The notes under the pieces: model-generated
Databases searched by the model: none
What the model was told of the DNA's origin: nothing
The model's input: only the letters and a program-made list of their open reading frames with translations
NCBI RefSeq assembly: GCF_038502225.1
Contig: NC_091325.1
Coordinates: 33,082,514 to 33,146,513, forward strand
Length of the DNA stretch: 64,000 nt
Origin: Cherax quadricarinatus
Lineage: Eukaryota > Arthropoda > Malacostraca > Decapoda > Parastacidae
Direction: 5' to 3'
Made by a program: the position numbers and the translations under genes
Shown here: in pieces, positions 1 to 64,000 of the stretch
How positions within the stretch are numbered: the stretch's first letter is position 1
Layout: each line of letters starts with the position of its first letter

Positions 1-166
1 ATCTGATAGTGAGGTGTTGGCCAGACCCCTTATATACCTTCCTTGGATGCTTTACTTTCATAGTTCCTTGACAATGTGAGTAGTCACGAAAGCGCTTGGA
101 ATTTCTCTATTCTTTCAATGTGGTTGTTTTGCATATTCTGAAATCACCTGTTTACTGTGAGCTTAT

Positions 167-169
<3 letters not shown>
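1..169 (+). repeat. Penelope-like element 3' end, fragment
   Basis: This stretch is repeated, with small differences, at about 3080-3248, where it lies downstream of a GIY-YIG fragment. In both places the unit ends in the same way and runs straight into a long TA tract. The shared ending suggests the 3' terminus of one retroelement family. No coding sequence remains here. Assignment to Penelope-like elements rests only on the second copy. Confidence 0.6.

Positions 170-243
<74 letters not shown>
170..243. repeat. (TA)n microsatellite
   Basis: Uninterrupted TA dinucleotides directly abut the Penelope-like 3' end. Open frames crossing it read Ile-Tyr repeats and are not genes. Confidence 0.97.
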
Positions 244-245
<2 letters not shown>

Positions 246-2238
246 TCAAATACTCAATCAAGTACTGGGTGATGTTGCCGAGAGGTTGCTGTCTGAAGCT
301 GCCAAGTTTTCCTATGTGTGCCTGGCTGGCAGTGTCCCAGTGACCATCAGACCCTCTTCTTTGGTGCCTCATTGTGTGCCCTCCGGGAAAAGGTTGGAGG
401 AATCAGGCCCATTGCAGTGGGCAACTCCCTTCAGTGCCTAGTCGCCAAGGCTGCAGTAAGAATGGTGAGTCAAGAGGCTGATGCAATGCTGAAACCAACT
501 CAGCTCGGTTCTGGTGATCAACAGGGCTGTGATGCAGCTGCCCATGCAGCACGAGTATATATCAACAACATGTCCGATGAAAAAGCCTTCATCAAATTGG
601 ACTTTGCCCATGAAATTGACTCGTGTGAGGGCGTGCAACAGGGAGACCCTCTCACTCCCTTTCTATTCTGTTTGGTCATCAAGGAAGTCACAGAAGCACT
701 CTCCAGTGAGCTCAATATCTGGTTCTTGGATGATGGTACCCTAGCTGGCACAACAGAATCTCTCCTAGAGGATATCAAAAAGATTAAAGACATGGGAGAA
801 AGCCTGGGCCTTTCTTTAAACCCCACCAAATGTGAAATAGTTTCTACCAATCGACAGATGATCCAGAATATTAGCTCCGTTTTACCAGGAGCACGAGCCA
901 TTGATCCAGCCAATAGCACTCTCTTTGGTGCTCCTCTTGGATCCAATGACATCGATCTGATCCTAGAAAAAAAAGTCTCAGACGATGGAAGGTAGGATAA
1001 AAGACATTGAAACACTTGATGCGTTCTACCTACTCACCAGGTGCATGTTAATCCCAAAACTTACCTACTTTCTGAGATGCCCCCCAGCCTTCAGCAGTCC
1101 GAAGCTTAAGGAATATGACTCTCTCCTTAAGACCATGCTAGAGAGTGTATTGCATCTTTCTCTTGAAGATGGACAGTGGTTGCAAGCCTCACTTCCGGTC
1201 AGGCTTGAGGTGGGGAGGCTGGGAGTACACAGATCCTCCCAGATTGCTCTACCAGCTTTCCTATCCTCTTCCATAGCATCAAACGAGTTAATAAGACAAA
1301 TTCTTCCTGATACCCTCAGTGACTCAGCAGGAATGCAGGACTTTAACTATGCCAGTGCCATCACTGAACGGGAAACTTTTGCTGCTCCAGCACCAAACCC
1401 TAGTGCAGCACTGGCTTACAAACAGTCAAGCTGGGATGGCCCGATTGCTGAAAAGGTGCTTGCCAACATGCTCAGGGTTGTAACATCAGAGAGGGAGACT
1501 GCCCGTCTCCAGGCTGTGAGCGCACCTCACTCCGGGGAGTTCCTCCAAACAGTTCCCATATCGGCAATGGGAATGCGCCTCGACCCTAAGACCCTCCGTA
1601 TAACAGTGGCTCTGCGCCTTGCTGCCCCAATTCACACGGAATATACATGTATTTGCAGCGAAGCGCAAGCCGACCAGTATGGTCTACATGGTCTTAACTG
1701 TTCCAAAACCAAGGGCTGGCATGAAAGACACAATGAGGTCAACGACATCATAAATAGAACCCTTGCTACAGCTGGATGCTCAGCTATGAGGGAGCCCCGA
1801 TCACTAGCAGCCAACAATACCCATAACCCAGCAAACTGCCCCGACGGGATCACCATCTATCCTTGGAAGAATGGCAAGCTCATAGCATGGGACTATACCT
1901 GTGTGTCCACACTGGCTGACAACTATATCCATCACAGTGTGGGGCGACAGGGAGGAGCTGCCGACCACAGGGAGGAGTACAAGATCAGCAAGTACAGGAC
2001 ATAAGCGAACAGTATCAATTTGTGTCAATGGGATCACAGACCTTGGGATCATGGGGAACAAAATGCCACACGTTTCCTTAAAGAATTGGGTTCCAGACTC
2101 ATCGACACCACCATGGACCCAAGGGCAGCCACTTTCATGTTCCAGCGCCTCAGCGTAGCCATCCAGAGGGGAAATGCTTACTGCATACTTGGCTCGCGTC
2201 CAGCCTCGAAGGAGCTGGAGGAAATTCATAATCTTTAA
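244..2238 (+). pseudogene. Non-LTR retrotransposon: RT plus C-terminal PD..D nuclease-like domain
   Basis: The 5' truncated element begins right after the TA tract. The RT shows GGIRPIAVGN near 393-422, VQQGDPLTPF near 630-660 and the catalytic box FLDD at 723-734. After a frame change near 970-985 it continues with a C/H/C zinc knuckle (CIC near 1648, then GLHGLNC) and a PDGITIYPW...AWDYT motif near 1840-1900, like the restriction-like endonuclease domain of R2-type LINEs. Lesions are frame changes near 970, 2000 and 2070, plus an apparent in-frame deletion near 601-635, where the LDF catalytic strand is joined almost directly to the QQGDP region. The C-terminal tail (DPRAATFMFQRLS) recurs at 13347-13482. 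The exact clade is not settled. Confidence 0.85.
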
Positions 2239-2472
2239 TATATTGTACGATTGTATTCATGTTTGTGTTTTTCTGCAAATATATTCTGTTTATTAATAAA
2301 TGTTCACCTAGAATATAAAATATAGGGGTGGTAGGAGAAGAAAATATTCAAACAGTTACGGGGAGAACCTTGAGCTTTCCATTAGGTACGTTTATTGTCT
2401 TCTCTGAGGAGGAGGGTCCCCATTCCAGCTACAGAGGTGGTACTTCCCTATATTATACACACACTCACACAA
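2239..2472. other. Intergenic, no gene seen
   Basis: The first part is the AT-rich 3' untranslated tail of the preceding LINE. A GC-richer stretch near 2330-2460 ends in a short CACA run. I recognise no coding sequence or RNA gene. Confidence 0.5.
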
Positions 2473-2737
2473 TTAGCAAGAACTCATTTAAAATTAAGTC
2501 CTTTCTAAAATTTTCTCTCATACGTTTAAAGAAATATTTTTTTTCATTAATGTTAATGTAAAAATTTATAATTTTGCACCAAAAGAATCTTAGAAAACTT
2601 ACCTAATCTTATTATAACAAGCGCAATTTATTTTAGCCTAATTCAACTAAATATGTTTTAGATACGTTCACAATAATTTCATACAAGAAACACAGTGAAA
2701 TATATTTTTTGTCGTTAGGTTCAGGATGATTTTTGCG
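2473..2737 (-). mobile_element. MITE, truncated copy of the 13702-14091 element
   Basis: Read on the minus strand this matches the inner part of the 390 bp element at 13702-14091, including the blocks around TTAGGTAAGTTTTCTAAGAT and AAATATATTT. Both terminal inverted repeats are missing here, and there are scattered substitutions, so this copy is older or truncated. Confidence 0.75.
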
Positions 2738-2820
2738 TAGCTGAATGTTTGTGTTTTATGGAAAAGAGATTCATTAAAGAAATAGGAAATCTCTTTTCCA
2801 AGAATCACAAATATTGAGCA

Positions 2821-5730
<2,910 letters not shown>

Positions 5731-5870
5731 AGGTGGGATCGAACCCCTTAGCAGACGAGTCCTGAATTGCGGAGTTCAGTATGTTAACCACTGGACCATG
5801 CCGGACTTACAAACTATATTCAACTTTGCTTATTTCTATACACCATAGAAATGATAGCACAGTCAACACT
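5731..5870 (-). repeat. tRNA-derived SINE, single arm of the palindromic family
   Basis: On the minus strand there is an A-box-like TGGTCCAGTGGTTA and a B-box GGTTCGATCCC at tRNA-like spacing. A leader resembling TATGGTGTAGAAATATA precedes them. The same order (leader, then tRNA-like part) forms each arm of the palindromes at 43639-43953 and 51870-52080. Here only one arm is present. The acceptor ends do not pair, so it is not a functional tRNA gene. Confidence 0.65.
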
Positions 5871-8062
5871 ATGACCATAAATGCTGGTTTTTGAAGATGA
5901 ATCCCACACAATCTGTGTTTTACTATAGATCTCATCCTCTATATCATGTTATTATGATTTTTTGAGTCATGGGGCACATTACCTAGGAATGTTCGGCTGT
6001 TCACTCGGAAAGAAAACATCTCACTCATAAAACTCGCCACCCAATCGATCATCACAATTTTATTCCTCCAGTACTAGACAATGTATATTTTTTCGAAAAT
6101 TGACACGCATTGAAAACATTCGAAAACTTTTTTGAATAAAAACAGTTGTATACGAATCTTTTGAGGAGACTTGCATTCATGACCAGTATTACGTCTTCAT
6201 ATTTATTTATTGGATGAGACATGTGTGAACACTGTTCATCTATTACATCCATAATACCCAAAGTAGCTCTGTCAACAACATTCTAAACATTATCTCCTTA
6301 CCAGTCACTTACAAAGCGTTATTAAAACACTTTATTAAACTTACCTCCGACCTAAGCTACAACCAAAACTGCGAGAAACCAACCTGCAGTTTAGTCATTT
6401 TCTTCGTAGAACTATATTATGCCAGACGCAGTTCTACACTAAGACTATTATAGATCCTAAAACCCAAGATGAAAATAGTTTCCCTTTTCTTTCAGTAATG
6501 TACAATTTTGACGCAAATACAACAGAAATCAATTCAGGTTCATCATGAATCCTCTCTCATTATAAAGCTTGTAATAATAGCATTGTGGAGTCCTCGTTCA
6601 CTCGTAAATTTGGATGGTAACTACAAAAATAATCTGCATTCATTGCTGAGATACACAGGATTTAGAAACACAATTTGTTGCAAATACGAAAGAAACATCA
6701 AAGTCTATGTCTCACACTTTAACATGAGGACTGTTTCAGAGGATATGTAATATCCGTATAAAAGATACAAGTACACTGAAGTATACTACACAATGAAACA
6801 GTTTGTGAAAAGGCCAAGGAAATGCACAATACAAAACGTTCAACACGATTTTCACTCCTGTAAATAGTCCGTATTAGATTTGAAATCTATCATTGTTTAC
6901 AATATCTTTGACAAACGGAAAATGGCATGATAATTAACACACAATGGAACTATAAAAACAAAGAGCTGGGAAGTGTGGAAAGTAAAATACATAAAGTTAG
7001 ACTATTAAACTCAGGAATGGTCTGAATAAGGTCACAACCACAGTACAGAGCAGTTATTAAAGAAAATTGTTTTTATTGCCAAGTTATAGAAGCGATGTTT
7101 TCCATTCCTTCGTTGTAGATATAACTGTGCAAAAACAATTTTGAAACCCGAATTTGCTGCCCTTAGAATGCGAGTTCTTAGAAACAGTAACAAAACTGGG
7201 CAGAATGCAAAAACAAAAACAATAAAAACTATTCCAAAATCGACGATGAAGAGATATAAACATTTTCACTACAATTCCAGCAAGCGCCACTTAAGAGTTT
7301 ATATTTCTGGCTTTACAATGTGTATTACAGTCTGAGTCACAGTGACAGACTGTATGCAGGTCGCATTACAATTGTTATTATATGACCTTCTCTGTGAAGT
7401 GTTATCACAACTACTGTAAACCCGATACTTTTGTCGATAAAACACACATATAACGTCCAGAAAGTTTAAATCTCAAAAATCAACAAAATAAAAATAATTT
7501 ATTGGTCTAAGGATATACGTAACCAAAGTACACTGAACAAATCAACAGTGCTTTCAGGAGTTAGAAACACAGTGCTCAATCTCACTTCTAAAATAGATAT
7601 TATTATATATATACAAGTTACCTTAATGAGTGTATTGACTTAACTATTTGTCTATTTGCTTGCGAACTTTCTTGATACGTGTATCATACATAAACATTAG
7701 TTACACGTTATTAAAATATCCATTACAACCTAAACAGCCTATCCATTATAGATACAAACTCCTTTATGACCTAAACAGCCTATCCAAGATAGATACAAAT
7801 TCGTTTTCGAATTAGTAGTCAAAACGCTGGCCAACGAAAGCAAACGCGAAACAGCAAGGGAGACCACCAAACACCCTATGGTAAACATATATGTCCAAAT
7901 ACCACAACAAAGTTCCAATTGCAATCCTAGGAAGCGCAGTTATCCCCATAATACAAATCATAATTATCAGTTGACAAGAATAAAAACATACAAAAAATTT
8001 AAATATTTATGTGATATCAAATATTTATGATAGCAGCAAAAAATTACATACACAAATAACCT
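5871..8062. other. AT-rich intergenic, no gene seen
   Basis: I see no protein family or RNA gene. A short near-duplicate (CCTAAACAGCCTATCCA) occurs at about 7730 and 7770. Small open frames here show no coding character. Confidence 0.5.
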
Positions 8063-8130
8063 GCACATAGAAGGGAGGAGCTTACGACGACGTTTCGGTC
8101 CAGCTTGGACCATTTACAAAGTCACACTAA
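8063..8130 (-). repeat. Penelope-like 3' motif with GAAACGT core
   Basis: The minus strand carries a five-pair hairpin (GGTCC/GGACC) followed by GAAACGTC. The flanks GTGAC (plus 8121-8125) and GTCGT (plus 8084-8088) can pair. This is the skeleton of the hammerhead-like units at 12737-12788 and 32529-32569, but the CUGANGA box is replaced, so cleavage activity is not expected. Confidence 0.45.
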
Positions 8131-8499
8131 CAGGAAGGATGTATGTATGTATCATGTTTGCCAAGATCGGAGTCCTGGCACGGGTCTTAATCTTGCGATG
8201 ACCCGTGTCTGGCTCCCGAAGGAGAAAGGATTCTGCAATGTTGCAACGTATGCTGATCAAGCATTGTTCTGGTCAGTTCATCTGGTGCATCTCATAAGCG
8301 ACAACACTGTATGCACTCATAACTGTGGACACTAGCGAGGAGGAGGATACATCGTTACCACGGGCAACAGCTTGCCTGGTTCGTTGACTCCATGGTACAC
8401 TACTGTAGCCGCAGTCCTCTCTGGGTCTTCTTCAAGAGGGTACATCAGTGGTAGTTGCCTACGAAGTGTCTCAGTAGCTTGGCATTCCAGGAGATAGTG
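8131..8499 (-). pseudogene. RNase H-type LINE, C-terminal end and 3' tail
   Basis: Reading leftward from 8499 an open frame gives HYLLECQATETLRRQLP and ends at a TAG at 8334-8332. HYLLEC is the second half of a C-x2-C...H-x4-C zinc finger. The first half (CQHC) is at 11373-11384, on the other side of the piggyBac element. The 3' untranslated region ends near 8139 in ATAC repeats. The two parts therefore look like one LINE split by the transposon. Confidence 0.8.
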
Positions 8500-8514
8500 T
8501 GCTTATATTTATTA

Positions 8515-11347
8515 TTAACTTTAACTGGCAGGACCGAGTACAGTCGGTTCTCAGAAAGTGGTTTTTTGCGCACGTCCTCCGACTCCCTCAGCGCATCTAG
8601 GTTCCCATTCTCTATTTCTGACCAAACACAGACCCTCCCTGAGTCGCCCCAGCTGAGCGGTGATGGCGGCTACTCGCTTCCCACTGGATGAGAGAGCAGA
8701 ATGTAAACACTTCTAGCTTGGCGTTGCCCAGACTCGTGTTTTTCTGTTGAGTACTCCTTATATACTGAAGCATTTCACCCTCTACAATGTCGGTAAGTAG
8801 TGATTTGTGTGTCTAGTGCATAAATGAATAGTTTAGCCATATTTTGATATATATATATTAAGGCGTTGTGAAGCATATTACGAGTGCACCATGCAAATGA
8901 AAACAGTGCAACAAAATAGGACCGAGTACAGTCGTTCCTGCCCTTTTAGGTGATGTTTTCAAGTTTCGGTATATAAATATTTCCATAAAATTTGGTAGTG
9001 TATATATGAATTCAGTAATGATCTGGGTGTGTACAGAACGTTTTTATTGTCCTTTCAGATCAATAAGAAATTGTTCTACGGTGAGTCCTCCAAGGCTAAG
9101 TCGAAATTTGTCTGTGTTTGGGACAATAGTGACTCAGATCAAGACCCAGATGACCTGGATGTGCTGGATAGTGAGGATGAATACTTGCCACCAGATGCAG
9201 AGGTGTCAACAGACAAGGAGGAGGAAGCTGGGCCACCACCAAAAAAGCAAAAAATTGAACAAGAGGAAGAAAGGTATTACTGTGGAGGAGTACCCTGATG
9301 AAGAACAGCTTCAAGATGATCTTGCTTCTCAAGGAGACACCCAATGGAAGAATGAGGACATACAGACTGACCCTTTGCCTAAATATCAACATGTAAAGCC
9401 TATTGAACTTAGGTCTGCATATGATTATTTTACAGACTTTTTTACTCAAGACATGATAGACCACATTACATTTCAAACTAATTTGTATGCCCGGCAAAAA
9501 GACATACATACTACTTTTCAAACAGATTCTGAGGAAATAACTAGGTTCATAGGTATTCTGTTGCATGTGGATTACACTGTACAGCCATCCATTGAGGACT
9601 ATTGGAGAAGTGCAAGTAGGATAACTTAAGTTGCAGAAGTCATGGGATCAAAGAGGTTTAGGTTGCTGAGGCGTACCATTCATTTCAATGATAACACACA
9701 AAAGAAGGATAATGACAGATTCCACAAAATAAGGTCTCTTTACACTGCACTAACTAAAGCTTGCTTGAAAGTTCCAGCTACACACAAGCAGTCTGTTGAT
9801 GAAGTTATGGTTGCTTTCTAGGGTAAAACAGCTGGAAACCTAAGGCAATACATCAAAAACAAACCAGACAAGTGGGGTTTCAAACTCTTCTGTCGTGCCA
9901 GTGAAGATGGAATCATACATGATATACTGATGTATCAAGGTAACCCAACTTTTGAGAACCATCACATAAAGCTGCCAAATGAAGAAAGTAAACTCCCAAT
10001 GAGTTCCAGGATTGTTCTTGTACTTGCAGCATCTCTCGACCAAAGAAAAACATCAGCAGTCTATGCTGATAATTTCTTTTCAAGTCTACCTTTGGTCAAG
10101 GTACTGAGAGACAAGTATAACTGCAGGTACACTGGAACAATACGTGATAATAGATGTGGTAAGCCACAACTGATGCCTGTGAAACAAATGGAAAAGAGTA
10201 ATGTGGCCAGGGGCAATTTTGATTTCCAAAGCAATGATGATATCCTTCTTGTAAGATGGAAGGACAACAAAGTTGTGACACTAGTCACAAATGATGTCGG
10301 AGTTTATCCTTTGAGTCTTATTGAAAGATATGACAAGGCATCAAAGAAGAAAGACCACTTTGAGTGCCCAGGCATCATCAAGAACTACAATGCAAACATG
10401 GGAGGTATAGACAAAAGTAACATGTTGGTCCATCTTTACAAAACACCAATGAAATCAAAGCGTTGGTACATGCGGCTGCTTGCTTATGTTCTGGATCTTG
10501 CTGTTGTGAATGCATGGCTTCTTTACTGTCGTGATTGTAGGTCACTAAACATGCCATGCACACCACTGAAGCTATTCAGGCTTGAGATCTCTGTCACTGC
10601 AAGATCCAAAGGACAAAAGGCCAACCGCACTAGCATGAGACGAAGTCGAGATTCACCCAGTACTTCTTTGGTTGACAGTAATGAGGATTTGTCAAACGTG
10701 GAATACCCAACTGCATTTCAGTACCAACGCGCAGCAAGGCCAGATGACAGCGTGAGATTGGATAAACAGCTAGGTCACTGGCCAGTGCTAGGTAAGCTAC
10801 TTACATGCAAGTTTTGCAGCAAAAAGAATAATCATGTCACATCCTCATTTTCTTGTGCCATATGTAAAGTAAATCTGTGAATAAAGAAGGATAGAAATTG
10901 TTTCATAAAGTTTCATTTGCAAAATTTGTGATGTGAAATGATTGTTCTTTCTCAGGGAACTCAGGAATATTTCATTTGTAAGTTGTATCCCATTGCAATG
11001 TGTCATTGTTGATAAGTAGTTCCTATTTCTATTTTTTAATGCTCACAAATTGTTCAGGAACAAGTTCCATTTATGTTTTTAATATTGTCTACTTGTATAT
11101 TAAATTTAAAAAATATTTATTTGTTTTTTACAACAATTGCAACCTTGCAACATTCTAAATTGTTATACCCCAAATGGGCAGGACCAAATATACTCGGTCT
11201 TCGAATATCTGCAATTGCCCGACATGTTACTTTCACAACTCCGATTGGATGGTCTCAGTGACCTTACATCGAGTGGCTCTATCCCCTCATAGGAAATCAC
11301 TTTCAAATTCACACTTTAGACTGCCTTGCCCCCTGAAGAGTATTAAC
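8515..11347 (+). mobile_element. piggyBac-type DNA transposon, decayed
   Basis: A piggyBac transposase remnant (8787-10880) lies between two halves of a minus-strand LINE. TTAA, the piggyBac target, occurs at both candidate edges (8516-8519 or 8521-8524 on the left, 11343-11346 or 11348-11351 on the right). The motif GGCAGGACC followed by a quasi-palindromic ACCGA...TCGGT lies just inside the left edge (8527). A similar GGCAGGACC stretch lies near 11177, and a third copy is in the intron at about 8919. Exact ends and inverted repeats are not resolved. Confidence 0.7.
8787..10880 (+). pseudogene. piggyBac transposase
   Basis: A DDE-family transposase that would cut and paste at TTAA. A likely short first exon (ATGTCG, 8787-8792) is followed by a GTAAGT...TTTCAG intron (8793-9058). 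The second exon starts with an acidic N-terminus. The catalytic aspartates appear in DEVMVAF (near 9800), YADNFFSS (near 10062) and MGGIDKSN (near 10400). A Cys-rich end (CKFCSKK...CAIC) matches the C-terminal zinc module of the family. Lesions: a frameshift near 9270, TAA at 9627-9629 and TAG at 9819-9821, the last directly after the first catalytic motif. Length and domain order otherwise fit a full transposase. Confidence 0.9.
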
Positions 11348-11350
11348 TTA

Positions 11351-12675
<1,325 letters not shown>

Positions 12676-12736
12676 TGTAGATGAATGGTTCAGAGAACCG
12701 ACATGTTGATAAATTAGACACATGTGCAACTCTTGG

Positions 12737-12788
12737 GTATCTTTATTGAGGAAACGTTTCGCCACACAGTGGCTTCATCAGTCCATAC
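12737..12788 (-). ncRNA. Hammerhead-ribozyme-like motif (left arm)
   Basis: On the minus strand: GUAUGGA, then CUGAUGA, a hairpin GCCAC-UGU-GUGGC, GAA, palindromic ACGU, U, then UCC and further on AUAC. The conserved hammerhead boxes CUGANGA and GAAA are intact. Stem II has five pairs. Stem I can form from GGA/UCC plus GUAU/AUAC with an asymmetric loop. ACGU gives only a minimal stem III, which would need a dimer. The nucleotide before the predicted cut is U, tolerated but not optimal. Confidence 0.6.
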
Positions 12789-13066
12789 GTAGGAGAAACT
12801 TGAAAAACAGGAGGAGAATGAGGTAATCAGTCCCTCACCCTTGAGTCGATGTGTTCAGTCCATCAATCTTGAATAGAATACGGCATATCAGCGGAGAAGC
12901 AGCTTATAAACCGTATGGTAGGAGAGGTGCAGCAGTCATAGGTCGTGTCACATTTGTTCAATGTGGAAGTAGGTCGTGCCCAAGAATTAGGCTGGACTGA
13001 ACTCATCGACTCAAGGTTGAGGGACTGATTACCTCATTCTCCTCCTGTTCTTCAAGTTTCTCCTAC

Positions 13067-13118
13067 GTATGGACTGATGAAGCCACTGTGTGGCGAAACG
13101 TTTCCTCAATAAAGATAC
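13067..13118 (+). ncRNA. Hammerhead-ribozyme-like motif (right arm)
   Basis: This is the inverted partner of 12737-12788 with the same boxes: CTGATGA at 13074-13080, stem II 13082-13094, GAA at 13095-13097 and ACGT at 13098-13101. The stem I strands are 13067-13073 against 13103-13105 plus 13115-13118. Because the two motifs face each other, one transcript across both arms would contain one sense and one antisense core. Confidence 0.6.
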
Positions 13119-13146
13119 CCAAGAGTTGCACATATGTCTAATTTAT

Positions 13147-14479
<1,333 letters not shown>

Positions 14480-14601
14480 CGGAGGTGTGGGAGAGCCGGC
14501 GGTCAGCCTTGAGGTATGGGGGAGCCGGCGGTCAGCCTGGAGGTGTGGGACATCCGGCTGTCAGCCTGGAGGTGTGGGAGAGCCGGTGGTCAGCCAGGGT
14601 G
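14480..14601. repeat. 27 bp minisatellite, about 4.5 copies
   Basis: Imperfect tandem units built around GAGCCGGCGGTCAGCCTGGA and GGTGTGGGA. The 27 bp period is a multiple of three, so several frames stay open. These frames are artefacts. Confidence 0.85.
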
Positions 14602-15000
14602 GCGGGTGTGGATACTCGGGGTTGTAATGACAGCACACCTGGTCAGCCGGACTATGTGGCCTACATCAGGACAACGCTGTAGGTATCAACAGTCTAGGAA
14701 TACTTTATTGCAAAGTAATTAAGGGTAAGTAGCATGAAGTTTGAGGTTACTGGCGGGAAAATAGAAGTTTGTCAACAAATACTTAGAGAAAAATATAATA
14801 CAGTCAAATGAACTGTAAATGATTATTTAGTGTTCGTTTCTCCGTTATGGCTCTTAGTTATTTGTTTCAGTTTTCCTGGTGGCCGGTGGCTAGAGCTCTC
14901 GCTTCATCTATAGTCTGTAAATACCTTTGTAACTTGTCATGATTGTGACCAGATCTACCTGGAGTTCATTACCTTTGTAACTAGTTCAGCTATCATAACT
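14602..15000. other. Intergenic with a trace of SINE head
   Basis: A short stretch near 14878-14910 (GGTGGCTAGAGCTCTCGCTTCA) resembles the tRNA-like head of the SINE at 26222-26435. Otherwise nothing is recognised. Confidence 0.4.
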
Positions 15001-16075
15001 TTGGGGTTCAGTCCCTGGACCCATTATGTGCCTATAAACAAAGTTTTCCAGTGGGCAACGGAAAACAATATGATGTTCAATGAGGACAAATTCCAACTAC
15101 TCCGTTATGGAAAATTGGAGGAGATAATAACTAGAACAGAGTATACTACAGACTCTGGCCATACAATTATTATTATTATTATAATCAAAAAGAAGCGCTA
15201 AGCCACAAGGGCTATACAGCGCTGCAGGGTAGGGAAGGAAGCAAGGGAATTGGATGGCAGAAGGGAGGGGGGATGATCAGCAGGTTACAGAAAACAGCGG
15301 GGCAGGGGATAGTACGGGGGTAGAAGGTAGCAAGAGATTGAAGTAGAAAGGGCTGAAGGTATCAGAATTTGTGAAGTAAGTCAGTCGTTGTCGGCCATAC
15401 AATTGAGCGGAAAAATAATATAAGGGATCTATTAGTAGTAATATCTGAGGATCTCACTTTCAAGGATCACAACAGTGCCATGATCACAAGTGCAAAGAAA
15501 ATTATAGGATGAATAATGGGAGCGTTCAAAACGAGAGATGCCAAGCCAATGATGATCCTTTTCAAATCACTTGTTCTCTCTAGGCTGGAATACTGCTGTA
15601 CATTAACATCTCCATTCAAAGCAGGTGAAATCGCAGATCTAGAGAGTGTACAGAGATCCTTTACTGCACGTATAAGTTCTGTCAAGCACCTTAACTACTG
15701 GGAACGCTTGGAAGCACTTGACTTGTACTCGTTGGAACGCAGGAGGGAGATGCAAAATGCCCCCAGTTAAAAGTAGGGGCGCCATTGGTGCACTAAGAGA
15801 AAACACCGTAAGTGTCCGGGGCCCAAGACTGTTCAAAAGCCTCCCATCAAGCATTAGGGGAATTACCAATAAACCCCTGGCTGCCTTCAAGAGGGAGCTC
15901 GACAGATGAATAAAGTCAGTGCCGGATCAGCCGGGCTGTGGCTCGTACGTTGGACTGCGTACGGCCAGCAGTAACAGCCTGGTTGATCAGGCCCTGATCC
16001 ACCAGGAGGCCTGGTCATGGACCGGGCCGCGGGGGTGTTGATCCCCGGAATAACCTCCAGGTAACCTCTGTTATC
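15001..16075 (+). pseudogene. CR1-like LINE (family B), RT C-terminal part and 3' end
   Basis: The frame gives VFQWATENNMMFNEDKFQLL (near 15040), then after a SINE insertion the thumb motif LVLSRLEYCCTLTSPFKAGE (near 15570). A tail reads VSVRGPRLFKSLPSSIRG. The 3' region contains the family signature AACAGCCTGGTTGATCAGG and ends in CTCCAGGTAAC. Frame changes and stops are present. The copy is 5' truncated before the catalytic FADD box. It is the same family as 26750-27690, 23705-23985 and 52927-55355. Confidence 0.85.
15169..15392 (-). mobile_element. SINE with TTGATTATAATAAT tail, 12 bp target duplication
   Basis: The insertion interrupts the family B LINE. The 12 bp sequence GGCCATACAATT is present on both sides (15157-15168 and 15393-15404). 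The element is read on the minus strand and ends GCGCTTCTTTTTGATTATAA plus AAT repeats. No A or B box is seen, so it is probably 5' truncated. Related tails occur at 17690-17938 and 58683-58812. Confidence 0.8.
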
Positions 16076-16089
16076 TTTTGACTACCACC

Positions 16090-16392
16090 CACAGGATGGT
16101 TCTGGGGTGCATAATAAACATTAAACTAACTTCTCACACGGAGGGCCCGGGTTCGATTCCCGGCGGGTGGAACATATCGACGCCTTTCCTTACACCTGTT
16201 GTCCTGTTCACCTAGCAGCAAATAGGTACCTGGGTGTTAGTTGACTTATGTGCGTCGCATCCTGGGGGACAAGATTGAGGACAACAATGGAAAAAAGTTA
16301 GACAGTCCTCTATGACGCACTGACTTTCTTGGGTTATCCTGGGTGGCTAACCCTCCGGGGTTAAAAATCCGAAGAAAATCTTATCTTATCTA
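16090..16392 (+). repeat. tRNA-derived SINE (family S1)
   Basis: A B-box-like GGGTTCGATTCCCGGC near 16150 is followed by the body CACCTAGCAGCAAATAGGTA, then GTCGCATCCTGGGGGACAAG, and a tail near 16330 (TTGGGTTATCCTGGGTGG). The same body occurs at 19200-19344 with 26052-26130, and inverted at 26222-26435. The tRNA-like head is incomplete, so this is a retroposon and not a tRNA gene. Confidence 0.75.
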
Positions 16393-16954
16393 TGTCATTT
16401 TAATCAATTATCTCAAGTAAACATTTTTTTTTCAATATCTCCTCGATTTGATTCCACTTGTGAAGAACTGATATTCTGTATTCCCAGTTTATTCTTCAGA
16501 ATATCGTGAATATTCTGCTAATATTTCCTCTGTTTCTGTCTCCTTCCGTAGCTTATTACTTATTACCATTCAAGATTCAAGATTTGATCGCTTGATTAGC
16601 GAGTTTTAGGAATGGTTTGGTATGGGAAAAATACTGTATCATGTATGCATGTGTAAAGTTGTTCAAACATTCACGGTATTTAAAACTTAATGTTGATTAC
16701 ACTAGTGTATTTTGCATATTAAAAGTATTTTTAGAAATTGCTCTCTGCAGAATTAATTCATTGATTTTTTTTATATTTACTGGCATATTTATTTAGCTCT
16801 TCAAAAAGTAATGAGAAGCGAGGGACATAATTAGTGATCATGATCACTGCTTAGTCGCCATGCAGAGGAAGTTATGTGCCGGAGGCACAGTGCCTCACGT
16901 GAGGCACAGTACCTTACGAAACCTTCAATCGCTGCTGTATCAGCCACTGATAAA
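16393..16954. other. Intergenic, no gene seen
   Basis: AT-rich sequence with no recognised motif. A short inverted repeat around GCCTCACGTGAGGC lies near 16890. Confidence 0.45.
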
Positions 16955-17237
16955 GCTACGTCTGCCGCTTCTGTTGCTTGGGTGTCTGCTGCTTCTGTTG
17001 CTTGGGTGTCTGCTGCTTCTGTTGCTTGGGTGTCTGCTGCTTCTGTTGCTTGGGTGTCTGCTGCTTCTGTTGCTTGGGTGTCTGCTGCTGCTGTTGCTTG
17101 GGCGTCTGCTGCTTCTGTTGCTTGGGTGTCTGCCGCTTCTGTTGCTTGGGTGTCTGCTGCTGCTGTTGCTTGGGTGTCTTCTGCTGCTGTTGCATGGGTG
17201 TCTGCTGCTGCTGTTGCTTGGATGTCTGCTGCTTTAG
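16955..17237. repeat. 24 bp minisatellite, about 11-12 copies
   Basis: Tandem unit GCTTCTGTTGCTTGGGTGTC plus TGCT, with a CTGCTG variant of the third and fourth codons. The period is a multiple of three and lacks stops in several frames. This gives long artefactual frames on both strands (for example repeated VAWVSAAS or QQTPKQQK). No flanking sequence suggests a real protein. Confidence 0.9.
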
Positions 17238-17689
17238 TTATTTTATCTGCCTCTTGTGGTATTGCATCTATCGGTCATTTTGTCATATTTTCCTCAAAAT
17301 TTCCTTAACTGGAAAAAATTTCCCTTCCTGACTAAATTTATGACAAAAGGCAAAATTTACAGTTTACAGTATAATTATGTTATTGTTTCGGAAATAAACA
17401 GTATAATCTCCCAGATAATTATCTGGGTCATAAGATGGGCTTCTTTTCCACAGATAAGATCAGTAACAACATAGACTGAATTATCTAATGAAGCAGTTTT
17501 GAGCAAGACTGGATGAATAGTTATCACAACAATAATTGCATATTTTTAAAACTTTTAAACCCAAGGATACATTTCATGAAGGTCACGTTGTCTGTGGTAA
17601 ATCATCTATACTAACATTGACAGTATAAATGCGAATACATTGCTGTGTAAGTACGAGCGCGCGCGCACACACACTGATGTACAACTCTT
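17238..17689. other. Intergenic, no gene seen
   Basis: AT-rich unique sequence, ending in a short GCGCGC-ACACAC run near 17660. Nothing recognised. Confidence 0.45.
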
Positions 17690-17888
17690 CTATGAATACC
17701 GACCCCTTGAGGAAGGTTCCTTGGTGATGGTGAGGGGCTCTTGATTTAGGGAATTGGATCTATGCTCCAGTTCCCCGAATTAAGCCTGAATACGTTCCAC
17801 ACCTCCCCCAGGCGCTGTATAATCCTACGGGTTTACCGCTTCCCCTTGATTATAACAATACTACTACTACTACTACTACTACTATTAC

Positions 17889-17938
<50 letters not shown>
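17690..17938 (+). repeat. SINE with TTGATTATAA tail and (ACT)n(AAT)n
   Basis: The body has GAGGGGCTCTTGAT, CAGTTCCCCGAATTAAGCCT and GGCGCTGTATAATCC, and ends CCGCTTCCCCTTGATTATAA followed by ACT and AAT triplet repeats. Copies with the same end are at 15169-15392 (minus) and 58683-58812 (plus). The shared 3' end suggests mobilisation by one partner LINE. Confidence 0.75.
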
Positions 17939-17944
17939 TAAACA

Positions 17945-18512
17945 CTGAGATACTAACTCATAAATATGCAGAAAACAATTGAAAATGGTAGAAAAGGAAG
18001 TAGCGGAAAAGACATGAAAAGAATGAGGTGATGAAATATGTGTCTGGAAATTGCGAGGAAGTACTGGTGAAATTCATACCCAGGAGGAAAAGTAGCAATG
18101 GAAGGTAAAGAGTGAGTCTTTGGTTTAGCCATAGATCTAGAACAGACAAACTAAAATTTACTAGAACATGGAAAAATATAGAAGTAAAAGAACTCAGAAA
18201 AATAAGGAAATGAGTCGAAGAGCCAAAATCGACTGTTCATGGATAAGAGAAGCTCAAAGACAATTTTTGAATGACTAAGCATAGAAACCAAAATACGACT
18301 TCGAGTTGATATATAGCCATAGCAAGAGAAAAATAACAGAAAATAACCAAGTTATCTGGTTGAAAAAGGAAGGAGAGCTCACAAGATATGACCAAAAGGT
18401 CTGTGTTAAGCTCAATAAGAAATTAGAGGAGGTATTCTCAGAGGAAGAAAGACTACCAAAAACTGAAGCAGAACAGTACACCAGCGAGTGCTGTTACATG
18501 TATTGCTGAATT
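17945..18512 (+). pseudogene. CR1-like LINE linker between endonuclease and RT
   Basis: Heavily broken frames include LIYSHSKRKITENNQVIWLK near 18312 and EEVFSEEERLPKTEAEQY near 18430. The corresponding region of the LINE at 42205-42802 reads LLYSHNRRKTTVKNQVIRLK. It is therefore a decayed fragment of the region linking endonuclease and RT. No catalytic motif remains. Confidence 0.7.
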
Positions 18513-18939
18513 ATGCTCAACCCAACGTCCTAAAACCTCTATTTAATCTTCAATATAAAGAATTACAAAAGGAGGTTGATTAACTGTCCTCATTTGGAAT
18601 CACCCGCTATATTGTGGTGAATCATCTTAATGGTAATGGAAGGGCTTATTCTAACTATATCGCGAATAGACTGCCTTCAAATACAGATGTAATTTCATTT
18701 AATAAATTGTCCTTAAATCATTAAAAAATATTATGTTTCTTAGAAGTGTTTAGGGTATGTTGTACCCTTTACGAATATTGCCCCTGCCGATATTTTCAAC
18801 GCAGTGGAATAGTATAGGTCAATCCTATTCATACCTTATGTGTAAGGTATGACTGTGAAGGTCCTGATGATTCAGCATGGTAAGAATGTCTCGAGAAGTC
18901 TGGATGGTGTAAAAGAGAATCAGGATAATATGATGATCC
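18513..18939. other. Intergenic, no gene seen
   Basis: AT-rich sequence without a recognised feature. A small inverted repeat (CATACCTTATGTGTAAGGTATG) lies at about 18830-18851. Confidence 0.4.
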
Positions 18940-19050
18940 TGGTGAATCAAATCGATGAGGTCCCAGAAAATCAGGTTGATGAGAAGGTTCCAAAGAATCA
19001 GGTTGATGAGAAGGTTCCAAACAATCAGGTTGATGAGTAGGTTCCAAAGA
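18940..19050. repeat. 27 bp minisatellite, about 4 copies
   Basis: Tandem units of GTTCCAAAGAATCAGGTT plus GATGAGAAG, with substitutions in the outer copies. The period is a multiple of three, so the overlapping open frames are artefacts. Confidence 0.85.
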
Positions 19051-19194
19051 ATCTGGATAGTGTTGAAGTGTTGCGGAGTGGTGATGTGGCGCACCGTTGC
19101 ACGATCTAATCATTCCTCGATATTCTGGATGAGGCACTGGACGTGGCACTGGGCGAAGGGCCGGGCGAGGCTAGGCGATGGGGAAAAGCACACT

Positions 19195-19339
19195 GAATGA
19201 GTGAGACTACCCGTCACGGTGGAAACGATGGATGTTTCCTTCCACGTCCTGTCCCTCTTCACCTAGCAGTAAGTAGGTACCTAGGTGTTCGTCAACTGTA
19301 ATGGGTCGCATCCTGGGGGACAAGATTAAATGGACGATA
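19195..19339 (+). repeat. SINE family S1, left part, split by LTR element copy 1
   Basis: The body CACCTAGCAGTAAGTAGGTA and GTCGCATCCTGGGGGACAAG matches the SINE at 16090-16392. Its tail resumes at 26052 on the far side of the LTR element, giving the relative order of insertion. Confidence 0.8.
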
Positions 19340-19344
19340 ATGGC

Positions 19345-20637
19345 TGTTACAAAAAACGCGATTCTAAAAGCTTAGAGATCTCCAGTGAATACTAGAAAGG
19401 ACTGCCCTTCTAGCATCCAGCCTGTTACTGGGTTTTCGTAACAATTAGTCAGTATCCTTGCCCAATTATCCATTAGAATTCAATTAGAATTAATAGTGCT
19501 TCAGGATTACAACTGGTAGGCTACTAACTAGAGAAATTAAAATTTAATAAATTTATTAATTAAGTTGACTAGGCGTATATCAAATTAGATTAAATCAATA
19601 TCAACAAAATAAGAATAATCACTTCTCTCGTGTACAGTATTAGTGTGCTGAAAGCACATATCATATTTATAAGTCTTAAGTACGGTTTGGTACATTAATA
19701 TTTAATAATACAATATGCAAATAAGTTTGTGTGTATGTGTGTAAGTGCTCTTAGTAGTTCGTTATGTCTCACGACTCGACTAGACTTAAACAAGTCACTG
19801 ACAAAGTCCTCAAATAAACTAACTTCTTAACCAACTGGCAATCAGAACAGTCTGCTTGAACAATAAAAAGAATGCTAAGCCCAATAGCAATATAACAAGC
19901 AATTGCGACACAAAATCAGGAACAAGGAGATAATATAACAACACTAAGTAGGGACCATCAGCAGATCCTCCACAAGAGTCACCAAGCTCCCATAATACTG
20001 AATCTAAGATCAGCATAAGAAAATCACCGACTGTGATAGTACACAGATACCAGTACAAATTAGGTCAGAAGCTACAGCTCAGGACCTGAGTTACTTAGAG
20101 TGTCTATGCGACACACAACCTCAATACAACGTCAAAAATCACTAAGTCTATACAATGTTCTGTGAACAGAGTCTCCAGAACTAACAACAATAATGAGACA
20201 AGAGACGATCTTCCAACAAGGGCCAATAAGGGAGATTTAGGCTCGTCTTGTCTAGAATACGTCCAACCACCAAGCGAGTCTAGACCAGACTGAATACTTC
20301 AGGTGAGGTGAGAACACCCCTCCCCCTCGATCACGTGATAGCTCCATGGACAGTCGCTGCCCAGCAACAGAAGCCGGCAGAGTAACGAGTAAAGAGCGAT
20401 AATTACAGTAGTTAGACAATCAAGAATTGAACTATGAGCACATAATAATATGTTACATCCTACCTAACAAAAGTAACTAAGACAAATAATAATATAAAGT
20501 CATATATTTACGATTTAGCTATTATCGCAAATATAAGCAATATAAAATTATATGAAAAGGTAAAATACATTATATACATATACATCATATACATCATATA
20601 CATCATATACATTGTAACCCATTCAGGGGTTGCAACA
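19345..20637 (-). repeat. 3' LTR of copy 1
   Basis: On the plus strand it begins TGTTACAAAAAACGCG and ends GGGGTTGCAACA. Just inside, the minus strand reads a G-rich GGAGGGG tract before the LTR, suitable as the polypurine tract. An unsupported frame of 79 codons lies within the LTR. Confidence 0.92.
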
Positions 20638-21239
20638 CCCCTCCAACACGACAAACGGTCGCACTAGGAGTTGCATTAATGTCTTTCACATTATTACTGA
20701 TTACTCATGTCACTTTAATAACAATATAATATTGAAATAAATCAGTCACTCTTGTGCCAAGCACTTTTCATTTCATAGTGTCTATATCACTAAGTTATGC
20801 CCCTAGTACTAGGGCAGTACACAGTATCGTATCTCTGCATACTCGTGGTTATGTACATCAATGTAGAGACAGGATAGCGTAGACAAGCATGACACATTGA
20901 GGCTCGATCATAGTAGTAGAGACTGCATACAAACAATAGTCTTGTGCTATAGACAGGAGATGGCATTCCACTCTTAAGTAGTGGTTGTGGAATACTATGC
21001 AGTATGGACATCTGAGTATGAAACAGCTTAAGGCGTGTAGTGAGGGGGGGTGCTCTGTGGCAGGACAGTGTTCTGCCACACAGTAACATCGCCCACACAA
21101 CACTACCCACTCAACACTCAGCTTCTGTCTCTAACTGTTTCCTCACACACATATCATCACTACTGTGAATATATAAATAACATAATTAGACATGACATGA
21201 GAATATATAATTAACATGGGCTGGAGTGATTACGTTACT
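20638..21239 (-). other. 3' untranslated region of copy 1
   Basis: About 600 bp between the end of pol and the 3' LTR. It is closely related to 35301-35914 in copy 2. Short open frames are not conserved between copies, so I regard the segment as non-coding. Confidence 0.7.
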
Positions 21240-22612
21240 TTACTGAATTAGACATAGCAAGTAACAAAAGGTATTTGGGCATAAAATTACGTTAATTTTA
21301 AATGGGGAAGTGCCCAAATACACGTCAAAATGTTCCAAGGACACCACAAAAGCTAAAGCCTCTTTCTCAATAGTGGCATAATTTTTCTGATGTCGTTTGA
21401 GCTTAGATGAATAGTAACATATAGGATGGAGAATGTCAGTGGATGTTGACTGTTGGAGCAGCACAGCTCCCACTACATAAACACTCGCATCTATATGTAA
21501 AAAGAAGGGAAGATTGAAATTAAGACTCCTCAACACTGGAGCAGAGGAAAGCAAACACTTCAACCTTTTCAACAAGTCTGAACAATCTCTAGTCCAGGTG
21601 AACTGAACTTTGCTACTAGTGAACACAGTGAGAGGTGTAGGTGGAGGTGTGTGTGTGCTGGCTTGCCTGTCACTTGACACACGTGGCAACGTCGCACATG
21701 ATCAGTTACTGTTTCCTTCATTTTAGGGCAAGTAAAATGTTTTGCCAGTTTACCGAGTGTCTTCTTGACACCCAAATGTCCTCTTATGGGACTACTGTGA
21801 GCAAAATCAATGGCTTGTTCACGAAATGTAACTGGTAACACTACGAGATGCTTGACTGTGGTGGAAACACTATCAGCTGACAACTTACAAGTATTTTTCT
21901 CCATCGGTACACCGTTACTATAATAGTAACAATTATCGAGATCCTTTGCTTCACTCTCAGTAACTGCTATATCTCTCAGTCTTTCCAGTGACTGATCAAC
22001 AAACTGATCCTTGATTAAATCATCATGAGTTAGAAATTTAAAGTCAGTTGTGTCCTGACTATGTCGCTGACAGGGGGGAGTCAATGTTAATGACTATGGG
22101 TGCAGAGCGTCACTGAACAACATATTCAAGCCCAAATCATTGTCATCCACTAACTCAACAGGAGACAAGGATGGTTGTTGTATCTTTGACATAGCTCTAG
22201 TAATTGTGCTGAGATGAAATAAACTAGGCTTCTCTCTACAAGCTTCAATGGCATAATTATCATCAGAGTTATTATCAATCACAAGTGGTTCTTTACATAC
22301 ACCAGCATGAAAGATATCGTTCCCTATCAACAAGTCTACTGACCTGATGGGTAATACACCACTGGATATACCCACTGAAATATAACCAGTATAATAGCTT
22401 GTTTCAATGTAAACTTTGTGCAGAGGTACTTTTATAACAGCCCCTCCATAGGCTTCTAACAATACATCTATCTTGCAATAGGTATCATCAGTTAGGGGCA
22501 GTACATCTTCGCTTAATAACGTGAGATAACTGCCAGTGTCTCTGAAAGTAATTATCTCAGCTAGATGTGATTCGTCAAATCCTACTTTACCTCTCGATAA
22601 GTAAGGACTCAT
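21240..22612 (-). pseudogene. pol of LTR copy 1: protease, integrase zinc domain, partial RNase H
   Basis: Reading leftward: an aspartic protease with DTGSYLTLL (near 22530), an integrase H2C2 zinc module (AHSSPIRGH ... CHVC, near 21790-21690), then the RT-RNase H connection and the start of RNase H (HIDAS, near 21490). The integrase catalytic core and RT palm are absent. Frame changes separate the segments near 22090 and 21640. RNase H is cut by a deletion near 21298 compared with copy 2. The product could not support its own transposition. Confidence 0.85.
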
Positions 22613-22654
22613 CGCTGAACGAATCTTCTCGTCAGATGCACTTTCTGACTCTAG

Positions 22655-24499
22655 TCATCTGTTCTGAGTAGCATTATCTAAAACAGTGGGATCAGAGGTA
22701 TTACTAGGATTTCGGTGCCTTTGTTGCACGGGAGAGGATACAACTTGAGTGGGGGTGCCAGCCGCACGACTGTCTCTCGTATCTCTTTCTAACTTATAGC
22801 AATACTCTCTAGCATGTCCTTTTCCATTACAATAGGTACATTTAACTTTCTTCTTCTCGATATCAGATTTCTGTCTAGCCAAAGAGACAGATTCAGGATT
22901 GTGAGTTTTCCTGGTAAAGGTACAAGAAGTTACAGTAGCAGGTACATCAGGCAGGCAATGAGCAGCTGATATAGGTTGCCAACTTCTAGGACAACTTTTA
23001 GTTACCTTGTTTCTATGTGTTTTAGTACGTACAAGTTTGCGAGAAATCTCGTAATTCTCTGCTAATGCTGCAGTTTCCAGAATATCCGAAGTAGTATGAT
23101 CGATCAGATATTCTTGTATGTCAGCAGACATACAGTTGTTAAACTCTTCGTGTAGTAACAACTGAACAAGGCTGTCGTAGTTGCTACACTTGGCAGACCT
23201 TCACCATCTCTCAAATGCAACTTTTTTCTCATGAGCAAACTCTACACAAGTTTGATCTTGTCGTTGTTATAATGTACGAAATGCACATTGATAACTTACA
23301 GGTAACAAGTTATATGTCTCTAGAATAGTTTGCTTGACAGCGTCATAACTAATGTACTTGGCAAATGGTAAAGCAGCAGTACAAGTTTGAGCTCTTCCTG
23401 TCAAAGCTGTGTGCAATAAGGTAGCCCAGTGCTTATGTGGCCAGTTCATAGCACGTGCCTGGTTCTCAAACACATCAAAATAGGTGTCTAAGTCACTCTC
23501 AAAAAACTTAGGAACCATGGATGCAGCTTTCTGCACATTAAATGTGTCCTGTGATCTATTAGTCTGTTGTCTTCCCAGGCGAACATTTTCTCTTTGGAAA
23601 TCTTCTTCGTTCAATTTCCTCTGTGCCTCTATTTGTGTAGTCTGCAACATAATAAGGTGTTCAAACCTCTCAAACTGTTCCTGAGAGATAGGACCAGTAG
23701 GTAACCTGGAGTTTACCTGGAGAGAGTTCCGGGGGTCAACGCCCCCGCGGCCCGGTCTGTGACCAGGCCTCCTGGTGGATCAGAGCCTGATCAACCAGGC
23801 TGTTGCTGCTGGCTGCACGCAAACCAACGTACGAGCCACAGCCCAGCTGATCAGGAACTGACTTTAGGTGCTTGTCCAGTGCCAGCTTGAAGACTGCCAG
23901 GGGTCTGTTGGTGATCCCCCTTATGTGTGCTGGGAGGCAGTTGAACAGTCTCGGGTCCCTGACACTTATTGTATGGTCTCTTAACGTAAGGGAGGAGTAA
24001 GGAATCTAACGAATAAGTCTGGACGGTCCTTAGGTCGGTCACCTAGTCAAGCCATCCCTAGAGAGTCTAGATCTGGTCTAGGATAAGTATATACAGGTGT
24101 AGTATACATTGTACTAGTATGAGGCTGAGTCATACTACCTGCTACACTCTGTACTATTGTGTCAGTGAGGTGGGAAGGTGTGAGCGAGAACAAAATTTCA
24201 CTAGGCTCAGACACTAGGCTCAATTCTGCCGTAGTTGCTCTCTCTTCTACATCATCAAATAGAGTCATACTTCCTAATTGTGACACTAGGCTTTCTGTAT
24301 CTGAATCATAATCAGACATCTCAGTAAGAGCAGGAAACAATATATCTTTAATTAACACTCTGACAGTTTCTGCGGTGTAATTCCTGTTATACGTCACACC
24401 GAGATATTTGGCTACTCGCCAACACGTCTGAAGTTTTAATGTACTTAACTCAGACAAAGTCAGAGTATCAATTAACTGTTTCACTTTGGCATACACCAT
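22655..24499 (-). pseudogene. gag of LTR copy 1
   Basis: Gag-type polyprotein starting MVYAKVKQLIDTLTLSEL at 24499. A CCHC zinc knuckle (CTYCNGKGHAREYC) lies near 22830. A LINE fragment is inserted at 23705-23985, and further frame changes occur near 23200-23270. The frame ends with TGA at 22657-22655 followed by CTA. The protease frame then continues in phase. Copy 2 (37436-38986) shows the uninterrupted arrangement. Confidence 0.88.
23705..23985 (-). mobile_element. 5'-truncated LINE family B insertion in gag
   Basis: The fragment matches the last 280 bp of the LINE at 52927-55355, from CGTTAAGAGACCATACAATA to the terminal CTCCAGGTAA-type repeat, on the minus strand. GTAA flanks it at 23701-23704 and 23986-23989. 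The uninterrupted gag of copy 2 is the empty site (near 38480). Confidence 0.88.
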
Positions 24500-24764
24500 G
24501 AAAATAAATGTACTACGAGAGAGTAATTATGGGAAACTATAATGCTAATAGGAATTTTAGTGTTGGTTGTCTTAGAGCTAGAGCTCATAAACAGTATTTC
24601 CATCTCCTTGGATCAAGAGACTCAGTCAGGTACATACATCCACCTGGTATGTTGTACAAGACTAAACTCAAAGTCTTCAGATTAGGAAAGTACTCAAAGT
24701 GTTTGATCATAGAGTTACTAGTATGTCAAACTGGACAATTTCTCCAACACCTTGGATCAAGAGC

Positions 24765-24782
24765 ATCCCGAACAGGCCCCCA
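24765..24782 (-). promoter_or_regulatory. Primer binding site of copy 1
   Basis: The minus strand reads TGGGGGCCTGTTCGGGAT two bases inside the 5' LTR. It resembles the complement of a tRNA-Pro 3' end (TGG plus GGGC-type), with a few differences. The equivalent in copy 2 is at 39250-39267. Confidence 0.65.
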
Positions 24783-24784
24783 TT

Positions 24785-26046
24785 TGATACAAAAAAATGC
24801 GAATCTAAAAGCTTAGAGATCTCCAGTGAATAATAAAAAGGACTGCCCTTCTAGCATCCAGCCTGTTACTGGGTTTTCGTAACAATTAGTCAGTATCCTT
24901 GCCCAATTATCCATTAGAATTCAATAAGAATTAATAGTGCTTCAGGATTACAACTGGTAGGCTACTAACTAGAGAAATTAAAATTTAATAAATTTATTAA
25001 TTAAGTTGACTAGGCGTATATCAAATTAGATTAAATCAATATCAACAAAATAAGAATAATCACTTCTCTCGTGTACAGTATTAGTGTGCTGAAAGCACAT
25101 ATCATATTTATAAGTCTTAAGTACGGTTTGGTACATTAATATTTAATAATACAATATGCAAATAAGTTTGTGTGTATGTGTGCAAGTGCTCTTAGTAGTT
25201 CGCTATGTCTCAGGACTCGACTAGACTTAAACAAGTGACTGACAAAGTCCTCAAATAAACTAACTTCTTGACCAACTGGCAATCAGAACAGTCTGCTTGA
25301 ACAATAAAAAGAATGCTAAGCCCAATAGCAATATAACAAGCAACTGCGACACAAAATCAGGAACAAGGAGATAATATAACAACACTAAGTAGGGACCATC
25401 AGCAGATCCTCCACAAGAGTCACCAAGCTCCCATAATACTGAATCTAAGTTCAGCATAAGAAAATCACCGACTGTGATTGTACACAGATACCAGTACAAA
25501 TTAGGTCAGAAGCTACAGCTCAGGACCTGAGTTACACAACCTCAATACAATGTCGGAAATCCCTAAGTCTATACAATGTTCTGTGAACAGAGTCTCCAGA
25601 ACTAACAACAATAATGAGACAAGAGACGATCTTCCAACAAGGGCCAATAAGGGTGATTTAGGCTCTTCTTGTCTAGAATACGTCCAACCACCAAGCGAGT
25701 CTAGATCAGACTGAATACTTCAGGCGAGGTGAGAACACCCCCCCCCCTCGATCACGTGATAGTTCTGTGGACAGTCGCTGCCCAGCAACAGAAGCCGGCA
25801 AAGTAATGAGCAAAGAGCGATAATTACAGTAGTTAGACAATCAAGACTTGAACTATGAGCACATAATATGTTACATCCTACCTAACAAAAGTAGCTAAGA
25901 CAAATAATAATATAAAGTCATATATTTACGATTTAGCTATTATCGCAAATATAAGCAATATAAAATTATATGAAAAGGTAAAATACATTATATACATATA
26001 CACTATATACATCATATACATTGTAACCCATTCAGGGGTTGCAACA
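24785..26046 (-). repeat. 5' LTR of copy 1
   Basis: Homologous to 19345-20637 with scattered substitutions and a shorter segment near 25535. Its terminus is TGATAC instead of TGTTAC. It ends GGGGTTGCAACA before the ATGGC duplication. Confidence 0.92.
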
Positions 26047-26135
26047 ATGGCAATAAGACAAACGGTCACCAATGACACACTGACTTACATGGGTTATGCT
26101 GGTCGGCTAGCCAGCTGTAATAATAATAATAATAA
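26047..26135 (+). repeat. SINE family S1, right part with (AAT)n
   Basis: Continues the SINE interrupted at 19344: GACACACTGACTTACATGGG and GGTTATGCTGGTCGGCTA match the tail of the SINE at 16310-16360. It finishes in AAT repeats. Confidence 0.75.
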
Positions 26136-26221
26136 AATATATTTTTTTACTACACTTACATGCATAAGGTATACAGGCCTAGCTGACATCAATGACATAC
26201 TGCTATGTAAAAAGCCCCTTG

Positions 26222-26435
26222 TTATGTAGAGCATTCCAGGCAAATTAGGTCCTTGTCCCAGGATGCGACCCACACTAGTCGACAAACTCCAAGGGACCCA
26301 TTTTACTGATGGGTGAACATAAACAACTGGTGTAAAGAAACATGCCCAATGTTTCTACCCTCGCTGGGAATCGAACGCAGATCCTCGCCGTGTGAAGCGA
26401 GAGCTTTATCAATCAGGCTACTACAAAATTGTGTT
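26222..26435 (-). repeat. tRNA-derived SINE (family S1), near full length
   Basis: On the minus strand the head has an A-box-like TAGCCTGATTGATAAAGC and a B-box GTTCGATTCCC at normal spacing. The body ends GTGGGTCGCATCCTGGGACA. This is the most complete S1 head in the window. The acceptor stem is not intact, so it is not a tRNA gene. Confidence 0.78.
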
Positions 26436-26640
26436 CACTTCCTCTGGTACCATACTGGTTTTGGCTCCCATCTTTTACAAACTTGGCAGCAAGATAATCT
26501 GGACACTGTGACAATTTTATAAACGTGATTTAACTACAGTTGCTTTACTCTGTCATCAACATCCAGCATTTCCAGTTATAATTCATCCAGTTCTACGTGT
26601 TCTCTTGGACTCAGGTCCAGAAGGACTCTCACCAATTTGT
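26436..26640 (-). pseudogene. LINE (family D) RT C-terminal fragment
   Basis: Minus-strand fragments read CPDYLAAKFVKDGSQ and GTRGSEHNFV, matching 28000-28330. The fragment breaks directly at the head of the S1 SINE, so the SINE probably inserted in it. No catalytic motif is left. Confidence 0.6.
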
Positions 26641-26749
26641 CCTGGGTGATATGTAATCCGTCTTTCATTTTTTTTTTTTTTGGTGAAAGCGGAGTACCAT
26701 AAAGAACAAGAATAATCTATTGGCATTGTATAAGACCTGGACATAGTTA

Positions 26750-27690
26750 TAGCTCTGTGTCTTCCTTTGCGGATGACACCCGGGTCACCATGGCAGTGAC
26801 CTCAATCGAAGACACCGCGAGACTCCAAGCGGACATCAACCAAATCTTCGAATAGGCCACTCAAAACAATATGAAGTTGAATGAGGAGAAATTTCAACTA
26901 CTCAGATACGGGAAACTTGAGGAAATTAAAAATGTATCAGGGTATACGACAAATTCTAACCATACAATAGAGAGGAAAAGTAATGTGAGGGATCTGGGAG
27001 TGATAATGTCAGAGGACCTCGCCTTTAAAGCCCACAACAAAGTATCTAGCTAATCTGCTAAGAAAATGGTAGAATGGATAATGAGAACCTTCAAAACTAG
27101 GGACGCCAAGCCATAATGATTCTCTTCAAATCGCTTGTGCTCTCTAGGCTGGAATACTTTCAAGGCTGGCGACATTGCATATCTGGAGAGTGTACAAAGA
27201 ACTTTCACGGCAAATATAAGCACGATGAGGCACCTAAATTACTGGGAAGGGTTGAAGGTCCTTGATCTGTATACCCTGGAATGCAGGCGAGAGAGATACA
27301 TGATAATATACACTTGGAAGGTCCTGGAGGGTTTGGTACCAAACCTGCACGGGAAAATCACTCCTCATGAAAGCAAAAGACTCGGCAGGAGATGCAACAT
27401 TCCCCCGATGAAAAGCAGGGGCGCCACGAGTACACTGAGAGACAACACAATTAGTGTCCGGGTTCCAAGACTGTTCAACTGCCTCCCACCCTACTTGAGG
27501 GGAATTAAGAAGGCACTGGACAGGCACCTAAAGTCAGTACCTGCCCAACCGGGCTGTGGTTCGTACGTCAGCTTGCGTGTGGCCAATAGTAACAGCCTGG
27601 TTGATCAGACCCTGATCCACCATGAGGCCTGGTCTCAGACCGAGCCGCGGGGGCGTTGATCCCCGAAACCCTCTCCTGGTAAATGCTTCA
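26750..27690 (+). pseudogene. CR1-like LINE (family B), RT from catalytic box to 3' end
   Basis: Begins near the catalytic box SSFADDTRVTM (26770), continues FQLLRYGKLEEIKN (near 26890), a thumb region with two stops near 27110, HLNYWEGLKVLDLYTLE (near 27235), and the 3' signature AACAGCCTGGTTGATCAG near 27590. It ends around CTCCTGGTAA. Stops at about 26853, 27050 and 27113 and a short deletion show decay. Confidence 0.85.
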
Positions 27691-27691
27691 G

Positions 27692-27716
27692 TAAGTAAGT
27701 AAGTAAGTAAGTTTAT
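27692..27716. repeat. (AGTA)n microsatellite
   Basis: About six AGTA units directly after the family B LINE 3' end. Confidence 0.85.
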
Positions 27717-27999
27717 TCAGATATTCACAAATACAGATACATAGAATTATCGTACATAGCAGCATATGTGTAGAGAACCTGGGATAACCCAATAAAGTCA
27801 GAGAGAGTGACGCAATTTCTTTGGGGTCCTTTTACCCTATTATTATTATAATTTAAAGGTTATAATATTTTCTTATTGTTCTATAATGAAGATAACATCT
27901 TATTATCATACTAAAAAGACTATCTACTACACGAGGGTCTTTAAGACTATCTACAATACGAGGGTCATTACTAGGAATAAGGTAAAATTTACACGTATG

Positions 28000-28330
28000 T
28001 TAGCTAAAAAATAGGAAATAATTCCCCTCCCTTTCTGTAGCTACATTCATCAGACACCTTTTGGCACTCTTCTTGAACTGGTTCATGCTATGACTGGCTT
28101 TGACATGTGCAAGCAGTCTGTTCCATTTCTTTATTGCTGTACAATAAAAGGTGTTTGAAGCCTGGCCACTGACTGTGGGTACTACAAAGTTGTGCTCTCT
28201 TCCCCTAGTACTATGATTGCTTTGGTTCCCAACCTTGACAAAATTGGCAGCAAGATATTCTGGACACTGTGAGCAATTTTATAAACATGATTTAGCTTCA
28301 GTTGTTTTACTATGTCTTCATCATTCAGCA
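28000..28330 (-). pseudogene. LINE (family D) RT C-terminal end
   Basis: A minus-strand frame without a start codon runs from 28275 to a TAA at 28002-28000. It contains CPEYLAANFVKVGNQSNH, TFYCTAIKKWNRLL and MNQFKKSAKRCLMNVATERE, the usual ending of a LINE RT. Upstream coding (NDEDIVKQLKLNHVYKIAHS) is in another frame, so a one-base shift lies near 28275. The N-terminal and catalytic parts are missing. Confidence 0.75.
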
Positions 28331-28519
28331 AGCCTCAGTAGGTAGACACTGTGTCTGTCTATAGAAGAACTTTAGCTTTTATGTGACATGTTAGTATTTC
28401 ATACAGGTATATAAGATAGGCTATAGAAATTTTCCACATAATATCCTTTCTGCATAATCTTTCTCACCCTTCAGTAAAGTAAATTCTGAATATATTAAAA
28501 TTTTTCCAGTTCTATCTTA
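28331..28519. other. Intergenic, no gene seen
   Basis: AT-rich sequence with no recognised feature. Confidence 0.4.
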
Positions 28520-28553
28520 TCCTAACGTTTCGAAATGTATTGCATAACTAGGA
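28520..28553 (-). repeat. Possible Penelope-like 3' motif
   Basis: The minus strand has TTTCGAAACGTT, with TCCT and AGGA able to pair on its two sides. It shares the GAAACGT core of the hammerhead-like units but has no CUGANGA box and no clear stem II. Confidence 0.3.
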
Positions 28554-30808
28554 CTTTTTCATGCAAGTAGTTGCAATTGCAAAATAATATTTGTTAACTT
28601 ATATTTACTTAAAATAAAAAAATGATTTGAGTATTTGTTTCATTTAACATATTATATTCCGGGCTTTGAAAACCAAATACCTAGGTTTACCCTTAAGAAA
28701 GTTATTTTCTCTAATACTGTAACATAGAAAATGAGAAAAGTTAAACTTCTGATGATAAACTAATTTATTTTTTATTAAAGCCTCAGGTTACAAATGGCAT
28801 ACAGAAAGTAAAGTTAAAAATATATATCTACAAGTTACACGTGGATCCGTTTACGTGGATTATCGTTTAAAGCTGATGTAATGGATTTATACAGTACATT
28901 CTGGAAATACGGTAACACATTCGACGTAAAATTGGAAGTATGGTAGTTTCAGAGATGGAAAGGTTTATTTGATGGGATAGGTGTCCTTAAAATGATTTTA
29001 AGATATCCAATGTCGTCTTACGTTGATATGGCAGAGTTTCGTCCACACATATTAGTAACATATTGTGACCAACAGAAGACTTATCGTGTATGTGCTATTA
29101 TGGAGAATTTTACTTACTACTTACGGAAAATTTTATAGGGGTTACCTGTATGCATATAGGGGTTACCTTGTATGCATTACATGCATACAAGTAATCTCAT
29201 TGGGAGACAACAACCATATTGTTTACCATAGTCACCCCGTGTAGACATGTGAGAAAACTTAGCCAGCTCTGGTCACTGCAGGTGGTGTCTTCGATCTCAC
29301 AAGCTTACCCATATCTATCCGAGACCAGAATGACGGGTAGCACCTGCAAGTACGGCGCTACTAATTAATTGTGGACTGTATAGATTATGTTATTTTAACT
29401 GAATGAAGGGGGGGGGGTAGGTTACATATGTATATATCCATCAAGGAAAAAACACTTGTATGTAATACCACCACTTCCCAGATATTCTCTGGTGGTAACT
29501 TGATGTAGCTGGATCACCACAACCTATCCAATTACAACACACCTAACTGGCCAGTATCAGTTTGTTATAAACTGTGGGTGATTGATGCTCCTTATTTACT
29601 CCATTCACCATCTCATTTCGATGTCCTGCCACACCGACACGGTTCTTATTCCAGCAGGACGAGGTATCCATTGGTTTGTCCCTGTTTAGAAGTCGTGACT
29701 CCATAAAACTTCACTATCCTCAGGGCAGGAACCACGAGGTCTACACGTGCACACTCACTCGGAGCAAGGCGACTTATTTCACTTCACGCATTCTCTTAAC
29801 TTTGTGCTATTATCACTGATTACATTACAATTCACAAGACGATTTAATGTCTCATAATTATTATGCACATTAGAGGTCTCTCCATTAAGATCTGAGACCG
29901 ATGAGTGATGATTAAATCACGACTATTTTCCCCTGGACACACTCCATGGCATCGCACCAGTCACCACCGGTCCTACTATTATTCACTAATTTTACCACTT
30001 ATTACAGTGGTCCCGTAAATCACGTTCCCTCACTCTTCACCAGGAACAGTTACGACACTTCCTATTATGAAGTGAGGCCTATATTAATCCTTAGGCCGCC
30101 GTGAATGCCAATTTCCTGGTCCCATGTTTTCACAGCCTCTTAACTCCATTCCAAACACTCTCGCTCCCCGATGCCCTGTCTCGACCTCTCCCTGCCCATC
30201 AGTGCAGACGCAGAGGGAACCTCTTGGTTCTCTTCCATTTTCAAATACATTTTTGACCCATATCGACACATTAAACACCTATTAGGCACTATAGCTTCGA
30301 AAGATTAAAATATTTTCCACACTACTTTCCTAAATGCAATATACAAGCAACGGTAAAGGTGATACAAGGTGTGTACAAGTACATCTGCCAGAAAATAATA
30401 ATGATGATCGGACGGTTCATTTGCCTGAAATGCACTGCATGTTTGTGGTTTTCTGTTCCACAATATTTTATTACATGTATAGTACATTTTGTAATGTTGC
30501 AGAAAAAATAAAGTTCATTTGTTTGAGTGGAGAATGTAACAGAAAATTTATCTACTGAATATAAGAGTGCTGTGGTCACAAGAGTGTGAACATACGATGA
30601 TCAGAAAAAATAATGTTAATGATTATCAAAGTGTGTAGGTTTATTTTTGCACAGAAGGACAAGAAAAACATACACTTCTAATAGAAATGTTGGCATAATA
30701 AACCTATCAGGAGCCTGGTAAGTTTGATTCTAGTGAAGGCAATTTAAACCCTTGACAGAGAACACCGACCAAGAAACGAAGTGGCACAGAAGACCCGTGG
30801 TTGACTGA
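28554..30808. other. Long stretch without recognised genes
   Basis: I searched both strands for familiar protein motifs and found none. A short duplication (GGGGTTACC...TGTATGCAT) lies near 29138-29180, and a G run near 29409. The segment 29470-30290 is more GC-balanced and could be non-coding LTR-element sequence, but no terminal repeat was found. Confidence 0.4.
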
Positions 30809-30818
30809 TAATAATAAT

Positions 30819-30872
<54 letters not shown>
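30809..30872. repeat. (AAT)n microsatellite
   Basis: About 20 AAT units with an early TTATA interruption. Confidence 0.95.
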
Positions 30873-30874
<2 letters not shown>

Positions 30875-30924
30875 AAGGTTGCCACAAAAACACTCCTTAG
30901 CTTTAAGAGGAGACTGGACAAATG
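30873..30924 (+). pseudogene. LINE (family C) C-terminal codons, left of Tigger
   Basis: The frame gives TLLSFKRRLDK, the same ending as the LINE at 56310-59030 (SFKNRLDKYMSGCGWV). The reading continues after the Tigger element at 32212. Confidence 0.65.
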
Positions 30925-32211
30925 CAGTGGACCCTCGACTAAAGCTATTAATCCGTTCCTGAGAGCTCATCGTTAGTCAAAATAATCGTTAGTCAAGTTA
31001 ATTTTCCCCATTAGAAATAATGGAAATCAAATTAATCAGTGCAAGACACCCAAAAGTATTGAAAAAAAAAATTAACACATGAAATATTAATTTTAATACA
31101 CAAACTGAAGAAGACATGCACAGTTACATGACACTTACCTTTATTGAAGATCCGGTGATGATTGATGGGATGGGAAGAGGGGAGTGTGTTGATGGTCTTA
31201 GTGTTAAGAAGGGGAATCCCCTTCCATTAGGACTTGAGGTGGCAAGTCCTTTTTCGGGGTTACTTCCCTTCTTTTAATGCCACTAGGACCAGCTTGAGAG
31301 TCACTGGACCTCTGTCGCACAACATATCTGCCCATAGAGGCCTGTACCTCCCGTTCCTTTGTGACATTCCTAACGTGTTTCACAACTTTGTCAGTGTCAC
31401 CATTAAACACTTGTTCAGGTTTCAGTCCTTCACTGTCTACGTACTCCTTGAATTCCTGCACATATTTTTCAGCTGCTTTTTGGTCCAAACTGGCAGCCTC
31501 ACCATGCCTTATCACACTATGTATGCCACTACGATTCTTAAATCTCTCAAACCAACCTTTGCTGGCCTTAAATTCACTCACATCACCACTAGTTGCAGGC
31601 ATTTTTCTAATTAAATCGTCATGCAACTTCCTAGCCTTTTCACATATGATCGCTTGAGAGATGCTATCTCCTGCTATCTGTTTTTCGTTTATATATACCA
31701 ATAACAGTCTCTCAACATCTTCTATCACTTGCGATCTCAGTTTCGAAAACATAGATGCACCTTTGGCAAGAACAGCTTCCTTGATTGCCGTTTTCTTGGC
31801 CACAATAGTAGCGATGGTTGATTGGGGTTTTGTGTACAGCCTGGCCAGCTCGGAGACACGCACTCCACTTTCATACTTAGCAATGATCTCTTTCTTCATA
31901 TCCATAGTAATTCTCACCCTTTTTGCTGTAGGGTTGGCACTAGAAGCTTTCTTGGGGCCCATGGTGTCTTATTTTGCAGGTGCAATCACTAAAAAGGCTG
32001 TGATAATATGAAATGTTCCGATTGTATGCTTGGAAGCGATCGCGGTGGCTGGCTGGCTTGTAAACACTGGCCAGAAGTGGACGCGTCTCAGACGGAAGGA
32101 ATAGTGTTGGTCGAGTTTTTTAGCGCTAATCGAGGCAAAATTTTTGCGATATAATGTATCGCTAGTCAGATTTATCGTTAATCGATGCCATCGCTGGTCA
32201 AGGGTCAACTG
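30925..32211 (-). mobile_element. Tigger/pogo-type DNA transposon, deletion derivative
   Basis: The left end is CAGTGGACCCTCGACTAA. The right end is the reverse complement of CAGTTGACCCTTGACCAG, so these are matching inverted termini. TA, the target dinucleotide of this group, follows the right end at 32212. The only gene (31204-31962) keeps the DNA-binding half but lacks the DDE domain. The element interrupts a LINE C-terminus. Confidence 0.88.
31204..31962 (-). pseudogene. Tigger transposase, DNA-binding half only
   Basis: The 252-codon open frame starts MGPKKASSANPTAKRVRI, with a CENP-B/psq-type helix-turn-helix (SELARLYTKPQSTIATIV, residues about 37-55) and a second CENP-B-like domain (GWFERFKNRSGIHSVIRHGE, about 135-155). 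At EQVFNGDTDK, where the DDE catalytic domain should begin, the frame jumps to the usual C-terminal part (VTPKKDLPPQVLMEGDSPS). Most of the catalytic domain is therefore missing by deletion without loss of frame. The product could still bind DNA but could not transpose. Confidence 0.88.
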
Positions 32212-32360
32212 TATATGAGTGGGAGGGGATGGGTTTGATTGGTGTCATTGGGTACTGGAGTTATTTCTTGGGTAGCTTTAGGTAGAGGTCGTTTTGATAA
32301 GGACTTGCCTTGCATGGGCCAGTAGGCCTTCTGCAGTGTTCCTACATTCTTATCTTCTGT
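32212..32360 (+). repeat. LINE (family C) 3' end, right of Tigger
   Basis: TATGAGTGGGAGGGGATGGG continues the C-terminal codons, followed by a 3' untranslated region. The stretch CATGGGCCAGTAGGCCTTCT with TGCAGTGTTCC matches the 3' end of the LINE near 56340-56370 (minus). Confidence 0.7.
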
Positions 32361-32528
32361 TCTTTATTGTAATAATCTTTCACAGCTAGTAACTTCAGAT
32401 GCAGAATTTCATTCAGCTTCATGTGGAATAAGGCAGCATTAATGGCACTCAATGTGTGCTCCTCTGGTTGCTCGGCAAACATCGATGCTGTTAGGTAAGA
32501 CACATATGCAACAGTTAGACAACTTTAT

Positions 32529-32569
32529 TCCGAAACGTTTCGCCTACACAGTAGGCTTCTTCAGTCGAA
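32529..32569 (-). ncRNA. Hammerhead-ribozyme-like motif (left arm)
   Basis: On the minus strand: UUCGA, CUGAAGA, hairpin GCCUAC-UGU-GUAGGC, GAA, ACGU, U, UCGGA. The A in CUGAAGA is at the variable position of CUGANGA. Stem I (UUCGA/UCGGA) and stem II (six pairs) differ from the motif at 13067-13118 in compensating positions. Confidence 0.6.
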
Positions 32570-32638
32570 TACAGAAAATAGGGTGATGGACTGATTACAT
32601 CGTCTTCATATCTCTACTGTTCCTGCCTATTTTCTGTA

Positions 32639-32679
32639 TTCGACTGAAGAAGCCTACTGTGTAGGCGAAACGTTTCGGA
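32639..32679 (+). ncRNA. Hammerhead-ribozyme-like motif (right arm)
   Basis: Inverted partner of 32529-32569: core box 32644-32650, stem II 32652-32666, GAA 32667-32669, ACGT 32670-32673, predicted cut after T32674. Stem III exists only as self-complementary ACGU, so a dimeric arrangement would be needed for cleavage. Confidence 0.6.
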
Positions 32680-32764
32680 ATAAAGTTGTCTAACTGTTGC
32701 ATATGTGTCTTACCTAACAACCTGTCGGTATTGTATACCATTTTGATGTTCAAACATCGATGCT

Positions 32765-33639
32765 ATAGTCCAGTTCGGTTTAGACGCTATGCAGCATAAC
32801 TGGTGTTATCATGTGAACTGCTTCAGTGTGAAGGCTTACTCAGCCCTGTAACAACTTCAGTCAGTATTACTCAGGCTGGCTCCTCCTCAGGAAAATTAAT
32901 GAATAGAAAAAGAAATAATAACAGACAAACACTTTATTATATAGAAAATATAAAATGTAAAACACTTAAATATGAAATATTAATCCTATTTTTAAAGAAA
33001 ATGAAAAATATAAATGATAACTGAATTCAACGCTAATTTAAATGTACATAAAACGTGGGTGTCTGGTGTTGGTGACACTGTTGTTGAAATCGTAGCCGTT
33101 GCTGATGATGGGGGGGGGGGTCGCAGGTGTTGGTGACCACCACTGGCTAGATCTTCACAGATTATTGCCATGAGTATAATATCCCGATGACAAGAAAGCA
33201 GGTTCTTTACCGCTGCAATGCTGTGGAGTTACGTCCTGCAATTTCATACAGGTGCACAGGTAGTGAGATCAAATTGGCGAAGTCTCTGGACGTTAGTCCT
33301 CCATCATTTCTCCTCGTTGATTGCCAGGTGACCCTCACTGACATCCAAGCTGGAAAGATACAGGTTACCCACTGCTTAAATAATCACTCTTCATGGTAGT
33401 GTACAATATTCAAAAGATGTGGTGATTATTACAACAGTCAACCTAGAGCAAGACTGAAAGGACTAAGTTTATTATTGGTCAAAAGTGAAGCTTTTAACCA
33501 ATAAATCCACTAGAATACAAGGCAGGCATGTACTTACAGTAGAGTTGGGAGCTGTGAGTCTAGTGATTTACTGTTTAACCAGAGCCCCACACGTCACCTT
33601 TCGGGGGGGGGGGGGGGAAGAGGGAGGGGAAGGGATAGC
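32765..33639. other. Intergenic, no gene seen
   Basis: Contains long G runs near 33110 and 33604 and otherwise unique sequence. No coding signature recognised. Confidence 0.4.
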
Positions 33640-33850
33640 GGGAGCTAGACTGACCCTACCTTAACAAGCAGCCGGCAGTCAAACTATCACTTTCAGGGAG
33701 GGGGAGAAAAGGCGGGAAAAACGGGAGCGTGACTTACCCTACCTTAACTAGTAGCCGGCAGACAAACTATCAATTTCAGGGAGGGGGAGAAAAGGCGGGA
33801 AAAACGGGAGATTCACTTACCCTACCTTAACTAGTAGCCGGCAGTGAAAC
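33640..33850. repeat. 83 bp tandem repeat, about 2.5 copies
   Basis: CCCTACCTTAAC recurs at 33654, 33737 and 33820, with the intervening sequence (AGCCGGCAG...AAACTATCA, AGGGAGGGGGAGAAAAGGCG) nearly unchanged. The period is about 83 bp. Confidence 0.85.
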
Positions 33851-33959
33851 TACTGTTACTATATATATTCCCTCTACACCTATCTATTGAACTTTTCCCT
33901 CTCATTCAGTGATCGAACTTTTCAGCTCCTCCAGGGATGCAGGTAGTTGTGGTTTGTAA

Positions 33960-34098
33960 ACTGTGCTCTTCACGTGTCCCCAAAGAAAGAAGTCACCTCG
34001 GTGACCTAGCAGGCCACTGCAAAGATCACCGGACATAGTCCGATCCTCATCCGATTTAATTCTTTTCATTAACTTTACATCATCTGCAAACAGGGACA
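33960..34098 (-). pseudogene. LINE (family A) RT, fragment downstream of the catalytic box
   Basis: Minus-strand codons LFADDVKLMKRIKSDEDRT begin directly at the LTR element border and then leave the family pattern. The upstream half lies at 40477-40925. GGACA is duplicated at the junctions. Confidence 0.82.
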
Positions 34099-35300
34099 TG
34101 TTACAAAAAACGCGATTCTAAAAGCTTAGAGATCTCCAGTGAATACTAGAAAGGACTGCCCTTCTAGCATCCAGCCTGTTACTGGGTTTTCGTAACAAGT
34201 AGTCAGTATCCTTGTCCAATTATCCAATAGTGCTTCAGGATTACAACTGGTAGGCTACTAACTAGAGAAATTAAAATTTAATAAATTTATTAAGTAGTAA
34301 GTTGTCTAGAGGTATATTATCAAATTAAATTAATTACAGCAATCAAAATAAAATCAATCTCTCGAGTTCAATATTATTGTGCTGAAAGCACATATCACAT
34401 TTATAATTCTTAAGTACCGTCAGGTACATTAATATTTAATAAGATATTACAAATATGTACAAGAAAGTGTGTGTATGCGTGTAAGTGCTCTTAAGTAGTT
34501 AGCTATGTCTCAAGACTCGAATAAGACTTAAACAAGTGACTGACAAAGTCCTCCAATAAACTAACTTCTTGACCGACTGACAACCCGAACAGTCTGCTTG
34601 AACAACAAAGAATGCTAAGCCCAATAGCAATGCAATATCAAGCGACTGCGACACAGAATCAGGAACTGGGAAATAATATAACGACACTAAGTAGGGACCA
34701 TCAGCAGATCCTCCACAAAAGTTACAAACCTCCCATAATACTGAATCTTTGTTCAGCATAGGTAAAACTGTGACTGTGACAATACACAGGAACCAGTACA
34801 AAATTAGGTCAGAAGCTATAGCTAAGGACCTGAGATGTTCAGAGTGTCTATGTGACACACAACCTCAGTACAACGTCGAAAATCACTAAGTCTTTACAAT
34901 GTTCTGTGAACAAAGTTCTACAGAACTAACAAGAATAATGAGACAATCTGTCCAACCAGCAAGCGAGTCTCTAGCAGACTGACAATTTCACGAGAGGTGA
35001 GGACACCCCCCCCTCGATCACGTGATAGCTACGTGGACAACTGCAGCTCAGAAGCCGGCAGTATAACGAGCGACAAGCGATAATTATAGTAGTTTGACAA
35101 TCAAGCCTAACTGAGCACATTTTATATACATCCTAACAACATAAGCTAAATAACAATATAATAGTCAAATAATAATATAAAGTCATACATTTACGATTTA
35201 GCTATTATCGCAAATATAAGCAATATAAAATTAAATGAAAAGGTAATATACATTACATATATACATAATCATCATTGTAACCCATTCAGGGGTTGCAACA
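34099..35300 (-). repeat. 3' LTR of copy 2
   Basis: TGTTACAAAAAACGCG...GGGGTTGCAACA. Directly inside, 35301-35308 on the plus strand is a run of C, so the minus strand has a G-run polypurine tract. A 119-codon frame within the LTR shares a block (CGGSADGPYLV) with the copy 1 LTR frame. Confidence 0.95.
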
Positions 35301-35914
35301 CCCCCCCCAACACGACAGAGGGTCGCACTAGGAGTTGCATTGTCTTTCACATTATTTCTGATTACTCATATCAATACAATTATCATTATCAATATTAACG
35401 AGTCTCTCTTGTGCCAAGCACCTCTACAATTTCACAGCGTCCGTCACTAGGATATGCCCCTAGGTACTAGGGCAGTACACAGTATCGTATATCTTCATAC
35501 TCGTGGTTATATACATCAGTGTAGAGACAGGATAGCGTAGACGAGCAGGGCACTGAGGCTCGATCATAGTAGAGGAGACTGCATTCCACTCTAAAGTAGT
35601 GGTTGTGGAATGCTAGGCAGTATGAGCATCTGAGAATGAAACAGCTTAAGGTGTGTAGTGAGAGGGGGGGTCTGCGGCAGGACAGTGTTGCGTCACGCGC
35701 AGTACATCACCCGCACCACACTACTCACTCAACACTCAGCTTGTCTCCTCCTCACACATTACTGTGAATATATAAATATAATAATTAGACATGACATGAG
35801 TATATATAGTTAATATGGGCTGGAGGGATTAAGTTACTTTACTGAATTTGACATAGCAAGTAACAAAACGTATTTGGGCATAAAATTACGTTAATTTAAT
35901 GTAATTGATAATTA
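35301..35914 (-). other. 3' untranslated region of copy 2
   Basis: About 600 bp between the RNase H stop and the polypurine tract, related to 20638-21239. No conserved reading frame. Confidence 0.7.
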
Positions 35915-37393
35915 TTAAGGACGAGACAGAGCGTCAACAATTACATTATAATGACCACTTATGTGTTTTATACTAATAGAATAAGGTTGGATTCTGAGGG
36001 CCCACCTCATGATCCTAGCATTTTTACTTTTCATGGTATTAATATAAGTGAGTGGATTGTGGTCAGAAAAAACGTTAATTTTAAATGGGGAAGTGCCCAA
36101 ATACACGTCAAAATGTTCCAAGGACACCACAAGAGCTAGAGCCTCTTTCTCAATAGTGGCATAATTTTTCTGGTGTCGTTTAAGCTTAGATGACTAGTAA
36201 CATATAGGATGGAGAATATCAGTGGATGTTGACTGTTGGAGCAGCACAGCACCCACTGCATAACAACTCGCATCTATATGTAAAAAGAAGGGAAGATTGA
36301 AATTAGGACTCTTCAACACAGGAGCAGAGGATAGCAAGCGCTTCAACCTTTTGAACGAGTCTGAACAATCTCTAGTCCAGGTGAACTGAACTTTGGTACT
36401 AATGAACATAGTGAGAGGTGTAGGTGGAGGTGTGTGCGCTGGCTTGCCTGTCACTTGACACACGTGGCAACGTCCCACATGATCAGCTACTGTTTCCTTC
36501 ATCTTTGGCCAAGTAAAATGTTTTGCCAGTTTACCGAGTGTCTTCTTGACACCCAAATGTCCTCCTATGGGACTATTGTGAGCAAAATCAATGGCTTGTT
36601 CACGAAATGTAACAGGTAACACAGCGAGATGCTTGACTGTCGTGGAAACACTATGAGCTGACAACTTACATGTGTTTTTCTCCATCAGTATACCGTTACT
36701 ATAATAGTAACAATTATCGAGATCCTTTGCTTCACTCTCAGTAACTGCTATATCTCTCAGTCTTTCCAGTGACTGATCAACAAACTGATCCTTGATTAAA
36801 TCATCATGAGTTAGAAATTTAACGTCAGTTGTATCCTGACTAGGTTGATGACAGGGGGGAGTCAGTGTTAATGACCCTGGGCGCAGAGCGTCACTAAACA
36901 ACATATTCAACCCCAAATCATTGTCATCAACTAACTCAACAGGAGATAAGGATGGTTGTTGCATCTTTGACATAGCTCTAGTAATTGCGCTGAGAGGAAA
37001 TAAAATAGGTTTCTCTCTACAAGCTTCAATGGCATAATTATCATCAGTGTTATTATCAATCACAAGTGGTTCCTTACATATACCAACATGAAGGATATCG
37101 TTCCCTATCAACAAGTCCACTGACCTGATGGGAAATACACCACTGGATATACCCACTGAAATATAACCAGTATAATAGCTTGTTTCAATATAAACTTTGT
37201 GCAGAGGCACTTTTATAACAGCCCCTCCATAGGCTTCTAACAATACATCTATCTTGCAATAGGTATCGTCAGTTATGGGCAGTACATCTTCTCTTAATAA
37301 GGTGAGATAACTACCAGTGTCTCTGAAAGAAATTATCTCAGTTAGATGTGATTCGTCCAATCCTACTTTATCTCTCGAAAAGTAAGGACTCAT
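35915..37393 (-). pseudogene. pol of LTR copy 2: protease, integrase zinc domain, RNase H
   Basis: Reading leftward: aspartic protease (DTGSYLTLL, near 37310), a linker with DQSLERLRDIAV, the integrase H2C2 zinc module (AHNSPIGGH ... CHVC, near 36580-36460), then after PPPTPLT the RT-RNase H connection (FTWTRDCSDSFKRLK) and RNase H (HIDAS, EKEALALVVSLEHFD, FSDHNPLTYI), ending DALSRP-stop. The order puts integrase before RT/RNase H, as in Gmr1-like elements. The integrase DDE core and the RT are deleted at the PLT junction. A TAG interrupts the frame at about 36191-36193, where copy 1 has a tyrosine codon. The same deletion occurs in copy 1. Confidence 0.87.
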
Positions 37394-37435
37394 CGCTGAA
37401 CGAATCTTTTCGTCAGATACACTTTCTGACGCTAG

Positions 37436-38986
37436 TCATCTATCCTGAGTAACATTATCTAAAACAGTAGGATCAGAGGTATTGCTAGGATTTTGGTGCC
37501 TTTGTTGCTCGGAAGAGGATACGACTTGTGTGGGGGCGCCAGCCGCACGACTGTCTCTCGTATCTCTTTCTAACTTATAGCAATACTCTCTAGTATGTCC
37601 TTTTCTGTTACAATAGGTACATTTAACTTTCTTCTTCTCGATACCAAATTTCTGTCTAGCCACAGAGACAGATTCAGGATTGTGAGTTTTCCTGGTAAAT
37701 GTACGAGAAGTTACAGTAGCAGGTACATCAGGCCGGCAATGAGCAGCTGATTTAGGTTGCCAACTTCTAGGACAATTTTTAGTTACCTTGTTTCTGAGTG
37801 TTTTAGTACGTACAAGTTTGTGAGAAATTTCGTAATTGTCTGCTAATGCTGCAGTTTCCAGAATATCTGAGGTAGTATGATCGATCAGATATTCTTGTAT
37901 GTCAGCAGACATACAGTTGTTAAACTCTTCGTGTAGTAACAACTGAACAAGGCTGTCGTAGTTGTTACACTTAGCAGACCTACACCATCTCTCAAAAGCA
38001 ACTTTTTTCTCACGAGCAAACTCTACACAAGTTTGGTCTTTTCGTCGTTGTAACGTACGAAATGCTCTTTGATAACTTACAGGTAACAAGTTATATGTCT
38101 CTAGAATAGTTTGTTTGACAGCGTCATAACTAATGTACTTGGCAAATGGTAAGACTGCAGAACACGTTTGAGCTCTTCCCGTCAACACTGTATGCAGCAA
38201 TGTTGCCCAGTGCTTACGTGGCCAGTTCATGGCACGTGCCTGGTTCTCAAACACATCAAAATATGTGTCTAAGTCACTTTCAAAAAACTTAGGAACCATG
38301 GATGCAGCTTTCTGCACATTAAATGTGTCCTGTGATCTATCAGTCTGTTGTCTTAACAGACGAACATTTTCTCTTTGGAAATCTTCTTCGTTCAATTTCC
38401 TCTGTGCCTCTATTTGTGCAGTCTGCAACATAATGAGGCGTTCCAACCTCTCAAACTGTTCCTGAGAGATAGGACCAGTAGGTAATGGAGGAGTAGGGAA
38501 ATTAACATGGTCTGGACGGTCCTTAGGTCGGACACTTGGGACAGCCGTCTCTAGAGAGTCTAGATCTGGTCTAGGATAAGTAGATACAGGTGTATCATAC
38601 ACTGTACTAGTATTAGGCTGTGTCATACTACCAGCTATACTCTGTACTATAGTGTCAGTAAAGGAAGGAGCGAGCGAGAACTGAGCTACACTAGGCTCAG
38701 ACACTAGGCTCACTTCTGCTCTAGTTGCTCTTTCATCAACTTCAAATAGAGCCATACTTCCTAATTGTGACACTAGACTGTCTGAATCTGAATCATAATC
38801 AGACATCTCTGTACGAGCAGGAAACAATATATCTTTAATTAATGCTCTGACAGTTTCAGCGGTGTAATTCCTGTTATACGTCAAACCGAGATACTTGGCT
38901 ACTTGCCAACACGTCTGAAGTTTTAATGTACTTAACTCAGACAAAGTCAGAGTATCAATTAACTGTTTCACTTTGGCATACATCAC
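37436..38986 (-). CDS. gag polyprotein of LTR copy 2
   Basis: An intact 516-codon frame starting MMYAKVKQLIDTLTLSEL and ending NVTQDR-TGA. It would form the capsid-like shell of the retrotransposon. A CCHC zinc knuckle (CTYCNRKGHTREYC) lies at about residue 460. A capsid-like region (TYFDVFENQARAMNW) is at about 230-320. The protease frame follows in the same phase with only the TGA (37438-37436) between them, and the next codon is CTA. Copy 1 keeps the same TGA-CTA. Gag may therefore be made alone or, by readthrough, as gag-pol. Confidence 0.9.
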   Translation of the reverse strand: MMYAKVKQLIDTLTLSELSTLKLQTCWQVAKYLGLTYNRNYTAETVRALIKDILFPARTEMSDYDSDSDSLVSQLGSMALFEVDERATRAEVSLVSEPSVAQFSLAPSFTDTIVQSIAGSMTQPNTSTVYDTPVSTYPRPDLDSLETAVPSVRPKDRPDHVNFPTPPLPTGPISQEQFERLERLIMLQTAQIEAQRKLNEEDFQRENVRLLRQQTDRSQDTFNVQKAASMVPKFFESDLDTYFDVFENQARAMNWPRKHWATLLHTVLTGRAQTCSAVLPFAKYISYDAVKQTILETYNLLPVSYQRAFRTLQRRKDQTCVEFAREKKVAFERWCRSAKCNNYDSLVQLLLHEEFNNCMSADIQEYLIDHTTSDILETAALADNYEISHKLVRTKTLRNKVTKNCPRSWQPKSAAHCRPDVPATVTSRTFTRKTHNPESVSVARQKFGIEKKKVKCTYCNRKGHTREYCYKLERDTRDSRAAGAPTQVVSSSEQQRHQNPSNTSDPTVLDNVTQDR

Positions 38987-39249
38987 GGAAATAATTGTAC
39001 TACGAGAGAGTGATTATTGGAAACTATAATCTTGATAGGAATTTTAGTGTTGGTTGTCTTAGAGCTAGAGCTCAAACAGTATTTCCATCTCCTTGGATCA
39101 AGAGACTCAGTCAGGTACATACATCCACCTGGTATGTTGTACAAGACTGAACTCAAAGTCTTCAGATTAGGAAAGTACTCAAAGTGTTTGATCATAGATG
39201 TACTAGTATGTCAAACTGGACAATTTCTCCAACACCTTGGATCAAGAGC

Positions 39250-39267
39250 CTCCCGGACAGGCCCCCA
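39250..39267 (-). promoter_or_regulatory. Primer binding site of copy 2
   Basis: The minus strand TGGGGGCCTGTCCGGGAG lies two bases inside the 5' LTR. It is close to a tRNA-Pro type primer site. The leader from here to gag (39249-38987) shows no conserved frame. Confidence 0.68.
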
Positions 39268-39269
39268 TT

Positions 39270-40471
39270 TGTTACAAAAAACGCGATTCTAAAAGCTTAG
39301 AGATCTCCAGTGAATACTAGAAAGGACTGCCCTTCTAGCATCCAGCCTGTTACTGGGTTTTCGTAACAAGTAGTCAGTATCCTTGTCCAATTATCCAATA
39401 GTGCTTCAGGATTACAACTGGTAGGCTACTAACTAGAGAAATTAAAATTTAATAAATTTATTAAGTAGTAAGTTGTCTAGAGGTATATTATCAAATTAAA
39501 TTAATTACAGCAATCAAAATAAAATCAATCTCTCGAGTTCAATATTATTGTGCTGAAAGCACATATCACATTTATAATTCTTAAGTACCGTCAGGTACAT
39601 TAATATTTAATAAGATATTACAAATATGTACAAGAAAGTGTGTGTATGCGTGTAAGTGCTCTTAAGTAGTTAGCTATGTCTCAAGACTCGAATAAGACTT
39701 AAACAAGTGACTGACAAAGTCCTCCAATAAACTAACTTCTTGACCGACTGACAACCCGAACAGTCTGCTTGAACAACAAAGAATGCTAAGCCCAATAGCA
39801 ATGCAATATCAAGCGACTGCGACACAGAATCAGGAACTGGGAAATAATATAACGACACTAAGTAGGGACCATCAGCAGATCCTCCACAAAAGTTACAAAC
39901 CTCCCATAATATTGAATCTTTGTTCAGCATAGGTAAAACTGTGACTGTGACAATACACAGGAACCAGTACAAAATTAGGTCAGAAGCTATAGCTAAGGAC
40001 CTGAGATGTTCAGAGTGTCTATGTGACACACAACCTCAGTACAACGTCGAAAATCACTAAGTCTTTACAATGTTCTGTGAACAAAGTTCTACAGAACTAA
40101 CAAGAATAATGAGACAATCTGTCCAACCAGCAAGCGAGTCTCTAGCAGACTGACAATTTCACGAGAGGTGAGGACACCCCCCCCTCGATCACGTGATAGC
40201 TACGTGGACAACTGCAGCTCAGAAGCCGGCAGTATAACGAGCGACAAGCGATAATTATAGTAGTTTGACAATCAAGCCTAACTGAGCACATTTTATATAC
40301 ATCCTAACAACATAAGCTAAATAACAATATAATAGTCAAATAATAATATAAAGTCATACATTTACGATTTAGCTATTATCGCAAATATAAGCAATATAAA
40401 ATTAAATGAAAAGGTAATATACATTACATATATACATAATCATCATTGTAACCCATTCAGGGGTTGCAACA
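39270..40471 (-). repeat. 5' LTR of copy 2
   Basis: Same length and, by eye, one difference from 34099-35300. It ends GGGGTTGCAACA before GGACA. Confidence 0.95.
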
Positions 40472-40476
40472 GGACA

Positions 40477-40929
40477 CTTTTGAGTTTATCCCTTCCGTCA
40501 TGTCATTCACGAATGCCAAAAATAGCACTGGTCCTAGGACTGAGCTTTGTGGAACCCCTCTCGTCACCGCTCGTGCACTCTTACACCATGACTCGTTGTT
40601 GCCTTCCTGTCAGATATTCTCTGGTCCACTGCAGTGCCTTTCCTGTTATGCATGCATGATCCTCTAGTTTTTGCACTAATCTCTTGTGAGGAACTGTGTC
40701 TAAGGCCTTCTTGCTGTCCAAGAAAATGAAATATATCCACCCCTCTCTCTTGAGTCTCACTTCCGTTACCTTCTCATAAAAATCCAGTAGGATTGTGACA
40801 CAGGATTTTCCTTCCCTGAATCCGTGCTGATTGTCGTTCATAAGCTTGTTCCATTCTAGGTGTTCCACCACTCTCCTGATAATCTCCATGACTTTACATA
40901 CTATACACATCAGTGACACTGGTTTGTAG
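40477..40929 (-). pseudogene. LINE (family A) RT, fragment upstream of the catalytic box
   Basis: Minus-strand RT: NQHGFREGKSCVTILLDFYE (near 40820), IFLDSKKALDTVPHKRLVQK (near 40720) and LTGRQQRVMV (near 40590), then degraded codons with NDMTEGIN up to the LTR border. The catalytic FADD box begins on the other side at 34093. The 5' side is lost just beyond a 37 bp micro-insertion at 40930. Confidence 0.86.
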
Positions 40930-40966
40930 GTTAGGTTAGGTAAGGTTCGTCAGGAAACAGGACAAA
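40930..40966 (+). mobile_element. 37 bp insertion with TTAGG-like head and 12 bp TSD
   Basis: GTTAGGTTAGGTAAGGTTCG plus 17 bp lies between two copies of ACTGGTTTGTAG (40918-40929 and 40967-40978). The head resembles the arthropod telomeric repeat TTAGG. It has no coding capacity. Confidence 0.55.
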
Positions 40967-40981
40967 ACTGGTTTGTAGTTT

Positions 40982-42204
40982 AAGTGTCAGGAAAGGGGGT
41001 GGGGGAGGGAGGGGGTTTGGAGAGGGGGAGAGGGTGGAGGCAGGGATGGCGCATGTTGTACCCCCCCTCCCAACAGCGCGAGAAGTAAGAAAATAAAACG
41101 AAAAATATGGAAAACGAGTTTTCTCTAACTGAGCAATTTAAGAATCTAGCAACATTTTGGTGAAAATCCCATTGAAATATCTATGTTTCTACAGAAAATT
41201 ATAGGTATTTGAACATGTCTGGTTATGCTCCCCGTAATTATATGCGTGAACGGAAGGTGAATTTTTATATCTTTCTTTTATTTTTTGACTATTTTTCTTT
41301 CTAATACACTAAATTTGCAACTAAACATCATCACAGTGCGGAAGGGGCTTATAGCAGAGTAAGAGGAGCCAAGAGGAGAGTAAGAGGAGCCAAGAGGAGA
41401 GGCAGGGAGGAAAATTTCTTGGTCAGCAGTCTGGTCGCCGATTACAATATGTCTTATTATTACTAATAAACTTTATTTGCTTATACCATTTATTCAGTAA
41501 TGATGGAAGACATAAGATGAATAAGATAAAAGCATAATAAAGGCGGCCAAATTAATATTATTTGGCATATTATACCAGAGGGTGCAGGTCGCCGCAATCG
41601 CTGGTTTAGCCAAGTTCCTGACTATAAATTATGGTTTTCTCTCCTACCTATGGTCTCATACTAAAGAAAACGATGTAATATACAGTGGGAACAATAAGAA
41701 ATCACTTACATTGCAGAAAAAAGGCCCAAAGTAGCGCGATTTTCGTTTTTTTTTTTTTTTTTTTTTTTTGTAATGAGGTGCCCCCGCGTTGTCCCCCAAT
41801 ATCTCGAAAGTAAGACTTTTGGCATATTTCTTGTTGGTACGCCATTATTAGTGATTATATTGAAATTATTTTCACAGACGATATAAAACAAAGTGTATTT
41901 GAATTTCGAGTCTACAACCATTTGGAATATCTCAAATATTTTAGTGAATGTCAAAAGTGTACCAAATGTATTTTTCTCGGCACGAAGATAAGGTATATTA
42001 CATTCATTCCTCTCGTCCGAAATTCTGGTTAGTCTTATTTTATTGGTTACTCTTATTTTATCAGTGGGGACTGTCCGCAGAGCTACTTGCAGTGCCAGTC
42101 CTTCCTGGGAAACTGCCAAGTGTCATAATCAGTAAATAATTTTTTCTCACTTGGCCAATCTTATTGAAACTTTATCAGTTGTTTTTACATAAATGATTGT
42201 AAAC
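40982..42204. other. Intergenic, no gene seen
   Basis: Includes G/A-rich tracts near 40990-41050, direct repeats of AAGAGGAGAGTAAGAGGAGC near 41370, and a T run at about 41747-41769. No protein motif recognised. Confidence 0.45.
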
Positions 42205-42802
42205 GTACACCCAAAAGAAACAAACCCCTCGTGTTTATCTACTTTCTTAAAAATGGGAACAACATTTTTCATCTTCCATACCTCAAGTAGTTACCCAGTT
42301 TCAATGGATGTGTTGAAAATTGTTGTTAGTGGCACACACAGCATCTCTGCTCCCTTTCTAAGGACCCAAGGAGAGATATTGTCTGGTCCTACTGCCTTTG
42401 AGGTATCAGGTTCATTTAGCATCTTCTTCACCTCCTTCTCGGTTGTGTGTATTTCACCCAGCACTTGTTGGCATATCTCATGTTGGTGTACCCCTCTATT
42501 CTAACTTCCCAGAGTCCTTTCTGTCTCCATTGTAAATACTTCCTTAAATCTCATATTGAGCTCCTCATATACTTCTTGGTCATTTCTAGTGAGCTCCCCA
42601 CCTTCTTCAGCCTGATTACCTGGTTCTTGACTGTTGTCTTCCTTCTGTTGTGGCTATACAACAGCTTTGGGTCAGACTTGACTTTCGATGCTATGTCGTT
42701 TTCGTACTGTCGCTGGGCCTCCCTCCTTATCTGTGCATACTTGCATATTCGTTTCTGGCTCTCCGACTAGTCTCTCTACTTTCCTGGGTCCTTTGTACTC
42801 TG
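42205..42802 (-). pseudogene. CR1-like LINE: linker and RT N-terminus
   Basis: Minus strand: YAQIRREAQRQYENDIASKV (near 42740), LLYSHNRRKTTVKNQVIRLK (near 42650), then RT N-terminal motifs TSKAVGPDNISPWVL (near 42390) and VWKMKNVVPIFKK (near 42270). Frames are broken several times. The upstream endonuclease lies at 48060-49230, beyond the BEL/Pao element. Downstream catalytic parts are missing. Confidence 0.8.
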
Positions 42803-43295
42803 TGGAGAAATTTTCTCCAGGAGGGGGTATCAGCCCCTTCACCCAATTTAAGCCCCTTTCAGCCCTGAGAGGCCCAGCCCTCTCAGAAGGGGCAAGCATC
42901 TTGTATACTGCTACAGCAAGTAATTGATCCCAGATGCAATACGAGCATGTGACGTGGTCAAGCGACCGCCGCACCTTGCAAGAGTCCAGTGTTGCAAAGT
43001 GTAGTTTAGCAAGAGACAGTCCATCTCTTACCTTAGCAGGACAATTAAGGAAAATCCTGCTCCCACTTTAGTACCATGGTAAAGATAGTGTACATTGTTG
43101 TCTATTCTTAAGAAAGCAAGAATCAAGCATTCTGCTTTGCTTCATGGAAGAAGTTTGGCAAGGAAGCAAAAAGTGCTAGGTCAGCTTTTCCCTTATGTTC
43201 TAGGGGCACTGCAGCGGCGTAGAACGCTGTGAGGCAGATTACTTTTGACTGTACTGAGAGAGACATTGATGTGCCGGGATAACCATTTCTTAACA
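42803..43295 (+). repeat. 5' LTR of BEL/Pao element
   Basis: Starts TGGAGAAATTTTCTCCAGGA and ends AACCATTTCTTAACA. A short inverted repeat (GGAGAAATTTTCTCC) marks the left terminus. Confidence 0.88.
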
Positions 43296-43379
43296 ATTTG
43301 GTAGCTGTTCCTTTAAACTTATCTCTCACATTTAATGCTAACACTATTTGATCAAGGCTCACAAAGGTCCTTCATAAGA

Positions 43380-44293
43380 AGAACAGTGTTGCAGAAACTG
43401 AATAAACAACCCTATGTCAAAGTACAGTTAGATATAGCTGGTTTTTTTCCACAATTCTGGTAAACAGACATATGACCTGGTCAGAATCACTGTTGGTCTA
43501 GGAAACAGGAAAAAGACAGTAGAAGCTGTGGTAGTAGATGATTTGCCTAAGTCTGTGCAGATCCAGGGATTAAAAAGAAACAGTTGCAGCACTGAAAGCA
43601 GCTAAGGTCAAGTTAGCCTGTCCTGACATACAGACGGAAACCATACCCCCGGCCGGGATTGAACCCGCGGTCATAGAGTCTCAAAACTCCAGCCCGTCGC
43701 ATTAGCCACTAGACCAGCTAGCCACAATAAGATTCATCCAACTAGGTATATTTCTACACCATAGGAAAGTTAGCACAGGCCTGTGCTAACTTTCCTATGG
43801 TGTAGAAATATACCTAGTTGGATGAATCTTATTGTGGCTAGCTGGTCTAGTGGCTAACGCGACGGGCTGGAGTTTTGAGACTCTATGACCGCGGGTTCAA
43901 TCCCGGCCGGGGGTATGGTTTATTTGCAATCGTGTCATTACGATTTCTTAAGTCATACAGACGGACACTATTAGTCCAATTGATTTAATTATTGGAAGTG
44001 ATTATTATCACTGTTTTGTGCAAAATATAGTAAGTAAACATGATGTTCACTTGCTGAAAACAGCAGGAGGCCACATGATATGTGGTCCCATTCCCTCTCA
44101 AAGTGGGAAAGAAGCTGATATTGATTCAGTGGAAAATGTACTAGTTACAAGAATAACCGCTGATCATGTTCCACAGCAAAAATTGTCATTACTGGAAGAA
44201 ATGAATGAACCAGTTGATAAGTTGTGGGATTTAGATGCGATAGGTATTGATGTAAATAAACCAAGCCCACAAGAGTCTCAGACTTATAACTAA
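43380..44293 (+). pseudogene. BEL/Pao protease region, interrupted
   Basis: Degraded codons near 43425 (VQLDIAGFF) and 43480-43590 (RITVGLGNRKKTVEAVVVDD) precede the SINE. After it come IDLIIGSDYYHCFVQ (near 43980) and GGHMICGPIPSQ (near 44065), typical of the BEL/Pao protease-RT linker. Frame changes lie before the SINE, and TAA is at 44291-44293. The Asp-Ser-Gly active-site motif is not recognisable. Confidence 0.75.
43639..43953 (+). mobile_element. Palindromic tRNA-derived SINE with 12 bp TSD
   Basis: Two 142 bp arms (43638-43779 and 43780-43921) are reverse complements with one mismatch seen (T/C near 43702). Each arm runs from the centre through a leader to a tRNA-like part with A-box TGGTCTAGTGG and B-box GGGTTCAATCCC. 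A 32 bp tail follows the right arm. CATACAGACGGA is present at 43627-43638 and 43954-43965. The insertion splits the protease-RT linker of the BEL/Pao element. Confidence 0.9.
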
Positions 44294-46042
44294 TATTTGG
44301 ACACTGTCAAATATAAAGATGGACAGTATTGGGTTAGGTTACCATGGAAATTAAATCCACCACATCTGCCTAGCAATTATCGCATGGCTTTCGGACAAAT
44401 GAAAGCACAAATACATGAGCTCAGGAACAATCCAGAGCTACTGACTGTCTATGATAATATCATACAAGAACAGTTGGAAAATAAATTCATTGAGGAAGTA
44501 GTCGAAGATAAGTTGAAGACAGAAGCTCATTATCTCCCGCACCATGGAGTCAGAGAAGATTCTGAAACCACTCCACTGCGTGTTGTATATAATTGCAGCG
44601 CACGTGCAAATAAAGATGAAGCAAGTTTTAATGATTGTCTGATGACCGGACCCTCACTAACTGAGAAGCTTGGAGACGTTCTTATGAAATTTCGCAGAAA
44701 CCCATATGCTTACACGGCTGATATTTTCAAAGCTTTTTTAAGAGTAGGACTACAAGAAATAGATAGAGATTATACTCGATTCTTGTGGCCTGAAAATCCA
44801 CATGATCCTCAAAGTTCTGTGAAAACTTATTATTTCAAATCAGTATTGTTTGGTGCAACATCCTCTCCATTCTTACTAGAAGCTACTCTAAATACACATT
44901 TGAAGAAATCTGAAAGTCCCTTCAAAGAAGTCTTAAAGAAAAGTTTCTATGTGGACAATCTTCAAGGTACTGTGAATAAAGAGGAGGATTTGAAATCCTT
45001 ATACAGAGAGGCTAACAAAGAGATGAAAGAAGCAAATATGCCTCTAAGGATGTGGAATACAAATTCAAAGAAATTAAGGGAACTTATCAAAGAAGATTTC
45101 CCTGAAACTGAAATTCCTGATTGCAACAATATGCTGAGACTTGAAAGGAACACACAAGAAGATACTTTGAGTCTCAAAAGGATAAACAATAAATCATGCA
45201 GTACACTCATTAAACGTAGTTTACTGTCAGAGATATCACAATGTTTTGATCCTCTAGGACTCGTCTCACCAATTACCATAAAAGGTAAAATGCTTATGCA
45301 AGATGCATGGAAACTCAAAATTGGGTGGGATGAGAACTTGCCTCTAGAAATGAATCAAGCATGGGATGAAATATCCAAGGAGTTTAAACAACTTCATCAA
45401 ATTAAATTTCCCAGACAAATAGGTCAAGAGGGAAATAAGTACACATTACATGTGTTCTGTGAAGCTTACATGAGTAATGCTGAAGGAAGTACACTAATTA
45501 CTTCAAAGGCCAGGGTAGCACCCTTGAAGGTCAGAACAGTACCACAATTGGAACTGACAGCACTCTATGTAGGTACAAAATTAGCTGTCTATCTAAACAT
45601 TGTACTTGATCATCTCACTATTAAAAAAAACGTGACATGGAGTGATAATGAAGAAGTTCTCCAGTGGTTTAGAAATAATAAGAGTAAGCTGGTCTATGTA
45701 CAGAACAGAGCAGCAGAAATAAAAGAGATGCAGAGACATTATCTCTTTTTCCATATCTCTACCCAAGAGAATCCAGCTGACATGTTGTCACGTGGTGTCC
45801 CACTCAAGAAATTTGTGGATAATAAATTATGGCTCCACGGACCGAACTGGCTCTCTAATGAAAATAACTGGCCTCAGCAAAAAGCTCACATTATGCCAGA
45901 AGAAACAGTTTGCTTGAACACAGCAGAAATAAGTTGTGTAAATACTGCAGACACAACAGAAATAGTCATTGATGGATCTAAATACTCATCTTTGAGTAAA
46001 CTCTTAAGAGTTACAGCTCTTGTCTTTAAATTCATTAAATGA
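44294..46042 (+). pseudogene. BEL/Pao reverse transcriptase and RNase H
   Basis: The frame reads RVVYNCSARANKDEASFNDC and AYTADIFKAFLRVGLQ (RT motif A near 44720), VLFGATSSPFLLEATL (near 44850) and a catalytic box YVDN at 44948-44959, with Asn in place of the last Asp. RNase H-like sequence follows (HVFCEAYMSNAEGS near 45455, TVPQLELTALYVGTK, TWSDNEEVLQWF near 45637, ENPADMLSRGV). The frame stays open for 580 codons to TGA 46040-46042, a normal size for this region. Stops bound it on both sides. Confidence 0.88.
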
Positions 46043-47475
46043 ATAAAACCTGATTATGAATATCTTGAGCCCATTAAATACTGGGTGAAACTAATACAGA
46101 AAGATGTTTTCTCTACAGAATATAAATTTCTGGAAACAAAATAAATCTCCAAAGAAACCTGATATGATTAATTCTTTAGGACTTTATCTCGACTCAGAAA
46201 AGATTATAAGATGTCGAGGAAGAATTCATAATTCTTCACTACCTAAAGAAGCCATACATCCAATATTGATCCCCAAGAATCATTGGCTAACAAAACTGAT
46301 TGTGCAAAACGCCCACAGTAACGTGTTACATGGTGGGGTAGCTGACACACTTTGTCATATACGACAATCCTACTGGATACCTCAAGGTTGACAAAGAGTG
46401 AAAAAACAAATAAAGGACTGTATTACTTGTCGTCACTACGATATGCGAGTATGTCAGTATCCAGGTCCACCTCCGTATCCCTCTGAAAGAGTTTGTCATG
46501 TCACTCCATTTGAAGTGACAGGTGTAGATTACACTGGACCAATAATTTTAACCAAAACAGTTGACAAAGTTCCCATCAAGGTGTACATCTGTTTGTTCAC
46601 TTGTGCTACAACTAGAGCAGTACATCTAGAAGTAGCCACTGACATGTCTGCTGAAACCTTTATCAAATTATTCAGAAAGTTTGCAGCCAGAAGGGCATGT
46701 CCCAGACTGATGATTTCAGATAATGCAACTAACTTTGTTGCTGGTGCTGCTTATATAAGCAAGACCTTTGATCAACCAGAAGTACAACAGATGCTGAATC
46801 AACGCAGGTGTCGTTGGAGATACATTCCTCCTAAATCTCCATGGCACGGCGGATTTTATGAAAGAATGATCGGCATTGTAAAACGTTGTTTAAGGAAGAC
46901 TCTTCATTGACATAGAATCGACTTAGAAGAATTCCGTACAGTTGTGACTGAAATAGAAAATAGAATCAACAACAGACCTCTAACTTATGTTACCGATGAT
47001 CTGGACAATTTAGAAGTGTTAAGTCCATCTCATTTACTTCATGGCAAAAGGCTCGAACCAGTTCCTCCCATGAATGATAAAGAAATCATTGAGGATCCTA
47101 CTTATTTCGAACCTGAGCAACTCAGACGTAAATTCAAACACCTTAATAAAGTGAATGAAAGTTGGGAGAAAATTTGGCGAGAAGACTATCTCACCTCATT
47201 GAGAGAACACTTCCATGGAGCTGGTGTTCCTGAAAATCATAAGTCCTTAAGACCTGGTGACATAGTGATTATTAACAATGATGGTCTGAGGCCCCCAATG
47301 GCCACTTGGAAAAATTGTGACCATATATCCTGATGCAAATGGAATCATCAGGACTGTTGATGTTTTGAGCAAAGGTGTAGCGAATAAGCGGACAATAAAT
47401 AAACTAGTGCTGTTAGAATTACACAGTGTTGAAAATAAAATTGGTGATTCTCCAGAAACCAACACAGACTAAAGC
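46043..47475 (+). pseudogene. BEL/Pao integrase and C-terminal domain
   Basis: After a frameshift (about 46043-46103) comes an H2C2 zinc module (AHSNVLHGG ... CITCRHY, near 46310-46440). The DDE core has VDYTGPI (near 46525), ISDNATNF (near 46720) and GGFYERMIG (near 46850). The C-terminal domain starts RINNRPLTYVTDDLD and includes LRPGDIVIINND. TGA codons at 46389-46391 and 46908-46910 and a frameshift near 47325 inactivate it. The coding end is near 47470, followed by a C-rich tract and the 3' LTR. Confidence 0.88.
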
Positions 47476-47574
47476 TGTTCAGAAAAGACAAGCAGCAGTG
47501 GTGGCGAGTGAGAAAATCAAATTAATCTTAAGTGATGAATAGTTCACCTGCAGCGAACCTCCGCCGCCCCCCAG

Positions 47575-48059
47575 TGGAGAAATTTTCTCCAGGAGTGGGG
47601 TATCAGCCCCCTTCAGCCCCTTTCAGCCCTGAGGGGCCGAGCCCTCTCAGAAGGGGCAAGCATCTTGTTTACTGCTACAGTAAGTAATTGATCCCAGATG
47701 CAATACGAGTATGTGACATGGTCAACCGACTGCTGCTCCTTGCAAGAGTCCAGTGTTGCAAAGAGCAGTTTAATAAGAGACAGTCCATCTCTTACCTTAG
47801 CAGGACAATTAAGGAAAATCCTGCTCCCACTTTATTACCATGGTAAAGATAGTGTACAGTACTGTCTATGCTTAAGACAGCAAGAATCAAGCATTCTGCT
47901 TTGCTTCATGGAGGAAGTTTGGCAAGAATGCAAAAATTACTAGGTCAGCTTTTCCTTTATGTTCTAGGGGCACTGCAGCGGTGTTGGACGCTGTGAGGCA
48001 GATTACTTTTGACTCTACAGAGAGAGACATTGATGTGCCGGGATAACCATTTCTCAACA
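47575..48059 (+). repeat. 3' LTR of BEL/Pao element
   Basis: Homologous to 42803-43295 with numerous substitutions and small indels. It ends AACCATTTCTCAACA. A polypyrimidine CCTCCGCCGCCCCCCA lies immediately upstream. Confidence 0.88.
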
Positions 48060-49230
48060 TCTTCTGTACATTTTCCACTCACTAGGACACTTAGTTTTTG
48101 CCTTCCTACATCTTTGGGTAAACCAAGGGCTTGTTCTGGTGCTCCCATTATTTCTGTTGCCCTTGGAAACAAACCTTTCCTCTGCCTCCTTGCATTTTGT
48201 TGTCACATAGTCCATCATTTCTTTACTGATTTACCTACCAATTCTCTTACCCACTGAACCTCCTGCAGGAAATTCTACATGCCTATGTAGTTCTTCCTTT
48301 TGCAGTTTGGAATTTTCCAGCATACTCTAGTTACCCTCTCCACTTGTAACTCTATGTATTCAAAGCTCAGAACCATGTGATCACTAGCTGTGAGGGGCCT
48401 TTCATACATGATGTTCTCGATGTCCAAGCTACTCAGGGTGAATGAGGTCCAATCTTGCTAGTTCTTCCTCACCTCTCCCTCTGGTAGTGTCCCTAACATG
48501 TTGATGCACAACAGTTCTACATCTATCATCTTAAGGGTCTCCATGTCTCTTTATCACATGTGGTTCCAAGTTTTCTCAGTCAATCTCCTTGTGATTGAAA
48601 TAATCCATATCTAATAACTTTACCCTACCCGTGTGAGCTCTTTTGGCCACCTCAGCTAGTGTATCCACCATTGCTCTGTTGCTTTCTTCATATTCCTCTC
48701 TTTACGTTTTGTAGTTCTGTGACGGGTTCTACATCACTGCATTGACTACCTCATGTCCCCCAGATTAAATTGTACCTATTATGTAGCTCCTTTCTCCCAT
48801 TTCGCCCATTACTTTCATTTCCTCAAATCCCCATCGGTTTTCAATAGGCAGTGCAATGCTTCCTCTCCTTCTGCTCCCTCTATTTTTCCTCATGATCTGA
48901 TATCCGGGTGGGAAGATTGTGTCTGTTATTATCCCAGTGAGTTTCATTTCTGTGAGAGCTACGATGCCTGGGGACGTCTCCTTCATTCTTTCATGCCATT
49001 CCTCACATTTGTTACTCCATCTGCATTCGTATACCAAACCTTCAACTTCTATTCCAAAACTGTGGTCTGGGGAGAACATTGGAGTTGGGGCAGTGGGAGG
49101 CCTAGAAGGGAACTATGGGGGTTGCTGTGGGGATGGAGTTTGATGAGGGTGGGGCCACGGTGTGTGCGTTTCGCGTTAGATTGTTTGGTTGCATTGGGTT
49201 TGTCGTGGTTGAGGGCCTTCTGTAGGTGGT
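48060..49230 (-). pseudogene. CR1-like LINE: apurinic endonuclease region
   Basis: The minus strand starts near 49080 with an endonuclease-type core: CEEWHERMKETSPGIVALTE then MKLTGII (near 49000-48910) and YQIMRKNRGSRRRGSIALPI (near 48860). Degraded codons continue to 48060, where AEIMGAP-like sequence meets the BEL/Pao LTR. The remaining part is at 42205-42802. Many stops are present. Confidence 0.72.
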
Positions 49231-49238
49231 TCTGAGAG

Positions 49239-49241
<3 letters not shown>

Positions 49242-49316
<75 letters not shown>
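49242..49316. repeat. (TG)n microsatellite
   Basis: About 75 bp of pure TG. Confidence 0.97.
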
Positions 49317-49318
<2 letters not shown>

Positions 49319-51420
49319 GTTCGGTAAAACAAGACGGGCAGCAAACAGCAACTACTCACTGGCTGTATCATTCTCAAGAATATCACTTCGTCTGTGTTTA
49401 TTAGATCCTAGAATAACTCGATTCTAGAATACGTTCGTAAAACATAACAACATCTACGAAATAAAGTTAGCTGACCAAATAAAATCCTGTTCCTTATTTG
49501 TATGGTTCATAGCAATAAGAATGCTTTCAAATGGGCTGAGGTAGTCAACAGGTCTTAGCCTGTAAATAATGGTACGAACTCAACCTTACTCAATAAAAAC
49601 CCTTGAGTGAATAAAAAAAATTAGGTACAGGGGAAGGTTAAGATTTTTTTGTAGATTAACAAGCGCCTTGCATGTTAGGCAAGAGGTACAAGCAGCATAA
49701 ATAGGTGGTTGTTAAGAGCCTGAGCAGGAAGGTAGGGAGAAGGAAAAAATCCGTCCTCAGGGATGTGAGGGGTAATTGCATGGGATCAGACGAAGAGTTC
49801 ATGATGCTGGGGAAAGGAAAGAATGGTGTAGGATGATTTGCAGTGTGGCACTAGTTGCTGGAGAAGCACTGCTTCCCCAGTGTATCGAATATTGGGTGCC
49901 AATAGCTTTCATGCACCAGAGGGGAGGCTTTCTAGCTCCTGTCCAGCACTGACCAGTTTTTCTCAATGTTGATTCTAGCATGTAAACTTTCACGAGCCGA
50001 TTGATAAATAATAATGTTTGAATCTTACCAGTTCTGAACAACGAAGCTGCATGTTAATGTGTAGAAAATTGTGTGAAAGGCTATTGTAAGGAACACAGCG
50101 AGTGTCATGGTCTGAAACAATTCAGAGTTAATGAACTGGAAATGGAATCTAGACTTCTTCTGTGTGGGTTCAGGACCTCTCGTGATTTATAATGGTCAGG
50201 TGAATTTCATTCTTAAATAACAAAAGTTCCTCATCTGAATGTGCTGCTAATATGACCTTAACCTAGAGATTTGACTATTTTTGTTTATCCATTTTCTGAA
50301 GATGTCCAATGATTGTACATGATTCTAGACACCATTATAGAGGTATGTTTCCTTAAGCCAGTGAAAAATTAAATTTGCAAAAATAAATGGTCTAAAGCTC
50401 CACATAATGTTTTGGAAACAGAAAAAGTTCATATAGAGCTTGGGGTCTCACATCTGTTGTTCTGAATGTTCCATACTCATTCTTAGTCTCATGTCTACCG
50501 TTCATGATCACAAAACCATCGTTCACATTGTGCTCTTGTCAGGTGCTTCGTTCAGCAAGGCATCACTCGTTCCCTTAGTCTTTCCGCTAAATGTGTCGTT
50601 CACCAGCTGCTTAGGCTAAACTTACATTCACATGATATTGTGATCATAACCTCAGTTTTTAATATGACTGAAGTCATCATCCATCGTTCATGCACTGCTT
50701 TACCTTCATCATTCACCTTCCTCATGATTCTATTTTTTTTATCATCATCGCTTACTCATATATTTCTTTGCTCTTACTAGGAGTCACTTACATTTTGCTC
50801 TGAATTTATTAAGCTAAATTTCGATTTAATCTCATGATGCTTCATTAACTTGCAAGTCTAATAGCATTCCATTTTGGCAAATAACGAAGGAATACACGGG
50901 TATAGCACCGTCTTGTGGCTATAATAATGATAGTTCACCCACATAGAACAGAGGAGTGTAGACTTACCTTCATACCCTTGGCCTCAACTTTTCTTCAAGG
51001 GTCTCACTTAAGGATCTCACAGGACATTGATTTCTATCAACGTTCACGTAGGGCCCTGGCCTTCACTTCAGAAAACTTTCGTTGTCGCAGCGTGATAACT
51101 TATGCATGTAAATTTATTCATAGTGCAGCAGCAGATGCTAAAAAAAGGAATAAAGAAAAAAGGAATCCAGGTTTGCAACCCAGGAGCCGCTGAGGGAAGA
51201 ATGAACCTTAATATATACAACGTGGAGAGGAATACATTAATCTTAGTAAGAGCTGCTCAGCGATTACTAAGTGTCTGGAATAAAAAAAATGGGTTTAGGC
51301 TGATTTCGAGTACGCACTGACACAAACAAAAGTTCTCTAAAACCGAAGATATATAAAATCAGACTATTCTTAACTAACTTATTTTAGCATTTGGTGTTGT
51401 CTACATCTATTCTTCAAATA
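49317..51420. other. Intergenic, no gene seen
   Basis: AT-rich sequence with no recognised family. A 92-codon frame at 50915-51193 has no motif I know and no supporting context. I do not call it. Confidence 0.45.
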
Positions 51421-51448
51421 CACAGACACACACACACACACACACACA

Positions 51449-51529
<81 letters not shown>
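51421..51529. repeat. (CA)n microsatellite
   Basis: About 105 bp of CA with one GA interruption near 51450. Confidence 0.96.
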
Positions 51530-51530
<1 letters not shown>

Positions 51531-51594
51531 TATAGTCACCTTTGGGTTAGCCTTAAAGATCTATTCATATATAATAAACCTTAAGAGCATCATT

Positions 51595-51800
51595 TAATAA
51601 TTGCCGGCGACCTTAACATTAATCTGAATCATGCAAAATACCCAAAATTAGCTGGTTTCCTTATATTTAATTGCCTCGAACCAAACCCATACTTATCTGA
51701 GATATCTGACTCTTTCTTTGACCATACCTGGACAAACTCAACATCTCTAAAGATGGCATAATCACTGACATTACTACTGATCAATCTTCCTGCTAATCAA
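51595..51800 (+). pseudogene. LINE endonuclease C-terminal fragment
   Basis: Frames read AGDLNINLNHAKYPKLAGFL (near 51602) and FFDHTWTNST (near 51715). These are the GDLN and DH-x-WTN motifs of LINE apurinic endonucleases. The following linker resumes at about 52083, beyond a palindromic SINE. Confidence 0.72.
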
Positions 51801-51869
51801 CATATCTAAAACTATCGATTTCATTTAGGCTCCATGATGAGGAATCATGGAATAATTATCCAGAGAACT

Positions 51870-52080
51870 AACGGGTTGGATAGAACCCGCGATCAGAGAG
51901 TCATAAAACTCCAGACCGACGTGTTAGCCAATGTCCCAGCTGGCTACGATAAAATTCATCCAACTAGGTATATTTATACGCCATACACCTTCCTATGGTG
52001 TATAAATATACTTAGTTGGATGAATCTTATTGTAGCCAGGTGGCCCAGTAGCTATCGCGTCGGTCTGGAGTTTTACGACC
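51870..52080. mobile_element. Palindromic tRNA-derived SINE, diverged copy
   Basis: Arms centred near 51990 read outward through CTATGGTGTATAAATATAC, AGTTGGATGAATCTTATTG and a degraded tRNA-like part. The left arm still has GAACCCGCGATCA, the inverted B-box region. The right arm stops near TCGGTCTGGAGTTTTACGAC. Same architecture as 43639-43953 but with clear divergence between arms. Confidence 0.82.
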
Positions 52081-52082
52081 TA

Positions 52083-52510
52083 CAAAAAGTAAGTATGCGT
52101 TAACGCTTACCAAGTTTAAAAAAGAAATCTAAACAACTGTATTATGCAAGCAGGTTCAAAGAACTACAAAGTAATATCAAAAACACCTGAAAGACACGCT
52201 CGCAAATTCTGGCTCGTGCAAAGCTGCAAAGAAAAAACAATTGTACTGACCAGACCAAACGAACTTCCCAATCCTACTGCTGATATTGTAATTGTACTTA
52301 ACGACTTCTTCTCAACCTTGCCAGCAAAATAGCAAACTCCTCTGATCAGGTTACAGATTACCTCAGTGACAGTTACCAAGGCGCCCTCTACCTGTCCTCG
52401 ACGACTCATACAGGGGTAACTTCAGTATTAAAAGCACTATATATGAAGGCACCTAATAGAGACAGAATTTCACCATTCATGTATAAGAGAGTTGCTTGTG
52501 TGTGGCCACC
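52083..52510 (+). pseudogene. LINE linker and RT N-terminus
   Basis: Fragments LYYASRFKELQSNIKNT (near 52138), NDFFSTLPAK (near 52300) and VTSVLKALYMKAPNRDRISP (near 52420) match the region before and at the start of a LINE RT. Frames change at least twice. Probably the continuation of 51595-51800. Confidence 0.7.
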
Positions 52511-52926
52511 TGTTTACGACTTTTGACTGCGTAACGTAAGTAAAAATCCTAGCTCCTTATGGGTAAGCGACCTGCCTAGTTTAAGGACATTTATATTATT
52601 TAAAATAGAAGAAAGAAAGCACCTTATGGCCAGCTTGAACCTTCACATTAAATGTGGAAAGTTAATTAGTTAATATTAAATTTATTATAAGAAGAGGCGC
52701 AAAAACGTTGGACAATAAAGCAGACTGTAAACAGATGGGGTTGTAGGCGCCCTTATCAAACACAAACAATAAATATAAATCAAGAACGTACACGGTAAGC
52801 TGTCCAATATACAAGTACAGTTAGAAATAGAAATACAAATAGCTAGAGCTTCATTTAAGAAGGTTATTAATAGAGTATTCAAGAGGTTGCTACTAGAATT
52901 ACAGTAAATCAACCATTCAAATCATT
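52511..52926. other. Intergenic, no gene seen
   Basis: AT-rich sequence that may include the 5' untranslated part of the family B LINE starting at 52927. No motif recognised. Confidence 0.4.
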
Positions 52927-55355
52927 ATGAAGCTCTGTATAGTCTGCAGTCAATCAAACAAACGGGCTTCCACATGGATAAATTGTCATTTTTGTGGAAA
53001 TTGGTGTCACGCCCCTTGTGCAGATATCCAAGAACTAGCTACAAGCAGTATTAAAACAGGGAAGTGTTTTTGGGTATGCCCAAATGAGGAAAATCTGTGG
53101 ACTAAAATCACAAGGGTATTAAAAGAGGATAACATCAAAGCTGCTTTCATAGACAACCTGGAAGCTTTCTACAACAGATGGGAACATAAAAAGGCTGGGC
53201 TGGATGGTACTGTCCTTGATACTGGCCATGTAGTCAGAAACTGTAAGGCTGGAGGTGATGTCCTGGTAGTCAGTAAATGTGGGGCTGATAGTGCTGTCCT
53301 GGAGATAGTAATGGTGAAGCTGGAGGTGCTGTCCTGGTAGTCAGTAATGGTGAAGCTGGAGGTGCTGTCCTGGGAGACAGTAATGGTGAAGCTGGAGGTG
53401 CTGTCCTGGGAGACAGTAATGGTGAAGCTGGAGGTGCTGTCCTGGGAGACAGTAATGGTGAAGCTGGAGGTGCTGTCCTGGGAGACAGTAATGGTGAAGC
53501 TGGAGGTGCTGTCCTGGGAGACAGTAATGGTGAAGCTGGAGGTGCTGTCCTGGGAGACAGTAATGGTGAAGCTGGAGGTGCTGTCCTGGGAGACAATAAT
53601 GGTGAAGCTGGAGGTGCTGTCCTGGGAGACAGTAATGGTGAAGCTGGAGGTGCTGTCCTGGGAGACAGTAAAGGTGAAGCTGGAGATTTTGTCCAGGTAG
53701 TCGGGAATTATACGCAGGAAGGAATACATATAAATGACCTCATAGGGGACAGGAGCCGTAGTGGGGAAACAAGTGTAGTCAAAGATAAGATAAAACCAAT
53801 ATTGCAAACTAGAAATACCACAGGAAATTGCAAACAAGAGGACTCCACTAGCAATAGTGAGGATATATTACCAAAAACAACTGGTGGGAGCTCCATTGTT
53901 GGTGCTAGGGAGGATAGGAATAAGACAGGGAAACATGCACCAACAGGGAATACAGTCACAGAAACCCAAGGCAAACGGAAACCAAGCCTGTGCACATACT
54001 ATGTACTTGGTATCTGCAGACATGGGAAATCTGGAAAAACAGACGGGACATGCAACTATGACCACCCTAGAAAATGCCATGCCCATATGACAACAGGAAA
54101 ATGCAAACTCTCTTCCTGTAAGCTTTTTCACCCTGAAATGTGTACCTCTTCAGTACAGGAAAGACTGTGCTATAACTTATATTGCCAGGCACACCCTAAA
54201 GTCGGTCGATGTATCTATAATTTCCTCACTAACAGAACACAGAGAGTAGTCGTCAACAGAGTAAAGTCCGAGGCAGCTACGGTGAAAAGCTTTGTTCCAC
54301 AAGGCACAGTACTCGCTCCCATCTTGTTCCTCATCCTCATATCCGACATAGACAAGGATGTCAGCCACAGCACCGTGTCTTCCTTTGCAGATGACACCCG
54401 AATCTGCATGACAGTTTCTTCCATTGCAGACACTGCAAGGCTCCAGGCGGACATCAACCGAATCTTTCAGTGGGCTGCAGAAAACAATATGAAGTTCAAC
54501 GATGAGAAATTTCAATTACTCAGATATGGTAAACACGAGGAAATTAAATCTTCATCAGAGTACAAAACAAATTCTGGCCACAAAATGGAGCGAAACACCA
54601 ACGTCAAAGACCTGGGAGTGATCATGTCGGAGGATCTCACCTTCAAGGACCATAACATTGTATCAATCGCATCTGCTAGAAAAATGACAGGATGGATAAT
54701 GAGAACCTTCAAAACTAGGGAGGCCAAGCCCATGATGACACTCTTCATGTCACTTGTTCTATCTAGGCTGGAATATTGCTGCACACTAACAGCACCTTTC
54801 AAGGCAGGTGAAATTGCTGACCTAGAAAATGTACAGAGAACCTTCACGGCGCGCATAACGGAGATAAAACACCTCAATTACTGGGAGCGCTTGAAGTTCC
54901 TGAACCTGTACTCCCTAGAACGCAGGCGGGAGAGATACATGATTATATACACCTGGAAAATCCTAGAGGGACTAGTACCGAACTTGCACACGAAAATCAC
55001 TCACTACGAAAGCAAAAGACTTGGCAGACGATGCAACATCCCCCCAATGAAAAGCAGGGGTGTCACTAGCACGTTAAGAGACCATACAATAAGTGTCAGG
55101 GGCCCGAGACTGTTCAACTGCCTCCCAGCACACATAAGGGGGATTGCCAACAGACCCCTGGCAGTCTTCAAGCTGGCACTGGACAAGCACCTAAAGTCAG
55201 TTCCTGACCAGCCGGGCTGTGGCTCGTACGTTGGTTTGCGTGCAGCCAGCAGCAACAGCCTGGTTGATCAGGCTCTGATCCACCAGGAGGCCTGGTCACA
55301 GACCGGGCCGCGGGGGCGTTGACCCCCGGAACTCTCTCCAGGTAAACTCCAGGTA
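52927..55355 (+). pseudogene. CR1-like LINE (family B): ORF1 fused to RT
   Basis: ORF1 opens with a PHD-type zinc finger (CIVC ... INCHFCGNWCHAPC ... FWVC, residues about 5-57). A one-base loss near 53301 shifts it out of the frame that continues. That frame runs through a 12-residue tandem repeat (GGAVLGDSNGEA), then CCCH-like zinc fingers (CTYYVLGICRHG, CKLSSCKLFH, near 53995-54130). At about 54205 it passes without a break into the RT (NFLTNRTQRVVVNRV, VPQGTVLAPILF, catalytic SSFADDTRI near 54385, EYCCTLTAPFKAGE). It ends PRGR-stop at 55322, then CTCCAGGTAA repeats. The endonuclease and RT N-terminus are missing by in-frame deletion. Confidence 0.88.
53240..53690. repeat. 36 bp minisatellite within LINE ORF1, about 10 copies
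   Basis: Unit GAAGCTGGAGGTGCTGTCCT plus GGGAGACAGTAATGGT, nearly identical between copies from about 53350 on, more diverged at the left. It encodes 12 residues in the ORF1 frame. Long minus-strand frames across it are artefacts. Confidence 0.93.
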
Positions 55356-55989
55356 ATACAAAAATGTAATATATTAATATTAAAGTAACATATGCAACCT
55401 ACAACCACTTTAAATACAACATCACCTTTGCTCACTCATATTAGCTAACTAGCACACTGCTACTAGTGAGCAAAACAAATTATAGAAGCATTAACAAACA
55501 GGGAGGCTCCATGACACCTCCCCCCTCCCCCTTCTACCTGACTACCAGTAAGCAAAAATACTATAAGAGTACTCTCCCAAAACTTAAACAGGCCTTTGCA
55601 CACTTGGGCTTTACAAGTAAACATGAGAGCAATTATAACAAAAAACTAACTTACGTTATAAACTTAAAAAAAAGACACCATCCATATAAACCCCAAATCG
55701 TGAGGTTTAAGCACATCTTGCTAAATGCGCTGCGCTCCATGTACTGCCACACACACACATCACTCTCCTGGCCACTCTGACTGGACAGGAATAAAACTCA
55801 TCTGTTTTCAGAACTAATCCCGGAAGCTTACATTATATATGGAGCGTTTCTTTTATACAATATTTACCAATACATTGTGTAGTACCCCCTCCATAGACCA
55901 CTGGTCTCAGCTAGCTGGATCTACTCTCTTGCAGCTAGTCAAGGAAAGAAAATGGGAAATTAAAATTAGGTCTGGGGAAACACAAAATT
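55356..55989. other. Unassigned, possible LTR-element remnant
   Basis: An open frame starts at 55839 and runs into the repeat at 55990. I do not recognise its protein. The stretch before it is unique and shows no motif. Confidence 0.4.
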
Positions 55990-56310
55990 CTCTAGAAATA
56001 AGAAAACTGCATCAAATAGTTCTGGAAACTTATTCGGTCCTAAAGTTCCACAAGGCAGATACGTCGTATGAAGGCCCTAATATTCCATGGAAAGGCCGTC
56101 TGACTTCTGCTGGCCCTTACATCCACCCAAAACACATACATACACCCGGGTTGGTGAAGGTGGTTGGAAGGTACATTTTAATTGATAGATTTACCCTTCA
56201 AGGGAGAGGTAGGTAGTTTATACTGTTAATAAACTAATATTAGGATTATTGAGGCAACTGTAGATTATATTAATGTAGACCTAAGACCTTAACGTAGGTA
56301 GTAATAGGCC
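55990..56310 (+). repeat. Repeat shared with 60484-60755, likely BEL/Pao derived
   Basis: The block AAGTTCCACAAGGCAGATAC to GTAGGTAGTAATAGGC is nearly the same in both places. The second copy directly follows a BEL/Pao gag-protease remnant, which suggests the pair is the 3' part of one BEL/Pao family. The frame (FHKADTSYEGPNIPWKGRL) is open across both copies. Confidence 0.65.
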
Positions 56311-59030
56311 GGGAATATAAGAACATAAGAAAGAAGTAACACTGCAACAGGCCTACTGACCCATGCGGAGCAGGTCCATGTCCCCCTCCGGATTAGCCCA
56401 ATGACCCACCCAGTCTGGTCACCTCCGCTCAAGGATGGAGCGCAGCACCAGACCCAGCAGCACAAGCTAATCAGGTCCAACTCACACCCACCCACACCCA
56501 CTCATATATTTATCTAACCTATTTTTAAAACTACACAACGTTTTAGCCTGAATAACTGTACTCGGGAGTTTGTTCCACTCATCCACGACTCTATTACCAA
56601 ACCAGTGCTTTCTTATATCCTTCCTAAATCTGAATTTTTCCAACTTGAAACCATTGCTGCGAGTCCTGTCTAGGCTGCAAATTTTCAGCACGCTATTTAC
56701 ATCCCCTTTATTTATTCCTGCTTTCTATTTATACACCTCGATCATATCCCCCCTAATTCTACGCCTTTCGAGAAAGTGCAGATTCAGGGACTCAGTCTAT
56801 CCTCATAGGGAAGATTTCTGATACATGGGATCATCTTTGTCATCCTCCTCTGTACATTTTCCAGAGCATTTATATCCATTCTGTAATACGGTGACCAGAA
56901 CTGAGCAGCATAGTCTAAATGAGGCCTAACCAAGGATATATAGAGTTGAACAACAACCCGAGGACTTCTATCATTTATACTTCTTGATATGAAGCCAAGA
57001 ATTCTGTTAGCTTTATTGCGAACACTAATGCACTGTTGTCTTGGATTTAGATTACTGCTAACCAGAACTCCTAAATCCTTTTCGCAATCAGTAGTATTAA
57101 GATCTACATTATTTAGTTTATATGTGGCATGGTTATTTAACTGTCCAACATCTAGAACTTTGCACTTGTCAATATCAAACTTCATCTGCGACTTCTCCGA
57201 CCATTGCATCAGTGTATTCAGATCATCCTGAAGTGCTCTAGTGTCCTCATTAGAATGAATTGGACGGCCTATTTTGGTGTCAACAGCAAATTTGCTTATG
57301 TCGCTATTTATTCCCTCATCTGTGTCTTTTATGTAAATTGTGAACAACGGGCCCAACACTGACCCCTGAGGAACACCGCATGTGACGTGCCCCCATTCTG
57401 ATTTCTCCCCATTTATGCAAACTCTCTGCTGCCTATTTGTCAGCCATGCTTCTACCCAGGAAAAAATTCCTCCTCCTATTCCGTGTGCCTTAATTAAGTT
57501 TCCTCAATAGCCTCTGGTGTGGAACTCTATCGAAAGCCTTACTGAAGTCCATATACACAATATCATATTCATTACCATAATCTACCTCCACAGACACCTT
57601 AGTGAAAAAAGTTAGTAAATTCGTAAGACAGGAACGCCCCTTTTTAAAACCGTGTTGAGATTCATTAATCAATCTGTGCCTATGAGATGGCTACCAATTG
57701 CTTCGGCAATTATTGATTCCATAAATTTTCCCACTATGGAGGTAAGGCTTATTGGTCTATAGTTCGAAGCCAAGGACCTGTCACCTTCCTTGTAAATAGG
57801 TATTACATTTGCCATTTTCCACTTATCAGGCACTTTGCCAGTTTGTAGTGATATGTTAAAAAGATTAGCCAAAGGTATGCTAAGTTCCTCTTTACATTCC
57901 TTTAACACCCTTGCAAACAGTTCATCAGGACCTGGGGATTTGTTAGGTTTTAGTTTCTCTATTTGTCTGAGGACCATGTCACTAGTTACTGCAATCGTAC
58001 ATAGTTTATTATCCTGTTCTACATAATCTATTATTTCAGGAATATCGCTAGTATTTTCCTGGGTGAAAACTGAGAGGAAGTAGGTATTGAGAATTTCACA
58101 CATATTCTTATCACTGTCAGTGATCTGACCTGAGTTACTCTTAAGTGGGCCAATCTTGTCCCTAATCTTACTTCTGTATACCTGAAAGAACCCTTTTGGG
58201 TTAGCCTTTGAATCCCTTGCGACCTTAGCCTCATAATCCCCTTTTGCTTTTCTTAATCCTTTCTTTATTTCTCTCTTTAATTGAATATATTGATTTCTTA
58301 TCTGCCCATCCCCTCTTTTGATACGCCTATATATGCCTCTCTTTTGACCAGTGAGGTGTTTTAATCTATTGTTCATCCATTTGGGATCATTTTTCTTAGA
58401 TCTAATTTCCGTACTCGGAACAAAAGTTGTCTGGGCAGCTAGAACTATGCTCTGAAAAACGTCATCTTGGCAACCAAGATCACCTACCTGACCCATAGTC
58501 AGGACATCCTAATTTAGCTTACCCAGGTAATTTTTCAGTCCCATGAAGTCGGCCAAGTGAAAATCTGGGACAGAGATTTGATTGCAGTAATCTGGGAAAT
58601 TCCATGATAAATTGAAACTAAGTGATTTGTGATCACTTTCTCCAGCTCATCATTAACCTCAAGATTATTAATTAGTGAATCTTTGTTGGCAAGAAGGCTC
58701 CTTGACGCTGGTGAGGGGCTCTTGTCAATCTGTGCAGTTCCCTGATTGCCTTTCCCCCCATAGGCCTGTATAATCTAGTTGCTTCCCCCTTGATTATAAT
58801 AATAATAATAATCTGTCACAACCTGTTCTAAAAAGCAATCCTGAACCGTATCAAGAAAGTCACTAGACTCAAGATTTCCTGTCATATTGTTCCAATCTAT
58901 TTGTCTAAAGTTAATATCTCCCATTATCACAACATTTTCATATCTAGATGCCTTATAAATTTCGTCCCATAACAGCTTACTGCACTCCCTGTCAAAATTT
59001 GGGGGCCTATAAATCACACCCAAAATTAAT
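56311..59030 (-). pseudogene. CR1/jockey-like LINE (family C), nearly complete
   Basis: Leftward order: endonuclease end (MGVIYRPPNFDRECS and VVIMGDINFRQIDW, 59020-58900), a SINE-disrupted gap, the linker (QYIQLKREIKKGLRKAKGDY near 58280), RT N-terminus (NKSPGPDELFARVLKE near 57930; ASNYRPISLTS near 57765), HGFKKGRSCLTNLL and YMDFSKAFDRVPHQRLL (near 57650-57500), the catalytic box reading KFAVDTKIG near 57275, and the thumb to SFKNRLDKYMSGCGWV (56490). The first catalytic Asp of FADD is Val here, so the enzyme would be dead. Frame breaks near 57667, 57490 and 56780. The 3' region ends CAGTAGGCCTGTTGCAGTGT. Confidence 0.9.
58683..58812 (+). mobile_element. SINE with TTGATTATAATAAT tail
   Basis: Contains GGTGAGGGGCTCTTGTCAAT and ends GCTTCCCCCTTGATTATAAT plus AAT repeats, like 17690-17938. 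It interrupts the family C LINE between endonuclease and linker. No clear target duplication is visible, and some LINE codons appear lost. Confidence 0.75.
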
Positions 59031-59039
59031 TAGTCACGT

Positions 59040-60483
59040 CCCTCGAAAAACTGTACGAAACAGTTTATATTAGCTAGGGAGAACTGGCAGCCCAAGAAGC
59101 GTCTAAAGCAAGAACCTCTATGCAGAGCCTCGGAGGCACTCATGCCAGAATATGCGTGTTCTGCGAAGGCGAACACACTAGGACGAGTTGCTCTGAGTAT
59201 AAAATGCTGAGCAGTAGGCAACGAAGACTAAAAGATTTGAGACTGCTTCAAATGCTGTGGGGAACACTTTTCCAGAGACTCTGACACCCAGCTCAGTAAG
59301 TGTCGAGGCTGTTGCAGAGGTAAGCACCATACTGCACTATGTCCCAATAATTTAAGGGACCCCCAGGTTAGTAGGGATATCTCTCAGATAGAGATAGAAA
59401 ATGAGCCCGAGCCTGAAATGGTAGCCAACGTGATTAGTGGGAGTGAAGTCTCTAATCCGAGTGAGAATCACATAGGTGCTGCCCTACGTACAGTCATGGC
59501 AGAGGTTGTGAATGGGCACAGGTCCGAAACAACCCGATTATTCTTTGACTCTGGAGTACAAGTATCCTTGATAACAAAGAAGTTGGTGGCCAAATTAAAG
59601 TTGAAGGCCAACAGAAAGGTTAGTATGACATTGGGAGGAGCTATAAGTCAGATCCCACCCAAATCTTATGATGTGGTGGATGTCACAGCTAAATTAGGTG
59701 GACATCGCAGAGACATTACAGCCTTGGTGGTAGAGACGTTACCCATGGCAATTACAGCAAGAGGTCTTGCTGCAGCAGCCAAGCAATTGAAAGATCTTGG
59801 CGTGAAGCTGGCAGACCAGGGAATTACCACTGACACAGTCAGAAATGTAGGTATCCTGGTGGGAGCCAACCAGATAGATAACTTCCTCTCTACACAACAG
59901 ACGTTTAGGGAAGGAATTGGTTTATACAGATCCCCAGTAGGATACATCATATGTGGCGGGATTCCAGCTGATTTCCCTGCCACGCCAGAGAGGGAAGAAG
60001 CTGTCCCCATGATATCTGGGGGAGTAGTGATAATGAGTATCAGTATACACGATGAACTGCCAGGTAAGCTGAACCAGGTAGGGAGTGACAAACACTCAGC
60101 CACCTTGGAAAAACACTTTTATGGGGTATGTAAAGAGGGAGATAGAATGCCATTAAATCCAGGGAACCTCGTATCAGTGGGAGGAAAGGCTACCATGGCA
60201 TGTGGGCCACTGGGTAGGAAAGTACAGAGCTGCTCAGTCAAGGCTAGACATACGAAAGATGTTAAAGCTAAAGGGATGGGTGTTAAGACCACCAGAACCA
60301 ACAAGTTTACACCCCCAGAGGTCCACACGGCAGTAACTGGATGGTTGAAGTTAGACCAGAGTCTGCTCGACGAGAGTGGCTGGATGGCACTCGTGTCCAG
60401 GGTCCACTGTGGGTTCTTGCGGAAGGTGAGCTTGATGTAGACTTATCGCCTACCTTCGCTGGCAGGAGGATGTGGAAGCTTAT
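59040..60483 (+). pseudogene. BEL/Pao gag end and protease
   Basis: Broken frames at 59060-59410 carry Cys/His knuckles (CFKCCGEHF and CRGCCRGKHHTALC). From 59418 an open frame of 340 codons has the aspartic protease motif LFFDSGVQVSLITKKLVAKL (near 59540, Asp-Ser-Gly), then GILVGANQIDNFL and GLYRSPVGYIICGG. It is typical of the BEL/Pao protease region. After residue about 230 it switches to unrelated sequence, so RT, RNase H and integrase are deleted. The next sequence is the repeat shared with 55990-56310. Confidence 0.82.
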
Positions 60484-60790
60484 TTGATCCAAAAGTTCCA
60501 CAAGGCAGATACGTTGTATGAAGGCCCTAATATTCAACGGAAAGGCCGTCTGAGTTCTGCTGGCCCTTACATCCACCCAAAACACGTACACCCAGGTTGA
60601 CGAAGGTGGCTGGAAGGTACATTTTAATTGATAGATTTACCCTTCAAGGGTAATAAACTAATATTAGGATTTTGAGGCAACTGTAGGTAATAATAATGCA
60701 GACCAAAGACCTTAATGTAGGTAGTAATAGGCTGGTAATATAGGCAAACACTAGGTTATATTAGCTTGGGAGAACTGGCAGCCCAAGTTT
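60484..60790 (+). repeat. Second copy of the 55990-56310 repeat
   Basis: AAGTTCCACAAGGCAGATAC through GTAGGTAGTAATAGGCTGG. It is followed by GGGAGAACTGGCAGCCCAAG, which also occurs at about 59078-59097 near the start of the gag remnant. This may indicate an internal duplication or a template switch. Confidence 0.65.
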
Positions 60791-61984
60791 GCACGACGAG
60801 GCATGGGGTTTTGAGACTGCAGTGCCTCCTTCTTTGTCGAAACTCCGAACGAGGCACACCGCCGTGAACATCAGGGCGGCGCCCCGCATGTCTAGATATA
60901 CTAGGCTCTGGGGAGATCTGGTGGAGGCACCTCGAAGTACCATAGATGACCTCCTCCATCAGGCCCATACAGTAAGACAAGACCTCCCTTTCTTTCTCAG
61001 TATTCTAGCCAGTTTCTGTGGGAAATTGCGAGTGAGTTGATCTGTGTATCTTTGTGCAGTTGGACGGCCACTGACAAGTACGTACCGGCGTCTCCTCGTT
61101 GTTAAGCTTAGAAGCTAGTGTCACTTCCTGCATAGTTATGATAGGGGGTTAATCTCCCCCTTGGAAACAGGAATTTCTGAGGTGCAGGCAGGTCACCAAT
61201 ACCGACTGAATATTGCAGGAATTAAGGTTCCCCTGTGCACGTGGTTCTGAGGGAAAATCCAGAGAGGCTAAAGCTTTAGAAGGTTGAAGACCGGGATACA
61301 TTCTCCAACACCAAGTAAGTTAGTTCTTTATTCGTGCATGCAGGCGAGATTTCATGCATCATCAGTCATTTATGGAAATGTGTCCTATAAGCCACTTGTG
61401 AGGCTGAGGTACCAGCCTCAGGGCTCGGTGTTAACATAGCTTGCTAGGGTAGACAACTCACATGGAGACAATCCAGACAAATTTCCACAACTGTCTTGGT
61501 GCAATTTACTTTTCATAGAAAAACACAATAAGAATTTATCACTTTAAAGGTTTCTCTGCAATGAGCACTGCTAATCTGCAGACGAGTGAAGCTCGTTTGA
61601 TGCAAAGGTGATCAGGTTTTACTCCAAATGAGCCACAGTCATTCTTTATCACTGTACTCAAAAACATAAACAGAAAAGTACACCACTACAACTCATTGTT
61701 GGCTAAACACCAACGTTGATGCATTTTCTGTTCATGATAAAATTAAAGAGCTGCCTGAGTTACCTCTCTACATATTAATTATCTAAAAGGTATACACAAT
61801 AATTTTTAAAAATCGAGAATAAATATTCATTACCACACAGTCTGCTTGATTATTATGAACTGAGAAACTCTGTGAACAGTATTAGTGACCATTATCATAC
61901 ATCTCTATTTTTAAATATGAAATAAACACTTCATAGACAATATATAAACAAAGTCTCCAGAAGCAGTCCAAAATGTTAGTGTAC
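60791..61984. other. Unassigned, no gene recognised
   Basis: A frame at 60789-61040 shows no known motif. The rest is AT-rich. It may contain further BEL/Pao non-coding sequence. Confidence 0.35.
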
Positions 61985-62200
61985 ATTTTATTTTGTGGTA
62001 TATGAATGGTATATCTTTATTGTAGACGTTTCGCCATCCAGTGGCTTTATCAAAACAAATTCTAGGACATGATTAGAAGACAGTAGAACTATATACAAAA
62101 GATGAGGTAATCAGTTCATTAGCCTTGATGTTGCACATGTGTAAATTTTTCAGCTTGTCGGTATTGTATAACTTTCATGTACAACTTGTCAGACACTACA
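61985..62200 (-). repeat. Penelope-like unit with degenerate hammerhead core
   Basis: Minus strand 62056-62018 reads UUGAUAA in place of CUGANGA, then hairpin GCCAC-UGG-AUGGC with one mispair, GAAACGUC, and ACAA pairing with UUGU upstream. The flank CTTGTCGGTATTGTATA near 62155 matches the flank of the pair at 32718. It is a single, decayed copy. Confidence 0.55.
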
Positions 62201-62539
62201 GCATCATGGAATCTTGGTTCAGAGGACATCCACATTACCTCTTCATTGACTCTATCCAATTGATAACTGAGAAAGAGGTGTAATGTAGAACTAAAGACTC
62301 CGTGTACTTGATGTTCTGCCAAAAGTCCATGGTGCCATTCTTAGTCGATAGCATCAGCAATATTTCCATTGTGTCTACACTGCTGATCTTTGGATTAATC
62401 CAGCGACTAGTGCCACATTGTGGAGATCAGCAGCAGAGCTACCTCATCGGTAGCCGTATTGACAGTCACAAAGAAGTGAGTCGAGAACTGCTGTCATATA
62501 CTCAAGATTTTTGCCAGAGAATGACAAGAGTGACAGTGG
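62201..62539. other. Unassigned
   Basis: Probably LINE or Penelope-derived, but frames are too broken for a call. Confidence 0.3.
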
Positions 62540-62760
62540 CCTTTAGGTACTGATTTCCGCTTTGCTTTTCTTGAGAAAATGGGACTATATTTGTCTCTTT
62601 CCACATAGGTCATTTACACTGTGCTAGGCAATGTTGATAGTGCCTGATGATGCCAGCTGGTCTATACATTTACTCAGCAATCTTGAACTTACCCTATCAG
62701 GACCCACAGCCTTTTCTTTGACCAAGTATTTAAATGATGTGCTTTATCCTGTCTTACTTT
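62540..62760 (-). pseudogene. LINE RT N-terminal fragment
   Basis: The minus strand reads AVGPDRVSSRLLSKCIDQLA near 62700-62640, a standard beginning of a LINE RT domain. Flanking codons are degraded, and the assembly gap at 62868 prevents following it upstream. Confidence 0.6.
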
Positions 62761-62867
62761 CACCTCGCATAACTTTGACATAGTTCTTGCTGTAAGCATA
62801 AATGGTTCCCTAACTTGATCAGGAACTTGAATGTCGTCGACAAAGCATTTAGCAGCAAGTCAGTTTT

Positions 62868-62967
62868 NNNNNNNNNNNNNNNNNNNNNNNNNNNNNNNNN
62901 NNNNNNNNNNNNNNNNNNNNNNNNNNNNNNNNNNNNNNNNNNNNNNNNNNNNNNNNNNNNNNNNNNN
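62868..62967. other. Assembly gap (100 N)
   Basis: Exactly 100 N, probably a placeholder of unknown true size. Frames crossing it are not meaningful. Confidence 0.99.
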
Positions 62968-63064
62968 CTTGAAGAGGATTTTTGATTCAACATAATATAG
63001 TTAGGTTGATCACGGACCAGGAGCTGTAGTGTGATATTTGATGGGATATGAGAGTTTTTTTTTT

Positions 63065-64000
63065 TTGTGTGTGTGTGTACTCGCCTAATTGTGGTTGCAG
63101 GGGTCGAAATTCAGCTCCTGGTCCCGCCTCTTCACTGAGTGCTACTAGGTCTTCTCTCTCTGCTTCCTGAGCTTTGTCATACCTCGTTTTGAAGCTATGT
63201 ATGGTTCCTGCCTCCACTACATCACTTGCTAGGCTATTCCACTTCCTGACTACTGAAGAAATACTTCCTAACATCCTTTTGACTCATCTGGGTCTTCAAC
63301 TTCCAATTGTGACCCCATGTTTCTGTGTCCCATCTCTAGAACATCCTGTCTCTATCCACCTTGTCTATTCCACGCAGTATTTTGTATGTTGTTATCATGT
63401 CTCCCCTAACCTTCCTGTCCTCCAGTGTCGTCAGGGCGATTTCCCTTAACCTTTCTTCGTAGGACATTCCCCTTATCTCTGGAACTAACCTTGTAGCAAA
63501 CCTTTGCACTTTCTTTAATTTCTTGGCGTGCTTGATCAAGTGTGGGTTCCAAACAGGTGCTGCATACTTCAGTATGGGCCTGACGTACACGGTGTAGTGT
63601 CTTGAACGATTCATTACTAAGGTATCGGAACGCTATTTTCAGGTTTGCCAGGCGCCCATATGCTGCAGCAGTTATCTATTTGACGTGCGCTTCCGGAAAA
63701 GTGTTCGGTGTTATACTCACCCCAAGACCTTTTTCCTTGAGCGAGGTTTGTAGTCTTTGGCCACCAAGCCTATACTCTGTCTGCTGTCTCTTTTGCCCTT
63801 CCTCGATCTTCATGGCCTTGCTTTTGGCGGGGTTAAATTTGAGGAGCCAGTTACTGGACCAGGTATCCAGTCTGTCCAGGTCTCTTTGTAGTCCTGCCTG
63901 ATCCTTATCTGATTTAATTCTCCTCATTTACTTCACATCATCTGCGAAAAGGGACACTTCTGAGTCTATCCCTTCCATCACGTTATTCACATGTACCAAG
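63065..64000 (-). pseudogene. CR1-like LINE (family A), 3' part
   Basis: Minus strand from the window edge: the catalytic region (frame broken near 63930), SNWLLKFNPAKSKAMKIEEG (near 63850), YVRPILKYAAPVWNPHLIKH (near 63590), LTTLEDRKVRGDMITTYKIL (near 63400) and VVRKWNSLASDVVEAGTIHS (near 63250). The 3' region ends CAATTAGGCGAGTACACACA, with only one terminal unit. Frame changes near 63640 and 63300. It continues beyond the window on the 5' side. Confidence 0.87.

Follow-up and report, generated by a model that had tools for sequence, protein, structure and literature searches.

The palindrome at 43627-43965 of the analysed window (the whole stretch of 64,000 nucleotides from Cherax quadricarinatus, contig NC_091325.1) looks like a normal transposition product of a SINE family whose copies carry two divergent arms and one tail. 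We think it probable that such an insertion is made by a Penelope-like reverse transcriptase, which uses the SINE RNA as template to extend the two strands of the cut target towards each other. On the design of the copies, mobilisation of the SINE by a putative partner, a Penelope-like element (PLE), is the most likely reading. With a non-coding unit of 272 bp and thousands of copies, the family provides a large set of complete insertions whose ends, arms and central joins are all legible.

Anatomy and setting of the window palindrome

The palindrome is real. Its two 142-nt arms (43638-43779 and 43780-43921) are 99% complementary and are separated by 0 nt of spacer; the single mismatch, which pairs A at 43701 with C at 43858, is a CpG/TpG difference. 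Two exact 12-bp copies of CATACAGACGGA, at 43627-43638 and at 43954-43965, form the target site duplication (TSD), base 43638 being common to the TSD and the left arm. The sequence-only reading had described a near-perfect 284 bp palindrome of two opposed tRNA-like SINE arms, with one mismatch and a 12-bp TSD, inserted as one unit; this description is confirmed, the TSD flanking the whole unit and boxes being present in each arm.

Mapped onto the unit of the family, the left arm (43638-43779, minus strand) runs from position 240 down to 98, and the right arm including its tail (43780-43953, plus strand) runs from 98 to 272. The two arms meet at 43779-43780, both at unit position 98, where the centre sequence is TTAGCACAGGCCTGTGCTAA and the microhomology is 2 bp (GC). 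A motif scan places the B boxes at 43655-43665 (minus strand) and 43894-43904 (plus strand), and the A-box-like sequence TGGTCTAGTGG was read by eye at 43706-43716 (minus strand) and 43843-43853 (plus strand). ARAGORN called neither arm as a tRNA and Rfam gave no gathering-level match for the palindrome, so that the label "tRNA-like" rests on the A and B boxes. The microRNA precursor models that Rfam places over the palindrome at E up to 1 were rejected; they are far below their own cut-offs, and any long hairpin may score in this way.

Two features were absent from the sequence-only reading. The right arm extends 32 bases (43922-43953, plus strand) beyond the left arm, and this tail, present at a single end only, carries a hairpin with its stem at 43928-43933 and 43940-43945 and the loop GTCATT. 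In addition, the direction from A to B box is outward in both arms, and the predicted internal promoters would diverge from the centre. Neither of them would then span both arms, which speaks against the long RNA hairpin that had been expected from either promoter; a transcript of both arms would have to come from read-through that begins outside the unit.

The host of the insertion is a BEL/Pao-type pol region (43540-46042, plus strand), identified from domain matches and from the frame across the joined flanks. Joining the flanks at one TSD copy gives a reading frame that crosses the site without interruption for 54 residues, preceded by a stop, and the ORF downstream of the palindrome matches Peptidase_A17 and RVT_1.

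Relatives of the element are found elsewhere in the window. A second palindromic member of the family, diverged, lies at 51878-52074; its centre, at about 51988, is short and asymmetric, and no TSD was found for it. A more distant relative with a different body occupies 5735-5970; it has a reversed B box at its left, a shared stretch at 5818-5862 and the same type of tail at 5944-5970, in whose hairpin one stem pair is changed on both sides (G-C versus A-T). A 9-nt repeat near this relative was considered as a TSD and is not convincing. At 53292-55322 (plus strand), near-identical GDSNGEAGGAVL repeats open a long frame that continues into a reverse transcriptase domain, and at 16085-16171 (plus strand) ARAGORN called a candidate tRNA-Ile (aat) of 87 bases, which may be a gene or a repeat.

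Ends, arms and junctions across the family

A 24-mer from the arm of the 272-bp unit was matched exactly at 12,363 places (6176 + 6187, control 0) in the genome, which measures 3.95 Gb. This count comes from an exact pattern search; the whole-unit DNA search, which skips common words, returned nothing. The 100 listed places of the 24-mer, all on contig C1, group into 47 sites, and extrapolation from these gives several thousand insertions. Our sample thus consists of 47 consecutive sites in the first 21 Mb of C1, all with the exact 24-mer, and of the window, 48 sites in total. At locus L031 the 24-mer is present four times in minus and five times in plus orientation, in 272-bp units that lie within a single TSD, and the arms differ at only 8 of 4548 compared positions; one real unit of this locus was used as the reference for mapping all 47 sites and the window. 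The family shares with tRNA-derived SINEs its short non-coding unit, internal A and B boxes and dispersed copies with TSDs.

The sequence-only reading had raised the case that all other copies are single-armed. We found the opposite: simple divergent arrays, a minus arm followed by a plus arm, are present in 44 of the 48 mapped sites. The four non-simple sites are L066, which we judge from the mapping to be two divergent insertions; L018, with one older divergent insertion and one insertion without a visible second arm; L049, which shows one arm only; and L062, with one arm, minus only. Since L040 and L041 share flanks, the 44 simple sites represent 43 independent events. A palindrome also does not imply a recent insertion, as had been supposed, given that seven of the 44 simple sites have a mean identity to the reference unit of only 84-91% and are still two-armed.

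The outer ends of these arrays are of two kinds. The tail ends exactly at unit position 272 in 37 of the 44 simple sites, and the non-tail end lies at 234-246 in 39 of them, stopping just before the 32-nt hairpin tail (sequence AATCGTGTYATTACGATT, hairpin AATCGT-GTCATT-ACGATT). When tail ends are taken as 262-272 and the other ends as 227-247, one end of each kind is found in 39/44 sites and two tails in 0/44. The five sites that do not clearly fit the one-tail rule are L043 (next to a run of N), L057, which may have zero tails, L058, L068 and L069. TSDs of at least 9 bp were seen in 36/44 sites, with 11-13 bp in 30 of these (raw counts, no shuffled control), and their length ranges from 9 to 17 bp across sites.

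In 29 of 37 sites the base after the full tail is the unit's own continuation, and the next two bases are so in 23 of 37; the match would fit a start site inside a continuing RNA, and is partly due to the addition of CAAG or CGAG. Such additions, 4-5 extra bases CAAG or CGAG(T) between tail and TSD, were observed at L050, L042, L038, L063 and L040/L041; they repeat the end of the tail, as if the enzyme had slipped when copying began.

Terminal inverted repeats together with TSDs are also found in DNA transposons, and a DNA-level origin, from a foldback or MITE-like transposon or by growth of a palindrome through recombination, was weighed against these ends. The outer ends differ, however, by the 32-nt tail, the TSDs vary over 9-17 bp, the arm lengths and centres vary freely, and the units contain A and B boxes; neither the constant terminal inverted repeats nor the fixed TSD length of a MITE or foldback element is seen, and we consider an origin of this kind very unlikely. 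An artefact of assembly or reads is extremely unlikely: palindromes can trouble assembly, but the TSDs bracket the entire two-armed unit in 36/44 sites, and a read artefact would be expected to produce neither the mostly asymmetric centres nor the consistent difference between the two outer ends.

The junctions, at which the two arms meet, show how each copy may have formed. All 44 junction position pairs among the simple sites are different, and hence every insertion creates its own inverted form, with no dimer inherited as a unit; the idea that the element had moved as a ready-made inverted dimer is not supported. The 88 junction ends are evenly spread over the unit (KS p 0.64), so that there is no preferred template end. 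Among the 26 junctions that were counted as readable exactly, at sites with an identity of 95% or more, microhomology of at least 2 bp is present at 16, compared to 14% of simulated random joins, and 3-8 extra bases are present at 4.

Snap-back priming had been offered as a maker of the palindrome; here, the SINE cDNA would fold back, self-prime its second strand and insert as an inverted dimer, perhaps then being mobile as a dimer. In 22/44 simple sites it is the arm without a tail that is the longer of the two, and this rises to 26/44 when the tail is subtracted from the other arm; a single cDNA that serves as its own template therefore cannot account for the family; the differing centres likewise speak against the inheritance of a dimer. 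Symmetric centres do occur in 4/44 sites (the window copy, at 98/98, L001, L057 and L068), which is above random expectation, and self-priming has been proposed for Penelope elements, inferred from palindromes at inverted junctions (PMC3846280). The window copy taken alone may, given its symmetric centre, be compatible with snap-back; as a general route it is refuted by the arm lengths, and we regard it as a decidedly unlikely explanation.

The two arms of a site also resemble each other in sequence. At 13 variable positions, arms of the same site agree in 369 of 391 comparisons, whereas exchanging arms among sites (1000 rounds) gives 257 +/- 6 agreements, with a maximum of 280. In overall divergence, 19 of 25 tested sites have arms that are closer to each other than the median for other sites, and in the remaining 6 the divergence between the two arms equals or exceeds that of a typical pair of sites. 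Variants are thus mostly common to both arms of a site, which argues that most arms come from one RNA or one source. Overall, the interpretation given in the sequence-only reading is partly supported, and it was correct in its local reading and probably wrong in the cause that it proposed.

A proposed Penelope-like link and mechanism

GIY-YIG domains mark Penelope-like elements with endonuclease. A GIY-YIG coding scan, in which 150 of 14,992 candidates were scored, revealed pairs of matches within 6 kb of each other, and 27/27 of these are arranged minus then plus; the pairs were identified by their GIY-YIG matches. Both 3' ends were read for three pairs (C77, C21 and C19). One end stops after GTGTTTATATTTCC, the other continues with a 31-nt tail that carries a GGTAT..ATACC hairpin, and there is exactly one tail per pair. 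Two of the pairs have exact flank repeats, one of 13 bp and one of at least 16 bp; the third has only 8 bp, which is not convincing.

The genome contains a second repeat that ends in AGTCAC-GGTATT-GTGACT (189 + 189 copies, control 0); we take it to be the pLTR of a PLE, with no coding sequence seen beside it. Its hairpin has the same 6-bp stem length and the same G-N-Y-ATT loop as the SINE tail. Among 105 such hairpins in 360 kb picked for these elements, 101 have the stem of the SINE tail, one belongs to the PLE-like repeat and the remaining three are of other kinds.

Two side observations were made at individual loci. At L101 (1500-1700) there is, by eye, an apparent mosaic of SINE tail, a piece of the PLE-like pLTR and a tRNA-like piece, which looks as if a copying enzyme had switched templates. 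At L016 (1909-2039), a long near-perfect inverted repeat adjoins the SINE array; several Rfam microRNA models match it, all under their cut-offs.

A search for a PLE coding partner by the tail pattern gave 710 + 785 matches, and the 30 loci read among them were mostly SINE relatives with no recognised PLE frame. Starting from the L090 junction, only two exact and two three-mismatch matches were obtained, and the combination of pLTR end and tail pattern gave one match; neither of these searches returned a coding copy with the tail. No PLE coding copy with the exact SINE tail was found; the link rests on architecture and on the shape of the hairpin. The 272-bp unit has no room for a frame with RT and GIY-YIG domains, and the SINE can thus at most be a non-autonomous user. 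Its copies do have the make-up of a Penelope-like integration product, with two divergent arms and one tail of about 30-40 nt.

These data also bear on LINE-type twin priming, in which the second target strand would prime within the RNA of a LINE-dependent SINE and the 5' part would become inverted. In LINE-1 twin priming, both target strands prime, part of the element is inverted, and TSDs and microhomology joins are formed; it is a minority outcome, and the second site is variable. Twin priming would thus account for inversions, TSDs and microhomology joins, and the fact that no partner PLE with the exact SINE tail was found is in its favour. Against this, the SINE is two-armed in 44/48 sites, which is no minority, its second start is fixed near 240, its arms pass unit borders in 25/44 sites, and GIY-YIG copies in the same genome have the same design. 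We consider twin priming to be unlikely.

We instead favour extension of both target strands by a Penelope-like enzyme, which could proceed as follows. The PLE protein would make cuts about 12 bp apart in the two target strands, and each 3' end would prime at one of two fixed internal sites of the RNA, one at 272, with the tail included, and one at about 240. The template would be a circle or a multi-unit RNA, because copying continues past the borders of the unit, and 25/44 simple sites have an arm that exceeds one unit in length. The two cDNAs would stop at scattered places and be joined mid-way, often via 1-5 bp of microhomology. Support comes from the two end types, the divergent order, the scattered centres, the microhomology, the TSDs, the shared arm variants and the GIY-YIG copies with the same design. 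The sampled sites suggest a simple rule: each strand has its own start site, both arms are copied from a single template, and the stops are scattered and joined by microhomology.

A more specific model is conceivable, which we put forward tentatively and with rather less than even confidence. The family could represent a SINE class that parasitises PLEs and is copied around an RNA circle, with two protomers per SINE RNA, one per start site, each of which makes a separate rolling copy from one of the target strands; a palindromic array with a single tail, in many cases of several units, would then be the normal product and no accident. Already on the favoured reading, the family would be a SINE that relies on Penelope instead of a LINE. 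In the open-access literature, judged from listings except for the papers cited here, we recognised no Penelope-dependent SINE.

Comparison with known systems

The purified protein of Poseidon, a PLE from anole, is described as cleaving and extending both strands, with copying starting at two adjacent internal RNA sites and the tail being the stretch between them (PMC11167929). An enzyme that behaves in this way predicts the pattern of the SINE, namely divergent arms whose ends lie one tail length apart. In the in vitro experiments of that study the strands did not differ in start site; the SINE copies suggest that in vivo each start site is used once per insertion. The start site in vitro is also described as having no homology to the cut DNA, in contrast to the post-tail match in 29/37 SINE sites. 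The same paper describes the later insertion steps of PLEs as yet to be validated; completion of PLE insertion is thus an open question there, and the SINE copies bear on it.

In Adineta vaga ("A. vaga" in PMC3846280), Penelope elements are described whose pLTRs are inverted, with palindromic junctions, and of which one pLTR carries a 31-bp tail. The SINE resembles the Penelope/Poseidon clade, as far as it is portrayed in PMC3846280 and PMC11167929, in its divergent inverted arms, tandem units and one tail of about 31 nt, and likewise in its TSDs, tail hairpin and microhomology joins. Unlike members of this clade, it is non-coding, with A and B boxes, a 272-bp unit and thousands of copies, and no hammerhead was found in the loci scanned. 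PMC6685494 mentions short nonautonomous Penelope elements of butterflies, with no two-armed form of this kind.

Metazoan non-LTR retrozymes are short tandem units for which RNA circles have been proposed, with PLEs as candidate movers (PMC7229834). The SINE is like them in its tandem units of a few hundred bp, in copying that is proposed to use an RNA circle and in its proposed mobilisation by PLEs. It is unlike them in that the type I hammerhead, which defines retrozymes, was not found, and in that the circle is only hypothetical in the SINE; Rfam detected no hammerhead in L031 (E up to 5) or in five further loci (E up to 1), and we do not classify the SINE as a retrozyme. The word "inverted" is absent from the main text of PMC7229834 on retrozymes.

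With tRNA-derived SINEs that are mobilised by LINEs, the family has in common that it is short and non-coding, with A and B boxes, a hairpin 3' tail, TSDs and a high copy number. It is unlike them, and unlike the variable minority products of LINE-1 twin priming, in that almost all sampled copies have two arms, often with several units, and in that copying starts inside a template that continues. In its design, the SINE matches PLE copies and not LINE copies.
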